Positions 1 to 64,000 of a stretch of 64,000 nt of DNA are shown one piece after another. Under the pieces are notes generated by a model. It worked only from the letters and a program-made list of their open reading frames with translations. It made no database searches and was not told where the DNA came from. A program made the position numbers and the translations under genes. The stretch lies in the NCBI GenBank assembly GCA_030745755.1, contig JASLOA010000013.1, positions 16,688-80,687 on the forward strand, given 5' to 3'. Each line of letters begins with the position of its first letter. Position 1 is the first letter of the stretch. Source of the stretch: Kiritimatiellia bacterium. Its GTDB lineage: Bacteria; Verrucomicrobiota; Kiritimatiellia; UBA8416; JABMPJ01.

Positions 1-175
1 ATACGCCAAGGCGACGAGAAGAGACATCCTCAGGCTAGTGAAGCTGAAACTTGAAAGGTGAGAGCAGTGGATGGCATTTGCTCTGGATGGCATTTTCTCT
101 TGCATGCGCTTTTGGTGATGGTAGTATGACGTCAGTATTTGGGTGACATAATGCAACCACATGGGGTTTTTTGGG

Positions 176-406
176 ATGAAGACGCTAACAATTCGAAAAG
201 TGCCGGATGATGTATATTTGGATCTCACCGAATGGGCTGCGGAGAACCGACGCAGCCTCCAGGAACAGGTCTTGTACATCATCGAAGAGGACGTGAAGCT
301 GCGTCACATCTCGGTCATGGAGTCGGCAGCAGAATATCGGACGCGGTTGGCGACGCGGCAGACTGGAGATGTCGTCCAGGATGTTCGGGAGGATCGAGAG
401 CGATGA
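176..406 (+). CDS. FitA/VapB-like ribbon-helix-helix antitoxin
   Basis: MKTLTIRKVPDDVYLDLTEWAAENRRSLQEQ is RHH-like; overlaps the downstream PIN gene by 4 nt (ATGA). Confidence 0.75.
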   Translation: MKTLTIRKVPDDVYLDLTEWAAENRRSLQEQVLYIIEEDVKLRHISVMESAAEYRTRLATRQTGDVVQDVREDRER

Positions 407-810
407 TTGGCGTGATCGACACATCGGCCCTACTACGACTCTACATTCCTGATGGGCCTATACCGGACGGCCTCGAAGCGTTCATGCGGGCGGTCGAGTA
501 CGGTGAGAATGTCGCCATTGCTCCCGAGTTGATGCTTGCAGAAGCCGGCAACGTAGTCAGCAAGAAGCATCGGCAGGGGGTGTTGTCCGCCGAGGAGATG
601 AATGAGCTTGTTGGCCTGATAAGCCGCATGCCGGTTCGCTACATCTCGCACCGGAAGTTAATTGTTCCTGCAGTGGACTTGGCCGTAGATTCCGGGCTGA
701 CGGTTTATGATGCCCTTTTTCTGGTTCTTGCCCGCCAGAAGTCGGCGCGACTGTTTACAGCAGATATGCGCCTTCAAAAGGCTGCGAAGAAGTATGGGGC
801 GCGTATTTGA
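403..810 (+). CDS. PIN-domain toxin (VapC-like)
   Basis: MIGVIDTSALLRLY N-terminus, conserved acidic residues, TVYDALFLVLARQ; ATG at 403 inside the longer ORF. Confidence 0.8.
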   Translation: MIGVIDTSALLRLYIPDGPIPDGLEAFMRAVEYGENVAIAPELMLAEAGNVVSKKHRQGVLSAEEMNELVGLISRMPVRYISHRKLIVPAVDLAVDSGLTVYDALFLVLARQKSARLFTADMRLQKAAKKYGARI

Positions 811-855
811 AAGCTGAAACTTTGATCGGCAGGCGGTCTTTCTTGTCTGGTAATC

Positions 856-1626
856 ATGAAACTCTACACTGAACTCGCGCCGTGGTGGCCGCTGCTTTCG
901 CCTGTTGAGGAGTATGAGGAGGAGGCGGGGATCTATGTGCGGACGCTGCGGGAGGCGGCGGAGGGTGGGGTCGCTACGGTGCTTGAACTGGGGTGTGGGG
1001 GCGGCAACAACGCCGCGTTCATGGCGTCCGAGTTTGAGATGACGTTGGTGGATCTGTCGTCCGGTATGCTCGCCGTGAGCCGTGCGCTGAATCCCGAGTG
1101 CGCGCATGTCGAGGCCGATATGCGGTCGGTCCGCCTGGACCGCCAATTCGATGCCGTGTTCATCCATGATGCCATTGTCTACATGACCACCGAGGAGGAT
1201 GTCCGGGCCGTGCTGGATACGGCGGCGGCCCACTGCCGCGAGGGTGGGGCGCTGCTGGTGATGCCGGATCATACAGCGGAGACGTTTGTATCGACGACGG
1301 GACATGGCGGCATCGATGCTGAGGATGGACGCGGCGCGCGCTATCTGCAGTGGTCGTATGATCCCGATCCGGAAGACGTCACATACCTGACCTTGTTCGA
1401 TGTCATGCTGCGGCACGCGGATGGACGCATCGAGAACCACTCCGAGCAGCATACCTGTGGTCTGTTTGACCGTGCGACCTGGCTGCGGTTGATGAAGGAG
1501 GCCGGGTTCGACGGCAGGATTGTGCCGTTCGAGCATAGTGAGCTGGAGGAGGGGGCGTGTGAGATGATTGCGGGGAGGAGAGAAGATGAGAGATTGAAGC
1601 GCCGAGACAAAGCGCCGAGATACTAG
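856..1626 (+). CDS. class I SAM-dependent methyltransferase
   Basis: VLELGCGGGNNAAFMA motif I; C-terminus lies in a repeat hairpin. Confidence 0.8.
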   Translation: MKLYTELAPWWPLLSPVEEYEEEAGIYVRTLREAAEGGVATVLELGCGGGNNAAFMASEFEMTLVDLSSGMLAVSRALNPECAHVEADMRSVRLDRQFDAVFIHDAIVYMTTEEDVRAVLDTAAAHCREGGALLVMPDHTAETFVSTTGHGGIDAEDGRGARYLQWSYDPDPEDVTYLTLFDVMLRHADGRIENHSEQHTCGLFDRATWLRLMKEAGFDGRIVPFEHSELEEGACEMIAGRREDERLKRRDKAPRY

Positions 1627-1721
1627 TTTACCTACGGCTTCACCAGTCGCAGTCCAGTAACCGGCATTCGCAGAAGGTGCGCGCGAAGCGAACTAAGTTC
1701 TCGGCGCTTTGTCTCGGCGCT
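1598..1721. repeat. 23-bp perfect inverted repeat (AGCGCCGAGACAAAGCGCCGAGA)
   Basis: arms 1598-1620 and 1699-1721; overlaps the 3' end of the methyltransferase CDS. Confidence 0.85.
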
Positions 1722-1738
1722 ACAGTCTCTTCCACTCC

Positions 1739-3790
1739 CTACTTCTCCGTCATCTCCCAGACCCCATTCCAGTCCTCTGGTGGGTTTTGGGCGATGGCCT
1801 GGCAGCGGGCTGCGTAGATGGCGGCGGTGGGGTCGGCGGGGGCCAGGGAGGTGAACTGGGTGGCGGCTTCTTCGAAGTTGCCTTCGTAGTAGGCGTTGAG
1901 AGCGGCGGCGAAGGGGGCGGGATCGGTGGATTCCGGCAGGGGTCTGAAGACGCGGACGGGTTCTTTGCGGCCTACGACGCGGACGCGCGAGATTTCTTGC
2001 AGTGAGATGGAGTCATCGAGCTTGGCTGCCGTATATTCGGAGATGAGGATGGCGGTATCGAACTGCTTGTTGATGCCTTCGAGGCGGGAGGCGAGGTTGC
2101 CGGCGTCGCCGAGGAAGGTGTAGTCGAAACGCTGGTCGGAGCCCATGTTGCCGACCACGACGGGACCGGTGTTGACGCCGATACGGGCGTGGATCTCTTT
2201 GCCGTACTCCTCTTTGAGTACGGGGCGCATCTCGTCCAGTTTGGCCTGACAGCGGATGGCGGCGCGTACCGCCCGCACTGGATGATCCGGCAGATCGAGC
2301 GGGGCGTTCCAGAATGCGATGATGGCATCGCCCTCGTACTTGTCGATCGTACCGCCCTCCTCGAGGATGATGTTGGTCATAGCGGTCAGGTAGGTGTTGA
2401 GCAGCGAGGTGAGCGCCTCGGGGCCCAGGTGCTCGGAGATGCCGGTGAAGCCCGCGACATCCGAGAAGAAGATCGATAGCTCGCGCAGCTCCCCTCCCAG
2501 TTTCAAGCTCTCGGGTGTGGCAGTCAGTCGATCGACGAGCGCCGGATTGAGGTATTGCTTGAAAGCCCCCTTGATGAAGCGCTTCTGGCGGCCTTCCATG
2601 GCGTAGTTGACGATGATGCTGGCGCTGAGTCCCAGTGCGACCGCGAGCGTAGGTGCGGCGACAGGCAGCCACCAGCCCCCGGCATAGGTGCCGAATGCGA
2701 GGACGAGAGGAAGGGGGAGCAGGGCTGCACACGCCAAGATAACCTGCCATGTTGTGGTGCTTCGTCGACCGGTAATGCCCGCCACCATCGCCACCAGCAG
2801 GATGCAAAGCACGGACCATGCCGCCGGCAACTCACGCATCAGATCACCCGACAGGGCGTTGTCGAGCAGTGTGGCGTGAACGCCCACGCCGGGATAGACC
2901 GGACTGATAGGCGTCGAGCGCAAATCCATGAGTCCGGGCGCGGTGAAGCCGAAGAAGACATACTTATCCTTCAACGTCTCCGGTTCGACCACCGGCTTCT
3001 CTCCCGACTGGATACGCAAGTAGGACTGGATAACCGATTGTGCACTGTAGATCCGGTAGGCTGAAGTGTCGCCGCGCCACCGCAGAATGGCGCGGCCGGA
3101 GCGGTCGAGGGGGAGGGGGAGGTCCGTCTTCGCTTCGCTTCGCCGCGACAAGTCGGAGATCAGAGGTCGGAGATCGGAGGTCCCGCCGTCGCCCTGCGGG
3201 CTATGGCGGGCAAGTGGATGTGTGTCGGCGGCCAGCAAAGCGGCCAGTCCCAGCGTAGGGTAGGTTATGCCCTCATGCGTAACAGAGGGGCGGATGCGGC
3301 GGATGATGCCATCGGGATCCGCATCGCCCAGCACACTGCCCAGAACGGTGGCGTTGGTGGCTACCTCCGGAATGGGGAAGGTTGCTTTGCCGTGCTCAAA
3401 GAATACGGCGCCGGCAAAAGGCGGTCCGGCGGCAATCGCCGCGCCAAGCGCCTGGTCCTGGTCGGCGTATTCGGAGGCCTCAGTGAAGAGTACATCGAAC
3501 GTGAGAGACCGTGCCTGGGCGGATTGGCAGAAACCGATGATGGCGGCATAGATCTCGCGGGGCCAGGGCCAGCCGAGTCCCATGGTTTCCTCGACCCATG
3601 TGAGACTGGCCTGGTCGAGAAAGATGAATGCAATGTCGTCGCTGGCCTCACCCGGCGCGGCCATGGCCCTGGCGCGCCAGTCCCACGTAACCGCTTCAAG
3701 GCGGCTGAGTGCGCCGGATAGATGCAGCAGCGTGGCCAGCAGGGCGGCGGCGAGGCCGATGGCGGTGCCTTGGGTTAGTTTGCGGTGCAT
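1739..3790 (-). CDS. CHASE2-domain adenylate/guanylate cyclase
   Basis: N-terminal TM plus CHASE2-like FIFLDQASL region, three TM segments, class III cyclase catalytic domain (SIFFSDVAGFTGISE, DKYEGDAIIAFWNAP). Confidence 0.9.
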   Translation of the reverse strand: MHRKLTQGTAIGLAAALLATLLHLSGALSRLEAVTWDWRARAMAAPGEASDDIAFIFLDQASLTWVEETMGLGWPWPREIYAAIIGFCQSAQARSLTFDVLFTEASEYADQDQALGAAIAAGPPFAGAVFFEHGKATFPIPEVATNATVLGSVLGDADPDGIIRRIRPSVTHEGITYPTLGLAALLAADTHPLARHSPQGDGGTSDLRPLISDLSRRSEAKTDLPLPLDRSGRAILRWRGDTSAYRIYSAQSVIQSYLRIQSGEKPVVEPETLKDKYVFFGFTAPGLMDLRSTPISPVYPGVGVHATLLDNALSGDLMRELPAAWSVLCILLVAMVAGITGRRSTTTWQVILACAALLPLPLVLAFGTYAGGWWLPVAAPTLAVALGLSASIIVNYAMEGRQKRFIKGAFKQYLNPALVDRLTATPESLKLGGELRELSIFFSDVAGFTGISEHLGPEALTSLLNTYLTAMTNIILEEGGTIDKYEGDAIIAFWNAPLDLPDHPVRAVRAAIRCQAKLDEMRPVLKEEYGKEIHARIGVNTGPVVVGNMGSDQRFDYTFLGDAGNLASRLEGINKQFDTAILISEYTAAKLDDSISLQEISRVRVVGRKEPVRVFRPLPESTDPAPFAAALNAYYEGNFEEAATQFTSLAPADPTAAIYAARCQAIAQNPPEDWNGVWEMTEK

Positions 3791-3821
3791 GCTTCATCTC
3801 CAATGGTGGAGGGGGAAGGAT

Positions 3822-4095
3822 TGAACCACGGAGGCACGGAGACACAGAGAAGACAGGGAAGAGGGGGAGAAGGGAATGTCCCGAGAATCGGGCACGGGTG
3901 AATACACCCGCACTCCGATTCTCGGGACGTTGTCTTTGGGGAGGGAGAGGAGATCACCGAGTGCTCAGTGCACTCCTCCCTCTCCCTTGGAGCAACGTTG
4001 CGGGAACCGTTCAGGTCGGTATTCCGACCTGGGCGATTCCCGCAACATCCCCTCGTGTCCCTCTCTCCTCCGTGTCTCCGTGCCTCCGTGGTTCA
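3822..4095. repeat. composite nested palindrome, copy 1
   Basis: outer arms TGAACCACGGAGGCACGGAGACAC... / ...GTGTCTCCGTGCCTCCGTGGTTCA with three inner hairpins. Confidence 0.85.
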
Positions 4096-4114
4096 TCCCC
4101 TCTTGTTCTCTCTC

Positions 4115-5029
4115 TTACACGCCTTTCATCGCCTTCTCGAAGCGCTTCTGTCTCGCCTTCACTACTGCTCCTGTTTCTGCCTGCGGCAGAAGGGGGGTGA
4201 TGTCGGCGATTCGGTCGGTGGGACTGGGATGGGTTTTTCCGAATCCTTTGTCGTCGGCCGGCATGCGGGCTTGCATCTGTTTGAGCATGTCCTTGAGCGC
4301 TGAGGGATTGTAGCCGGTGCGTTGCATGATGGTGATCGCGGCGGCATCAGCTTCGCTCTCGAGTGTGCGTGAGTAGCCGCTGTTGACGAGCGTGCCGGTG
4401 ATGTCGGAGATGCTGCCTTCGAAGGCTGTGGTTAGCTCGGTAAGCTGCTCGCCGCCCAGGTTCTTGGCGCTCTCGGCGGCGAGGATGGTCAGGGCCGAGG
4501 TGAGTCGGCTCTTCCTGATGGCGCGCAGACCGTGCAGGAGCTGAACGTGGCCGATCTCGTGCGCGAGGACAGCGGCGACAGCGTCTTCGGTCCGGCAGCA
4601 GCGCAGCAGGCCGCGTGAGACGAGGATCAGTCCGCCGGGGGCGGCGAAAGCGTTGATCTCGTCGGTGTCCATGATGGCGAAGTGATAGCCGCCGAATGTC
4701 TCGGGCTTATCCGAATGCATGGCCAGGGCCTGACCGAGCACATTCAGGTAGTGTGTGGCGTTCTTCAGATTCGCTGTCTTGTTGTCCGTCAGAATCGTGG
4801 CCGTCACGGCACGTCCGATGTAGTACTCCTGTTCCGGAGTGATCTGCTCAAACGCCTTGCCGGCGGCCGAGGCAGTGCGGTTGATGGCGTCGGCTTCCTG
4901 CGTCGAAATCTTCCCGGTTGCGACGCCTACGGATGTTGATACCTGCGTGATGACATCCAGGGTCTCGCAACCCGCGAGAAGCGCCGCGAGTGCTGTCGTG
5001 ATGGTTAGGGAAAGGATGGCGCGCTTCAT
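4115..5029 (-). CDS. M48 family metalloprotease lipoprotein
   Basis: HEIGH zinc motif, lipobox-like LLAGCE signal peptide. Confidence 0.9.
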   Translation of the reverse strand: MKRAILSLTITTALAALLAGCETLDVITQVSTSVGVATGKISTQEADAINRTASAAGKAFEQITPEQEYYIGRAVTATILTDNKTANLKNATHYLNVLGQALAMHSDKPETFGGYHFAIMDTDEINAFAAPGGLILVSRGLLRCCRTEDAVAAVLAHEIGHVQLLHGLRAIRKSRLTSALTILAAESAKNLGGEQLTELTTAFEGSISDITGTLVNSGYSRTLESEADAAAITIMQRTGYNPSALKDMLKQMQARMPADDKGFGKTHPSPTDRIADITPLLPQAETGAVVKARQKRFEKAMKGV

Positions 5030-5511
5030 TCTGCACCTCCCTTCGGAACGACGCTGCCGGCCTTAAGGAACTTCTCTATCTCGCGCGTGGTGACGCGGAT
5101 GGCCTCGATGATGTCGACGGCCGCGAAGTCTGCGGCGGCATTCTGTTCCTTGAACTGTGCTTCGACCTCCGAGTTGAATCCCTTACCGGCCAGTGCCAGC
5201 TCGCCGCTTGAGGCGGCCACATCGGCATCCTGCTCGCCCGCCTTGAGCTTTACCTTCTTCTTGGTGAGCGCTGAACTGTGAAGCCAGCCGGTGAGGGCAC
5301 CTTCCTTGGCCGTGACGCGGCTCCAGGCGCCCCTGGTCTCCTCGACAGTGAATCGATCGCCGTAAGCGGTCGACCCCACGATCTTTCCGAGAAATGAGGG
5401 CGAGCTGCGCAGATCCCCCTTGCGGACCTGCAGGCTCATGGTGATGGGTTTCGCGATTGCGGTGCCAGCCAAGAGCGCCAGCGCCAGGGCAGTCAATGTG
5501 ATCCGTTTCAT
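5026..5511 (-). CDS. SH3-domain (SH3b) secreted protein
   Basis: signal peptide MKRITLTALALALLAGTAIA; LRSSPSFLGKIVGSTAYGDRFTVEETRGAWSRVTA. Confidence 0.75.
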   Translation of the reverse strand: MKRITLTALALALLAGTAIAKPITMSLQVRKGDLRSSPSFLGKIVGSTAYGDRFTVEETRGAWSRVTAKEGALTGWLHSSALTKKKVKLKAGEQDADVAASSGELALAGKGFNSEVEAQFKEQNAAADFAAVDIIEAIRVTTREIEKFLKAGSVVPKGGAE

Positions 5512-5660
5512 ATGCACGTGCCTCCGTTGTTGTGGGGGGTAGTTTGGCATATTGGGGAGGAGGCCGGAAGTCGGAAGTCGGAATGCGGGAGAGGGAAGGG
5601 AGATGGGAGGGGAGCTGAATCACACCGTGAGTTTTGCCGTTAACCATTTCGATGCGGCGT

Positions 5661-5789
5661 GTTGCCCAGATCATCACAGTTGCTCAAAGGAGATGCTTCG
5701 ACAAGCTCAGCATGACAACGTCTTAGAAAACTCGGTGATTCCGGAGCTGTCATCCCGAGCGAAGTCGAGGGATCTCCTTGTTGGGCAAC
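5661..5789. repeat. two-hairpin dispersed repeat (GTTGCCC...GGGCAAC), copy E1
   Basis: contains GGAGATGCTTCGACAAGCTCAGCATGACA and TGTCATCCCGAGCGAAGTCGAGGGATCTCC arms. Confidence 0.85.
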
Positions 5790-6124
5790 ATACCGGATGT
5801 AGTTTACGGCAAAGTTTACGGAGTAGTTTTGGGCCCCATGTAGTTCACGGCAAAGTTTACGGTGTAGACACATAGAGTCATAGTCCCAAAGCCCTACATC
5901 TTCACCTCTCAGAAGTGATACACAACGTGACACATGTGAGAATCCGGACAGTTGGGAAGGGGTCGGTTTTTGGGGCAAAATAGTTCCTTAGTCGTACGGA
6001 TTTGCAGCAAAAATGGGGTTGTTGTGAAGAGAGTGTGATCAGATTACATGCGGCTGCGGTTGGCATGGGCTCTGCTCCATAGGAGGGTGAGAGACACAGA
6101 GACAGACAAGCGATGGGAGGCGTC

Positions 6125-6613
6125 ATGAGAATCCTGGTGATAGACGATGATGTGACGATGCTCTGGAGCTTGTGCAGTGCGCTGCGCCGGTGGGGAAGTG
6201 AAGTGGATGCCGCTACGGGTGCCTGTGCCGGGGTGCGGATGGTTGCGAGCAAGCCTTTCGACGCAGTGCTATTGGACTACAGAATGCCTGATCATGACGG
6301 GGTATGGTTTCTGCGCAACGCGATCATTCCGCCGGAGACGAAAGTGATCGTGATGTCGGGTTACGTGGACCCCAAGGCGCTATCCGAGTTGAAGCGCCTG
6401 GGAGTGGGCGACGTCCTCGAGAAGCCGTTCTCGGAGGACGAGCTGCACGACAGACTTCAGAAAGTTTCGGTCGAATCGACGTGGCAGCGGCAAGCTGATT
6501 ATAAACAGACCGGAAAGGAAACAAAGATACGAGAAGACGTGCACGTTGCCCACGCCGACGACAGGAACGGGCGGTCGCACCCCTATGGTGCGGCCGCTCC
6601 GCACGCCGCTTAA
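6125..6613 (+). CDS. receiver-domain response regulator
   Basis: MRILVIDDD, AVLLDYRMPDHDG, VIVMSG, KPF motifs. Confidence 0.85.
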   Translation: MRILVIDDDVTMLWSLCSALRRWGSEVDAATGACAGVRMVASKPFDAVLLDYRMPDHDGVWFLRNAIIPPETKVIVMSGYVDPKALSELKRLGVGDVLEKPFSEDELHDRLQKVSVESTWQRQADYKQTGKETKIREDVHVAHADDRNGRSHPYGAAAPHAA

Positions 6614-6662
6614 CCCCGTGACTCCCGCATGGGCGGGGCCGGACGAGGCGAAGGAGTGAGCT

Positions 6663-6887
6663 ATGCTGAAAATGCCAGGTTTCTACAACTTCCGAACAGG
6701 TGGCCGGGGCGATCCGATGGTATCGATGCTGATGGCTGCGATACCCGTGTTGCCGGCTGACGTTGGTGGAGGAACGGCCGAGTCGCTGCCCAACTCCAAA
6801 GAGGAACTGGAGAACCTGGTACTGGTTTATCACCTCTTCCTGAGAGAGCGTGATCCCTTCTGCGTGATTGTGCCGTCGCGGAAGTGA
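6663..6887 (+). CDS. hypothetical small protein
   Basis: 74-aa ORF in an otherwise empty interval; no recognisable motif. Confidence 0.3.
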   Translation: MLKMPGFYNFRTGGRGDPMVSMLMAAIPVLPADVGGGTAESLPNSKEELENLVLVYHLFLRERDPFCVIVPSRK

Positions 6888-6928
6888 GGGCCGTAGGTCG
6901 AAAGTGTCTGTTCCACTTGAGGCATTCC

Positions 6929-7040
6929 GATCAAATCCGGCGCGGCGGGGACGCCGCGCCCTACCTGACACGGTCAATTCGGGGGTCCAGATACGCCTTG
7001 TCCGGTAGGGCGGACCGTCCTCGGTCCGCCGGACTTGATC
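6929..7040. repeat. composite nested inverted repeat with GGTAGGGCGGACCG element
   Basis: outer arms GATCAAATCCGG / CCGGACTTGATC; inner GGCGCGGC...GCCGCGCC and GGCGGACCGTCCTCGGTCCGCC hairpins. Confidence 0.75.
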
Positions 7041-7075
7041 TGAACGCGTCTCTCCCCTTATGATCGGTCACTGTT

Positions 7076-8422
7076 ATGTCATCAAAAGCCCCGATCAAGA
7101 GTATTGTCAAACGTGACGGTACGGTTGTGCGTTATCGGCGTGACCGTATTGAGACGGCGATCTTCAAGGCGACCAACGCCATCGGCCAGCCCAGTCGCAA
7201 GCTTGCCAAGGCGATGGCGTTGAAGGTTGAGGAGGCGCTGGCATCCACCTATGAGGGAGATGCTATACCGTCGGTGGAGGATATTCAGGACGTCGTCGAG
7301 AATGTCCTGATGGTGAATCACCACACCGAGGTGGCGCGCGACTACATCATCTATCGCCATCAGCGTGCCATGACGCGTGCGGCCCGCGCCTACGCTTTCG
7401 AGGTGACCGACAATGTGCCCTACAAGAAAATCTACGAGGTGCTGCGTTGGAACATGGATCATGAGTGCGACTCGGTCGCCTCGCTCAATCGCATCATTGC
7501 CCGCAAGCAGATGCCCGACCTGATTGCGGCGACCGATCGGCGCTACACCGAAGAAGCCCAGGCGGCCGCGGTGCGTATTCTCGAGGACCTGTCCGATATC
7601 CGCATTGTCATCATTGCCGGTCCGTCATCCTCCGGCAAGACCACCACCATGATGAAGATTGGCGAGAAGTTGAAGACGGCGGGTGTGCGCTTCAAGGCCA
7701 TCAATATCGATCACTACTTCTTCGATCTCGAGAAACATCCGCGCGATGAGTTCGGCGACTACGACTACGAGACCCCGCAAGCCCTCGACCTGGAGCTGAT
7801 CAACCGGCACTTGTGTCAACTCCTTGACGGCAAGACCATCGAGACACCCGACTACAGCTTCAAGACAGGGCAACGCACGCTGGACGTGCACCCGTTCAAG
7901 CTGGAGAAGAACGAGCTGCTCCTGATCGACTCGCTGCATGGACTCTACGACCGGATGTCGAGCAGTGTCCCTGATGAGCACAAGTTCAAGGTCTACATCG
8001 AAACGCTCGGACAGTTCAGGGGGGACGATGGAACGTTTATGCGCTGGGCGGATAACCGGATGCTGCGACGCATGATTCGTGACAAGCAGTTCCGGCACCT
8101 GCAGCCGATGGATACGCTGACGCACTGGCATTATGTGCGACGCAGCGAGTTGCGGCACATCATCCCGTTCATTAAGAATGCCGATTGCATCATCAACAGC
8201 GCTCTGCCGTACGAGTTGCCGTTTCTGAAGAATCGCCTGTTCCGCTATATCTCGGCCTCAACCACACGTTTTGCGGACGATCCACGTCGTCTCGATGCCC
8301 ATATCCGGGCCAACCGGATTCACGATGTACTGAAACCCCTGCGCGGCCTGCGCGATGCCGCCGCCATCCCGGGTGATTCGCTGATCCGCGAATTCATCGG
8401 TGGGAGTAGCTATGGGTACTGA
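7076..8422 (+). CDS. ATP-cone domain fused to uridine-kinase-like nucleoside kinase
   Basis: N-term IKSIVKRDGTVVRYRRDRIETAIFKATNA (ATP-cone); C-term GPSSSGKTTTMMKIGEKL, ETPDYSFKTGQR (PRK/uridine kinase). Confidence 0.85.
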   Translation: MSSKAPIKSIVKRDGTVVRYRRDRIETAIFKATNAIGQPSRKLAKAMALKVEEALASTYEGDAIPSVEDIQDVVENVLMVNHHTEVARDYIIYRHQRAMTRAARAYAFEVTDNVPYKKIYEVLRWNMDHECDSVASLNRIIARKQMPDLIAATDRRYTEEAQAAAVRILEDLSDIRIVIIAGPSSSGKTTTMMKIGEKLKTAGVRFKAINIDHYFFDLEKHPRDEFGDYDYETPQALDLELINRHLCQLLDGKTIETPDYSFKTGQRTLDVHPFKLEKNELLLIDSLHGLYDRMSSSVPDEHKFKVYIETLGQFRGDDGTFMRWADNRMLRRMIRDKQFRHLQPMDTLTHWHYVRRSELRHIIPFIKNADCIINSALPYELPFLKNRLFRYISASTTRFADDPRRLDAHIRANRIHDVLKPLRGLRDAAAIPGDSLIREFIGGSSYGY

Positions 8423-8442
8423 GGGAGGACCAGGGAAAGGGA

Positions 8443-8690
8443 AAACCACGGAGACACAGAGACACGGAGGAGAGGGGAAAAGAGAATGTCCCGAGAATCG
8501 GGCGCGGGTGAATACACCCACACTCCGATTCTCGGGACGTTGTCATCAGGGAGGGAGAGGAGATCACCGAGTGCTCAGTGCACTCTTCCCTCTCCCTTCA
8601 CAACGTCTTGCGAATCCTAGTCGGGCGGTATTCCGCCCAGCGACGGATTCGTGAGACCTCTCCTCCGTGTCTCTGTGCCTCCGTGGTTCA
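8443..8690. repeat. composite nested palindrome, copy 2
   Basis: AACCACGGAGACACAGAGACACGGAGGA ... TCCTCCGTGTCTCTGTGCCTCCGTGGTT arms with three inner hairpins. Confidence 0.85.
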
Positions 8691-8703
8691 ATCCCTCTTT
8701 TCT

Positions 8704-10449
8704 TCAGATTCGCTCCAAGGTCTTGAGGCCGAGGAGGTCGAGGCCCTGTTTCAGGACGGTGGCTACGATGGTGCAGAGGCGGACCCGGCTTTCGCGGATG
8801 CCTTCGGGTGCTTTCAGGAAGGGGACGTTCTGGTAGAAGGAACTGTAGGTCTGGGCCAGGTCGTAGAGGTAGTCGGTCAGTACGTTGGGCTTGTACTGGT
8901 GTGCCGCACGGGCCACCACATCCCGGAATCGTATGAGCTGCAAGGCCAGCGTCCGCTCAATGGCTTCCTCCAGGCGCAGCGGCTCGTCTTCGGGTGTTCC
9001 TTCGGGGAAGCGTTCGGCGTACTTGCCTCGCACGCTGGCGATACGGGCGTAGGCATACTGCAGGTAGGGGCCGGAGTTTCCGTCCAGCGCGAGCGCCTTG
9101 TCCCAGGTGAAGGTTACCAGGCTCTGCGGGTTCTGGCTCAGGTCGGCGTACTTCACCGCGCCCACGCCTACGACGGACGCTACGGTGCGGCGCTCCGCTT
9201 CAGGCATGTCGGGCGACGAGGCGGCGATAATCTCAAGGGCGCGGCTTTCGGCTTCGGCCAGAAGCGCTTCGAGCTTGATCACATTGCCTTCACGGGTTGA
9301 GAAGGTCGCCTCCGGCAGTCGCATCAGGCCGAACCAGATATGATCGAGGCCCACGGTGTATTCCAAACGCCGGCAGATCGCGAAGATCTGTTTGAAATGA
9401 AGCTGCTGCCGCTCATCAGTGACGTAGATGATACGGTCGGGATTGAATTCCTCAACGCGCGCCGCCACGGTGGCCAGGTCGGATGTAGCATAGTTGAAGC
9501 CGCCATCGCTCTTGCGGACGATGCAGACCGGCAGTTTCTCTTCCTCAAGCATGACGACCGTGGCGCCTTCGCTCTCGACGGCGAGTCCTGCTTGCTCGAG
9601 CCGTTCGACGGTGCCGGCCAGCTTGTCGCGGTAGTAGCTTTCCCCATGCACAATGTCATAATGCACACCGAGTCGGGCGTACATGCGGTCGAGCTCTTCG
9701 AGGCTGAGCCGCATGAACATCTCCCACAGCTCCAGGTTCTCCTCGTCCCCGCTCTGCAGCTTGACCAGTTCGCGCCGACACTGCTCGAGCCATTCCTCAT
9801 CCTGTCGGGTCTTCTCGTAGCTGAGCACATAGACCCGTTCCAGCTCTTCCAGCGGAGAGGTCTGCATGGCTTGCTCGTCGCCGAAATGGCGATAGCCCAT
9901 GATCGTGATGCCAAACTGTGTGCCCCAGTCGCCCAGGTGATTGTCCGCGATGACGCTGTAGCCGAGGAAGCGGTGCATGCGATCGAGCACCGACCCGATG
10001 TTGTGCGAGCGCAGGTGTCCGATGTGGAGAGGCTTGGTCATGTTGGGCGACCCGTAGTCCATGACCACGGTCTTGCCTGCACCGACCTGCGGCACGCCGA
10101 GCTGGGCATCGGCTGCCATGCGCTCGACATGACGGGCCAGCCAGTCGCTGTCGAGGTAGAGATTCAGGAAGCCGGGTCCGGCCACTTCAAGGCGGTCCAG
10201 GCAGTCGGGCTGATCCGGGGCCTTGGCCACGGTCTCCGCAATAGCGCGCGGGGCCTGGCGCAGCACTTTGGCCAGGCCCATCGCGGCGTTACACTGGTAG
10301 TCGCCGAACTCGGGATTGGCGGTGTCCACCACCGCAATATCTGTAAAGTCGGTATCCGCATCCGGAAAGCATCCCCGGAATGCATCACGGATCCATCCCG
10401 AGAGGATCTCCGCCGGTGACTCGATTGATGTCGCTTCTGTCGCTGTCAT
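8704..10449 (-). CDS. argS: arginyl-tRNA synthetase
   Basis: DYGSPNMTKPLHIGHLRSHNIGSVLDRM (HIGH motif), full-length class I synthetase. Confidence 0.95.
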   Translation of the reverse strand: MTATEATSIESPAEILSGWIRDAFRGCFPDADTDFTDIAVVDTANPEFGDYQCNAAMGLAKVLRQAPRAIAETVAKAPDQPDCLDRLEVAGPGFLNLYLDSDWLARHVERMAADAQLGVPQVGAGKTVVMDYGSPNMTKPLHIGHLRSHNIGSVLDRMHRFLGYSVIADNHLGDWGTQFGITIMGYRHFGDEQAMQTSPLEELERVYVLSYEKTRQDEEWLEQCRRELVKLQSGDEENLELWEMFMRLSLEELDRMYARLGVHYDIVHGESYYRDKLAGTVERLEQAGLAVESEGATVVMLEEEKLPVCIVRKSDGGFNYATSDLATVAARVEEFNPDRIIYVTDERQQLHFKQIFAICRRLEYTVGLDHIWFGLMRLPEATFSTREGNVIKLEALLAEAESRALEIIAASSPDMPEAERRTVASVVGVGAVKYADLSQNPQSLVTFTWDKALALDGNSGPYLQYAYARIASVRGKYAERFPEGTPEDEPLRLEEAIERTLALQLIRFRDVVARAAHQYKPNVLTDYLYDLAQTYSSFYQNVPFLKAPEGIRESRVRLCTIVATVLKQGLDLLGLKTLERI

Positions 10450-10504
10450 GCCGCCTGCGTATACCGGAAGCAGCGGGGGAATGCACGCCGAAAAGGGGAA
10501 GGGA

Positions 10505-10835
10505 TGCAACCACGAAGGCACGGAGACACGGAGGGGAAGGAAGATGGAGAAGAGTGTCCCGAGAACCGTCCAGTTCGGGATACCGAACTGAACGGTTCTC
10601 GGGACGTTGTCCTCTGGGAGGGAGAGGAGACCACCGAGTGCTCAGTGCACTCTTCCCTCTCCCTTGGAGCAACGTTTCGGAAATCGTTCAGCGAGGCATG
10701 CCGCGCCGTAGCATTAGCGAAGGCGGGTATTCCTCGCTGGGCTATTTCCGAAACATCTTCTCGTTCCCTTTTCTCCTCCGTGCCTCCGCGTCTCCGTGGT
10801 TCAGATTCTTCCTCTTCGTGCCCTTCGTGGTTGCA
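10505..10835. repeat. composite nested palindrome, copy 3
   Basis: outer arms TGCAACCACGAAGG / CCTTCGTGGTTGCA; three inner hairpins, the third with an extra nested palindrome. Confidence 0.85.
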
Positions 10836-10881
10836 TCCCTTCTCGAAAAGGATTGCGCGGGCGGGGAGGAAAGGGGATTCT

Positions 10882-12151
10882 AGTGCTTGTGAAGAAACAG
10901 AAACTACGCATTTACAAGCGCGATGAGCACAATGTGTCGCGTCAGGATATGGATCCGGACGCGATCAAGGTGTTGTATCGCCTTCAGAACAGCGGACACA
11001 TTGCCTACCTGGTGGGAGGCGGTGTGCGTGACCTGCTGCTTGGACGCAGGCCCAAGGACTATGACATCTCTACGGATGCGCATCCGAACCGGATTAAGCG
11101 GCTGTTCCGGAATGCATTCCTGATTGGGCGGCGCTTTCGCCTGGCGCATATCAAGTTTGGCCCGAAGATCATCGAGACGAGCACCTTTCGTCGTGAGCCG
11201 GAAGTCGATACGCGTGCGAAAGGTGAGTTCTTTCACAAGCATGACAACACCTTCGGTACCCCCGAGGAAGATGCGTACCGACGCGATTTCACGATCAATG
11301 CGCTGTTCTACAATATTGCCGATTACACCGTGATCGACTACGTGGGCGGGCTGCGCGATCTTGAGAAGGGCGCCATTCGTTGTATCGGGAACCCCGACGT
11401 GCGCTTCAAAGAGGATCCCATCCGTATGCTGCGTGCCGTGCGTTTTGCCGCACGTATGGACTTCAACATCGAGCCGCGCACCTGGCGCTCGCTGCGGCGT
11501 AACGCGCCGGAGGCGCTCAAGGCGGCGCCCCCGCGTTTGCTGGAAGAAGTCTACCGCTTCTTCGGATACCGCTCCGGTGCGGCATCTTTCGAGCTTCTGG
11601 CACAGTCCCGCCTCATGGCACAGCTCTTTCCCGAGCTGGCCGCCTTCCTCAAAGCGCGACGCGGTCGCCAGGCTGAGTTTCGGGCGATGCTGGCGGCGTT
11701 GGATGCGTTTGGTGATGACTTTGCGTCACCCAAGCCGGAGCTGATCTTTGCCACGCTGTTGCACGGCATGTTCGAAGTCCGCCGTGCCGAGCATGTGGAG
11801 CGCGGAGAGCATCCGGGCCACGAAGTGATTCGTGAGCTGTTGGAGCCGCTGATGCCGCGCCTGCGGGTCCCGCGCCGTGTCGCCGATCGGCTGGTTCACA
11901 TCATCGATGCCCAGCGTCGTTTCGATGAAGAGCCCGGCGAACGCCGTTTCTCCCGGGAGCGATTCATGGCGCAGGAAACCTTCCGGGATGCTCTCGACTT
12001 CTTCAGCATCCGCGTTGCAGCCGGCCAGGCCAGCCCCGCCTTGCTCAAGGATTGGCAGAAGTGGGTCAAGAAAGAGCCGCCGCCGGAGCACGAGGAACGC
12101 AGACCGCAGCGACGTCGGCGTGGAGGGCGCGGGAAGCTCCGGCCGAGGTAA
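10882..12151 (+). CDS. pcnB: poly(A) polymerase / CCA-adding-type nucleotidyltransferase
   Basis: YLVGGGVRDLLLGRRPKDYDISTDA, FRREPEVDTR, RRDFTINALFYN; exact start uncertain. Confidence 0.85.
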
Positions 12152-12217
12152 GCCCTTCTTGGCTGGACCGGTTCGGAATACCGAACCGCTAAGGCCTGCG
12201 AAGGGCTTACCTCGGCC
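12141..12217. repeat. 17-bp perfect inverted repeat with inner GGTTCGG-AATA-CCGAACC hairpin
   Basis: GGCCGAGGTAAGCCCTT (12141-12157) / AAGGGCTTACCTCGGCC (12201-12217); pcnB stop codon lies in the stem. Confidence 0.85.
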
Positions 12218-12270
12218 TCCGCAGAGGCTAGGGGTAGCGTGGCTGGTGCGGGGCCGGGCCTCGCGAGACC

Positions 12271-12756
12271 TCAGGCTTCCAAACCCCGCACCCGATCAAT
12301 GATCCCGGTCGAGGAGCGACCTTCGACTTCGGGGGCCAGGATCACCCCGCCACCGTTGCTTTCGACGATTTCTCGACCACAGACCCAGTCGGCCCTGTCG
12401 CCGCCCTTGATCAGGACGTCCGGCAGGAGCTCCTTGATCAGGTTCTCCACATGCAGTTCGTCGAAGATGACGACATAGTCCACGGCCTCCAGCGACGCCA
12501 CCAGGAGGGCGCGTTCTTCCTCGTCGACGATCGGTCGATTCTTGCCCTTCAACTCGCGCACCGAACGGTCGGAGTTCAGGCCCACGACCAGCAGGTCGCC
12601 CTGCTGGCGCGCGAACGCCAGATAGCCGGCGTGACCTGCATGCAGCAGGTCGAAACAGCCGTTGGTAAAGGCGACACGTTGGCCTGCCGCTTTCCATTCG
12701 GCACGCAAGGCGACGATTCCTTCGCGGGAGACAATCTTGGTCTTGGGATCACGCAT
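12271..12756 (-). CDS. rfaE2: D-glycero-beta-D-manno-heptose 1-phosphate adenylyltransferase
   Basis: FTNGCFDLLHAGHAGYLAFARQQGDLLVVGLNSDRSVRELKG. Confidence 0.9.
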   Translation of the reverse strand: MRDPKTKIVSREGIVALRAEWKAAGQRVAFTNGCFDLLHAGHAGYLAFARQQGDLLVVGLNSDRSVRELKGKNRPIVDEEERALLVASLEAVDYVVIFDELHVENLIKELLPDVLIKGGDRADWVCGREIVESNGGGVILAPEVEGRSSTGIIDRVRGLEA

Positions 12757-12835
12757 GAAGGGATAATGGAATGCGGAATGCAGAATGTCGAATGCGGAAT
12801 GCGGCTCGGTTCTGTCTCCGCGGCTGTCGACCAAG

Positions 12836-12956
12836 AAGGAGATCCCTCGACTTCGCTCGGGATGACAGTTCTTGGAACCACCGAGTGTCTAAGGGAATTG
12901 TCATGCTGAGCTTGCCGAAGCATCTCCTCTAAACGACCCTGATGACCAGGGCAACA
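12836..12956. repeat. two-hairpin dispersed repeat, copy E3
   Basis: GGAGATCCCTCGACTTCGCTCGGGATGACA ... TGTCATGCTGAGCTTGCCGAAGCATCTCC. Confidence 0.8.
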
Positions 12957-13076
12957 CGCCGTTCACCTCAATCCCGGCGAGCCGTGTGGGTTCTGTCTTC
13001 ATGTTAGACCCCGGCATTGGCTTGTTCGCGGGTGAAGTGTATAAGGAAGTTGTGTGATGAGCGCGGGGAGCGATTG

Positions 13077-13886
13077 ATGTACCTCGATTTCTTTGGTCTT
13101 AATGAGTATCCGTTCAACGTAACGAGCGACCCGAGCTTTCTGTATCTCAGTGAGCAGCACCGGGAAGCGTTGGCCTACATGCAGTACGGCATTGAAGCGC
13201 GAAAGGGGTTTCTTGAGATTACCGGTGAGATTGGCGCCGGCAAGACCACGGTCTGCAAAGCGCTGTTGAGCAAGCTCAACGGGTCTTGCCGCACGGCGTT
13301 CATCCTCCACTCCGACCTTTCCGAGCTACAGCTGATCGAGGCCATTCTTGAAGACTTCGGACTGACCGCACCGCGCCGCAGCAAGATTGCCATGGTGCGC
13401 GAGTTGAACCGGTTCCTGCTCGAGGAGCTGAAGCATCATACGAACGTGGTTCTGATCCTGGATGAGGCCCAGACCTTGAAGGTCAAGACGCTGGAGACGA
13501 TACGCCTGCTGTCGAATCTTGAAACCGACAAAGAAAAACTGATGCAGATCGTGTTGGTGGGACAGCCGGAGCTGCGCAGGAAGCTGGCATCGCCAAAGTT
13601 GACGCAGTTACGGCAGCGCATCGGGGTTCGCTACCACATCAACCCGTTGCCCGGCGGCGAAATAGAGAAGTACATTCATCATCGCCTGCGCGTGGCCGGC
13701 TGTCGTACGGGCATCGAATTTGGCGACGGCTGTTACCAGCGCATCCACCACTACTCCGGTGGCGTGCCGCGCCTGATTAATCTGCTGTGCGATCGCGCGC
13801 TTCTGGCATCGTTTGTAAAGGGGCGCCGCATCATTGAATTGGACGTGATTGAGCGTAGCGTTAACGAGATTGAGGGTGAGGTATAA
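13077..13886 (+). CDS. ExeA/GspA-like AAA ATPase
   Basis: MYLDFFGLNEYPFNVTSDPSFLYLSEQHREALA; Walker A GEIGAGKTT. Confidence 0.85.
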   Translation: MYLDFFGLNEYPFNVTSDPSFLYLSEQHREALAYMQYGIEARKGFLEITGEIGAGKTTVCKALLSKLNGSCRTAFILHSDLSELQLIEAILEDFGLTAPRRSKIAMVRELNRFLLEELKHHTNVVLILDEAQTLKVKTLETIRLLSNLETDKEKLMQIVLVGQPELRRKLASPKLTQLRQRIGVRYHINPLPGGEIEKYIHHRLRVAGCRTGIEFGDGCYQRIHHYSGGVPRLINLLCDRALLASFVKGRRIIELDVIERSVNEIEGEV

Positions 13887-14611
13887 TGAGTATCATCAGT
13901 GAAGCGCTGAAGAAGGTGGAAGGCAATTCCGATTCGTCTCCGTCAGTGAAGAAACAGGCACCGCAAGTTGAGCTGGTGGATGGTTTTGCCAAGTCATCGC
14001 CGCCTCCTCTTTTCTCGGTCTGGTCCATTGTGCTCTCGACCGTTATGGTGCTTGTGGCTGCCTCGCTCTTGTTCGCCACCTGGTTTATGAACCGGCCGAA
14101 GGACTCCGCCTCCGGGGCGGCTGCGCCCAGACCCGTTTCGCCCCCGGTAAAGGTTGTGGCCACACCCGTCGCCACTGTGCCGGCTGAGCCTGTGCCGGTT
14201 GCACCAGCGGTGCCCGCTGCGCCGGGCGCTGCTCCCGCGGCTGAGCCCGCTGCACCGGAAGTGCAGCCCAGGCCGACCGATCCGATTGAAACTCCCGCCG
14301 AACCGGTCAAGGCGCCATCCGCAACGACCACGCCGCCGGCTGAGACGCCTGCGACGGGCGTTGCCTCGTCTCCAGAAGCTGAACCGGCCGCCAAGCCGGA
14401 GGTCAAGACAGCGCCTGCGGCTCCGAGCAAGCGCGATGATCTCGTGCTGACGGGTGTCGTCTACACGCCACGGGTGCGCATGGCGCATATCAATGGCAAG
14501 ATCCTCCCTGAAGGCGCGAAGATCAGGGGCTACCGCATCGTGTCGATCTCGCGCGAGAGCGTGCGCCTCAGCAAGGATGAGCAGTTCTACATTCTTCGGT
14601 TGAAGCGGTAG
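13886..14611 (+). CDS. GspB-domain-like membrane protein
   Basis: MSIISEALKKVE start, single TM, Pro/Ala-rich linker, C-terminal GVVYTPRVRMAHINGKILPEGAKIRGYRIVSISRESVRL. Confidence 0.75.
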   Translation: MSIISEALKKVEGNSDSSPSVKKQAPQVELVDGFAKSSPPPLFSVWSIVLSTVMVLVAASLLFATWFMNRPKDSASGAAAPRPVSPPVKVVATPVATVPAEPVPVAPAVPAAPGAAPAAEPAAPEVQPRPTDPIETPAEPVKAPSATTTPPAETPATGVASSPEAEPAAKPEVKTAPAAPSKRDDLVLTGVVYTPRVRMAHINGKILPEGAKIRGYRIVSISRESVRLSKDEQFYILRLKR

Positions 14612-14690
14612 GGCACTTAGTCGTTTCAACGCAAATTGGACGTACATCCTTCTAGTCTCGTGTATCATAATTGCGTTTGTACAACTGGTG

Positions 14691-14767
14691 TGTCATCCCG
14701 AGCTTGTCGAGGGATCTCGGCCGCCAGGCCGCTTCGCGGAGATCCCTCGACTTCGCTCGGGATGACA
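14691..14767. repeat. short palindromic repeat TGTCATCCCGAGC...GCTCGGGATGACA
   Basis: inverted arms on both sides of GGCCGCCAGGCCGC. Confidence 0.85.
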
Positions 14768-14807
14768 GTTGGCTCGATCATGCATCGAGAAGTTGTAGCG
14801 TTCGGTA

Positions 14808-15476
14808 TTACACCGGCCCGAACTCGTCCAGCCGGGCCGCGAACTGTGCCAGTTCGGTAACCGAGCGCAGTCCCAGCTTGCGAACCATGCTGCGCCGGTA
14901 GCCGTCGATCGTCTTGACGCTAACGTTGATATCCGCCGCCATTTCCTTGCGACCTGTTCCGCCACCCATAGCCTGCAGGACCTGCAGTTCCCTATCTGTC
15001 AGCGTGGAGATGTCGGGGGAAGCATTGGGCGTCGCCGCGGCGTTCTGCCCGTGCTTGAGAATGCGCGGTATGAGTTCCTTGCGTACGTAGACGCCACCGT
15101 CACGGACCGTACGAATCGCGGTGATAATCGTAGACGCTGCTTCCTGCTTCATAATGTACCCACGCGCACCGGCGCGGATCGCGCGCTCAGCGTAGAGGCG
15201 GTCTTCGTACATTGAGAACAGCAGGGCGGGAAAGTGCCTGTCCTGTACGAGCATATCGCGCACCAGGTCGAGCCCGCTCTGCTCGCCCAGTCGGAGGTCG
15301 ACGAGGGCGATGTCCGGCTTCAGTCGGTTGAACAGACGCATGGCGTCGGCCGCGGTGGCCGCTGTCCCGCAGACTTCCATGTCCGCCTCGGAGTCGATCA
15401 CCGTACAGATGCCCCGCGTGGCGACCGGATGATCATCCACCACGAGGATCCTCGTCTTTATGTTCGCCGCCTTCAT
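14808..15476 (-). CDS. LuxR/NarL-family response regulator
   Basis: receiver domain (ILVVDDHPVATRG, DIALVDLRLG) plus LTDRELQVLQAMGGGTGRKEMAADINVSVKTIDGYRRSMVRKLGL. Confidence 0.92.
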   Translation of the reverse strand: MKAANIKTRILVVDDHPVATRGICTVIDSEADMEVCGTAATAADAMRLFNRLKPDIALVDLRLGEQSGLDLVRDMLVQDRHFPALLFSMYEDRLYAERAIRAGARGYIMKQEAASTIITAIRTVRDGGVYVRKELIPRILKHGQNAAATPNASPDISTLTDRELQVLQAMGGGTGRKEMAADINVSVKTIDGYRRSMVRKLGLRSVTELAQFAARLDEFGPV

Positions 15477-15518
15477 AACCGTTGCTGTTGTAGCAGTCTT
15501 GCTACCGTGAGCTTGAGG

Positions 15519-16082
15519 CTATTGGCGGGATTCCGCAAGGCTGAATTCGCAGCCACAGTAGTCCTGGCGATAGAGGTCGTATTCGCGACTGAGCTCCAGG
15601 CTGCGGCGGAAGCCGTCCTGCTTCTTCAGGTCGACATCCAGGAACGGGCCCATCTCACGCCCGACGCGGAAGATGGTGGTGCTGTCCTTGTGGGGACTGA
15701 TGGAGAGGGTGGTGGTGTAGAAATCGAATCCGTGCTCCCGCGCATAGGCCGCCGCGTGGGACAGGCTGAAGGCAAAGCAGCGTTCGCAGCGGGCGCCGCC
15801 TTCGGGTTCGCCTTCATAGCCCTTGATGCACTCCAGCCAGTCTTCGTGGCTGTAGGCGTCCACCACAAAGGGGATCGCCATCTCTTTCGCGAAACGCTCC
15901 GCCTCGGCGAGGCGACGCCAGTACTCCGGCTCGGGTGCAATGTTGGAGTTGGAGAAGAACCCGGTCACGTCATACTTCTCACGCAACCGCTCGATCGATG
16001 CCGTGGAGCACGGCCCACAGCACACGTGAAGCAAGAGGCGCTGCTTTATCTGCTGTTCCGCTGATGGTTCGGGCTCATCCAT
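15519..16082 (-). CDS. queH: epoxyqueuosine reductase QueH
   Basis: LLLHVCCGPCSTASIERL; RCERCFAFSL; DYCGCEFSLAE cysteine pattern. Confidence 0.88.
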   Translation of the reverse strand: MDEPEPSAEQQIKQRLLLHVCCGPCSTASIERLREKYDVTGFFSNSNIAPEPEYWRRLAEAERFAKEMAIPFVVDAYSHEDWLECIKGYEGEPEGGARCERCFAFSLSHAAAYAREHGFDFYTTTLSISPHKDSTTIFRVGREMGPFLDVDLKKQDGFRRSLELSREYDLYRQDYCGCEFSLAESRQ

Positions 16083-16152
16083 GGGGTCCTTCTTATGGAT
16101 TATTGGGGCATTTCCGTCCAGCGTTTTTCAGTTGTACTGCGGCTGCAGGGCG

Positions 16153-16283
16153 TGTTGCCCAAGCCATGGGGGTCACTCAAAGGAGATGCTTCGACAAGCT
16201 CAGCATGACAATTCTTTATGAAACTCGGTGATTCCTGAACTGTCATCCCGAGCGCAGTCGAGGGATCTCCTCTTGGGTTACAA
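16153..16283. repeat. two-hairpin dispersed repeat, copy E2
   Basis: same order as E1: GTTGCCC, GGAGATGCTTCGACAAGC, TGTCATCCCGAGCGCAGTCGAGGGATCTCC. Confidence 0.85.
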
Positions 16284-16381
16284 CCCCTCTAGACATCCAT
16301 CATCGTCTTTCGACATTCATGTTGGCTGCATGATGCGCCTGCTGCTATATATAGACCGCAATGACGAGGAGTCGTGATCTT

Positions 16382-17878
16382 ATGAGTGTCTTTCGCTGCA
16401 GGCTGTTGTGGATCGGGGTGTTGGCGATTCTGGCAAGCGGGTGCGGTAAACCTGAACCTGAGCCTGTGATGGAACCGCATGAGGTCGACCTGGTTGAGGC
16501 CGTGGCGCTTTTGGAGCGCGGTGAGCCCGAAGCGGCGCTCGTGCTTCTGAAGCGTGTCGTCGACCAGGTGCCCACCAATGCCGTTGCGCAACTCAATCTC
16601 GGCGTGGCCTACGAGGCCGCCGGCCAGCCTGCAGAAGCCGCTACCGCCTACACCGAAGCCGCCGCCCTGAACACGACGGACGCACGTCCGCTTGAGTTGG
16701 CCGCCCGACTCTACATGGGCGTTGAGGATTGGGAGGGCGCCCGGGGTCTGCTTGACCAGGCCAACCGGCGCGAAGAGTATTCGCCACGCATTCTGACGGC
16801 CATGGGCGTTGTGGAGTACCGCGCCGGAAGCCTGGATATGGCCGAGGCATTCTTTGACGCGGCCCTCAAGGCCGATGAAACCTATGCCAGCGCGCTCTAC
16901 AATGCGGCCGTGTTGCAGCGTGACGGCCGCAAGGATATGGAGCGTGCGGTAGGCGGCTTTGAGGCCTATCTCGAACATGCCGCGGAGGATGACCCCCGCC
17001 TGGCTGCAGTACGCGCCTTTGTGGACTCGTACCAGTCTGCCCCGCCTGCCCCCCCTGAGCCCGAACCTGCTGCGCCGGCCGCGCCGCCGGTTGAGAGTGG
17101 GCCTCCGGCCCATGTGGTCAAGGCGCTTGCAGAGTCGGACAAGGCCATTGCCGGTGGTGCGTTCGACGTGGCATTGGTCACGCTCAAGCAGGCACTCAAG
17201 CAGGGCGCACACCCGGATCTGCAGTGGCGATTGGCCGAACTCTATCGTCAGCATCTTGCCATGCCGCAGAAGGCGGAGGCCACCTTTGAGACATTTGCGA
17301 CGGCCTATCCTGCCGATCCCCGCGTGGCTGACATTCCGTCAGATAAGCCCGCACCATCGGCGGCACCACCCGCTGCAGAAAAGCCGTTCGACACAACGGC
17401 CAACCGCCTCTGGATCCGCGCCCGAAAGGCGCATGACGAGGGCGACACTGCGCGCGCCATGGAACTCTATAAGGCCGCCCTGGAGCAGGACCCCAAGCTG
17501 TTTGGTGCCTGGTACAACCTGGGACTTGTGGCGAAGAGCGAGGGCGATCTGGATACGGCACAGCAGGCATTCGAGACGGCGCTGAAGCTGCGTCCTGAAT
17601 GGCCGGACGCACTGTTTATGCTGGCCGTGGTGGTGCACAAGCAGGGCGATGATGAACGGGCGACCGACCTGCTGGACCAGGTGCTGATCAAGCAGTTCCG
17701 CCACGTCAAAGCCCACTACCTGTTGGCCGTACTCTATGCCAAGGCCGGACGGCGCGGGATGGCGCGCACCCACTTTGAGCATGTGCTGCGCCTGGATGGC
17801 ACGGGCGAGTTCGGTCTGCAGGCCCGCGACTGGCTGAAGGAGAACCAACGTGAGCCGCCACCGATGCCGAGGCGATAG
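16382..17878 (+). CDS. TPR-repeat lipoprotein
   Basis: lipobox ILASGCG; multiple TPR-like helices. Confidence 0.8.
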   Translation: MSVFRCRLLWIGVLAILASGCGKPEPEPVMEPHEVDLVEAVALLERGEPEAALVLLKRVVDQVPTNAVAQLNLGVAYEAAGQPAEAATAYTEAAALNTTDARPLELAARLYMGVEDWEGARGLLDQANRREEYSPRILTAMGVVEYRAGSLDMAEAFFDAALKADETYASALYNAAVLQRDGRKDMERAVGGFEAYLEHAAEDDPRLAAVRAFVDSYQSAPPAPPEPEPAAPAAPPVESGPPAHVVKALAESDKAIAGGAFDVALVTLKQALKQGAHPDLQWRLAELYRQHLAMPQKAEATFETFATAYPADPRVADIPSDKPAPSAAPPAAEKPFDTTANRLWIRARKAHDEGDTARAMELYKAALEQDPKLFGAWYNLGLVAKSEGDLDTAQQAFETALKLRPEWPDALFMLAVVVHKQGDDERATDLLDQVLIKQFRHVKAHYLLAVLYAKAGRRGMARTHFEHVLRLDGTGEFGLQARDWLKENQREPPPMPRR

Positions 17879-17887
17879 GAGAAGCCG

Positions 17888-18490
17888 TTGCTGAACCTGG
17901 TTGATATCGTTGCGCTGCTCTTTGTGCTGCTGCATGTCGTGTTGAGCTGGCGGCGGGGACTGTCCGAGGAGATCGGTCGCGTTGCGGGCGCCGTGTTGGC
18001 TTTCTGGATTGGACTGCGCACCCACGACGGTGTGGCAGGCTGGATGACCGATCATACCCGCATGGAGGGAGAGCCGGCACGTGTGGTGGCCTATATCGGC
18101 GTCGTGTTGCTCATCATTCTTGCATCGCTCGTGCTGACGCTGGTGGTGAGCAAGGTGATCAAGCTGGCGATCCCCGATGGCATCGACAAGGTGGGCGGGG
18201 GTATCGCCGGACTGATTAAGGGCGCGTTCTACACGGCCATGATCTTCCTCGCAATGAATCTGTGGCCGCACGAGTATCTGAACCGTCACTTTGGTGAGGA
18301 ATCGGCACTTGGGTCGGTCGTGATGAAATGGATCCCTGCCCTGCAGGAGCAGATGGAAGAAAAGGGCGTCACCGAACGGGTGCGCGACCAGGTTGAGGCA
18401 TCACGCGAGAAGGTGGAAGAGGTCCTCAAGGACGAAGAGACAAAGAAGGAAGCGGGCCGGATCCGGAAGTGGTTTTCGAGAAAGAAATAG
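17888..18490 (+). CDS. CvpA family membrane protein
   Basis: four TM segments; VDIVALLFVLLHVVLSWRRGLSEEIGRV. Confidence 0.8.
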   Translation: MLNLVDIVALLFVLLHVVLSWRRGLSEEIGRVAGAVLAFWIGLRTHDGVAGWMTDHTRMEGEPARVVAYIGVVLLIILASLVLTLVVSKVIKLAIPDGIDKVGGGIAGLIKGAFYTAMIFLAMNLWPHEYLNRHFGEESALGSVVMKWIPALQEQMEEKGVTERVRDQVEASREKVEEVLKDEETKKEAGRIRKWFSRKK

Positions 18491-18585
18491 ATAATATTCA
18501 CATGGATGGACAGGATAGACAGGATGTGATGGTATCCAGTTCATCCTGTACATCCATGTTTGGTCTTCTCTCACGAAGGTGAACA

Positions 18586-20424
18586 ATGGCGGGGATTGTA
18601 CCGAAACGCACGCTCGAGGAGATCCGCTTCCGCAATGACATCATTGAAGTCATTGGCGGCGTACTGACCTTGAAGCGGGCGGGTGGCACCTTTAAGGCGC
18701 TCTGCCCCTTCCACAAGGAGAAGACGCCTTCCTTTACCGTTAACGCCCAGCGCCAGATCTTTCACTGTTTTGGCTGCGGCAAGGGCGGCGATGTCTTTAC
18801 GTTTCTGCAGGAGCATGAGGGGGTCGACTTCATGACGGCGGTGCGGATGCTGGCCGACCGGGCCGGGATCCGCCTGGAGTTTGAGGATGGTGATCCCGGC
18901 GAGCGTTCCGAGAAGGATGCGCTCTTCAAGATTCACACCGATATCGCCGAGTTCTATGCGCGTTGCCTGGCCCAGATGAAAGCCGCCCAACATGCGCGCG
19001 ACTACCTGCAGAAGCGCGACCTGGAAGGGGACATCGCCAAGACGTTTGGTGTGGGCTATGCCCCGGACCGCTGGGATGGCGCGATCCAGTGGGCACGCAA
19101 GCACAAGGTATCGCTCGAGCTGATGGAGAAGGCCGGCCTGATCTTGCGGCGCGATCAGGATGACGTGTCGGCGGGCTACTATGATCGCTTTCGCGACCGC
19201 CTCATGTTTCCGATCTGCGATATCCAGGGCCGCGTGATAGGATTCAGCGGGCGGGCGCTCAGCGATGATGTGCGCGGCGCGAAGTACATCAATAGTCCCG
19301 AAACTCCGCTTTTCCGCAAGAGCCGTGTGCTCTATGCGTTGGACAAGGGACGCCGTGCCATGGTCAACAAGCGCGAGTCGATTATCTGTGAAGGCCAGAT
19401 CGATGTGATTCGCTGTCACCAGGCCGGCTTCACCACCGCGGTGGCTTCCCAGGGAACCGCTTTCACGGAAGACCATGCCAACATCCTGCGTCGCTACGTT
19501 GACGGTGTTGTGATTGTGTTTGATCCCGACACGGCCGGTGAAAATGCCGCCATCAAGACAGCCGGCATCTTCCTCTCGGGCGGGTTGGGCGTGCGCGTGG
19601 CCGCACTACCTGAGGGCGAGGATCCCGATAGTTTCATTGTCAAGGAGGGCGGCGAAGCGTTTGGTGAGATCCTGGAAGGCGCGACGTCCGTGGTGGATTT
19701 TCAGGTGGGTGTTCTGTCGCGACGCGAAGATCTCTCGACCGACGTCGGTGTGATGCGGGCGGCGCGTGATGTGTTGCAGACGATTCTGCGCAGTCCCAAC
19801 TCCGTTCAGCAGGCGCGCTTGATGCAGGCTGCGGCGCAGCACCTGAATCTGCCGGTGGCGGCCTTGCAGGATGAGTTGCGTCACCTGGTGCGCCGACAGC
19901 GGCGCCCGTTGCACGAAGAGGAACAGTCGGCGGATTCCCCGGTTGAGAGCACGGAGCCCCCGGCTTTCGAGTTGGCGCTGTGCGAGCACCTTGTGCATGC
20001 GGATGAGCATCCCGGGGTCGCCGACCTTGTGGAGCACCATCTTCCCCTTTCTATGCTCCAGGATGCGCGCTGCCGGGCCGTCGCCGAGGCAGCGTTGAAA
20101 GCGGCTCGCGAGGAGACGCCTGTTGAGAGTCTACTGCGGGGCACGGAAACGCAGATCGAGGGACTGGAGGCCTTTGCGGCCGGGTTGATGCTGACGGGGT
20201 CGAAAGTGCGTTCAGAGGAGATCTCTCCCGAGATGGCGGTCCAGGATCTGCTCCTGCGCCTGTGGCAACGCCGGCTGTTAGCGGAGCGAGACAGCATTCA
20301 GCGCGAGCTGCGCCAAACCGCCGAAGGCGCCCAGCGCATGTCGCAAATCACACTCGACATCAACTCGCTGAAGCGCTGGGAGACCGGGGTGGATGTGATT
20401 GAGATTGAGATGGCGGAGGAATGA
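18586..20424 (+). CDS. dnaG: DNA primase
   Basis: CHC2 zinc finger (CPFHKEKTPSFTVNAQRQIFHCFGCGKGGDVF), Toprim EGQIDVIRCHQAGF. Confidence 0.95.
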   Translation: MAGIVPKRTLEEIRFRNDIIEVIGGVLTLKRAGGTFKALCPFHKEKTPSFTVNAQRQIFHCFGCGKGGDVFTFLQEHEGVDFMTAVRMLADRAGIRLEFEDGDPGERSEKDALFKIHTDIAEFYARCLAQMKAAQHARDYLQKRDLEGDIAKTFGVGYAPDRWDGAIQWARKHKVSLELMEKAGLILRRDQDDVSAGYYDRFRDRLMFPICDIQGRVIGFSGRALSDDVRGAKYINSPETPLFRKSRVLYALDKGRRAMVNKRESIICEGQIDVIRCHQAGFTTAVASQGTAFTEDHANILRRYVDGVVIVFDPDTAGENAAIKTAGIFLSGGLGVRVAALPEGEDPDSFIVKEGGEAFGEILEGATSVVDFQVGVLSRREDLSTDVGVMRAARDVLQTILRSPNSVQQARLMQAAAQHLNLPVAALQDELRHLVRRQRRPLHEEEQSADSPVESTEPPAFELALCEHLVHADEHPGVADLVEHHLPLSMLQDARCRAVAEAALKAAREETPVESLLRGTETQIEGLEAFAAGLMLTGSKVRSEEISPEMAVQDLLLRLWQRRLLAERDSIQRELRQTAEGAQRMSQITLDINSLKRWETGVDVIEIEMAEE

Positions 20425-20427
20425 CGC

Positions 20428-20535
20428 TTGTGCTCCCGGGGTTTCACCCCGGGCTATGATGTTCGACCCCTTTGGGGTCGTCTCGCCGGAACCCCAACGG
20501 GGTTCAACATCATAGCCCAGGCAGAATGCCTGGGA
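20428..20535. repeat. repeat family with AACCCCAACGGGGTT...ATCATAGCCCAGG
   Basis: hairpins GACCCCTTTGGGGTC, AACCCCAACGGGGTT, CCCAGGCAGAATGCCTGGG. Confidence 0.7.
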
Positions 20536-20550
20536 ATACGGGTCGCGTGC

Positions 20551-20961
20551 CTACTGCTGCTTCTGCTTCACTTCCCGCGCCTGAAGCGGGTAGCGGATCT
20601 TCATGTCGCCGTCGAGCATGACCTCCACCCAGTAGGTGCCGGGGGTCTCGAAGGTGACGTTCAGGAAGATCTCCACGCTGGTGGCCGTGGCCATCTCGTG
20701 GGGCAGGCGAATGGGGACTTGCTTGCCCTGGCTGAGAACCGTGACGCCATCTGTCCCAATGATGCGGCTCTCCTGCGTAAACGCTCCCTGCCCGCAGCAC
20801 CAGCGGTTGACCAGGCAGAGCTTCTGAAACACGGCCGGATACTTCGGCACACCCAGTCCATCGAACAGCCCGATCAGAATGAACTTCCCGTTCCGCTCCT
20901 GGCGCACATCGTCACACAACAGGCTCGACTGCAAATCCGGTAACATATCACTCTCAGTCAT
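20551..20961 (-). CDS. hypothetical protein (DUF6941-like)
   Basis: LLCDDVRQERNGKFILIGLFDGL...PRLCLVNRWCCGQG-type beta protein; coding-like ORF. Confidence 0.6.
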   Translation of the reverse strand: MTESDMLPDLQSSLLCDDVRQERNGKFILIGLFDGLGVPKYPAVFQKLCLVNRWCCGQGAFTQESRIIGTDGVTVLSQGKQVPIRLPHEMATATSVEIFLNVTFETPGTYWVEVMLDGDMKIRYPLQAREVKQKQQ

Positions 20962-20976
20962 ATTATCTTTCTTTGC

Positions 20977-21110
20977 TTGTTGTCCAAAAGGAGATCCCTC
21001 GACTTCGCTCCCGCCGTCGCCCCCTGGGCCATGGCGGGCAGGCGGGATGACAGTTCTGGATTACCAGGTTCTCTAAGACACTGTCATGCTGAGCCTGTCG
21101 AAGCATCTCC
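20977..21110. repeat. two-hairpin dispersed repeat, copy E4, with a nested CCCGCC palindrome insertion
   Basis: GACTTCGCTC interrupted by CCGCCGTCGCCCCCTGGGCCATGGCGGGCAGGC before GGGATGACA. Confidence 0.8.
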
Positions 21111-21982
21111 TATTCCTCATCAATCGTCCCGCCCCATTCGTTGAGACACTCGCGTACGAAGTCGATCACGGTTGCGTGTGCTTCCCGGCTCTTAAAGGGA
21201 GGCATGATCGGCGGTCCAAAGCGGAAGTGGATCGGAAGGGAGCGATCAAGCGATCCGAAATCGCGCACGATCTTACCCACGCGCATGAAGTCGGTCTTGA
21301 GCGCGACCGGAACCACCGGTACGCCTGCACGTTCGGCCAGTTTGACGCCCAGGGTATTGAACTGCTTCGGGATGAAGGTGGCAGAGCGAGTGGCCTGAGG
21401 GAAGATGACGATTGAGCGTCCGGCTTTAAGCAGTTCCTGTCCGCGTGTCAGGACCAGCTTCAGGTCGGCGCGCGGATTTGCGCGTGTCAGTGCGATGGGG
21501 TGGGTTGCGCCCAGTAGTCGGCCAAACAGCGGGTATTCCAGCAGGCTCTGCTTAACCACAAACGAAACGTCTCCATGCGCCAGGCAGATGCCGGGCAGAA
21601 AGAAGGTCTCCAGCATGCCCATATGGTTGCCGACATAGACGACCGGCCCATCGATGCCCAGCGCATCAGCCATACCCGACACCTCCACGGTTCCTCCCGC
21701 AGCTTCCATCAACTGGAGCAGGTCTTCCGATTCGCGTCGCCACTGGGCCGCGTCATGCCGGCCGTGTTTGGCCGCACGTGCCCCCCTTGCCACTACCCTA
21801 TATACGCGCCAGTAGATCCACCCATCCCACCGGCCAAGCAATCGGCTGGCCCCAGTGCGCCGGCCCGCTTCAGGTGTGCGGTAGCTTCCGGTGGTACACA
21901 GGCTCGTAATCAGTTCGGAGTCTGCGTGCTCGGTCGGGACAGTGGTGCTGGCAGTGGGATGGCTGTTCATAGTGGTTCCGTG
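21110..21982 (-). CDS. 1-acyl-glycerol-3-phosphate acyltransferase (PlsC-like)
   Basis: VYVGNHMGMLETFFLPG (NHxxxxE-like), IVIFPQATRSATF; exact start uncertain. Confidence 0.75.
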   Translation of the reverse strand, partial: HGTTMNSHPTASTTVPTEHADSELITSLCTTGSYRTPEAGRRTGASRLLGRWDGWIYWRVYRVVARGARAAKHGRHDAAQWRRESEDLLQLMEAAGGTVEVSGMADALGIDGPVVYVGNHMGMLETFFLPGICLAHGDVSFVVKQSLLEYPLFGRLLGATHPIALTRANPRADLKLVLTRGQELLKAGRSIVIFPQATRSATFIPKQFNTLGVKLAERAGVPVVPVALKTDFMRVGKIVRDFGSLDRSLPIHFRFGPPIMPPFKSREAHATVIDFVRECLNEWGGTIDEE

Positions 21983-22027
21983 TGGTCTAGTGTCTTGTCT
22001 CAGAACTACGTCTATATCTGACGGGTC

Positions 22028-22102
22028 TGTCATCCCGAGCGAAGTCGAGGGATCTCTGCCTCAATACGGGTATGAGATCCCTCGACTTCGCTCGGGATGA
22101 CA
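22028..22102. repeat. short palindromic repeat TGTCATCCCGAGCGAAGTCGAGGGATCTC
   Basis: perfect inverted arms around a short loop. Confidence 0.85.
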
Positions 22103-22143
22103 AGGTCTTACTTGTTTCAAATCTGACTTCGTATGACAGGGCC

Positions 22144-22725
22144 TCAGACTAAATCACAGGCATCGGCGGGCATCCAGTGGGCGTCCTTGCCGTCCCATTT
22201 CACGTTGCAGCCGATGGGATTGGTGATGGGGGTTTGCACGGGGCGGCCCGCCAGGATGTCTTCCAGGGCATTATCGAGATCGTTGACCGTGGCGGCCTCA
22301 CCATTGCGTGGATTATCAATGCCGCGCCCGGTGTATACGAGTGCGCGGTTCTTGTCGAAGACGTAGAAATGGGGCGTCTTCAGGGCGCCGTAGGCGCGGG
22401 CGACGTCCTGTGACTCATCATAAAGATAGTCCCAGGGGAACTGGTGTTCCTTCATGCGCTCGACCATGTGGTCGAAGCTATCCTCCGCATAGGTGTTCAC
22501 GCTATTTGAGTTGATCCCGACGAATGCCACACCTTGATCCTTGAACCGGTTGACAGTCTTACGGGTAATCTCGTCGGACCCGATCACATAAGGGCAATGG
22601 TTGCAGGTGAAGAAGACGACAAGCACCTCGGCATCGGCAAAGTCTGCAAGCCCGTAGGTCTTGCCATCCGTCGCCGGCAGCGAGAAATCCGGTGGGTGTT
22701 CTCCCAGTTGAAGTGTAAACGGCAT
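22144..22725 (-). CDS. thioredoxin-family (peroxiredoxin/AhpC-TSA-like) protein
   Basis: [47 protein letters not shown]; the listed ORF extends spuriously upstream. Confidence 0.85.
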
Positions 22726-22804
22726 GATGCGCTCCCTGTTGTCGTGTTTCGGGGGAGTATTCCACCGTCTCCGAGCGCTGTCACGATGGAAAAGAGGGCG
22801 GATA

Positions 22805-22871
22805 CAACCACGAAGGACACGAAGGGAGAGGGAGATCTGCGGGCAGCCCCTCTTCGTGTTCTTCGTGGTTG
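22805..22871. repeat. minimal CAACCACGAAGGACACGAAG palindrome
   Basis: inverted arms CAACCACGAAGGACACGAAG / CTTCGTGTTCTTCGTGGTTG. Confidence 0.8.
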
Positions 22872-22904
22872 CCTTTCCTCTCGAAAAACCGTCCACATGG
22901 AAGC

Positions 22905-22934
22905 TTGACGATTCGGGGCGGGGGGGCATACAGT
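22905..22934 (+). promoter_or_regulatory. candidate sigma70-type promoter for the nusA operon
   Basis: TTGACG (22905-22910), 18-nt spacer, TACAGT (22929-22934). Confidence 0.4.
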
Positions 22935-22961
22935 ATCGGTTGCCCTTTACATTGTGGTTTC

Positions 22962-22991
22962 GTGAAGAGTGGGCTTCACCCCACTCTTTTG
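22962..22991 (+). terminator. attenuator-like intrinsic terminator in the nusA leader
   Basis: AAGAGTGGG (22965-22973)/CCCACTCTT (22980-22988) stem followed by TT; competing GTGAAG/CTTCAC hairpin. Confidence 0.6.
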
Positions 22992-23058
22992 CATGTATAG
23001 GGTTGGTGAATGTTGAAAATTGAACGGGACGAACGGTCCCGATAGAGAGAGATGGGTC

Positions 23059-24597
23059 ATGAATAACGAGCTTCAGGCGATTCTCAACTACATGGAAAAG
23101 GAACGCGGTCTGGACCGCGAAGTCCTGATTCAGGCGGTCGAATACGCGCTCCAGTCGGCTTCGCGCAAGAACTTGGCAAAGAACAAGGACGTGCGGATTG
23201 CCATCGACCGTAACACGTACGATATCAAGGCTTTCGCGAAGAAGCTCGTCGTAGAAGATGTCTCTCACGAGGACGAAGAGATTCTGCAGGCCGAAGCGCT
23301 CAAGGAAGATCCGGCCGCCGAGCTGGGCGAGTTTATCGAAGTTGAAGTGACCCCGCGTGATTTCGGTCGTATTGCGGCCCAGACCGCCAAGCAGGCCATC
23401 ATTCAGCGCATTCGTGCGGCTGAAAAAGAGGTCGTGTTCGACGAGTATAAGGATCGCGTGGGCGATATCGTGAGCGGATCCGTACGCCAGTTCATCCGCA
23501 GTGACATTCTCGTCGACCTCGGTCGCGCCGAAGCCATCTTGCCGGCCACCGAGCGTGTCCCGACCGAAGAGTACCAGATTGGTGACCGCATTCGCGCCTA
23601 CGTGCTGGATGTGCGCAGCGAATCGGCAGGCCCGGGCGTTGTGCTGTCGCGTAGCCATCCCAGTTTTGTGCGTACCCTGTTTCAACTGGAAGTGTCCGAG
23701 ATCGGTGATGGCATCGTCGAGATCAAGGGCATCGCCCGCGAGCCGGGCTACCGCACCAAGATCGCCGTGCTCTCGCATGACGAGAAGGTGGATCCGGTTG
23801 GCGCCTGCGTCGGCATGCGCGGCATGCGCGTGAAGAACATCGTGCGCGAACTCTCCGGTGAGAAGATCGATATCATTCGCTGGAGTGATGACACCCGCAC
23901 CTACGTGGCCAATGCGCTCTCACCCGCCAGGCTGGCCAAGGTGACGATCGATGAAGACGATCCCGGCCTGGTGCATGTTGTGGCTGATGCCGACCAGCTC
24001 TCGCTGGCGATCGGCAAGCGCGGTCAGAATGTGCGCCTGACAGCGAAGTTACTCAGCATGAAGGTCGATATCCAGAAGGACGAGCAGGAAGCCGACTTCG
24101 AGAAGCAGTTGGCCGAGGCTGTGGAGGCCCTGGCGGCTGTGGATGGCATCGGACCGGAGAACGCCCAGGCGCTCGTAACCGGCGGCTACCTGACCGTGGA
24201 TGGTATCCTTGTAGCCGACGTGTCCGACATTGCGGAGGCAGCGGGCTTGGACCCGGAGGTCGCCCAGACGATTTACGATGCGGCATCGCAGGTGACGCCG
24301 GTCAGTGAGGACGGGGAAGCTGCCGCCGCGGACAGTGCCGATGAGCCTGCTGCGGAAGAGGAGACTCCAGCGGAAGAGGATGCTCCAGCTGAAGAGGAGA
24401 CTCCAGAGGAAGCAGAAGCCCCGGCTGAAGCGGAAGCCCCGGCTGAAGAAGAAATTCCGGCAGAAGCGGAAGAAGCCCCGGCAGAAGAGCCGGAAAGCGA
24501 TGATGAGCCCAGTGCCGACGAGCCCGGTGAGACGGCTGAAGAACCGGCTGAAGAACCGGCGGCGGAAGATACGGATAAGGAAGAAGAAAAGGCATGA
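23059..24597 (+). CDS. nusA: transcription termination/antitermination factor NusA with Glu/Ala/Pro-rich C-terminal tail
   Basis: [35 protein letters not shown]1/KH regions ([27 protein letters not shown]). Confidence 0.95.
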
Positions 24598-26792
24598 AGG
24601 TTTTTCAGATAGCCAAAGAGCTTGGTGTAACCAGCAAAGAGGTGCTGACCAAGCTGCATGATATGGGCATAGAGGCCAAGAACCAGGTCGCCGTCGTCGA
24701 TGACACGATGCTGGCGGTTCTGCGTGGGGAGGCACTCCCGCCGCCGAAACCGGAAATCGGAAGTCAGAAGTCGGAGGTCGCGGGGGCGAAGTCGGAGCCT
24801 GTGAAGGCCGAGAAGCCTGCGGCTAAGCCGACGTCCGCCCCGCCTGCCCTCCATAGCCCGAAGGGCGACGGAGGGATGGCGACGCCGAAAGCCAAGGCGA
24901 AAGCCAGGGCCAGGGACAAGGCCAAAGATGTTGCGCCCCCGGCACCTGCAGCGGCTAAACCGGCCCCCGCACTGGCCCCCGAAACAGTCGCGAGCTCGCT
25001 GCCCCCGGCCGAGGTGGTCGACGGCAATGTGCTGCGTCTGCGCGGCCCGATCATCGTTAAGAGCCTGGCCGAGGTGTTGAGCCTCAAACCGAACATCATC
25101 ATCGCCGAACTGATGAAGATGAACATCCTGGCCGCCATCAATCAGAGCATTGATGTCAACGTGATCCGCAAGATCGCCGAGAAGCACGGCTTCACGGTCC
25201 AGGTCGAAAAGCGTGGACCACGTCCCAGTATTGAGAACAAACTCGAAGAGCGGCCTGAAGATGAGGACCAGCCCGAGGACTTGATGCCTCGTCCGCCGGT
25301 GGTGACGTTCCTGGGGCATGTCGACCATGGCAAGACCTCGCTGCTTGACCAGATCCGCAATGCCAAGGTTGCCGCCGGTGAGTCGGGCGGCATCACCCAG
25401 CATATCGGCGCCTACACGGTTGAGTTGAGCGGGAAGAAGATCGCCTTCCTCGACACCCCGGGTCATGCGGCCTTCACGGCCATGCGCGCCCGCGGCGCGA
25501 ATCTCACGGATATCGCAGTCATCATCATTGCGGCCGATGATGGGATCATGCCCCAGACGCGCGAGGCGATTAAGCACGTGCAGGCCGCCGGAGTGGCCAT
25601 GATGGTGGCCATCAACAAGATTGATATGCCCACCGCGGATGTGCAGCGCGCGATGCAGCAGCTCCAAACCGAAGGGCTGACCCCGGAGGAATGGGGCGGC
25701 GAACTGATCTGTTGTCCTGTTAGCGCCGAAACGGGCGAAGGTATCGATCACCTGCTTGAGATGATCCTGTTGCAGGCTGATGTGCTTGAACTTCAGGCGA
25801 ACCCGACGCGGCGTGCCGAGGGCTACGTGATTGAAGCCCAACTCGAGCCCGGCATGGGCCCCACGGCCAATCTGCTGGTCAAGCGCGGCACATTGAGCGT
25901 GGGCGATATCGTGCTGTGTGGACAGTATAGCGGCAAGGTACGCGCGCTGCTCAACGACCATGGTGCCAAGATCAAGTCAGCCGGACCTTCCACCCCGGTG
26001 AAGTGCCTGGGACTCCCCGGCGTGCCGGGCGCAGGCGACCGTTTCCAGGTGTACGCCAATGAGAAGGCGGCCAAGTCCCTGGCGTCGGACGAAGCGGCCA
26101 AGCTGCGTCAGGAAAGTCTGCACACCCCGATCAAGACGTCGCTCGACTCGCTCTTCACTCAGATGGAAGAAGGCGAGAAGATGGAGTTGAAAGTCGTCCT
26201 CAAGGCCGATACCCAGGGATCGGTCGAGGCCATCGCCACGTCGCTTGAGGAAATTGAGAGCGACAAGGTTGTACTCAATATCATCCTCAGCGGTACGGGC
26301 AACGTCACCGAGAATGATGTCATGCTGGCCAGTGCTTCGGATGCCATCATCCTGGCATTCCACGTTGGCAAGGAATCGGGCGTCGACTCAACGGCAAAGC
26401 ACGAGGGCGTCGAAATTCGCCTGCACCAGGTCATCTATGAGCTGATTGACCAGGTGCGCGATGCCATGACCGGGCTCTTGAAGCCTGTCATCCAGGAGGA
26501 TGTCCGCGGCGAAGCTGAGATCCGCAAGGTGTTCGTGGTGGGGCGTCGCAACAAGGTGGCCGGTTGCATGGTTGTGAAAGGCAATATCCGTCCCAAGTAT
26601 CGCGCCCGTGTGCGTCGCGGCGATGAAGCCCTCTGCGAGGGACGTATTGAGTCGCTCAAGCATTTCCAGGACGAGGTAGCCGAAGTGCGCGAAGCGCAGG
26701 AATGCGGTATCCGTCTCGACAAGACGATGGACTTCGAAGAAGGAGACCGCCTGGAATTCTACGAACTGACCGAAGTAGCGCAAACGCTCTAG
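24594..26792 (+). CDS. infB: translation initiation factor IF-2
   Basis: GHVDHGKTSLLDQIR, DTPGHAAFTAMRARGA, NKIDMP G motifs. Confidence 0.97.
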   Translation: MKVFQIAKELGVTSKEVLTKLHDMGIEAKNQVAVVDDTMLAVLRGEALPPPKPEIGSQKSEVAGAKSEPVKAEKPAAKPTSAPPALHSPKGDGGMATPKAKAKARARDKAKDVAPPAPAAAKPAPALAPETVASSLPPAEVVDGNVLRLRGPIIVKSLAEVLSLKPNIIIAELMKMNILAAINQSIDVNVIRKIAEKHGFTVQVEKRGPRPSIENKLEERPEDEDQPEDLMPRPPVVTFLGHVDHGKTSLLDQIRNAKVAAGESGGITQHIGAYTVELSGKKIAFLDTPGHAAFTAMRARGANLTDIAVIIIAADDGIMPQTREAIKHVQAAGVAMMVAINKIDMPTADVQRAMQQLQTEGLTPEEWGGELICCPVSAETGEGIDHLLEMILLQADVLELQANPTRRAEGYVIEAQLEPGMGPTANLLVKRGTLSVGDIVLCGQYSGKVRALLNDHGAKIKSAGPSTPVKCLGLPGVPGAGDRFQVYANEKAAKSLASDEAAKLRQESLHTPIKTSLDSLFTQMEEGEKMELKVVLKADTQGSVEAIATSLEEIESDKVVLNIILSGTGNVTENDVMLASASDAIILAFHVGKESGVDSTAKHEGVEIRLHQVIYELIDQVRDAMTGLLKPVIQEDVRGEAEIRKVFVVGRRNKVAGCMVVKGNIRPKYRARVRRGDEALCEGRIESLKHFQDEVAEVREAQECGIRLDKTMDFEEGDRLEFYELTEVAQTL
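24839..24876. repeat. CCCGCCTGCC-type palindromic element inside infB
   Basis: CCCGCCTGCCCTCCATAGCCCGAAGGGCGACGGAGGG; related copies at 3182-3210 and 21010-21047. Confidence 0.75.
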
Positions 26793-26840
26793 GAGAGGTG
26801 TCGGGTGTCGTGTAGCTCGAATGCGTTCATACAACGGGTG

Positions 26841-26915
26841 TGTCATCCCGAGCGAAGTCGAGGGATCTCTGCCCATTCATGGATCTGAGATTCCTCGACT
26901 TCGCTCGGAATGACA
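26841..26915. repeat. short palindromic repeat TGTCATCCCGAGCGAAGTCGAGGGATCTC
   Basis: inverted arms between infB and rbfA. Confidence 0.85.
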
Positions 26916-26958
26916 AGTTGTTACCTGTCTGACGCTCACCACCCAACACGCAAACCCT

Positions 26959-27381
26959 ATGCCCACCGACCGCATGACCCGAGTTAATGAGCTGCTCAAG
27001 CGCGAGATCTCTACGGCGCTTTTCAGAATGCTTGCGCCCGAGGAACGGGTGGATACGGCGGCCGTGACCGTGACGCATGTGATCACCAGTCGTAACCTGC
27101 GCCACGCACGAGTCCTGATATCCATCCTGGGACACGAGGACGAACGCGGGACCATCATGTCGCAGATTCGCGACCATCGTGTCGAGATCCAGCAATGGAT
27201 CAACCGGAACATGAAGCTGAAGTATACCCCGAAATTGGATTTTGAGCTGGATACGTCTGTAGAGCAGGGCGATCACGTGCTGGGCATCCTTCAGGAGATG
27301 GAGGATGAGCGGTCGATCCCCCCGTACTACCCGGAGGAAGCAGACGCGTCCGAAAGCGACGAGGCACCCCCCTATGAGTAA
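26959..27381 (+). CDS. rbfA: ribosome-binding factor A
   Basis: size, position, MTRVNELLKREISTALFRM, TVTHVITSRNLRHARVLIS. Confidence 0.88.
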   Translation: MPTDRMTRVNELLKREISTALFRMLAPEERVDTAAVTVTHVITSRNLRHARVLISILGHEDERGTIMSQIRDHRVEIQQWINRNMKLKYTPKLDFELDTSVEQGDHVLGILQEMEDERSIPPYYPEEADASESDEAPPYE

Positions 27382-28153
27382 CCCGAACTTCAAGACGACA
27401 GACAAACGATACACCGCCCCAGCACCTCCACGCGATCATTCAGGCCTGGACGGTATCCTGCTGGTCGACAAGCCGGCCGGGCCGACGTCACACGATATCG
27501 TGCATGCCATCCGCAAGCGCTTCGGTATTCGTAAGGTGGGCCATGGCGGCACGCTGGACCCGCAGGCGACAGGGCTGTTGGTGATTCTGTTGGGGAAGGG
27601 AACCAAGCTTTCCAACTATTTCATGACTGGCGACAAGGCCTACGAGGGCACCATGACATTGGGTGTTGAGACCAACACGCAGGACGCCGACGGCGAGGTG
27701 ACGCGCGAGGGCGACTGGTCGGGGGTTACCGAAGAGCAAGTCGCAGAGGCCATGCGCACCTATGTCGGCGACATGATGCAGACCCCTCCCATGGTGTCGG
27801 CCGTGAAGGTCAAAGGGGTACCGCTCTATAAGAGCGCCCGCAAAGGACAGACCGTTGAGCGCGAAGCGCGCCTGATTCACATCTATCGCTTCGATATTCT
27901 CGAGTGCGACCTGCCGAATGCTCGCTTCAGGGTCGATTGCACCAAGGGCACCTATGTGCGTACGCTCTGCGCGGATGTCGGCGCTGACCTCGGCTGTGGG
28001 GCACACCTGTCGGCGCTGCGCCGTATCGGTGCGGGCAAACTGAAGCTGGAGGACACCACGGCTTTCGACGCTATCATGGAGATGGATGAAGCCGCGTTGA
28101 AGACGGTCGTCTTGCCTCTTTCCCGTTTCGCTTCCGGTGGGACGCACGCCTGA
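27374..28153 (+). CDS. truB: tRNA pseudouridine(55) synthase
   Basis: DGILLVDKPAGPTSHDIVHAIRKRFGIRKVGHGGTLDPQATGLLVILLGKGTK. Confidence 0.97.
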   Translation: MSNPNFKTTDKRYTAPAPPRDHSGLDGILLVDKPAGPTSHDIVHAIRKRFGIRKVGHGGTLDPQATGLLVILLGKGTKLSNYFMTGDKAYEGTMTLGVETNTQDADGEVTREGDWSGVTEEQVAEAMRTYVGDMMQTPPMVSAVKVKGVPLYKSARKGQTVEREARLIHIYRFDILECDLPNARFRVDCTKGTYVRTLCADVGADLGCGAHLSALRRIGAGKLKLEDTTAFDAIMEMDEAALKTVVLPLSRFASGGTHA

Positions 28154-28155
28154 CC

Positions 28156-29085
28156 ATGATTACCGTGACCGACATGCAAGCCCTGCGCCGCAAGCGCCGG
28201 CCGATCGTGCTGGCGGCCGGTTTCTTCGATGGCCTGCACCTGGGGCACTTGAAGGTCATTAACAGCAGTCTGCAGGCCGCGCAGGCGATCGGGGGCAAGG
28301 CATGGGTGCTTACGTTCGACAAACACCCACTGCGTGTTCTGGGACACCACAAAGCGCCACGCCTGCTCACGTCCAACCGCCATCGACTCTCCCTGCTTCA
28401 ACGAATGGGCGTGGAAGGCTGTCTGCTGCTTCCCTTTAACCGGGCCCTTTCGGAAACCGCACCGGAAGCCTTCATCCGTCAGCTCAAAGAGTGCGTGCCG
28501 AGCCTGGCAGACATCCATGTGGGCCGGAATTGGCATTTTGGGAAGGCTGGCTGTGGTGATGTGACTCTGTTGCGCAAGCTGGGGCGCGAGCTCGCGTTCA
28601 CGGTCACGGTCACTGCACCGGTCATTCGGGGCGGGGAGCCGGTATCAAGCACGCGCCTGCGCGCGGCTGTGAAGGCGGGCGATCTGGATGGCGCCGCGGC
28701 CCTGCTGGGGCGCCCGTTCAGTATCCTGGGTACGGTCAAAAGCGGTCGACGTATCGGCCGCAAGCTTGGGTTTCCTACGGCCAACCTGGATCCCCACAAC
28801 GAAGTGTTGCCGCCGGTCGGGATCTACGTGGTCGAAGCCCTGATCGGCAACACCCGGCACGATGCCGTGCTGTACTATGGCCGTCGCCCCACCTTTGACG
28901 ATACGGACAAGGAAACGCGCGAGCTGGAACTGCACGTCCCGGGGCTCGACGCCGACCTCTACGGGCGTGACATCGAGGTCAGCTTTCTCAGACGACTGCG
29001 GGGCGACCGAAAATTCAACAGTATTGAGGCTCTGAAAAAAGAGATCGCGCACGACATTGAGCTATTGAAAATGGGCGCCGTGTGA
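28156..29085 (+). CDS. ribF: bifunctional riboflavin kinase/FAD synthetase
   Basis: AAGFFDGLHLGH; IGRKLGFPTANLDPHNEVLPPVGIYVVEA. Confidence 0.95.
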   Translation: MITVTDMQALRRKRRPIVLAAGFFDGLHLGHLKVINSSLQAAQAIGGKAWVLTFDKHPLRVLGHHKAPRLLTSNRHRLSLLQRMGVEGCLLLPFNRALSETAPEAFIRQLKECVPSLADIHVGRNWHFGKAGCGDVTLLRKLGRELAFTVTVTAPVIRGGEPVSSTRLRAAVKAGDLDGAAALLGRPFSILGTVKSGRRIGRKLGFPTANLDPHNEVLPPVGIYVVEALIGNTRHDAVLYYGRRPTFDDTDKETRELELHVPGLDADLYGRDIEVSFLRRLRGDRKFNSIEALKKEIAHDIELLKMGAV

Positions 29086-29124
29086 TAGACTTCTCAGTGG
29101 TGGAAAAAAGCGTGAAAGAATCGC

Positions 29125-29153
29125 TTTACACCCGATGCACCGGCGTACTATAG
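29125..29153 (+). promoter_or_regulatory. candidate promoter upstream of rpsO
   Basis: TTTACA (29125-29130), 17-nt spacer, CTATAG (29148-29153). Confidence 0.35.
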
Positions 29154-29210
29154 TCCGCACCCGAAAGAAGAAAAGTAGTAAAGAAAAGAGAAGAGGAAGA
29201 AGTTCGGCGT

Positions 29211-29474
29211 ATGAGCCAGATCGACAAAACCGCTATCCAAGAGAAGTTCCAGCGTCACGAAGGTGACACGGGGTCTTCCGACGTTCAGGTCGCGATCCTG
29301 ACCAGCAAAATCTCGTTGCTCACCGAGCACTTGAAGTCGCATAAGAAGGATCACAGTTCACGTTACGGGTTGATCAAGATGGTCAGCCAGCGTAGGCGTC
29401 TACTGGATTACCTGAAGGCACATGATAGCGAGCGGTACCAGTCACTCATCAAGGAGCTGGGTATCCGTCGGTAG
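29211..29474 (+). CDS. rpsO: 30S ribosomal protein S15
   Basis: [50 protein letters not shown]. Confidence 0.98.
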
Positions 29475-29497
29475 TTTCTCACTACCGCACTCCTGCA

Positions 29498-29516
29498 CCC
29501 CGCTTGAGCGGGGTTC
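29498..29516 (+). terminator. hairpin between rpsO and pnp
   Basis: CCCCGCTTGAGCGGGG followed by TT. Confidence 0.5.
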
Positions 29517-29586
29517 ATTGACTCACCAGGTGGTACGCGAGAGGTCTCTTTCGCATGCCGGGCTTCGCAAAAACAAAGAGGAAACC

Positions 29587-31701
29587 ATGAGTAACATCCA
29601 ATCCGTCTCCGTCGATCTCGGCGCAGGCAAGACCCTGACCATCGAAACCGGCCGTATGGCCCACCAGGCCGCAGGCGCGGTCACCGTCCGTCTCGCAGAT
29701 ACGATCCTGTTTTCTGCCGTAACATGCTCCAAGGAGCCGCGTGAAGGCATCGACTACTTCCCGCTCCAGGTTGAATACCGTGAGAAGTTCTACGCCGCCG
29801 GTCGGTTCCCGGGCGGGTTCTTCAAACGTGAGACGCGTCCTGCCGAGAAGGAAATCCTTACGTCGCGCATGACGGACCGTCCCATACGTCCACTCTTCCC
29901 CGTGGGCTACCACAACGACGTACAGATCAACAACATGTTGCTCTCGGCGGACGGCGTGAATGACTCTGATATGCTTAGCATCGTGGCCTCGAGTGCCTCG
30001 CTGACCCTCTCCGATATTCCCTTTATGGGCCCGGTCGGCGGCGTGCGCGTCGGACGCGTGGATGGTGAGTTCGTGGTCAACCCGACGCACGAAGAACGCG
30101 CCAAGAGCGATATCGATCTGGTCTACTGCGGCAAAGCCGAGTTGCCCATGATGATCGAGGGTGACTGCGCCGAAGCCAGCGAAGCCGATCTGGTGGCCGC
30201 CATGAAGGTTGGCCAGGAAGCCTGTGAGAAGATCATTGCCGCCCAGCTCGAGCTGCGCAGCAAGCTGGGTCTTCCCGAGAAGGTGATTGAGGTCGCCGAG
30301 ACCGAGACGCCTTTCCTCATCGCCATGCGCGAACTGGGTGGCAGCGCGCTGCGCGACGCCCTGGGCATCGCCGACAAGCTTGAACGCCAGGACGCGGTCA
30401 GTGCGGTCAAGGCCGACCTGGAAGCCAAGATGATCGAGAAGTTCGAAGACATCACCAAGGAACAGCACCGCGCTACGTTCGATGACTTCGAGATCGAGAC
30501 GGTCAGCAATATGGCACTGGGCGAAGGCAAGCGCATGGATGGCCGCGCCTTTGAGCAGCTTCGTCCGCTTGAGGCCGAAGTATCGCTGATGCCCCGTACG
30601 CATGGCTCGGCCCTGTTCGCCCGTGGCGAAACACAGGCCCTCGGTATTCTTACCCTCGGCACGAAGTCCGACATTCAGCGCACCGATGCGATCGCCGGTG
30701 GTAGCGAATCCAAGAACTTCATGGTGCATTACAACTTCCCGCCCTACAGCGTAGGCGAGGCCGGACGACTGGGCTTCACCGGCCGGCGTGAAATTGGACA
30801 TGGTGCTCTGACCGAGCGCTCACTGGCCCACGTGTTGCCGGATGACTACCCCTACACGGTGCGTCTGGTTTCCGATATCATGGGGTCGAACGGCTCCTCG
30901 TCGATGGCCAGTGTCTGTGTTGGAACGTTGGCCCTGATGGATGCCGGTGTGCCGATCAAGCGGCCCGTGGCGGGCATCTCCATCGGCCTCTTCTCGAATG
31001 GCGACAAAGCCGAGCTCGTGACCGACATCGTCGGTTCAGAGGACCACTGCGGAGACATGGACTTTAAGGTGGCCGGTACGCGTGAGGGTATCACCGGCTT
31101 CCAGGTCGATATGAAGATTCCCGGCTTGCGTTGGGATCTCGTAGAGGGCGCCTTCGCGCTGGCTCGTAAGAACCGCATTGAGCTGATCGAGTTCATGGAG
31201 ACGATCATTCCTGCGCCGCGTGAAGAGATGAGCGAGCATGCTCCGCGCATCTCACAGGTCTCGATTCCTGTCGACAAGATCGGCGAGCTGATTGGCCCGG
31301 GCGGCAAGAATATTCGCCGCATCACCGAGCTGACCGGTGCCCAGATCGACATCGAGGAAGACGGAACCGTCAGCATCTTCGCGACCAACGCCGAAGCCAT
31401 GGAACAGGCCGTGAAGGAAGTCGAAATGGTGACCGCCGAGGCCGAAGTGGGCCGCATCTACGATGGCCGTGTCTCGGGCGTGAAGGAGTTCGGCGCGTTT
31501 GTCGAAATCTTCCCGGGAATGGATGGATTGGTTCACATCAGCGAGCTGGCTGACTTCCGGGTCGGCAGTGTCGATGACATCTGCAAGGTGGGTGACCAGA
31601 TGTGGGTCAAGTGTATTGGCGTGGATGACCGCGGCCGCATCAAGCTCAGTCGCAGGGAAGCCATGCACGATATGGACCAGCAGGACTCGAGCGAGGGCTA
31701 A
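29587..31701 (+). CDS. pnp: polyribonucleotide nucleotidyltransferase
   Basis: two RNase PH cores, KH (IGELIGPGGKNIRRI), S1 domain (GRIYDGRVSGVKEFGAFVEIFPG). Confidence 0.97.
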   Translation: MSNIQSVSVDLGAGKTLTIETGRMAHQAAGAVTVRLADTILFSAVTCSKEPREGIDYFPLQVEYREKFYAAGRFPGGFFKRETRPAEKEILTSRMTDRPIRPLFPVGYHNDVQINNMLLSADGVNDSDMLSIVASSASLTLSDIPFMGPVGGVRVGRVDGEFVVNPTHEERAKSDIDLVYCGKAELPMMIEGDCAEASEADLVAAMKVGQEACEKIIAAQLELRSKLGLPEKVIEVAETETPFLIAMRELGGSALRDALGIADKLERQDAVSAVKADLEAKMIEKFEDITKEQHRATFDDFEIETVSNMALGEGKRMDGRAFEQLRPLEAEVSLMPRTHGSALFARGETQALGILTLGTKSDIQRTDAIAGGSESKNFMVHYNFPPYSVGEAGRLGFTGRREIGHGALTERSLAHVLPDDYPYTVRLVSDIMGSNGSSSMASVCVGTLALMDAGVPIKRPVAGISIGLFSNGDKAELVTDIVGSEDHCGDMDFKVAGTREGITGFQVDMKIPGLRWDLVEGAFALARKNRIELIEFMETIIPAPREEMSEHAPRISQVSIPVDKIGELIGPGGKNIRRITELTGAQIDIEEDGTVSIFATNAEAMEQAVKEVEMVTAEAEVGRIYDGRVSGVKEFGAFVEIFPGMDGLVHISELADFRVGSVDDICKVGDQMWVKCIGVDDRGRIKLSRREAMHDMDQQDSSEG

Positions 31702-32684
31702 TGGCCCGTTTCAGACAGGCGGTTGCACTGGCAGGGCTCACGGCCTTGGAGGTATTGCGGCAGCCTGTCTGTCTGCTCCTGTTTCTCATTTCAATTACGC
31801 TAACGGCGCTGCTTCCATTCCTGATCCTGCATCGCTTCGGCGAAGACGGGAAACTCGTACGGGACAGCGCCTTTGCGTTGCATGCGGTCTTCGGCATCTT
31901 CGTGGCCGGCTACGCGGCCACCACAGCCCTCTCCCGCGAGATGGAGGGGGGCACGGCCGCTGCCGTATTGAGCAAGCCGGTCAGTCGTGACCTGTTCTTC
32001 CTGGCCAAGTTCGTCGGTGTCGTCGGCGTGGTGGCTATCTTCTCGTTGTGTTCCGGACTGACCGCGCTGTTGGTCGAACGGGTCGCCGAGAAGTTCGTGA
32101 TGAGCGGGGGCATGGTCGGCTACTTGTCCGACAACCAGACCGGCGGCTTGCTGCTCCTGGCCATTCTGGCTTCCTGCCTTGTGGGCGCCTACGCAAACTA
32201 CAAACGCCAGCGCCCCTTTGGATCCATCACCGTGACGACGCTGCTGGCCGGGCTCGTGCTCTGCATTCTCGTGGCCGGCTGTTTTGATCGGGCCGGCCAG
32301 TGGGCGCCCTTTGCCAGTCGGCTCAACTGGCGCCTGGTGCCTGTCAGCCTGCTCATTACGATGGCGCTTGTGCTGATGTCGGCCTTCGCGATGGCGCTGT
32401 CGACCGTGGTGGGGACGGTGCCTACGCTTACGGTTTGCAGTGCGGTGTTTATGTTGGGACTGATGAGCGACTACCTCTTTGGTCGACACGCGGCCGAGTC
32501 GCTGTGGGCGAGAACTTTGTACTCGATCCTCCCCAACTGGCAGCATTTCTGGGTATGTGATCAGCTTAACGCCGGGGGACAAGTAGCCGGCACCTACATG
32601 GGGTTGGCAACGCTCTATGCCGCCGTATACAGCGCGGCACTGCTCTGCCTGGGTGTGGTGGTGTTTCGGCAGCGCGACGTGTAA
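31701..32684 (+). CDS. ABC-2 type transporter permease
   Basis: multi-TM; TALSREMEGGTAAAVLSKPVSRDLFFLAKFVG; stop/start overlap with pnp (TAATG). Confidence 0.8.
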   Translation: MARFRQAVALAGLTALEVLRQPVCLLLFLISITLTALLPFLILHRFGEDGKLVRDSAFALHAVFGIFVAGYAATTALSREMEGGTAAAVLSKPVSRDLFFLAKFVGVVGVVAIFSLCSGLTALLVERVAEKFVMSGGMVGYLSDNQTGGLLLLAILASCLVGAYANYKRQRPFGSITVTTLLAGLVLCILVAGCFDRAGQWAPFASRLNWRLVPVSLLITMALVLMSAFAMALSTVVGTVPTLTVCSAVFMLGLMSDYLFGRHAAESLWARTLYSILPNWQHFWVCDQLNAGGQVAGTYMGLATLYAAVYSAALLCLGVVVFRQRDV

Positions 32685-32695
32685 AGACGCGGCTC

Positions 32696-32760
32696 GCTCG
32701 GAGAGCTCGCCCTACCTGGTCGAGGGTGGGGTAGGGCGAGCCGTCCCGGCGAGCCGGAGA
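32696..32760. repeat. CGGCTCGC...CTCGCCCTACC / GGTAGGGCGAGCC...GCGAGCCG inverted repeat
   Basis: about 27-nt imperfect inverted arms between permease and ATPase genes. Confidence 0.75.
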
Positions 32761-32774
32761 AACGGAGAAGGTTG

Positions 32775-33704
32775 ATGGATCAGGCAACAAATAGCACCGT
32801 GCTGGAAGTCGTCCAACTCACAAAGGTGTTCCGCGATTTCTGGCGGCGACCGCGTGTAACTGCCGTGGATGGGCTCGATCTTTCCGTCAGGCGCGGCGAG
32901 ATCGTCGGGCTGCTTGGGCCCAATGGCTCCGGCAAGAGCACGACGATCAAGATGCTGCTCGGCCTGCTCCACCCCACGGAAGGCAGTATCAGCATCCTGG
33001 GAGGACGCCCTGCGGATGTGGCGGTTCGTAAGCGGATAGGGTATCTTCCCGAAGACTCCACCCTCTATCGTTACCTGACGCCGCGTGAGACGCTGATGTT
33101 CTACGGGCGTCTCTTTGATCTATCTGTCGCCGAGCGTAGACAGCGTACCGCGGAGCTCATCGAGATGACCGGTCTGAGCGCGGCGGTCGACCGCGCCGTA
33201 GGCGAGTTCTCCAAGGGCATGGCGCGCCGCCTGGGACTTGCGCAGGCGCTGCTCAATGCGCCCGACCTGCTTGTGCTGGACGAGCCGACCTCCGGTCTCG
33301 ATCCCATGGGCTGTCGACAGGTGAAGGACCTGTTGCGGGCGCTGGCCGACCGTGGCACCACCATTCTGCTGACGTCGCACCTCCTGGCGGATGTCGAGCA
33401 TATCTGCGACCGTGTCGTGATCATGTACGACGGCCGCCCTCGTGCCGCGGGAACGCTACAGAACCTGCTGGAAACGGAGGAACGGATGACGGTGAATGTG
33501 CCCACGCTCGATGCGGCCGGCACAAAGCGTCTCCTCGATTTGCTGCGCAAGGAATTGGACTGCGAGGCCGACGTCTCACGCGCGTCCATGAACCTGGAGG
33601 AGTTCTTCGTCAGTGTGGTGAAGGAGGCGAAGGCGACCGATGCAAGTGGCCATGGGGATGACTCACAGATCGCAGCGTTCCTGTGCAAGGTGCGGGGTGG
33701 ATGA
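32775..33704 (+). CDS. ABC transporter ATP-binding protein
   Basis: Walker A GLLGPNGSGKSTTIK, signature GEFSKGMARRLGLAQALL, LVLDEPTSGLDP. Confidence 0.93.
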   Translation: MDQATNSTVLEVVQLTKVFRDFWRRPRVTAVDGLDLSVRRGEIVGLLGPNGSGKSTTIKMLLGLLHPTEGSISILGGRPADVAVRKRIGYLPEDSTLYRYLTPRETLMFYGRLFDLSVAERRQRTAELIEMTGLSAAVDRAVGEFSKGMARRLGLAQALLNAPDLLVLDEPTSGLDPMGCRQVKDLLRALADRGTTILLTSHLLADVEHICDRVVIMYDGRPRAAGTLQNLLETEERMTVNVPTLDAAGTKRLLDLLRKELDCEADVSRASMNLEEFFVSVVKEAKATDASGHGDDSQIAAFLCKVRGG

Positions 33705-34966
33705 TGCGTAATCGCATTCTGGGAATAGCCGGGCTGATGATACGGCAGGCCGTCCGCTCGCGCTTTGTGTTCTGCCTGTTTGTGCTGATGCTGTCACTCC
33801 TGGTCGGGTTTGCCCTGACGATCAAGGGGGATGGAACCGTCGCGGGCAGACTGCAGGTTCTTCTTTCTTACGCACGGGGCGCCGTGGGCGTTGTGTTGGG
33901 GATTGCCTCGCTGTGGCTGGCATGCGGCGCCTTTTCGGTGGAGATCGAGAACCGGCGGCTGCACCTGGTCATGGTGAAACCCGTTCGAAACGTTGAGCTG
34001 TGGATCGGGAAATGGCTCGGAATCGTGACGGTAGCCGCACTTATGCTGACCGTGGCCGGCCTGTTTCTGATGGGGGCGGGCACCGTTGCGCTGCGGCGTA
34101 CGGCGCCCGATGGCGTCGACGGGCGCACGGTACGCCAGCAGATCCTGGTTGCGCGCCAGCGTGTTGAAGCAGTGCGGGCAATGGGTGAGGCGGGCGAAGC
34201 GCGGTGGGAACTCGACTGTCCTGACGCCGTTGCGTCTGGTGCGTCCGTTTCCACGCTGCAATACCGGTTTGTGTCGCCCCTGCGCGATCAGCCGCCCATA
34301 CAGGTGCACTGGGCGGCGGTGGATGCGAATGGCGCCTCGCTCTTCGAAGCCGATTGTGAGGCCTATATGGACGGCGTCAACCGCCTGGACATTCCTGCCG
34401 AGAGCCTGCCGCCCGGAGAGCGCATCGCCCTGGTGTTTGGTATGCGGGTGAATCAACCGGATACACCGCATCATGTGACGTTTCACCCCGAGTATCCTGT
34501 CGAGCTGTACGTCCCTACTGGCGGGTTTGGTGAGAATCTGTTGCGCACGCTGTTGCTCATGTTCTGCCGCGTCGCATTGCTGGCGGCCCTGGGGGTCACC
34601 GTGGGTACCGTCTTTACATTTCCAGTCGCCGTGTTTGCGTCCGTTGCCATGATCATGGCTACGCTCGTCACCCAGTTCTTCGTGTTCTCATCGGCATGCG
34701 AACCGGGGTGCGGGCATGAGCACCATGGTGAAGAGACAACACCGCAATGGGTGGAGTGGACCGGGGAACACCTCGCCCGGGGCGTGCAATGTGTCGTGGC
34801 ACCTGTGCTGCACTACCGCGTCAGGGGCCGGTTGGCCGGCGGGGTCGCCGTGACATGGGACGAGGTGCATGAAGCGGCCGGTGTCCTCGTGTTCATGTAT
34901 GGTGGCGCGTTGTGTGCCCTTGGGTGCGGCGCGCTGCGTCGGCGTGAGATAGCGTTGCCGGTATAG
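33701..34966 (+). CDS. ABC transporter permease
   Basis: multi-TM; VEIENRRLHLVMVKPVRNVELWIGKWLG. Confidence 0.8.
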   Translation: MMRNRILGIAGLMIRQAVRSRFVFCLFVLMLSLLVGFALTIKGDGTVAGRLQVLLSYARGAVGVVLGIASLWLACGAFSVEIENRRLHLVMVKPVRNVELWIGKWLGIVTVAALMLTVAGLFLMGAGTVALRRTAPDGVDGRTVRQQILVARQRVEAVRAMGEAGEARWELDCPDAVASGASVSTLQYRFVSPLRDQPPIQVHWAAVDANGASLFEADCEAYMDGVNRLDIPAESLPPGERIALVFGMRVNQPDTPHHVTFHPEYPVELYVPTGGFGENLLRTLLLMFCRVALLAALGVTVGTVFTFPVAVFASVAMIMATLVTQFFVFSSACEPGCGHEHHGEETTPQWVEWTGEHLARGVQCVVAPVLHYRVRGRLAGGVAVTWDEVHEAAGVLVFMYGGALCALGCGALRRREIALPV

Positions 34967-34971
34967 GGGCT

Positions 34972-35099
34972 GTTGCCCAAAAGGAGATCCCTCGGCTTCG
35001 CTCGGGATGACAGTTTTGGAATCAGTGAGTTTCCTGAAGAATTGTCATGCTGAGCTTGTCGAAGCATCTCCTCTGAGTGACCCCGATCGTTTGGGCAAT
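34972..35099. repeat. two-hairpin dispersed repeat, copy E5
   Basis: GTTGCCCAAAAGGAGATCCCTCGGCTTCGCTCGGGATGACA ... TGTCATGCTGAGCTTGTCGAAGCATCTCC ... TTTGGGCAA. Confidence 0.85.
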
Positions 35100-35195
35100 A
35101 CGCCGTATAGAGAAGAGATATGCCGGTGGAGATGAAGACAGTGTCGGACGAAAAGAAGATAAGTTTTCAAAGAGGTGTGGAGATACGAAGCAAGT

Positions 35196-35294
35196 GTCAT
35201 CCCGAGCTTGTCGAGGGATCTCCAAATCATCGAGTACGCTGGAGATTTACTTCGGCAAGCTCAGCACAGGCTCTCGACTTCGCTCGGAATGACA
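35196..35294. repeat. short palindromic repeat, diverged
   Basis: TGTCATCCCGAGCTTGTCGAGGGATCTCC ... CTCGACTTCGCTCGGAATGACA. Confidence 0.8.
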
Positions 35295-35337
35295 GACTCT
35301 CTGTTGGGCTTCATTGATAATCTACGAAAAGAAGTTT

Positions 35338-36432
35338 ATGATGCGTCGATTCAAGCACGGTACAGGGGTTCCCTTGCTGACGGTGGCTGTTCTGCTGCTG
35401 GTCCTGGCCGGCGTGTTTCATGCGCCGCTGCTGGAGGCGCGCCGGCGGTCTACCCCCGAGATGGAGGTCTTGAGCGATGCGCCGCCGGTTGTCCTGTTCA
35501 CCACTGTTGTCCTGGGTGGATTCCGCGGCGTGATCGCGGACGCGCTCTGGCTGCGGGCCTCCTACTTGCAGGAAGAAGGACGCTATCTCGAACTCGTGCA
35601 GTTGGCCGACTGGGTCACCAAGCTCGAGCCGCGCACAACCGATGTCTGGGCGTTCCATGCCTGGAACCTGGCCTACAACGTTAGCGTCATGATGCCCGTG
35701 GCCGAAGATCGCTGGCGCTGGGTTCGGCAGGGCATCGAATTGCTGCGTGACAAGGGCGTTCATTACAACCCTGCGGATCCGCGGATCTATCGCGAGCTGG
35801 GCTGGATGTTCCAGCACAAGCTGGGCGGTGATTCTGATCGTCTGCATGCCTATTATAAGAGGCAGTGGAGTGACTATGTGGCCGCGCGAATCGGTGCCAG
35901 CGGCCGCGCCAATTACGATAGGCTCGCGTTGGAGCCGGACCTGCGTGAGTGCATCCGCAAAGACCTGGGTATGGATGTCGAGCGGATGCAGATCGTCGAT
36001 GCCATTTACGGTCCACTGGATTGGCGTCTGCCGCAGTCGCACGCCGTCTACTGGGCCTACCGGGGACTGGCGGTAGCCGGACCGGAAGGATTTCTTGAAT
36101 GTAGCCGCATGATCTACCAGTCGATGTCCGAGCTGTTCCTGTGGGGCAAGATGAGCTGGAATGGCCAGGATGAGCTCGTAATGGAGGCGGACAAGCGTCT
36201 GTTGCCTCGCGTTCTCCGTGCCTACGAGGATGCCCTATCGCTTTACGATCAGCCCGGTTTGAGCGAGGCCTATGCCAATTTCCTGACCGGCGCGACGCTG
36301 GTGATGGCCAAGCAAGGCGACAAGCGCCGTGCACGCCGCTGCTTCGAACGCCTCCACACCCATCATCCCACCCCGCTCACGGCCCGGGGATACGATGCCT
36401 TCATCGCTGCTCATCGGGAAGAGGGGAACTAG
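35338..36432 (+). CDS. membrane-anchored TPR-like hypothetical protein
   Basis: N-terminal TM, helical repeat composition; follows the ABC genes. Confidence 0.6.
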   Translation: MMRRFKHGTGVPLLTVAVLLLVLAGVFHAPLLEARRRSTPEMEVLSDAPPVVLFTTVVLGGFRGVIADALWLRASYLQEEGRYLELVQLADWVTKLEPRTTDVWAFHAWNLAYNVSVMMPVAEDRWRWVRQGIELLRDKGVHYNPADPRIYRELGWMFQHKLGGDSDRLHAYYKRQWSDYVAARIGASGRANYDRLALEPDLRECIRKDLGMDVERMQIVDAIYGPLDWRLPQSHAVYWAYRGLAVAGPEGFLECSRMIYQSMSELFLWGKMSWNGQDELVMEADKRLLPRVLRAYEDALSLYDQPGLSEAYANFLTGATLVMAKQGDKRRARRCFERLHTHHPTPLTARGYDAFIAAHREEGN

Positions 36433-37662
36433 ATGTTGTCGAAACGGATTGGTAGGGCGACCCCTCCGGGGGAGCCGTGCGCAAGGAGTCGTGCATGTGT
36501 AGCGGCAGTTGCGGACAGGGCCTGTTCTGCCGCAGCGCATGCGCACGACTTACTCGCGGCTCGCCGGGACGGCTCGCCCTACCCGCGAGGCCTCTGGGTT
36601 CTATCGCTGTTTCTCTTTCTCGCCATCTCGTGTCGTCGCGAAGCCAAGCCGGTTTCGCGGCAGTGGGAGACCATGGGCACCTTTGCCTCCGTCAGCGTTC
36701 CCGCCAGTGCGGCGGACACGCTGTCCCCGTGTGTGGCAGAGGCGACCGGTTCTTTCGCAGACTTCAATGCGCTGTTCAGCACGTATATCGAGAGCAGCGA
36801 GATCTCGCGTCTCAACCGTGACGCCGGCGGCGCGTCGGTTGTGATATCGGCCACAACGGCCGAAATGCTCAGGCTGGCCCGTCATTACGGCGAACTGTCA
36901 GATGGTGCCTTCGATATTTCCGTTAAGCCCCTCATGCAGCTGTGGGGCTTTCGCGGCACGAATCCGCCAACCGCATTGCCTGTTGCTGCCGACCGTGAGG
37001 CGCTGTTGCCCCTGGTTGACTATCGACGCGTTGAGCTGAGCGATGGCACCGCACGGCTTCTGGCCGCAGGGATGCAAGTCGACCTGGGGGGCATCGCCAA
37101 GGGGTTTGCTGTAGATGCCTGCTTTGATGGGCTCGTCAAGACGGGGCACCGCGATATCCTGGTCAACCTGGGCGGCAACATGCGCGGCAGCGGCAGTGCG
37201 GCGCCGAACCGCGCATGGCGCGTGGGGGTTCGCCATCCCTTCGACCGATCACAGCTCGTGGGGGCGGTAGCGCTGCCCGATGGCTGGGCTGTTGCGACGT
37301 CCGGCAACTATGAGAAGTTCATAGAGATCGACGACCAACGCTATGCCCACATCATGGACCCACGCACCGGACTCCCCGTTCAAGGCATGGCCGGCGCAAC
37401 CGTACTCAGCCGCACCGGCGTCGAAGCCGATGCTCTATCTACGGCCCTGTTTGTCGTCGGCATGCAGGGGGCAGGGGAGATGCTGGCCCGGGCGCCCGAC
37501 TCCGAAGCGCTCCTCATCCCCGACCGCCACCCCCTGGAAATCCACGTCACCCCCGGCTTCGCAGACCACTTTGCCCCACTGCCTTCCTATGAAGATGCTG
37601 TTCGCGTGATGCGGGGAGGGGGGGGGGTGGAGAGGTGTGGCGGCCCTACTGTCGGCAAGTAA
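36433..37662 (+). CDS. apbE: FAD:protein FMN transferase (ApbE) lipoprotein; start uncertain
   Basis: LSLFLFLAISCRR lipobox, VDLGGIAKGFAVDAC, NLGGNMR, PRTGLPVQ; first ~50 codons overlap a repeat. Confidence 0.88.
   Translation: MLSKRIGRATPPGEPCARSRACVAAVADRACSAAAHAHDLLAARRDGSPYPRGLWVLSLFLFLAISCRREAKPVSRQWETMGTFASVSVPASAADTLSPCVAEATGSFADFNALFSTYIESSEISRLNRDAGGASVVISATTAEMLRLARHYGELSDGAFDISVKPLMQLWGFRGTNPPTALPVAADREALLPLVDYRRVELSDGTARLLAAGMQVDLGGIAKGFAVDACFDGLVKTGHRDILVNLGGNMRGSGSAAPNRAWRVGVRHPFDRSQLVGAVALPDGWAVATSGNYEKFIEIDDQRYAHIMDPRTGLPVQGMAGATVLSRTGVEADALSTALFVVGMQGAGEMLARAPDSEALLIPDRHPLEIHVTPGFADHFAPLPSYEDAVRVMRGGGGVERCGGPTVGK
36458..36585. repeat. composite GGTAGGGCGA...TCGCCCTACC inverted repeat
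   Basis: GGTAGGGCGA / TCGCCCTACC outer arms, inner GTCGTGCATG/CATGCGCACGAC and GCGGCAG/CTGCCGC pairings. Confidence 0.75.
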
Positions 37663-37679
37663 CCTGTTGAACGTTTGGA

Positions 37680-38078
37680 TCAGCGTTTTCTGGAAGGGCG
37701 CGCTCTTCCAGAAATACGCTGCTGCCGCTCGTTCTTCCCATACTGTGCTCTCTCTTCGCGCAAAACATGCACGCAGAAGGAATTCAAGCTTTCGCCATAT
37801 CGTAGAGCGTCTACCGCGAGGGCCTTATGCAGCTCCTTTCCAACCCTGACAACGAATTTTCCAGAGTACTCCTTTCCCGCAGTGGCTGCGGGAAGGGGCT
37901 CCCCATCTTCTTGATAGATATCGATCCACTCTTCCACGGTCTGGCAGAGATCTTTGTAGACCTTGGCTTCGTTATCTCCGTGAATACCGCCCAACATAAG
38001 ACCTGGGCATGTACCAACATAGCACTGATCCTCTTTCGACCATTCCACAATCTTGAGGTACCTATCACTCTGCTTCAT
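37680..38078 (-). CDS. hicB: HicB-like antitoxin
   Basis: HicB fold sequence YLKIVEWSKEDQCYVGTCPGL plus C-terminal RHH-like region; overlaps hicA by 4 nt. Confidence 0.85.
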   Translation of the reverse strand: MKQSDRYLKIVEWSKEDQCYVGTCPGLMLGGIHGDNEAKVYKDLCQTVEEWIDIYQEDGEPLPAATAGKEYSGKFVVRVGKELHKALAVDALRYGESLNSFCVHVLREERAQYGKNERQQRISGRARPSRKR

Positions 38079-38269
38079 TTTGTCACCTCGCGAACTGCTT
38101 TTCTGACATCTCGTTCTTGATACCGTTTCGCGTCATGCGAAGGGTTGCCGCTGAGAGTTATCTTTGAGCCTCGGTCGTGCGTGAAGTTCCGGTGACTACC
38201 CTTGCCGCCACGATTCACAAATCCTGCTTCTGTCAGGTCACGAATCAGCTCCTTAATCCTCTTTGGCAT
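38075..38269 (-). CDS. hicA: HicA-like toxin
   Basis: IRDLTEAGFVNRGGKGSHRNFTH. Confidence 0.85.
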   Translation of the reverse strand: MPKRIKELIRDLTEAGFVNRGGKGSHRNFTHDRGSKITLSGNPSHDAKRYQERDVRKAVREVTK

Positions 38270-38429
38270 AAAGGTATGGTACTACTATAGTATCACGGCA
38301 GTCAATCCTCGACTGTTGATAATCTCTTCTCGCCCGACGTCCGACTCTCCGTTCGGAGCGGTGCTTGATCTGGTGCGGGGCGTGCGGTATTCTCCCCGGA
38401 GCTGTTTTCTTCAGGAGATGGGACGGGGT

Positions 38430-39392
38430 ATGAGGATTCTTTCGGGTATACAGCCTTCGGGCAAGCTGCACATTGGCAACTACTTTGGCATGATGCGACC
38501 GGCGATCGAGTTACAGGAGCGTGGCGATGCCTATCTGTTCATCGCAAACTACCATGCGCTGACGACCGTGGCCGATGCCGATGCACTGCGGGCATCGACC
38601 TGGGATGTCGCGCTCGACTTCCTTGCCTGCGGGCTCGATCCGGAGCGTACGGTCTTCTTTCGTCAGAGCGATGTACCGGAGGTCACCGAGCTGGCCTGGT
38701 TGCTTTCGATCGTGACCCCCATGGGGCTCCTGGAGCGCTGCCACAGTTACAAGGATAAGACGGCCAAGGGTATCACCCCATCGCACGGCCTCTTCGCCTA
38801 TCCGGTGCTCATGGCGGCGGATATCCTGGCCGTGCAATCGGATATCGTGCCGGTGGGGCGCGACCAGAAGCAGCATGTGGAGGTGACTCGCGACCTCGCC
38901 ATCAAGTTCAACAACCAGTATGCGCCTGTCTTCAAGGTCCCCGAACCGTCGATCCAGGACCATGTCGCCGTGGTGCCGGGCGTGGATGGCCAGAAGATGT
39001 CGAAGTCCTATAACAACCACATTGAGCTGTTCGGCGGCAAGAAAGCCACGAAATCCAAGGTCATGCGAATTGTGACCGACAGCACACCGCTCGAAGAACC
39101 GAAGGACCCCGACACGTGTAACGTCTTCGCGCTCTACAAACTCTTCGCCGACGCCGATGAGCAGCAGGCTATGGCGGACCGCTATCGGGCGGGCAACTTT
39201 GGCTATGGCGATGCCAAGAAGGCGCTCTTCGAGAAGCTGTGGGAGACGTTCGAGCCGTTCCGCGCCAAGCGCGAAGAACTGGCGGCCAATCCGGACTTTG
39301 TGGAGTCCGTCCTGAAAAGCGGCGCCGCGAAGGCGCGGGTGGAAGCCCGCCGCACGCTTGACCAGGCACGCCAGGCGGTGGGGCTCGCATGA
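38430..39392 (+). CDS. trpS: tryptophanyl-tRNA synthetase
   Basis: MRILSGIQPSGKLHIGNYFGMM; KMSKS (QKMSKSYNN). Confidence 0.96.
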   Translation: MRILSGIQPSGKLHIGNYFGMMRPAIELQERGDAYLFIANYHALTTVADADALRASTWDVALDFLACGLDPERTVFFRQSDVPEVTELAWLLSIVTPMGLLERCHSYKDKTAKGITPSHGLFAYPVLMAADILAVQSDIVPVGRDQKQHVEVTRDLAIKFNNQYAPVFKVPEPSIQDHVAVVPGVDGQKMSKSYNNHIELFGGKKATKSKVMRIVTDSTPLEEPKDPDTCNVFALYKLFADADEQQAMADRYRAGNFGYGDAKKALFEKLWETFEPFRAKREELAANPDFVESVLKSGAAKARVEARRTLDQARQAVGLA

Positions 39393-40195
39393 CGCTGGCC
39401 CTCCAGGAAGACTACAAGGTCGATCTCGAGGTGTTCGAGGGACCCCTCGACCTCTTGCTCTACCTGATCCGCAAGGATGAGGTCGACATTTACGATATTC
39501 CCATCGAGCGCGTCACGACGCAGTACATGGAGTATCTTGACCTGATGCGCATGCTCGACCTGAACATCGCGGGCGAGTTCATCGTCATGGCCGCCACGCT
39601 AATGATGATCAAAAGCCGCATGCTGCTCCCGGTTGAGGAACGCCACGATCTGCCCGAAGAGGATGAAGAGGCCGACCCGCGCTGGGAACTGGTGCGCCAG
39701 TTGGTTGAATACAAGAAGTTCAAAGATGCGGCCACACTCCTCAAAGACTGGGAGGTCTCGCAGGAGAATGCGTTCCTGCATAGTGGAAGCGGCGTGGTGA
39801 TTGAGCCCGACGAGCCGGGCCTGGCGATCAAGGATGTCAACATTTTCGATCTCATCAGTGCCTTCAACGAGGTGCTGAAACGTGCCGCCGTGGAAGACCT
39901 GGGCGAGATATTCGCCGAGAAGTTCACCGTGGCCGAGAAGATCGAAGCGATCCTCCACCGCGTGCGCGGCGGCGAATCGATCATGTTCTTTGAGTTGTTC
40001 TCGTCGATGAGTTCACGCCAGGAAATTGTGTGTACCTTCCTGGCACTCCTGGAGTTGATTAAGATCCGGCAGATCGACGTGCTGCAGAAAGAACGCTTTG
40101 GCGATATGGTGATCGAAGCCGCCGAGGAGGCTGAGGAAGCCGAGGAAGAGCCCGACATGTTTGCGGGTTTGGAACAGGAAGACAGCGATGAGTGA
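39389..40195 (+). CDS. scpA: segregation and condensation protein A
   Basis: YKVDLEVFEGPLDLLLYLIRKDEVDIYDIPIERVTTQYMEYL. Confidence 0.95.
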   Translation: MTLALQEDYKVDLEVFEGPLDLLLYLIRKDEVDIYDIPIERVTTQYMEYLDLMRMLDLNIAGEFIVMAATLMMIKSRMLLPVEERHDLPEEDEEADPRWELVRQLVEYKKFKDAATLLKDWEVSQENAFLHSGSGVVIEPDEPGLAIKDVNIFDLISAFNEVLKRAAVEDLGEIFAEKFTVAEKIEAILHRVRGGESIMFFELFSSMSSRQEIVCTFLALLELIKIRQIDVLQKERFGDMVIEAAEEAEEAEEEPDMFAGLEQEDSDE

Positions 40196-41000
40196 GAAGA
40201 AGACAGACGTAGACGCAGCAGACATCGTGGATCTGAAACAGATTCTTGGCGCCATGATCTTTGGCGCCAACCGGTCTCTGTCCATCAAGGAGATGAAGAA
40301 GACACTGCGGGCCGTGGGCGAGGAGTCCGGCGGCCCGGCCAAGGTGTACGCCACGATCCGCGAGAGTGAGATTGCCCAGACACTCGAGAAGCTGATCATC
40401 GAGATGGACCAGCTGCAAGGCGGCATGCATATCGCCGAGGTGGCCGGTGGCTTCCGGTTCCAGAGCGATCCGCAGTGCGGTATCTGGCTGCGCAACCTCC
40501 TCGATAAAGGCAAGCCAAGTCGTCTCTCCCAGCCCGGCCTGGAGACCCTGGCCGTGATTGCCTATCGGCAACCCATCACGCGCGCACAGATTGAGGCCAT
40601 CCGTGGGGTCAGCGTCGATCATGTCGTGCGCAAGCTTCTGGAGATGCAACTCATCCGTATATCCGGTCGCTCCGAGCTGCCCGGTCGTCCCTTTATGTAT
40701 GCCACGACGCACTACTTCCTGGAGCATTTCGGACTGCGCGATCTCAGCCAGCTCGAAGAGGTCAACCCGATGCTGAAGCGGCGCGACGCCGCGGTATCGG
40801 TTGAAACCGCTCAGAAGGAGGCGACGCAGCCTGAAATGGACATGTCCGCGACCGCCGACGACTCAACGGAAGCGGAGTCGGAAGCGGAGTCGGAAGAAGA
40901 CGCGACGGCCGATGATACGGCCGACAACCCTCCAACTCCTCCTGCCGAAGCACCCGGCGACGATAGTGAAGATGAAGAGAAGCAGGCGGATACCCCGTGA
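40188..41000 (+). CDS. scpB: segregation and condensation protein B
   Basis: LGAMIFGANRSLS, GLETLAVIAYRQPITRAQIEAIRGVSVDHVVRKLL. Confidence 0.94.
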   Translation: MSEKKTDVDAADIVDLKQILGAMIFGANRSLSIKEMKKTLRAVGEESGGPAKVYATIRESEIAQTLEKLIIEMDQLQGGMHIAEVAGGFRFQSDPQCGIWLRNLLDKGKPSRLSQPGLETLAVIAYRQPITRAQIEAIRGVSVDHVVRKLLEMQLIRISGRSELPGRPFMYATTHYFLEHFGLRDLSQLEEVNPMLKRRDAAVSVETAQKEATQPEMDMSATADDSTEAESEAESEEDATADDTADNPPTPPAEAPGDDSEDEEKQADTP

Positions 41001-42109
41001 AGTCCTTTGCAGAGCTAGCCAATCCCTGGGTCCAAGACCTCGTGGTTTACGAACCCGGTCGCCCCATTGAAGAAGTGGCCCGGGAGCTCGGGTTCACTAA
41101 CCCCGGCGATATCATCAAGCTGGCATCCAACGAGAATGCCCTGGGCCCGTCTCCCCTGGCCGTGCAAGCGATGCGGGGTGCGGCCGAGACCATGCATCTC
41201 TATCCCGATGGCGGCACCTTCACCTTGCGTCAGGCGTTGGCCGCCCATCTTGATGTTGATCCTGCGCAGATACTTCCGGGCACCGGGAGTAACGAGCTGA
41301 TTGAGCTGTTGGGGCACGCGTTTCTCGGTGAGGGAACCAACATCGTCATGTCCCGGCAGGCCTTCGTGGTCTATCGGCTCGTGGCGAATGCTGCACGCGC
41401 GGCGACCATTGCCGTGCCGATGACCGACTTCAGACATGATCTTATGGCCATGCTCGATGCGATCACGCCTGAGACGAAGATCGTGTTCATCGCCAATCCG
41501 AACAACCCCACCGGCACGATGGTGTCGCAGGCTGAGATCGACCGCTTTATGGATGCGGTGCCGAACGATGTGATCGTCTGCTTCGACGAAGCCTATGTGG
41601 AGCTGCTGGATCCTGGGCAGCAACCCGATGTGCTCCAGTACGTGCGGGCTGGCCGCAATGTGGTGGTGCTACGTACGTTCTCGAAAGCCTATGGCCTGGC
41701 CGGGTTGCGTATGGGCTATGCCGTGGCTCCAGAGCCCTGCAGTGCGCTTCTGAACAGCGTGCGCCAACCGTTCAATGTAAACGCCATGGCCCAGGTCGCG
41801 GCCCGGGCGGCGCTGGCTGACGAGGACCATATCGAGCGAACGCGGCGATTGGTCAGCGATGGCATCGCCCAGTTTGAAGCCGGTTTTAAGGCCCTGGGAC
41901 TTGCCTGGGTGCCGACGGTTGTGAATTTTGTGCTTGTCGAGGTGGGTGCGGGACGTGAGACCTTTGTGGCGCTTCAGAAGGAAGGTGTCATTACGCGGCC
42001 CATGGATGGCTACGGATTGCCTGGCCATATCCGCATTACCATCGGTACCCGCGAGGAGAATGAGAAGTGTCTTCTCGCACTGGCGCGCGTGATGGAGGAC
42101 TCCAAGTGA
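40997..42109 (+). CDS. hisC: histidinol-phosphate aminotransferase
   Basis: IIKLASNENALGPSPLAVQAM; FSKAYGLAGLRMGYAV. Confidence 0.94.
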   Translation: MKSFAELANPWVQDLVVYEPGRPIEEVARELGFTNPGDIIKLASNENALGPSPLAVQAMRGAAETMHLYPDGGTFTLRQALAAHLDVDPAQILPGTGSNELIELLGHAFLGEGTNIVMSRQAFVVYRLVANAARAATIAVPMTDFRHDLMAMLDAITPETKIVFIANPNNPTGTMVSQAEIDRFMDAVPNDVIVCFDEAYVELLDPGQQPDVLQYVRAGRNVVVLRTFSKAYGLAGLRMGYAVAPEPCSALLNSVRQPFNVNAMAQVAARAALADEDHIERTRRLVSDGIAQFEAGFKALGLAWVPTVVNFVLVEVGAGRETFVALQKEGVITRPMDGYGLPGHIRITIGTREENEKCLLALARVMEDSK

Positions 42110-42960
42110 AACAGGTGGGAATCATAGGGCTTGGCCTGATGGGCGGGTCACTGGGGCTGGCGCTGAAACGCCGGGCGCCGGACCTCACCGTTGTGGCCTA
42201 TGCGCGACGCACGGAAACGCGTGAGGCGGCGCTGTCGTTGGCGGCGGCCGATGTTGTGGTCGACAGCCCCGAGGAGGCTGCCCGTGGTTCCGATCTCGTT
42301 GTGCTCTGCGTACCCGTTCTCAAACTCGTCGAGATGGCAAAGGCGTGTCTCCCCGGACTGGGGCAGGGAGCCGTCGTGACAGATGTGGGGAGCACCAAGC
42401 ATGACGTCATCGCCGCTATCGCGCCCGTACTGGAGGGCTCCGGTGCTGAGTTCATTGGCTCGCACCCCATTGCAGGATCTGAGGAAACCGGCATTGAGGC
42501 TGCCCGTGAGGATCTCTACACGGACGCCACCGTTGTGGTGACGCCGCTGACGGAGAATAGCCCCGATGCCGTTTCCCGCACGGTGACATTCTGGGAGATC
42601 CTCGGCAGCCGCGTGCAGGTGTTGTCGCCGCAGGACCATGACGCGATTGTGGCACGTACCAGCCACCTGCCGCACCTCGTGGCGGCGGCCCTGGCAGGCA
42701 CCGTCTGTCGCAATCCCGAGGACATAGCTCCCCTGTGCGGATCCGGCTTCCGTGACACCACGCGGATTGCCTCCGGTTCAGCCGAGATATGGCATGACAT
42801 CGTGCGCACGAACTGCGTGGCGATCCGGACTGAACTGGATGCGTTCACCACCTCGATTGAACAATTGCGCAAGTTGATCGATAACGAAGACTACGAAGGC
42901 GTACGCCAGTTCCTTGATGAGTGCCGGGCGCGCCGAATGAAGGCTTTCAGTAGCGAGTAA
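42106..42960 (+). CDS. tyrA: prephenate dehydrogenase
   Basis: VGIIGLGLMGGSLGLALKRR; GSHPIAGSEETG; GTG start overlapping the hisC stop. Confidence 0.92.
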   Translation: MKQVGIIGLGLMGGSLGLALKRRAPDLTVVAYARRTETREAALSLAAADVVVDSPEEAARGSDLVVLCVPVLKLVEMAKACLPGLGQGAVVTDVGSTKHDVIAAIAPVLEGSGAEFIGSHPIAGSEETGIEAAREDLYTDATVVVTPLTENSPDAVSRTVTFWEILGSRVQVLSPQDHDAIVARTSHLPHLVAAALAGTVCRNPEDIAPLCGSGFRDTTRIASGSAEIWHDIVRTNCVAIRTELDAFTTSIEQLRKLIDNEDYEGVRQFLDECRARRMKAFSSE

Positions 42961-42967
42961 CTGTCCT

Positions 42968-44953
42968 ATGGTAACTACCAACTCCAGAACCGTCGCGCCC
43001 TGCTCTCGTATCGTGGGCGAGCTGACTGTGCCCGGCGACAAGAGCGTGTCGCACCGTGCCGCCATGTTGGCGGCGCTGGCCACTGGTGAATCCACACTGA
43101 CAGGCTTCCTGGCCAGTGAGGATTGCCTCAACACGCTGTCCGCCGTTGAGGCCCTGGGTGCCACAGTGAAGCGTAAAGGCACCGATGTCACCATCAGCGG
43201 TACGGGCGGGGTGTTCAGTCGGCCTAACGCTGCGCTGGACCTGGGCAATTCCGGAACCGGCATGCGTTTGCTGGTCGGACTCCTGGCCGGTCAGCCTTTC
43301 GAGACGGAGCTGACGGGCGATGCCTCCCTCTGTTCCCGTCCCATGCGTCGAATCCAGGAGCCACTTGAAGCCATGGGTGCGTGTGTCGAGCTCAGCGGCG
43401 AAACCGGCACGGCGCCGATGCGGGTCGGGTCTGCTCCGCTACACGCCATTTCCTATCCGCTTCCCGTTGCCTCGGCACAGGTGAAATCCTGCGTCCTGCT
43501 GGCGGGGCTCTACGCCGAGGGCACCACGACCGTCATTGAGCCGCGTCCCACGCGTGATCACACAGAGCAACTGCTGCGCGCCATGGGTGTGCCGGTCACG
43601 GTGGACGGGCTGAGCGTCTCGCTCGACGGTTTCGGTGCAGCCGGTCCACGGCTCACAGCGGGCAGCATCGATGTGCCGGGGGATTTCTCATCCGCCGCTT
43701 TCTGGATTGTCGCGGCGGCGTGCCGGCCCGGATCGCGGGTTACGATTCGCAATGTCGGGCTGAATCCGCGGCGCACGGCTCTTCTGGATGTCTTGAAGCG
43801 CATGGGGGCGGGCCTGAGCATCACGCAGACGACGGATGCCGCTGCAGGCGAACCCATGGGGGATGTCACCGTGGACGGCTCACCGCTGCACGGCACAACG
43901 GTTGAGGGGAATGAGATTCCGAACCTGATCGACGAACTACCGCTCGTAGCCGTGGCCGGCGCCATGGCGGACGGGGTCACGATCATTCGCGGTGCCGAAG
44001 AGTTGCGCGTTAAGGAGAGCGACCGGATCGCCACGACTGTTGCCATGTTGCAGGCTGTTGGCGTGCAGGTTGAGGAAGCCCCCGATGGCATGACGGTGAC
44101 GGGAGGCCCGGTGACGGGCAACGTTGCGATCGATAGCCATGGCGACCACCGCATTGCGATGTGCGCTGCCATCCTTGGTTTGGTCGGCGAGGCCCCTGTT
44201 GAGGTCGTGAATACGGACTGCATTGCCACATCCTATCCGTCATTCTGGGATGATCTGGAGCGTGTCAGTTCTGGGGAGGAAGACAACGTGAATGTTGTGA
44301 TTGCTATTGATGGTCCCGCGGCATCAGGAAAATCTACGGTCGCCAGGAAGGTCGCCGCGGCTCTGGATGATGCCCTCTACGTGGATTCAGGCGCTATCTA
44401 TCGGGGTATTGCCTGGGCGGCATTGGAGCGCGGTGTGGACGTGCACGACGCCGATGCCGTTGCACGGATGCTCGCCGACCTGGATGTCGGCTTCTTCTCG
44501 CGTGATGGGGCGGTGGGGTTCGGCATCGACGGAGTTGAGCCGGGCATGGCGATTCGGACCCGGGCCGTTAACGATTCGGTCAGTCCTGTTGCCGTGATTC
44601 CTGCCGTGCGCGTGCAAGTGGTCAAGTGGCTGAAGGGCATGGCAGCGCTTGGGACCTTGGTTATGGAGGGGCGCGATATCGGCACCGCGGTCTTCCCTGG
44701 TACACCCCACAAGTTCTACCTCGATGCATCAGCCGAGGAGCGGACCCGCCGCCGTCATCGGGAAATGGCGACGGAAGATGCCGTGGACGAGGATGAAGTC
44801 GGCAAGTCCTTGCGTCGTCGCGACAAGATCGACAGCAGTCGCAAGATGGACCCCCTCCAGGTGGCGCCCGGGGCCACGCGTATTGACTCAACGGCCATGG
44901 CTATTGACGAGGTCGTTGAATCGATCGTTGCCGCCGTAAAGGGGATGCCATAG
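42968..44953 (+). CDS. fusion of EPSP synthase (AroA) and cytidylate kinase (Cmk)
   Basis: AroA: VPGDKSVSHRAAMLAALATGES, NSGTGMRLL, HGDHRIAMC; Cmk: VIAIDGPAASGKSTVARKVA, MEGRDIGTAVFPGTPHKFYLDA; one continuous frame. Confidence 0.95.
   Translation: MVTTNSRTVAPCSRIVGELTVPGDKSVSHRAAMLAALATGESTLTGFLASEDCLNTLSAVEALGATVKRKGTDVTISGTGGVFSRPNAALDLGNSGTGMRLLVGLLAGQPFETELTGDASLCSRPMRRIQEPLEAMGACVELSGETGTAPMRVGSAPLHAISYPLPVASAQVKSCVLLAGLYAEGTTTVIEPRPTRDHTEQLLRAMGVPVTVDGLSVSLDGFGAAGPRLTAGSIDVPGDFSSAAFWIVAAACRPGSRVTIRNVGLNPRRTALLDVLKRMGAGLSITQTTDAAAGEPMGDVTVDGSPLHGTTVEGNEIPNLIDELPLVAVAGAMADGVTIIRGAEELRVKESDRIATTVAMLQAVGVQVEEAPDGMTVTGGPVTGNVAIDSHGDHRIAMCAAILGLVGEAPVEVVNTDCIATSYPSFWDDLERVSSGEEDNVNVVIAIDGPAASGKSTVARKVAAALDDALYVDSGAIYRGIAWAALERGVDVHDADAVARMLADLDVGFFSRDGAVGFGIDGVEPGMAIRTRAVNDSVSPVAVIPAVRVQVVKWLKGMAALGTLVMEGRDIGTAVFPGTPHKFYLDASAEERTRRRHREMATEDAVDEDEVGKSLRRRDKIDSSRKMDPLQVAPGATRIDSTAMAIDEVVESIVAAVKGMP
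44273..44290 (+). promoter_or_regulatory. internal Shine-Dalgarno and GTG start candidate for free Cmk
   Basis: GGGGAGGAAG followed by in-frame GTG at 44288. Confidence 0.5.
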
Positions 44954-45164
44954 TCGTGGCTCAAGACCGTCGAACCATGCGAGAGATGCCTTGACTCCGC
45001 GCGGAATGACAACAGACCTCAGAAAGCTGTCATCCCGAGCGTAGCCGAGGGATCTCCTATCAACTGCGTCGGTCAGAAACGGACAACCCACACCCGATTT
45101 CCCTTGAACAACTCACCCCCCTGCGGTTAGTTTGTTTTTTTGTATCAAGCAGGGAAGCTGTCCA

Positions 45165-45386
45165 ATGCCGAAAAGTGATGCCATAGAAGCCGAAGGTGTA
45201 GTGGTTAAGGTTTTACCTGCTACGATGTATACTGTGCGGCTTGAAAATGGGCACGAGCTGCTCGCTCACATTTCAGGAAAGATGCGCAAGCATTTCATCC
45301 GCATCACGGCCGGCGACCGCGTCACAGTTCAGATCTCTCCCTATGATCTGAGCAAAGGCCGCATCACCTATCGCTACCGCGACTAA
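45165..45386 (+). CDS. infA: translation initiation factor IF-1
   Basis: [66 protein letters not shown]. Confidence 0.97.
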
Positions 45387-45409
45387 GTATCCGGATGCCG
45401 CAGGCATCC

Positions 45410-45495
45410 TTTGGAGTGCGCTGGGTTGACAGCGCTTTTTTTGTGGCCTGGTACCGTCGCTGAAGAAAGCGGCGTCAAGCCGCCGCACTCCAAAC
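45410..45495. repeat. TTTGGAGTGCG ... CGCACTCCAAA nested inverted repeat
   Basis: 11-bp perfect outer arms around the terminator and an AGCGGCGTCAAGCCGC hairpin. Confidence 0.8.
45418..45442 (+). terminator. intrinsic terminator downstream of infA
   Basis: GCGCTG-GGTTGA-CAGCGC plus TTTTTTT. Confidence 0.85.
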
Positions 45496-45499
45496 TGGA

Positions 45500-46330
45500 T
45501 CACGTCAACCCATACAGCCGCAATGTCCTCCGGAAATCATGGGGCAGGGGGGCCTTGGCCCGAATCAACCCTCCGCTGACCGGATTCTTGATCTGCAAAC
45601 CGTAGGCGTGAAGCATCTGTCGACCCACCTTGGTCAGCTTCTCAGAGTGCTTTGAGCGCGAACCATACTGGCGGTCACCAATCACGGGATGCCCCAGCCC
45701 TGCCAGGTGCTTGCGGATCTGGTGCGTGCGCCCCGTTTCGATTCTGACCGACACATGACTGGCCTCACGCGTGCTGTCCAGCACGCGCACGTGTGAGACG
45801 GCGCTTTCATCTCCAATCGGCGTGCGTATGGTCTGTTCTTCTGGTTTCACCGTTCCTGCAACGAGGGCGCGATAGACCTTGTTTACGTCATGGCGCTTGA
45901 AGAGCTGCATTGCTTGCTCGAGTGCGTCCTCGTGGCGCGCCAGCAGAAGGCAACCGGTGGTGTCCTTGTCAAGACGATGCACGCAGCAGGGCCAATTGGA
46001 CTGTTCCTGTCGCTGCAAGCGCTCTTCGAGACTGCGCGGACCGTTGGAGAGCGTGGCGGCCGGCTTGTTGACGACAATGTAATCGTCGTCTTCGTATAGG
46101 GTCGAGATGCTGCTCTTGGTTGGACGCGAATCGTGCGGCACAATCTCGACGACGTCGCGTGCACGCAGCGGGTGACGCGCCATCCATATGCGCTTGCGGT
46201 TCACGAACACATGCCGGGCATTCAGGAGCCCCTTGGCAGCATTGCGCGAGATCCCCAGTCGCTGGGCAATGAAGTCCAGCAGCTTCACCCCCTTCTCCTC
46301 ATTCGACACCGTGTACCGTTCTGCATCCAT
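45500..46330 (-). CDS. RluA-family pseudouridine synthase
   Basis: S4-like N-term, CCVHRLDKDTTGCLLLAR, GRTHQIRKHLAGLGHPVIGD. Confidence 0.93.
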   Translation of the reverse strand: MDAERYTVSNEEKGVKLLDFIAQRLGISRNAAKGLLNARHVFVNRKRIWMARHPLRARDVVEIVPHDSRPTKSSISTLYEDDDYIVVNKPAATLSNGPRSLEERLQRQEQSNWPCCVHRLDKDTTGCLLLARHEDALEQAMQLFKRHDVNKVYRALVAGTVKPEEQTIRTPIGDESAVSHVRVLDSTREASHVSVRIETGRTHQIRKHLAGLGHPVIGDRQYGSRSKHSEKLTKVGRQMLHAYGLQIKNPVSGGLIRAKAPLPHDFRRTLRLYGLT

Positions 46331-46382
46331 GCGGAGAACGTAGCATGGCAGTTGGCGTCTAGCGAGTGGCGAGTGGGGTGCA

Positions 46383-46510
46383 GTTCTCTCGACCCCAACG
46401 GGGTCGCACATCATAGCCAAGGGTGAAACCCGTGGGGGATGGTGTTGTTCTCTCGACCCCAACGGGGTCGTACATCATAGCCAAGGGTGAAACCCTTGGG
46501 AATCTGTAGC
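46383..46510. repeat. two tandem copies (period 64) of GTTCTCTCGACCCCAACGGGGTCG...CATCATAGCCAAGGGTGAAACC
   Basis: near-identical units starting at 46383 and 46447. Confidence 0.85.
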
Positions 46511-46550
46511 GTTCCTTGACTCATTTGCACGATTACCCGAATGTGGATCC

Positions 46551-48125
46551 ATGGACTTCCCGAAAGCAGACCACGCCTTATTGCGCTACCTGGCAGGGGC
46601 GGGTGCTGCCCTGTTGGCAGCGATGGCCCTCTGGCTCCTGGTCCTAAGCTTCGCAGTCCACATCACACCGGACACATCCATCTACCTCTTGCATGCCCGA
46701 ACCTTCACAGAGACCCTGAACCGCTTTGCGCTCTCCCACGACTCAAAAGGCATCGTTCTGATGTTCCTACTCGCTCTGCCCGTCAAACTCCTGGGGCCCA
46801 CAATGGTGGCGGCGGCTTCTTCCCAGGCCTTGGCATACCTGGTCACAGCAGCAATCATCATCTGGCTTTGGCGCAAACACATGGCCGTGGCGATCTCATT
46901 GGCTGCGCTGTGGATGATGGCGGCCTTCTCTCCACTGATGTGGGGCGGGCGTGTAAGACCTGAGGACTTCGGTATGGTCTTCACCGCGCTGGCTGTATTC
47001 GGTGCCTTGCGTGACAGACGAGGCGGTGCGGTTCTCTGTGGTGCGATGGCGGCCGTGGGCTTCCTTACAAAGACGTCGCTTATCCTGTCGCCCCTGGCGA
47101 TTGGTCTGGCGGGCTGCCTTGTGGGGCCCCGGGGACGCGAGCGGCTGATCCGGCTGGTGCTGCTGGGGGCCGGCCTACTCGTCGTATCTACACTGGTATC
47201 GGGATGGATGGTGCTGCTGGATGATGCCGGTCAGTGGTTTCGACAGGCCCTGCAATGGCCCGCCGAGTACAAACATGCGGTCGGCAAGGCGGGGCTGTCG
47301 TGGGCGCGTATGACCAATCTGTTGGCATTGCTGCAGGCATCGCGCCTCCAGTGGCTATTCGTCGGCAGCGTCGCAGGACTGTTTTTTGCGTGGAAGCGCA
47401 AGGCGGGGCGTTGGGCAGTGGTCGTTGCCGTCTGGTTGCTTGCGGAGTGTGGGCGGGTGGTGATCGAGGGCGAGCCATGGCACTATGCCGTGGCAGGCAT
47501 GCTGCCCCCTATGGTGCTTGGGTGTGCTTTCTTTGGGTTGCGGCAGGATGGGCGGGTGAATGGCGTTGGGGTGGGGGTGCTGCTGGTTCTACTCAGTCCG
47601 GCCCTGGTCGCCACGCTACCCGACGCTGCCCTGGCTTCACGATTGCGCCTGGTAGAGCACGCGAAGACCCCGCTGGAGACGTTGGCTGAGTATATGCGAC
47701 CGCACTACCGGCCCGGCGAACAGATCATGATGGGCGGGGTGGATTACCAGCTGCTCCTGCACCTTGATGCCCCGCGCCCCTATCCGGTGCTTCCGCTGCA
47801 CCTGCACGCGGTATCAGAAGAGGAACGCGTCAGGGCTGAGGATCACTTCCGGAGCCGGCCTCCCGAATGGATTGTCGATAGCCGGCCCGGCACGAGTCCG
47901 GTTGCGTTCCAATCCATCGGTCACACGGATCAGCTGGCCTACGCTTATCTCCCCGTTGAGGAAGTGAGTGGGCAGAAGCCACGCGTCGGTATCAAGCTGG
48001 GATCGCGTTACCCCACCCGGCGTTCGGCGACGGACCTGCCACGCAGACTGCTGCGCGACCTTCCCTACCACCTGGTTGTGGACACAGGCCTCCACCAGGC
48101 GTGGCACCTGTCGGCTGAGCTGTGA
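46551..48125 (+). CDS. multi-TM membrane protein, possible glycosyltransferase (GT39/ArnT-like topology)
   Basis: about 8-10 TM segments, acidic residues after TM1 (HITPDTSIYLLHARTF). Confidence 0.5.
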   Translation: MDFPKADHALLRYLAGAGAALLAAMALWLLVLSFAVHITPDTSIYLLHARTFTETLNRFALSHDSKGIVLMFLLALPVKLLGPTMVAAASSQALAYLVTAAIIIWLWRKHMAVAISLAALWMMAAFSPLMWGGRVRPEDFGMVFTALAVFGALRDRRGGAVLCGAMAAVGFLTKTSLILSPLAIGLAGCLVGPRGRERLIRLVLLGAGLLVVSTLVSGWMVLLDDAGQWFRQALQWPAEYKHAVGKAGLSWARMTNLLALLQASRLQWLFVGSVAGLFFAWKRKAGRWAVVVAVWLLAECGRVVIEGEPWHYAVAGMLPPMVLGCAFFGLRQDGRVNGVGVGVLLVLLSPALVATLPDAALASRLRLVEHAKTPLETLAEYMRPHYRPGEQIMMGGVDYQLLLHLDAPRPYPVLPLHLHAVSEEERVRAEDHFRSRPPEWIVDSRPGTSPVAFQSIGHTDQLAYAYLPVEEVSGQKPRVGIKLGSRYPTRRSATDLPRRLLRDLPYHLVVDTGLHQAWHLSAEL

Positions 48126-48177
48126 GTCTGCGGCTTATACCAGTTACTACAACTTGTCGGCGCAAACGAGAGCGCTC

Positions 48178-48250
48178 TGTCATCCCGAGCTTGTCGAGGG
48201 ATCTCTTACGGCGGGTACGGCGGAGATTCCTCGACTTCGCTCGGAATGAC
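48178..48250. repeat. short palindromic repeat TGTCATCCCGAGCTTGTCGAGGGATCTC
   Basis: inverted arms. Confidence 0.8.
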
Positions 48251-48289
48251 AACCGAGGGGTTTGTGCCGTGAAGAAGTAGCAGTTGGTG

Positions 48290-50005
48290 CTACTGCTGCG
48301 CGGGGGCCTTCATCTGCTGCTGCATCTTCTGCATCTGGATCGCCATCGCCGCCTGTCCGATCTTGGCCAGAAGCCCGCCGGGAATGCTCGTGCTCCACTG
48401 AACCAGTCCGCCGCCGGCATGGCCGGCCGACGTGATCGGAGGCGCGCCCTGAAGGGCTATCCCAATGCTGTCGAACGGCATGGGGTTGTTCGGCATCTTG
48501 GGCATCATCTTGGAGACAAACGCCATGTAGCGCCCAATATCGGTATCACCATAATAGAACCCGCCGGCAGGGAAGACCTTGCGTGCTGCCAGTGTCGATG
48601 ATCCGGTCGAGCCTGACTTGATCCGGTCGATGATGGATTCCACCTTTGTGTCTCCCATCGCATAGGCCATGATGCCGTCAAGGATGGCGACTTCGTACAT
48701 CATATCGGTGAAGTTCATCGCTTCCATCTGCTGGCGCTGCATAGCCGGCATCTGGTCGAGCGAGAAGGTCGTGCGGAACTGGTGGATGTCGACGCCCTTG
48801 TGCCGCCGCACCTTCTCCTTGAACGTGAAGCTGATCGGCATACCCATGCTATCGTAGAAATCCATGAACCCGGTAGCTTTCAGATCCGCCTCCATGTTCT
48901 TGAGCAGACCCAGGGCCGCCTTTTCGCTGCTGATCTCCATCACGTAGTCCAGGTTGAGACCGGGAGAGGTGCCGCCGAGAATGCTCTCCGAGACCGTACC
49001 CCCACAGATGCCCATGCATTTCTGCATGTAAGCGCTGATCTTCTCAACACTGTCTGCTTCCAATGCCATCTCGCTGGCAAGTTGCTCCGTTTCGTCCGAG
49101 ATGAATGCGGCCAGCGCATCGGTGTTCTCGACCAGGAAATCGATCATGAAGGCGGCCGATCCGGCAGCGCCAGACTGGACTTTGGGGTTCCACTTGTTCT
49201 GCTTGGGTGCATTGATCAGCGCGGCCACGCGGCTGCCTGCAACAGGCTTCATCACCTGGTTCGCCTGGAGAGCCCCATCAGTCGGTGCAATGACAATCTC
49301 CATAGCCTCCACCTGCTTCAGCAGCGAGAGCAGTACGCGTACTTCGCCTTCCAGAATTTTGACCGTCGATTGCGGTGCGGGCGCTGTCTGTCCCTGCATC
49401 TGGGCCTGCACCTTCATGCCTTTTTCCATGGAAGCCGTCATCTGCTTCAGCATGGCCTGGACCTGTTCCGCGTTCGCGGCGATGTAGGCGGCCGGCTGCG
49501 TGCCGATACGAATCGTGGGCGAACGTTTGGCCAAGAGGGCCCTACGCACGGATGCGGCGGCCCGAGTGCCCTTGGCCAGCGCGGGTAGGGTCTTGGCCAC
49601 CACCAGGACGCCCTGGCTGTACTGGCACTGCATGCCCATCGTGCCAAGCTTGTTGGTGTAGGCCGGAACCTGCGCGGCCGACAGCTCGATAACGGCGAAG
49701 GCCGTCTGTGGATCCAGGGCTACCACGGCCAGGCCCTTGCCCGCGGCAATGCCGCTCAGCATGGGGTCGCCGAGCTGCATACCCAGAAGACTCTTAATCG
49801 TTGTGGCATTCATCATGGGCGACACCTGGGCTGCAGTGGTGCCTAAGCCGTCAATCGCCCCATGGAAATCAGAAATCGTAATCGAGAGCAGTGCGTCATC
49901 CATGACCGAGGGCGGTGTGATGCGCATCTCTCCCCGGACCGTCGCTGTGCCAGTCACAACAATGGATGCCGCCGCCAGAATGGTGAGTCGTGTACGTGTC
50001 TTCAT
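48290..50005 (-). CDS. secreted hypothetical protein, Met/Gln-rich
   Basis: signal peptide MKTRTRLTILAAASIVVTGTATVRG; coding-like across its length. Confidence 0.6.
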   Translation of the reverse strand: MKTRTRLTILAAASIVVTGTATVRGEMRITPPSVMDDALLSITISDFHGAIDGLGTTAAQVSPMMNATTIKSLLGMQLGDPMLSGIAAGKGLAVVALDPQTAFAVIELSAAQVPAYTNKLGTMGMQCQYSQGVLVVAKTLPALAKGTRAAASVRRALLAKRSPTIRIGTQPAAYIAANAEQVQAMLKQMTASMEKGMKVQAQMQGQTAPAPQSTVKILEGEVRVLLSLLKQVEAMEIVIAPTDGALQANQVMKPVAGSRVAALINAPKQNKWNPKVQSGAAGSAAFMIDFLVENTDALAAFISDETEQLASEMALEADSVEKISAYMQKCMGICGGTVSESILGGTSPGLNLDYVMEISSEKAALGLLKNMEADLKATGFMDFYDSMGMPISFTFKEKVRRHKGVDIHQFRTTFSLDQMPAMQRQQMEAMNFTDMMYEVAILDGIMAYAMGDTKVESIIDRIKSGSTGSSTLAARKVFPAGGFYYGDTDIGRYMAFVSKMMPKMPNNPMPFDSIGIALQGAPPITSAGHAGGGLVQWSTSIPGGLLAKIGQAAMAIQMQKMQQQMKAPAQQ

Positions 50006-50114
50006 GGTCTGCCCTTTGTGTGTGTGGGGTTGCTCAGAAATGCTCACTATTGCACTCCCTCGATACCTATGCAAAGGTATTCCGCGGATCCAGAACTCAG
50101 CGAAAGGCGTTGCG

Positions 50115-50486
50115 GTGCGCAATATTCTATTGGTCGGTGCAGGCGGTTTCGCGGGCGCGGTCCTGCGCTATCTCATTGGCGGCTTTGTGCTGCATCACAC
50201 CACCAACTGGAAGTTCCCTTTCTCCACGTTTGTCGTCAATGTGGCCGGCTGCCTCGTGGCCGGGATACTGATGGCATTGGCGGTGAAACATGACGCCTTT
50301 TCACCGGAGCTGCGCCTCTTGCTTTTCACCGGGCTATTGGGCGGCTTCACGACCTTCTCCGCCTTTGGGGTTGAAACCGTGTACCTGCTTCAACGGCATG
50401 AAGTGCTGTGGGCCGGACTGAACGTGGTGGGCACCGTGTCCGTTGGCATCTGTGTCTTGTGGCTAGGTGTAACGTTGTTGCGATGA
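50115..50486 (+). CDS. crcB: fluoride ion channel CrcB/Fluc
   Basis: VGAGGFAGAVLRYLIGG, FPFSTFVVNVAGCLVAGIL, LLFTGLLGGFTTFSAF; GTG start. Confidence 0.93.
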   Translation: MRNILLVGAGGFAGAVLRYLIGGFVLHHTTNWKFPFSTFVVNVAGCLVAGILMALAVKHDAFSPELRLLLFTGLLGGFTTFSAFGVETVYLLQRHEVLWAGLNVVGTVSVGICVLWLGVTLLR

Positions 50487-50497
50487 AAGGATGCGTC

Positions 50498-51244
50498 ATG
50501 AGACTGCTATTGCTGAGTGCGTTGAGCATGGTTCTTGCCAACAGTGCCCATGCCGATCCACGCAACATAGTCGCCGGGGATGAGCGTGACCCTCGGCTGC
50601 CTCTGCCCGTGGGTGTCGGAGTGAATGTCTATACCCAGAACCAGGGCTACGACCTGAGCAGCCTCAGGGTTAATGTTCTGCCCGGTGATCTTGCGGCCCT
50701 GGAAGGTATTGGCATCGACAATGATGTGTCGGAGGTGAACATCAAGCTCGACTACTGGATGCTGCCCTTTCTCAACGTGTTCGGCATTCTGGGCAACGTT
50801 GACGGTGAGACCGATGTGGATACGGACCTCATACCCGGCCTGTCCGTTGAGTACGACGGTGTGGTCTATGGAGGCGGCGTGACTCTGGCGGGGGGCTGGG
50901 ACCGCTATTTCATGGCCCTGACCGCGGCGCTGACCGAGACGGATCTCGATACAAGCACATCCAGTGTCAAAGCATGGATCGTTTCACCCAAGCTGGGCAT
51001 GACCTGTCGCTACGGTGCGTTCTGGATCGGCGGCATGCTCCAGCAGACCGATGAGCGGCACGAAGGCAGCATCGTGGTCCCGGTCTTCGGCAGCGTGGAC
51101 TACAAGGTTGAGTTTGAGCAGAAAGAAGCCTGGAACACGTCAGTGGGAGTCGCAACCGGTATCGGCAGGAACTGGCTCTTCGACCTGGAACTCGGATTCG
51201 GCGACCGAACGCATGCCTCCCTCTCAGCCACCTACCGCTTCTGA
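50498..51244 (+). CDS. outer-membrane beta-barrel-like protein
   Basis: signal peptide LLLLSALSMVLANSAHA; alternating strands; terminal aromatic (SATYRF). Confidence 0.65.
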   Translation: MRLLLLSALSMVLANSAHADPRNIVAGDERDPRLPLPVGVGVNVYTQNQGYDLSSLRVNVLPGDLAALEGIGIDNDVSEVNIKLDYWMLPFLNVFGILGNVDGETDVDTDLIPGLSVEYDGVVYGGGVTLAGGWDRYFMALTAALTETDLDTSTSSVKAWIVSPKLGMTCRYGAFWIGGMLQQTDERHEGSIVVPVFGSVDYKVEFEQKEAWNTSVGVATGIGRNWLFDLELGFGDRTHASLSATYRF

Positions 51245-51254
51245 CCGCCCGGTT

Positions 51255-51317
51255 GCCGCACACGGTGTGGCCCTACACAGAGCTCAGAATGCAGTGCAGG
51301 GCCACACCGCGTGCGGC
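51255..51317. repeat. 20-bp inverted repeat with one mismatch
   Basis: GCCGCACACGGTGTGGCCCT / AGGGCCACACCGCGTGCGGC immediately after the barrel-protein stop. Confidence 0.8.
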
Positions 51318-51357
51318 TCTTGTTGCGCTCCACTTGCGCCCCTGACTCGCACGGTCC

Positions 51358-51425
51358 CCACCGACCTCGGTCGGTGGAGGAGGCGATGCTGGCTGTGCAC
51401 GGTCCCCACCGACCTTGGTCGGTGG
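51358..51425. repeat. two CCACCGACC-(T)-GGTCGGTGG hairpins in tandem
   Basis: hairpins 51358-51377 and 51406-51425, each preceded by ACGGTCC. Confidence 0.8.
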
Positions 51426-51446
51426 AACCAAAGATCCCTCCCGTAC

Positions 51447-51863
51447 CTACTTTAGGGCACCGCGTAATGCCACAATCGTCGCCTCAAGCACCTCCACGCG
51501 CTTTTCCAGTGCCTCCACCTTGGTCGCCACCTCTGAGGGAGCCGCGGCGGGTGCCGCAGGAGCAGCAGGAGCCGGTGGAGTCGCCGGCGCTGTCGGCGTT
51601 GTGACAGCAGGTGCAGCAGCAGGAGCCGGTGCTGCTGGCGCCGGGGGCGGAGGTGCTGAAGCCGCAGCGGGTGCTGGGGTTGGAGTAGCCGCCGGCGTAG
51701 CCGGAGCCGCAGCTGCCGCCGCAGCCTGGGCCTTCATCTCACTGGTGACAGCAAACTTCTTGCGACACTTGCCGCACGGGATCTCTTTGATGAATTTCAA
51801 CGAGCCAGGCTTCACCTTCAGCTTGGCCCCACAATGCACACAGCTCAGTACAACCATTCCCAT
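51447..51863 (-). CDS. zinc-ribbon protein with Ala/Pro-rich linker and C-terminal coiled coil
   Basis: CVHCGAKLKVKPG...CGKCRKKF; A/P tract; VATKVEALEKRVEVLEATIVALRGAL. Confidence 0.65.
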   Translation of the reverse strand: MGMVVLSCVHCGAKLKVKPGSLKFIKEIPCGKCRKKFAVTSEMKAQAAAAAAAPATPAATPTPAPAAASAPPPPAPAAPAPAAAPAVTTPTAPATPPAPAAPAAPAAAPSEVATKVEALEKRVEVLEATIVALRGALK

Positions 51864-51929
51864 AGTAGCTCCCTCCGTATTCGATCTCTCGAATCTCACA
51901 TTATGGTGCTGAATTCACCGTGTCAAAAC

Positions 51930-52835
51930 CTAAAAGAAGAACCGTCCCGTCAGCGCGATGAGCCCCTCCTTTGAGTCGCGCACATGTTCATCGACCGGCT
52001 GCCACGAAAGCGCGAAAGCCGTTCCGAGCTCGGTGCCCGACGGCTGATACTCGATGCCGACAGTCTCGCGCCAGTAGAGGTCGCTGTTGCGGTCCAGCAA
52101 GACATGCAAACGGTTAAGCACAAAGAGATCGCCGGCCGATCCGTCCCAGAGCCGGCAGCGAAGGTCGTATACGAAATCCCACCACCAGTTATTACCTTCG
52201 TTCAGGGCCTCTTCATCAACCGCTCCAAAGAACTCCTGCAGGTAGTAACCCGCTTCCGCGTAGTGAATCCAATTCGGGGCACTACGATTGCTGCCCCGCT
52301 CGTCCTGCTTCCAGGTGGCACGACGGTAAGTGGTGGAGCCCACGCCCGCGAAGAGGCGATTATCATAGACATCGCGAAGCATCTGTCTGCCGTTACGGAC
52401 GTACCAGGGATCCTCCGTATCCTTCAGGATCAGGTGATCACACCCGTGATCGAGTCCCACGCGAACCAGAAGCGTCTGGCCGCTGTATTCGACAAAGGGG
52501 ATCAGCGCGTAGCGTACTTCCTGGACCGAGAACGGCAACCCGGAGGTCGTCGCCTCGCCCATGCCGGTGGCGCAGGTGATCCTCCACACCAGGTGCGTCC
52601 TGGGAGTGAAGCGGAGCAAGAACAGATCGGCCTCCAGCGCCCCCTCGCTAATATACCGGTCCTCATCGAACGCATCCTGCTGATTGGCATGGAACTCCAA
52701 GTATCCTCCGCCATGCACCCGCGAAAGGAACCGACCCTCTCCCCCAACACAAACAGTGGTCATCAAGCACAGCCCAAGCATCAGCCACACAGTCATCGTC
52801 TTCATGCCCGCATCATGTCCCATTCCCCCCAACAT
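51930..52835 (-). CDS. outer-membrane protein-like hypothetical
   Basis: signal peptide, beta-rich, C-terminal ALTGRFFF; start uncertain. Confidence 0.6.
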   Translation of the reverse strand: MLGGMGHDAGMKTMTVWLMLGLCLMTTVCVGGEGRFLSRVHGGGYLEFHANQQDAFDEDRYISEGALEADLFLLRFTPRTHLVWRITCATGMGEATTSGLPFSVQEVRYALIPFVEYSGQTLLVRVGLDHGCDHLILKDTEDPWYVRNGRQMLRDVYDNRLFAGVGSTTYRRATWKQDERGSNRSAPNWIHYAEAGYYLQEFFGAVDEEALNEGNNWWWDFVYDLRCRLWDGSAGDLFVLNRLHVLLDRNSDLYWRETVGIEYQPSGTELGTAFALSWQPVDEHVRDSKEGLIALTGRFFF

Positions 52836-52926
52836 GGCAACATTTCCACCGGCCTCTTTGGTTGACTGGTCAGGTAGGGCGAGCCGTCCCGGCGAGCCGC
52901 GGCCCCACTCCGTATCCTACGAAAGC

Positions 52927-53096
52927 AACCCAAGCGGAGAGAAGGGGAGGCCTTTCGCAGGCCTATTATCGCGCAGCGATACTCCAGCCAAGAAATGCCT
53001 CTCCTTTATCTAACCCAAGCGGAGAGAAGGGGAGGCCTTTCGCAGGCCTATTATCGCGCAGCGATACTCCAGCCAAGAAAGGCCTCCCCTTCTCGG
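52927..53096. repeat. 85-bp tandem duplication of a nested inverted repeat
   Basis: units 52927-53011 and 53012-53096; second unit has 17-bp perfect arms GAGAAGGGGAGGCCTTT / AAAGGCCTCCCCTTCTC and inner TATCGC-GCA-GCGATA. Confidence 0.9.
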
Positions 53097-53146
53097 AGCG
53101 TTAGCGCCCTTGTATCTTGCATCCTGCATCCTGTAACCTCCCCCTC

Positions 53147-54001
53147 ATGAAAACGAACAAGCGCGTCGGCGCACATGTCTCAACCAGCGGAGGCGTATTC
53201 AATGCCCCTCTCAATGCCCGGGCGATCGGCGCCACCGCCTTCGCTATGTTTACCAAGAACCAGCGCCAGTGGAAGGCCCCGGCCTACACCGATGAGACGA
53301 TCGCTCTTTTCAAGACCAACATGAAGGAGTGTGGCTACACGGCCGATGTTGTGTTGCCACACGACGGCTATCTGATCAACCTGGGCAATCCCGATCCCGA
53401 GAAGCGCCGGCGTTCGCTGGATGCCTTTATCGACGAGTTGACCCGCTGCCAACAGCTCGGGCTGTCGCTGCTGAACATGCATCCCGGCAGTCACCTGCGT
53501 GAGATCTCCGAGGATGACTGCCTCTCCCTGATCGCCGAATGCATCAACAGAGCACTGGAGATGACAGAAGGTGTGACCGTTGTCGTGGAGAACACGGCAG
53601 GGCAGGGGTCCAACGTGGGCTATCGCTTCGAGCATCTCGCCACCATCATCGATCGTGTCGACGACACCTCGCGCATGGGCGTCTGTCTCGATACCTGTCA
53701 TTCCTACTCGGCCGGCTACGATCTGAGTACACGCGACGCCTGCGAGAAAACATTCAAGGCCTTCGACGACATCGTGGGCATGACCTACCTGTGCGGCATG
53801 CATATCAACGACAGCAAAGTGCCCTTTGAGAGCCGCAAAGACCGTCACCACAGTATCGGTCATGGCACGATCCCCATGCTGGCCTTCGAGTACATCATGA
53901 ACGATCCACGCTTCGACAACATCCCCCTCATCCTCGAAACCATCGACGACACCATCTGGCCCGAAGAAATCAAGCTCCTCCACGGCCTGGAATTAAGCTG
54001 A
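53147..54001 (+). CDS. nfo: deoxyribonuclease IV (endonuclease IV)
   Basis: [69 protein letters not shown]. Confidence 0.96.
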
Positions 54002-54096
54002 ACGACCTCAATGAAGAAAAGTTGAGCCTGTGACAGAACCGTGACATGCAGCTGTCATGGTCATCGTGAAACACCGATAAGAAAGGTTGGTTCACG

Positions 54097-55578
54097 ATGA
54101 ACGTGCTCATGCTGTACCCCCGCTTTCCTGATACCTTCTGGAGCTATAAACACGCGCTCAGCTTCGTGGGCAAGCGCGCCACATTCCCTCCCCTGGGCCT
54201 GTTGACCGTCGCCGGTATGCTGCCGCCCGACTGGGAGGTGCGCCTGGTTGATCTGAATGTGCGCCGCCTGCGTGAGCGCGACCTGGCGTGGGCCGATATG
54301 GCGTTCGTCAGCGCAATGATCGTGCAACGCGATGCGGCCTGCCGACTCGTGGCCCGCTGCAAGCAGGCTGGACTGACCGTCGTGGGCGGCGGTCCACTCT
54401 TCACGATGGAGCACGACGAGATCGCCGGTGTCGATCACGCCATCCTGAATGAAGCCGAACTGACGCTGCCACGCTTCCTGGCCGATCTTCAAAACGACAT
54501 TCCCGCCGCTCCGGTCTACGCTGCCGAGGAGTTTGCCGAGATGGCGGAATCGCCAACACCGCGCTGGGATCTGGCCGATCGCAAGCACTATCACTCCATG
54601 GCGCTGCAGTACTCGCGCGGCTGTCCCTTCAACTGCGACTTCTGCAACATTACCTCGCTGCTGGGACATCGCGTGCGCACCAAAAGCACCGCCCAGATCG
54701 TGCGCGAGCTCGATAGCATGGCTGCCTGTGGCTGGCGCGGGAACGTCTTCTTCGTTGACGACAACTTCATCGGCAACAAACGCCATCTCAAGCAGGATCT
54801 GCTGCCGCGCCTCGCCGCATGGCGCCGCGACAAGCCCGGCATCACGTTCCAGACCGAGGCGTCGATCAATCTCGCCGATGACGCCGAACTGATGGAGCTG
54901 ATGGTGGCGGCCGGATTCGATACCGTCTTTGTCGGCATTGAAACACCCGACGAAGCGGCCCTCTCCGAATGCAACAAGAAGCAGAACGAGCGGCGCGATC
55001 TCGTGGCCGACGTCAAGCGGATGCAGCGTGCCGGTCTGCAGGTGCAGGGCGGATTCATTGTGGGCTTCGACAGCGATGGCCCCTGCGTGTTCCGGCGCCA
55101 GATCGAGTTCATTCAGAACAGCGGTATCGCGACTGCCATGGTGGGACTGCTTCAGGCCCCCAAGGGCACGCGCCTCTATCAGCGCATGCAGCGTGAGGGG
55201 CGACTGAACGGGTCGGCTTCCGGCGATAATGTCGAAGGCACCACCAATATTGTGCCGCGGATGGATCTTGAGCGGCTGAAACAGGGCTACCGTGAGATCC
55301 TGTCCACCATCTACGCCCCGAGCCACTACTACAAGCGGGTACGTATCCTGCTGCGCGAGTTTCGCCATCCGCAGGTGCGCCGTCGCATCACGCGTACCGA
55401 CATTGCCGCACTCCTGCGATCAGTCTACCGGCTCGGACTCTTTGGCAAGGAGCGCTTCGAGTACTGGAAGCTGATCGTCTGGACCGCCCTCCGGCGCCCC
55501 GCCCTCATTCCACTCGCCGTCACCCTCGCCATCTCCGGCTATCACTTCCGCAAAGTATGTGAGCTGCATATTCGCTGA
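54097..55578 (+). CDS. B12-binding-domain radical SAM protein
   Basis: YSRGCPFNCDFCNI CxxxCxxC motif, N-terminal B12-binding-like domain, DUF4070-like C-term. Confidence 0.9.
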   Translation: MNVLMLYPRFPDTFWSYKHALSFVGKRATFPPLGLLTVAGMLPPDWEVRLVDLNVRRLRERDLAWADMAFVSAMIVQRDAACRLVARCKQAGLTVVGGGPLFTMEHDEIAGVDHAILNEAELTLPRFLADLQNDIPAAPVYAAEEFAEMAESPTPRWDLADRKHYHSMALQYSRGCPFNCDFCNITSLLGHRVRTKSTAQIVRELDSMAACGWRGNVFFVDDNFIGNKRHLKQDLLPRLAAWRRDKPGITFQTEASINLADDAELMELMVAAGFDTVFVGIETPDEAALSECNKKQNERRDLVADVKRMQRAGLQVQGGFIVGFDSDGPCVFRRQIEFIQNSGIATAMVGLLQAPKGTRLYQRMQREGRLNGSASGDNVEGTTNIVPRMDLERLKQGYREILSTIYAPSHYYKRVRILLREFRHPQVRRRITRTDIAALLRSVYRLGLFGKERFEYWKLIVWTALRRPALIPLAVTLAISGYHFRKVCELHIR

Positions 55579-55610
55579 CAACGGCTCCGATCTGAGTTAG
55601 CCTTCAGACA

Positions 55611-56555
55611 GTGGAGGTAGCCGTGGGCATGAGGCGTCTGAATCTTAATCTGAACCTGACGGCGATCATTGTTCTGACTGCCGTCGGCGTGCTGCTGCCG
55701 GTGATGCTGGCCACTGCCGTAGGCATTGTCGCCCTTGTCATAGCCGATGATGTCGGTGGAATCGTAACCGGCGTCCTGGTGATATCCTTTGCGGTCACGG
55801 CGGCGGGCTGTGCCCTGCTCGCCGTGGTCCTCACCAGTCGCAAGGCGCGTCTGGCCCGGCGGCAGGCCGACTTCGTGGCCAACATCTCGCACGAGCTGCG
55901 TACCCCGCTCAGCGCCATCCGGCTCTACGCCCAGACCCTGCAGTCGGGCAGTGTAGCCGACGATCCCGAGCAGATCGCCCGCTGCCTGGCCACCATCCTG
56001 CGTGAGACCGAATGGCTGGATGTCATGATCGACCAGGTCCTTGCCTGGCGCGCCTCCTCGCGCGATATGCTGACGTTGGATATGCAGACCCGGTCGGTAA
56101 CCGATGCCGTATCACAGGCTGTGGAGCGGTTCAGGGCCATGAGTGCGCCCGACGAGTTGACTCTTGTAACCGCCATGGAATCGAGCCTGCCGGTGGAGCA
56201 CGACAACCGTGCGCTGAATGCCGTGGTCCTGAACCTGCTCACGAATGCCGCCAAGTATACCGGCGCCGATAAGCAGATCAAAGTGAGTGTGCGCGACGAA
56301 GACGCGGCGGTTGTCATTGAAGTCGAGGACAACGGTATGGGGCTGACCGCCGCCGAAGCCCGGCATATCTTTCAGCCCTTCTACCGCGCCCAGCGCCACG
56401 ACGGCAGTGATGTTGGTGGGGTGGGGCTGGGATTGGCCATCGCACGCCATCTGGTCCAGAGGCACGGCGGCACCTTGACTGTGTCCAGTGAGAAGGGCAG
56501 GGGATCCGCCTTCACCGTGTTCCTGCCCGCAGCAGCAGCAGGAGGCCGCTCGTGA
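55611..56555 (+). CDS. sensor histidine kinase with two TM segments
   Basis: FVANISHELRTPLSAIRLYAQTL H box; N box LLTNAAKYT; G boxes DNGMGLTAAE, GVGLGLAIARHLV. Confidence 0.93.
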   Translation: MEVAVGMRRLNLNLNLTAIIVLTAVGVLLPVMLATAVGIVALVIADDVGGIVTGVLVISFAVTAAGCALLAVVLTSRKARLARRQADFVANISHELRTPLSAIRLYAQTLQSGSVADDPEQIARCLATILRETEWLDVMIDQVLAWRASSRDMLTLDMQTRSVTDAVSQAVERFRAMSAPDELTLVTAMESSLPVEHDNRALNAVVLNLLTNAAKYTGADKQIKVSVRDEDAAVVIEVEDNGMGLTAAEARHIFQPFYRAQRHDGSDVGGVGLGLAIARHLVQRHGGTLTVSSEKGRGSAFTVFLPAAAAGGRS

Positions 56556-57262
56556 AGGATGTCTCCTCCCCGGCTGTCGGCTCCGATGGAATCCTTGTGA
56601 TCGAGGACGATCGTGCCCTGCGTGAAGGGGTTGCCATGAACCTGCGCGCACAGGGCTATGAGGTCATCACGGCTGTTGATGGTGATGAAGGGATGGACCT
56701 GGCCTTCAGCAGTCGACCCGATCTCATCATTCTCGACATCATGCTGCCTGGCTGGAGTGGACTCGACATCCTGTCCGAGCTGCGCAAACGCGGCTCAGCG
56801 ACCCCGGTCCTGATTCTTTCCGCCCGCAGCAAGACGCCCGACAAAGTGGAAGGTCTTAAACGAGGTGCCGACGACTATCTGGCCAAGCCGTTTGATCTGG
56901 CCGAGCTGCTGGCGCGCGTCGAAGCCATGCTGCGCCGGCGTCACACCGAGGAAGCGCGCCTGCCGCCGTTGACGATCGGCGACGTCGCCATTGACCGCGC
57001 CGCGCGCCGTGTCCGGATCGGAACCAGGGCCGTGCAGCTCTCTGCCCGTGAGTTTGATCTGCTCTGTCTGTTGGCCGCCACGCCCGGACAGGTCTTCACG
57101 CGCGAGACCATTCTTGAGCGCGTATGGGGCTGGGACTATGAAGGCACCGCCCGTACCGTCGACAACTTCGTTGCCCGCCTGCGCAAGAAACTCGGCACCC
57201 GCCGCCGTCCCTGGCCCCCCCTCCAAACCATCCCCCGCGTAGGCTACATGATCACCCCATAG
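56552..57262 (+). CDS. OmpR-family response regulator
   Basis: receiver (ILVIEDDRALREG, LIILDIMLPGWSG) plus winged helix (VDNFVARLRKKLG). Confidence 0.95.
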   Translation: MKDVSSPAVGSDGILVIEDDRALREGVAMNLRAQGYEVITAVDGDEGMDLAFSSRPDLIILDIMLPGWSGLDILSELRKRGSATPVLILSARSKTPDKVEGLKRGADDYLAKPFDLAELLARVEAMLRRRHTEEARLPPLTIGDVAIDRAARRVRIGTRAVQLSAREFDLLCLLAATPGQVFTRETILERVWGWDYEGTARTVDNFVARLRKKLGTRRRPWPPLQTIPRVGYMITP

Positions 57263-57356
57263 TATGCCCCCCTGGTTGCGCTCCGCGTGCGTTTACTGTT
57301 CAGTGAGCAGGATGGCCGGGAAGCGGCGTTTCCCCCGATGACCATTCAATCACTGC

Positions 57357-57953
57357 TTGATGATGACGCTTGCCCATGGCACCATCGCGGCGATGAATGC
57401 GCAAGCTTCACAGTTGATCCTGGCGACGCGCCTGGGCAAGACCGTGCACGTCTCCGTACTGCGATATAGGGTGGAAGCGTTGCTGCAACAATTTCCCTGT
57501 TCCGGCTGCAACTGCATTGAAGATTGGCTTGTGATTGTTGCCAATGCCCGTGGAGCGAAGGTTGTGACACCACCATCTGAGCCGCCTGTCGGCTATACGC
57601 CTCCTGGCAAGAGCATATTCACCAACGAAGCACTCGTCGTGGCAATCTGTCAACTGAACAACCTCGACCGGCCGCAGATGCTCCGTTTGGCGGCCCAGCT
57701 CATCTCGATGAGTGCTGTCGATATTCCGGCGCTTGTTCTGGAGGCACAACGTGAGCGTGTCGAGCCGGTACTGGCCGAGCTGAGCCGCCAGGCGCTTAAG
57801 GTCGACCCCGACCATCCCGCCTGGCGAGCCATCCATACTGCATTCTCGGATGAATCCATGTTGAGAGAGCCCCTGCTTCACTGGACCCGACTGGCCGAAC
57901 CGGTGATGAAGAACGGCATGTACAATGCGGAAAGCTGGAGGCTCGTGGCATGA
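57357..57953 (+). CDS. hypothetical protein paired with DUF6036-like gene
   Basis: coding-like ORF; ATGA overlap with the next gene. Confidence 0.55.
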   Translation: MMMTLAHGTIAAMNAQASQLILATRLGKTVHVSVLRYRVEALLQQFPCSGCNCIEDWLVIVANARGAKVVTPPSEPPVGYTPPGKSIFTNEALVVAICQLNNLDRPQMLRLAAQLISMSAVDIPALVLEAQRERVEPVLAELSRQALKVDPDHPAWRAIHTAFSDESMLREPLLHWTRLAEPVMKNGMYNAESWRLVA

Positions 57954-58495
57954 CAAACGCTGAGCGCATTCTCGGCTGTTTGGACCGGCATTTGAGTAGT
58001 CATGTCGAGCTGACTCTCTATGGGCGAGCCGCCCTGACGCTCGGCTACTCGGAGACCCCCGAGGACTATGCGCTCAGTCATGACGTGGATGCCGTGTTGT
58101 GGATGGGGCAAGCCGAGGAGTTGAACGAATCAACCAATTTCTGGAAGGCCGTTGCTGCGTCCAATGATGATCTTGGAGATGCCGGCCTCTACATCAGTCA
58201 CTTCTTCACTGAGGACCAGGTGATTCTTCTGCCGGATTGGAAGTCGAATCGCGTTATGCTTCCTGACCGCTGGTCACAGCTCACTCTCTACCGCTTGAGC
58301 GATCTGGATCTTCTTCTCAGTAAACTCATGCGGGATGATGCCATTGACCAGTCCGATGCCCGGTTCATTATCGGCAAGGCGTCACTCGATCGTATCGCCA
58401 TTGAGCAGGCCATCACCAGAGCCAACGTCCCAGAATCACCCGAAGTCCGCGAACAGTTCGCCATCGCCTCCAGGCGCCTTCTCGACGCCCTGTAG
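57950..58495 (+). CDS. DUF6036-like nucleotidyltransferase-fold protein
   Basis: VELTLYGRAALTLGYSETPEDYALSHDVDAVL; LSDLDLLLSKLMRDDAIDQSDARFI. Confidence 0.6.
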   Translation: MTNAERILGCLDRHLSSHVELTLYGRAALTLGYSETPEDYALSHDVDAVLWMGQAEELNESTNFWKAVAASNDDLGDAGLYISHFFTEDQVILLPDWKSNRVMLPDRWSQLTLYRLSDLDLLLSKLMRDDAIDQSDARFIIGKASLDRIAIEQAITRANVPESPEVREQFAIASRRLLDAL

Positions 58496-58588
58496 AGACC
58501 GTGTGAGTCCAAGCCCGGCCACTACGAGTTTTTTTTGGAAAACACGGTTGCATTCATGCCCCCATTAACCTATCGTCCCAATTCGCTC

Positions 58589-58617
58589 TTGAGAAAAAAG
58601 CCGTTCTACGGTACCTT
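58589..58617 (+). promoter_or_regulatory. candidate promoter for tRNA-fMet
   Basis: TTGAGA (58589-58594), 17-nt spacer, TACCTT (58612-58617). Confidence 0.5.
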
Positions 58618-58646
58618 TATCTCAGTCGAGCAAGACAATTTATCGA

Positions 58647-58723
<77 letters not shown>

Positions 58724-58728
58724 ATTTT

Positions 58729-58763
58729 GAAGGGGTTTACGGCAACGTAAACCCCTTTCTTTT
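58729..58763 (+). terminator. intrinsic terminator after tRNA-fMet
   Basis: AAGGGGTTTAC-GGCAAC-GTAAACCCCTT then CTTTTT. Confidence 0.9.
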
Positions 58764-58940
58764 TGGGGTTTATGACAATCAGGCCAAAAGCGCGCCATCC
58801 CGGTGACTTCCTGAGATCGTCTGAAAATCTCTGTGCGTGTTCACGCTTTGTTCACAGCAGATTGCCGCTGTTCACCTCATGTTCACCTCAAACAGGAGGG
58901 CAATCTGAACCTTTGACCTTCAGGCGCGCAGCCTGAAGGG

Positions 58941-59306
58941 CTACCGGGATAGCCATCTGGCCCACGCATACCAGAAAACTGTAACGGCGCTCGCGCGTAG
59001 AGATGCGCGCCAGATCGGGACCCCGTAGGCGCGTTGGAGGGCATAGAACCGTTTGCTGGCAGCCAGATCGCCTTGGCCACGAATCCAGTCGAAGTCATGC
59101 CTTACGCACGGCGGAAAGTACTTCGTGGGCCAGTGCATCTCGGATACACAGGTGCACCCATCGCAGTCCTCGAACCAGTCCCAGGACTCTGAGTTCAAGG
59201 CTTCCAGGATCAACTCCTGCAGCTCCGCCGGCACGTCGAAGACGTCAAACGACTTCAGAATGCGCCGGTACTCCGACAACCTGCTTGCGGGTATCCTCAT
59301 TGTCAT
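58941..59306 (-). CDS. small cysteine-containing protein with CxRHD motif (DUF1353/phospholipase-like?)
   Basis: PPCVRHDFDWIRGQGDLAASKRFYALQRAYGVP; ATGA overlap with the upstream gene. Confidence 0.5.
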   Translation of the reverse strand: MTMRIPASRLSEYRRILKSFDVFDVPAELQELILEALNSESWDWFEDCDGCTCVSEMHWPTKYFPPCVRHDFDWIRGQGDLAASKRFYALQRAYGVPIWRASLRASAVTVFWYAWARWLSR

Positions 59307-59554
59307 GCCCGTAACAGCACGGTCCGAAACAGAAAGACCATGCCGACCACGATCGAGGTAAGCAAAGCGCCGCCGACCACAGATATTCCCCATAGCATCC
59401 CCCGGATCACTTGCTCATGCCGGTCCAGACGCGTTTGGATGGAAACAGTCCCGTTGTCCCGAAACAGGCGCTTCTCGATCGACTCCAGCTTGCCCAGCAC
59501 CTGGCGGCTGGTTTCGGAGCACGTCTCATGCGTCACATACTCTTCAGCGCCCAT
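59303..59554 (-). CDS. small coiled-coil plus C-terminal TM protein (holin-accessory-like topology)
   Basis: VLGKLESIEKRLFRDNGTVSIQTRLDRHEQVIRGMLWGISVVGGALLTSIVVGMVFLF. Confidence 0.5.
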   Translation of the reverse strand: MGAEEYVTHETCSETSRQVLGKLESIEKRLFRDNGTVSIQTRLDRHEQVIRGMLWGISVVGGALLTSIVVGMVFLFRTVLLRA

Positions 59555-60353
59555 TGCGTCTACTCCCCTTCATTCGCTCGCGTCGATCCAGCCCGCCACG
59601 TACCGCCCGCCAATACGCCTCCCACTCTGCCACCAAAGCCGGGTCGTTTCGCCACTCCGGGCCATACGCGCTGAGACTGACGAGTAGCTCACGATGCCTG
59701 TACCCCAGCGGGGAGTTACGATGCGGAACATAGAGTCCCGCCTCTCCCATGATCCGAAACGCCAGCTCATAGACCGCCGACCACTCGCCTACGGCTTGAC
59801 CAACAGACTCGTCCACCCGCACGACGGCGATTGCGCCTGTGGGAATCTCAGTGGCATCTGCGTCCACGACAACGATCTCCATGCCTTGGACATCGATGGT
59901 GGGGATCTCCATTCTGGACACAACCACGACGGGAACAGTGATCTCGGGAACCAGGTACCCGGCAATCTCGGACACCACGTCAGCTTCGCCTGCGTTGCGC
60001 AACAGCCTGTACTTGGTGAGCAGCCGCTTGCGCAGCTGTCTGCGGTCCGGGGTGCGGAACTCACGTCTTAGCACGGGGGAGAGGCGCCGCATCAATCGCT
60101 TGTACTCTGCGGGGTCAGCGTAACCCCACGGTAGCTTGCCCAGGCAACGCTCCATGGCCGCCAGATACGGCTCTCGTTCGACGTCCGTGCCGAGCGTCAT
60201 TACCGACTGCCCATCTTGCATCAACGCCTTGGCGTAGAGCTTTATGGCACGTTCAGGCGGTGCATTATCCCCCGCCTCCTCCCACTCATTGGTGGCTCCA
60301 TTCGACAGTGCGGCCAACAGTACGACTGCGCAGATTGTAGCAATTGACCGCAC
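59544..60353 (-). CDS. secreted hypothetical protein
   Basis: signal peptide MRSIATICAVVLLAALSNGA; in a minus-strand operon. Confidence 0.55.
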   Translation of the reverse strand: MRSIATICAVVLLAALSNGATNEWEEAGDNAPPERAIKLYAKALMQDGQSVMTLGTDVEREPYLAAMERCLGKLPWGYADPAEYKRLMRRLSPVLRREFRTPDRRQLRKRLLTKYRLLRNAGEADVVSEIAGYLVPEITVPVVVVSRMEIPTIDVQGMEIVVVDADATEIPTGAIAVVRVDESVGQAVGEWSAVYELAFRIMGEAGLYVPHRNSPLGYRHRELLVSLSAYGPEWRNDPALVAEWEAYWRAVRGGLDRRERMKGSRRNGR

Positions 60354-60363
60354 AGCGCATCTC

Positions 60364-61272
60364 CTATTTCAACACCACAAGCTTGGACTTGATCTGCCCC
60401 AACAGCTCTGCGTTTGCATCGGTTGCGGGTATCATGAGCAGCAGCCTGCTTAAATGCGCGATAGAGGGTGCGCTGCCGAGTACAACCCAGTCAATCGCGT
60501 CAAAACACTCCTGCTGCAGAGCAAGCGATACAAAGCCGTAGTTCACAGCCGCAGCCATATACGCTGCATTCGCGCCTTCGTCCTGGGCAGCACGTAAGGC
60601 ATTCGCGGCCTTCAGATAGGTCCCGGCCTTGACCGAGTTGCTTGTCGAAGGGTAGTCGCCCACCGCCTTGACATACGCGGCAGCGGCCTCGCTACGTTTC
60701 GCCTGTCCCATCAGTATATCCGCGATCCGCACCCGACAGCCAAAGAGCAGGTCCGCCCGCCCGGCGGGGTAGTCCGCCAGCGCCTTGTTCAGTGCCGCGA
60801 TAGCTTCCGTATACTTCTCCTGCAACTCCAGAACCCGCGCGATCCGCATCTGGCAGACCAGCGGGATATACGATTCGGCCGTGGGATAGTCGTCAATCGC
60901 CTTCTGATATGCCACAATCGCAGCCGTATAGTCCGACAGCCTGGCAAGTGCAATAGCAACGTGCATCTGAGCCCAGGCACGTGTCTTCATCGCGGCAGCC
61001 GGGTAGTCTGCCAGTACCTGCTCAAACTGCGCCTGGGCGCCCGCAAAGTCACCCAATTGCATGATCGCGTAACCCGCACCCAGCCGCGCCGTAGCCACAG
61101 CATCAACATCGCCCGCGGGGTAGTCCACAATCACAGATTCATAGGCGGCTCTTGCGCCCGTATGATCCCCTGCGTCAAACAGGGCCTTCGCAGCGTCCAG
61201 CTCCTCCGTAATCCCTGCAACCGACACGCCGGCGACCAGCGCCAGCACCGACAAAACAACAACCATCTTCAT
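60364..61272 (-). CDS. secreted TPR-repeat protein
   Basis: signal peptide MKMVVVLSVLALVAGVSVA; repeated TPR-like units (AQAQFEQVLADYPAAAMKTRAWAQMH). Confidence 0.75.
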   Translation of the reverse strand: MKMVVVLSVLALVAGVSVAGITEELDAAKALFDAGDHTGARAAYESVIVDYPAGDVDAVATARLGAGYAIMQLGDFAGAQAQFEQVLADYPAAAMKTRAWAQMHVAIALARLSDYTAAIVAYQKAIDDYPTAESYIPLVCQMRIARVLELQEKYTEAIAALNKALADYPAGRADLLFGCRVRIADILMGQAKRSEAAAAYVKAVGDYPSTSNSVKAGTYLKAANALRAAQDEGANAAYMAAAVNYGFVSLALQQECFDAIDWVVLGSAPSIAHLSRLLLMIPATDANAELLGQIKSKLVVLK

Positions 61273-61314
61273 ATCGCCATCCACCTTCCTCTATTTGTTT
61301 ACCCGCGTCCGCAG

Positions 61315-61890
61315 CTACGGCGTAGTCCTTGCCTTAACCCAAGCGATCGGTTGCACCGGATTCCAGTGCGTCTTCGTCCCCGTCGCATTCATCTCAAACC
61401 CAACTCCGTCAAACCGCGTATAACTCCAAACCAACTTCTCATTGTCCCTCGACATCCAGGTCCGCCAGTCAACCGCGCAATCATGCGACGGAAACACATA
61501 AACGTACTCCACCTCCGAGTTCACCGGATCCGCCAATTGCCCGCCGATCCACGTCGCCACTGCCGCCCGCCACCACTTCCTGACATCAGCTACATAATCA
61601 TCCGTGAAATACGTCCAGACATCGCCGTCATCGGCCACTGCATTGCTCGCCGACGACATTATGAAGTAGACCATGCCGTCAAAGTTGTTCGTGCTCGCCT
61701 TCAACTCGAAGTCGGTCCAGTTGCCACCCAACTCCAAAACAAACACCGGGAACGTGTATTCATCCGTCTGCAATTCCTCCGGAATGCCCTCCCACTCGCT
61801 CGGGGCACCATCAAAGATCCAACCGGCCATACACGGCAACGCCACCGCCAGAACCACCAGTGCTGTCAGAATGCGCCTCATCTCAGTCAC
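61315..61890 (-). CDS. secreted hypothetical protein
   Basis: signal peptide MRRILTALVVLAVALPCMAG; aromatic/acidic globular region. Confidence 0.55.
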   Translation of the reverse strand: MTEMRRILTALVVLAVALPCMAGWIFDGAPSEWEGIPEELQTDEYTFPVFVLELGGNWTDFELKASTNNFDGMVYFIMSSASNAVADDGDVWTYFTDDYVADVRKWWRAAVATWIGGQLADPVNSEVEYVYVFPSHDCAVDWRTWMSRDNEKLVWSYTRFDGVGFEMNATGTKTHWNPVQPIAWVKARTTP

Positions 61891-62434
61891 CCCGCCGCAT
61901 GATCTGCACGACCCCGTTTGTCTCGCTGCTCATCACTCTCAACGCATCGCCCTCACCGAACGAGTACGCCACCGACGGCACCCACACGATCGTTGTCACG
62001 TTCGAGAATGTGCAGCTACCCAGCTCAAAACTGAAATCCTCACTGATTCGCCAAATCTCCGCAGAACCCGAGCTCGGAGCTGCATATCGAATCAAAACCG
62101 AAACAGGAACCCAGCTACTGTTCGCCTGCGTATTCGTTACCGTCACGGTTCCGGGCGCCAGGCTCAACGTTTTCGAGAACCCGCCGGCCAACACAGCCAG
62201 CCAAGGATCACGGACGCACAACCGGCGCAATAACCGCCCGCCTGGTAAAACTCGGCCTAATCGAAGACAGCCCATTGAACCGGGCAGGCCAAGGCGACCG
62301 CCCCCCGGCGCAGCCAACACCTCCAGTGATCGAGCTAAACTCCTGCCCGTTCTGAAGCCTATCTCCCATGGCTCTAGTTTCCCCTGTTTTAGACCATCTT
62401 TCTCTGAAAGGGTTTGTATCCTTACTTGACACAT
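61883..62434 (-). CDS. hypothetical beta-rich protein; start uncertain
   Basis: C-terminal region TVTVTNTQANSSWVPVSVLIRYAA... overlaps the next gene's start. Confidence 0.4.
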   Translation of the reverse strand: MCQVRIQTLSEKDGLKQGKLEPWEIGFRTGRSLARSLEVLAAPGGGRLGLPGSMGCLRLGRVLPGGRLLRRLCVRDPWLAVLAGGFSKTLSLAPGTVTVTNTQANSSWVPVSVLIRYAAPSSGSAEIWRISEDFSFELGSCTFSNVTTIVWVPSVAYSFGEGDALRVMSSETNGVVQIMRRGD

Positions 62435-62687
62435 CGAATCACGGGTGTAACAAGTATGCTTAGATAGGGTTGCGACGTAGGATGCTGTCGTAGCGTGCGC
62501 CCCGAGCTTGCATTTTTTGAGGCAGAGTGCTGATGAGGCTTAGAATGGGGGTGCCGCTTCCTCGTGGTCTGCGCAGAGCGTATTATTTCGCACAAGCAAA
62601 ATTGTCCGGTCTTCGATGGCGGATGGCGTACAGTGCGTAATAGGCGCCGCGGAGTTCAGGCATGCTCAAAGGAAACGGACGGATTCA

Positions 62688-63797
62688 ATGGACAAGATTA
62701 AGATCACGAGTGAGGAACTTTCGAAAGTGTCCGTATCGCCCCCGGTTCCAGAACCATCAGTATCGCAACAGGAACAGATTAAGACGCGACTGATTCCTGT
62801 CTGGCTCAGAATAGTCTCGGCCCTACTCGTGATCTTCCCGCCACTCCTTTACATCATCACAGTGATTGTTCTCCCATCAATACGCAAGCGCCCCATGCCG
62901 ATCAAGCACGCGTGGGCCATCCACCTCTGCAGCCTCCTTGTCGCCAGTGGTCTTTTGTGGCTTGTTTTCGGCATGTTCATTGCCCTCAGCGCCCCGCGCC
63001 CCGCGGGGCCCGAACAATCAGTAGCGCTGACCATTTCCAGCTTCCCCAGCTTACCGTCCGCTGCACAGCTCACTGCTAGGGACATCGCCCAGGAGCTACG
63101 GCCTCTCGTTCTCGTCGTTCACTCTCAGCCTTCTCGCCTACCATTCTTCAGAAACCGTTTCTTTCCGACGAGAACGGGGGCGGCCGCGGTCATCCACGCG
63201 GATGAAAATGGGTGTCTCGCTGTCACAAGTCGGCATGTTGTGCAACAAGGCATCAAACAAGCCCGTCTTGGTCAGGCAATCGTCGTTGCCGATGAGGATG
63301 GCACATGGGTTTCCGGCCGCCTCGTCGGCCGCCACCGCGATCTCGACTTGGCTTTGATTTCGTTCAACGGTGCCGCATCCACCAACGTATACACACAGCC
63401 AATTCGTAGGTTCGCATCCATTGAGCTTGGCGATAACGTATTCGCCATCGGTCATCCACAGGGGCTGGAGTTCTCGATCTCCACGGGCATCATCTCACAG
63501 AAACGCGGCGACGATTTACTACAAGTGTCAGCGCCCGTTAGTCCCGGCAGCAGCGGCGGCCCGGTCTACGATCAGCATGGAGCTCTGCTGGGAATCGTCG
63601 AAAGCGTGATAGACAAGGAAACGAGCCCTAACGCGGAGAATCTCAATTTTGCAGTTCGTGCAGACGCGCTGCTTGACAGTGCAGCTTGGGCTCTTGATGC
63701 AGCCGGCGAGAAGGTCATGAAATCGCTAGCGCAGGCTTCCCTCGACAGTTCAAATGTTTCAGAAACGCCTACTCAGCCAGATCCCGTAAAGGAATAG
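62688..63797 (+). CDS. membrane-anchored trypsin-like serine protease
   Basis: two N-terminal TM segments; catalytic TSRHVV (H), DLDLAL (D), SPGSSGGPV (S). Confidence 0.85.
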   Translation: MDKIKITSEELSKVSVSPPVPEPSVSQQEQIKTRLIPVWLRIVSALLVIFPPLLYIITVIVLPSIRKRPMPIKHAWAIHLCSLLVASGLLWLVFGMFIALSAPRPAGPEQSVALTISSFPSLPSAAQLTARDIAQELRPLVLVVHSQPSRLPFFRNRFFPTRTGAAAVIHADENGCLAVTSRHVVQQGIKQARLGQAIVVADEDGTWVSGRLVGRHRDLDLALISFNGAASTNVYTQPIRRFASIELGDNVFAIGHPQGLEFSISTGIISQKRGDDLLQVSAPVSPGSSGGPVYDQHGALLGIVESVIDKETSPNAENLNFAVRADALLDSAAWALDAAGEKVMKSLAQASLDSSNVSETPTQPDPVKE

Positions 63798-63820
63798 CAC
63801 CAAAGAAAGGACAACAGACC

Positions 63821-64000
63821 ATGGCAAACATCAATGTGACAGTCTTCGACTCCACGGAAAATAAGAGAGTCCCGGTTGAGCTCCCAGATGACGCACCCGT
63901 CAACAAACTGCTTGCTGTTCTTATAGATAAGCTCAGCCTTCCAAAGGCTGGCCCAGACGGAGCCCCGCTAAGCTACAAGTTCCATCACAAGAATTCGGGC
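63821..64000 (+). CDS. ubiquitin-like (EsaB/YukD-like) protein, truncated by window edge
   Basis: manual translation MANINVTVFDSTENKRVPVELPDDAPVNKLLAVLIDKLSLPKAGPDGAPLSYKFHHKNSG; absent from the ORF track because it is open-ended. Confidence 0.65.
   Translation, partial: MANINVTVFDSTENKRVPVELPDDAPVNKLLAVLIDKLSLPKAGPDGAPLSYKFHHKNSG

Follow-up and report, generated by a model that had tools for sequence, protein, structure and literature searches.

Described ubiquitin-like conjugation systems

Bacterial operons that unite a ubiquitin-like protein (Ubl) with E1, E2, RING and JAB components were reportedly predicted by Burroughs, Iyer and Aravind in 2011 around the Prok-RING_1 domain (PF14446). 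These resemble the operon considered here in holding a YukD-like Ubl, an E1, an E2, a membrane RING protein and a JAB peptidase together, and RING-containing bacterial Ubl operons are, as such, an already predicted kind. Our search of the literature found no biochemistry or experimental study of this YukD-RING operon type.

The ubiquitin operon of Candidatus Caldiarchaeum subterraneum is comparable in having a single Ubl with a removable tail, an E1, an E2, a RING protein and a JAMM peptidase; the nine-residue tail of its pro-ubiquitin is cleaved by its JAMM enzyme and the product is used in an E1/E2/RING cascade (PMC5654768). That system is archaeal, however, its ubiquitin has a Gly-Gly tail, and the described cascade is without protease and FHA parts. 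The BilABCD, Bub and type II CBASS systems also place E1, E2 and JAB around a Ubl, and the E1 described below matches the PADLOC E1-E2 and BilD models. BilA has two Ubl domains (PMC11354881), whereas the present operon encodes one Ubl, a RING protein, an FHA protein and a DegS-like protease, and has little defence context. FtsH ternary conflict systems share separate JAB, E1 and RING genes and the presence of peptidases, but their tri-ligase Ubl module contains a fusion of Ubl, E2 and EAD1 (PMC7159879), while here the Ubl is free and the protease is a membrane DegS-like enzyme. Finally, YukD, EsaB and EccD of type VII secretion have the same fold and Pfam family as the Ubl studied here, which differs in its terminal PEITAG sequence and in having conjugation enzymes in place of secretion genes.

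A protease and a ubiquitin-like gene at a contig end

The window, i.e. the whole 64,000-nucleotide stretch of a Kiritimatiellia contig that was analysed, ends with a gene for a membrane HtrA/DegS-type serine protease of 369 amino acids (62688-63797, forward strand), followed on the same strand by a gene for a YukD-family Ubl from 63821. The gap between the protease stop codon and the Ubl ATG is 23 nt, and an AAAGGA-like ribosome site lies ahead of the ATG. The Ubl frame is open for 60 of about 89 codons (63821-64000), running to the window end as the original prediction had described. The contig is 80,687 bases long, of which the window covers 16688-80687, and its last base is the last base of the window, so the Ubl is truncated after 60 codons and the partner genes of this genome are out of view; among Ubl, E1, E2, RING and JAB, only the Ubl is visible here, the contig end falling inside it. 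The other contigs of the bin, which is 92% complete, hold no E1 of the operon type (the best match, at 33%, is MoeB/ThiF-like) and no Prok-RING gene. Given that no downstream gene is in view, the operon could be broken in this genome. Elsewhere in the window, two tandem 80-nt direct repeats, 98% identical, occupy 52927-53006 and 53012-53091 just upstream of an endonuclease IV-like gene, and are possibly a repeated intergenic element.

Complete operons in relatives

We hold with high confidence that the two window genes are the first two of a membrane-associated Ubl conjugation operon in the order protease-Ubl-E1-JAB-FHA-RING-E2, the rest of which lies beyond the contig end. The original prediction had raised the possibility that a bacterial Ubl system starts here and had proposed looking downstream for E1, E2 and JAB genes. 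That search, carried out in relatives, bore the idea out: G073/L020, from the same class (Kiritimatiellae), has the same first two genes and continues as an intact operon with E1, JAB, FHA, RING and E2, and the same gene order recurs in many loci of several phyla. The Prok-RING_1-type combination of Ubl, E1, E2, RING and JAB is likewise present in this locus and in many others. In G073 each part has its Pfam hit, including Trypsin_2 for the protease and JAB for the peptidase; the Ubl is complete at 89 aa, the E1 scores 200 bits against ThiF, the JAB/JAMM peptidase carries a transmembrane segment (TM), the membrane RING protein combines a zinc ribbon, Prok-RING_1 (PF14446, 59.8 bits against a cut-off of 29.1) and RDD, and the E2 has a UQ_con match and zinc ribbons. 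The FHA protein of the operon gives a modest FHA match (24.7 bits, cut-off 20.7) and has six TM, counting one long hydrophobic stretch as a single TM, with alternating loop charges that put both termini inside.

The catalytic residues of E1, E2, JAB and RING are kept across the loci. Cys196 of the E1 is present in 74 of 74 sequences and its nucleotide-site residues are also kept; His94-Pro95-Asn96 and Cys103 of the E2 are invariant; in JAB, Glu64 is found in 73 of 74 and His124, His126, Ser134 and Asp137 in all 74; and each of the eight RING ligands is retained in at least 61 of 63. These conserved active sites suggest that the operon likely acts as a Ubl conjugation system.

Some loci depart from this arrangement. 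No protease leads the Ubl-E1-JAB genes of G124 (Kiritimatiellae, L067) and G236 (Lentisphaeria). Judged by its kin in these genomes and G073, the window genome is a member of the class Kiritimatiellae. A reduced set of PEITAG Ubl, E1 and membrane RING is seen in L088 (9983-13272), L089, L090, L093 and L097-L099, from Ignavibacteria/Bacteroidetes, where the operon profiles recognised neither JAB nor E2; their E2 is either highly divergent or missing altogether. Two Acidobacteriota loci, L025 (14005-15115) and L030 (14145-16341), have two to three extra membrane proteins between RING and E2, which by eye resemble the GYF_2 and DUF2752 types. In five Armatimonadota-type loci (L085, L087, L091, L094 and L096) the Ubl is preceded by an HtrA protein with a signal peptide and there are two JAB genes, behind which the E2 is placed in four cases; in L085 the E2 comes ahead of the protease.

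The ubiquitin-like protein

The 60-codon fragment matches PF08817 (YukD) at 27.4 bits, just above the cut-off of 27, and for a complete homologue the score against this family is 54.2 bits; a profile built from 42 Ubl sequences finds the window fragment at E 2.1e-30, and it shares 77% identity with the complete Ubl of L007. The AlphaFold model of a complete homologue is a beta-grasp with a pLDDT of 90, and its fold matches include ubiquitin, SUMO, Caldiarchaeum ubiquitin, a bacterial Ubl-deubiquitinase complex (8tyx) and EccD5; a sequence profile reaches ubiquitin in the PDB at E 2.6e-11. The proposal of a YukD-type beta-grasp protein, first made from the letters of the truncated frame, is upheld by the Pfam match, the Ubl profile and the homologue's model with its fold matches. 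A Gly-Gly tail, which was to be looked for, did not appear in the relatives, whose tail has a single glycine: the C-terminal PEITAG is present in 81 of 82 sequences, with the glycine as last residue in 49 and followed by a variable tail of 1-23 aa in 32. An invariant glycine with a variable tail is the pattern of a processed modifier, as in pro-ubiquitins; L048 and L024 are examples of naturally tailed forms.

The family name YukD also invites a reading in which the Ubl, YukD/EccD-like, belongs to the structure of a type VII-like secretion apparatus and is left unconjugated, the E1-like protein doing no more than adenylating it or else working in sulfur transfer. The fold matches do include EccD5, as noted, and the YukD of Bacillus subtilis is reported to be unconjugated (PMC1779556). 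We regard this as very improbable, since the operon has an E2 with HPN...C, a RING protein and a JAMM peptidase whose active residues are conserved, together with the invariant terminal glycine and its variable tails. Type VII secretion was set aside on its partner genes too, as reading by eye of the genes at L007-L009 and the other annotated neighbourhoods revealed no WXG100 and no FtsK/EssC gene.

The leading protease

The protease reading frame opens at 62616, and the ATG at 62688 (MDKIKITSEEL...) is the start that agrees with the relatives, as originally assigned. Pfam Trypsin_2 matches at E 1.6e-24. The best solved relative is DegS (E 9.4e-22), with other HtrA proteases also among the best, and DegS is again the best fold match (E 9.7e-15). 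The label of a trypsin-like protease stood as far as the Trypsin_2 domain goes, and is corrected to a DegS/HtrA-type peptidase by the structural relatives and fold matches. The expected H-D-S triad is intact in the window as His183 (63234-63236), Asp220 (63345-63347) and Ser289 in GSSGGP (63552-63554), all on the forward strand, and is kept in 43 of 44 relatives. The likeness to DegS/HtrA extends over the protease domain and the membrane anchor; the window protein differs in an extra hydrophobic segment, in an N-terminal motif and in that no PDZ domain was found by Pfam, Trypsin_2 ending at residue 327 of the 393-aa frame, with 66 residues remaining.

A tail of about 40 residues precedes two hydrophobic segments with a basic loop between them (62799-62990, forward strand), which correspond to the two N-terminal TM helices of the original prediction. 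The AlphaFold model has helices at 38-49, 51-64 and 70-101 over this region, and an invariant proline, P52, breaks the helix in the first segment. Over 35 sequences, K+R averages 1.9 for the N flank, 3.7 for the inter-segment loop and 0.7 for the C flank; the basic loop and the nearly uncharged C flank suggest that the loop is inside and the peptidase outside. From these charge rules we favour a topology in which the tail is cytoplasmic, the first segment would be re-entrant, the second would span the membrane and the peptidase would be periplasmic. Relatives of the protease with one TM (L065 and L079), which carry the same N-terminal motif, and Armatimonadota-type relatives with signal peptides (L085-L096) are compatible with an exported peptidase.

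The prediction of two hydrophobic segments could also be read as two spanning helices with both N and C termini inside, so that the protease would serve the Ubl pathway from the cytoplasm, as its degrading or maturation enzyme, and its N-terminal motif recurs at the cytoplasmic N-terminus of the FHA protein. We consider this arrangement unlikely, while giving it some weight: the charge distribution around the segments places the peptidase outside, and the one-TM and signal-peptide relatives are of the exported kind.

Distribution and genomic context

A PF08817 scan of 289 genomes of the phylum found a match in four, the window's own among them; the Ubl occurs in three of the 193 genomes of class Kiritimatiellae and is absent from all four other genomes of the window genus, so its distribution is patchy. 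When 84,980 species genomes were scanned, 112 relatives were confirmed; 80 of them were kept, and their gene orders were read with profiles built from L007 proteins. These relatives come from Acidobacteriota, Verrucomicrobiota, Planctomycetota, Ignavibacteria, Armatimonadota, KSB1 and others, and the carriers include Acidobacteriaceae strain ZG23-2 (L057) and Edaphobacter aggregans DSM 19364 (L058), the latter with a culture-collection strain number. Spread of the operon by viruses or plasmids was rejected, as the viral contigs and plasmids searched held no relative.

The protease-led operons form one clade of 41 rows in the E1 tree (100/100 support), which comprises Acidobacteriota, most Verrucomicrobiota and single rows titled Planctomycetota, KSB1 and Deltaproteobacteria. 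Of the loci of this clade and two more that the tree does not contain, 39 are informative, having at least 900 nt upstream; in 37 of these the protease lies directly before the Ubl, within 600 nt and usually at 1-40 nt. A leading membrane trypsin, which the original prediction did not recognise as standard, is therefore the rule in this E1 clade. One exception is L069 (8970-9947, Opitutia): the N-terminal motif and two hydrophobic segments are retained in the gene ahead of its Ubl, with a proline-rich tail where the protease domain would be. HtrA-like genes are common in these genomes, and an unrelated one might by chance have come to lie beside the Ubl; the adjacency across several phyla, which we take as refuting this, and the 43% identity of the window protease to the equivalent gene in L022 leave that explanation a negligible probability.

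The patchy distribution would also suit an anti-phage defence operon of the Bil, Bub or CBASS type with the protease as effector. The E1 and JAB match the PADLOC E1-E2, BilD and JAB models weakly to moderately, and an HsdR (type I restriction) gene lies about 1.6 kb upstream of the L007 operon. Against this, a comparison of 60 flanking proteins with PADLOC and Pfam yielded little for a defence island: few matched PADLOC families, with one member per listed family, the Pfam matches were mostly metabolic, and beyond the generic E1 and JAB matches no named defence component was found in flanks that are mostly non-defence. The absence of relatives from the viral contigs and plasmids searched and the regulatory-protease type of the DegS-like domain weigh in the same direction. 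A defence role is possible, if on the whole rather improbable.

A shared N-terminal motif

The protease and the FHA protein of the complete operons are otherwise unrelated, yet have a common motif near the N-terminus, which in the window protease is IKITSEEL (62697-62720, forward strand). The pattern [IVL]x[IV][ST]xx[DE][LIVM] is found near the N-terminus of 43 of 50 FHA and 30 of 46 protease ORFs, as compared with 10 of 75 E1, 6 of 60 RING, 0 of 64 JAB and 5 of 560 control ORFs, three of the last five being operon genes on inspection; shuffled N-termini gave a mean below 0.3 and a maximum of 2. Since the pattern was picked after some sequences had been viewed and the relatives are non-independent, odds ratios from these counts overstate certainty, while the size of the contrast is unaffected. 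Its forms include MDKIKITSEEL in the window protease, KIVIT..EV in most proteases and KIRITLEDL in FHA proteins; in the FHA protein, whose termini are inside, it is cytoplasmic. Further single-pass membrane proteins encoded in the operons (L070, 8570-10132; L067, 12555-13196) have it too, or something very close to it, and the L070 protein possibly has two copies, VIRISEEYI and KITVNVWEL.

In the SUMO-interaction motif (SIM), acidic residues usually lie next to a core of the form hxhh or hhxh (PMC8616421). The motif described here, hydrophobic-x-hydrophobic and then acidic, resembles it loosely, the fourth position being Ser/Thr, and we read it as a docking signal, perhaps a SIM-like one. Binding by the FHA domain (pTxxD) is a second reading, which we rank below docking, as some half of the proteases have Ser instead of Thr at that position and pThr is the residue that FHA domains favour; as the sole meaning of the motif it was rejected on account of the serine. 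A helix-capping box alone was also discarded, since it fails to account for the N-terminal placement in unrelated proteins of one operon. Tentatively, and with no great expectation of being right, we suggest Ubl-controlled proteolysis across the membrane: the motif, as a counterpart of the SIM, would dock the protease, the FHA protein and other operon proteins on the Ubl or on a Ubl-loaded enzyme, so that cytoplasmic conjugation would gate an exported protease.

The constant leading protease and the motif common to protease and FHA protein look new; the 2011 predictions may already show the leading protease or the FHA protein, and to our knowledge the common motif does not figure in them.

A proposed pathway and its significance

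Taking these components together, the JAB peptidase would trim the Ubl where needed to leave the ...PEITAG end, at whose terminal glycine the ThiF-type E1 would activate it; the Ubl would then be handed to the E1 cysteine and on to the E2 cysteine (HPN...C). The membrane RING protein may help to put it onto targets and JAB may undo the attachment, with the six-TM FHA protein as a putative membrane scaffold that may recruit phosphorylated partners. For the DegS-like protease a periplasmic orientation is the most likely, with the N-terminal tail probably serving to dock it to the machinery in the cytoplasm, perhaps to the Ubl. As a DegS-like enzyme here stands beside RING and JAB proteins of the membrane and an FHA scaffold, the likeliest role of the operon would be regulated turnover or quality control of envelope proteins.

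Outside the archaea, nothing in prokaryotes comes closer to the eukaryotic ubiquitin system than bacterial pathways that combine a RING E3, an E2, an E1, a Ubl and a deubiquitinase. The common motif opens a direct and cheap binding experiment, and the strain-numbered carrier E. aggregans DSM 19364 makes the question testable. In a membrane form whose DegS-like protease is constant, protein tagging would be tied to bacterial envelope proteolysis.
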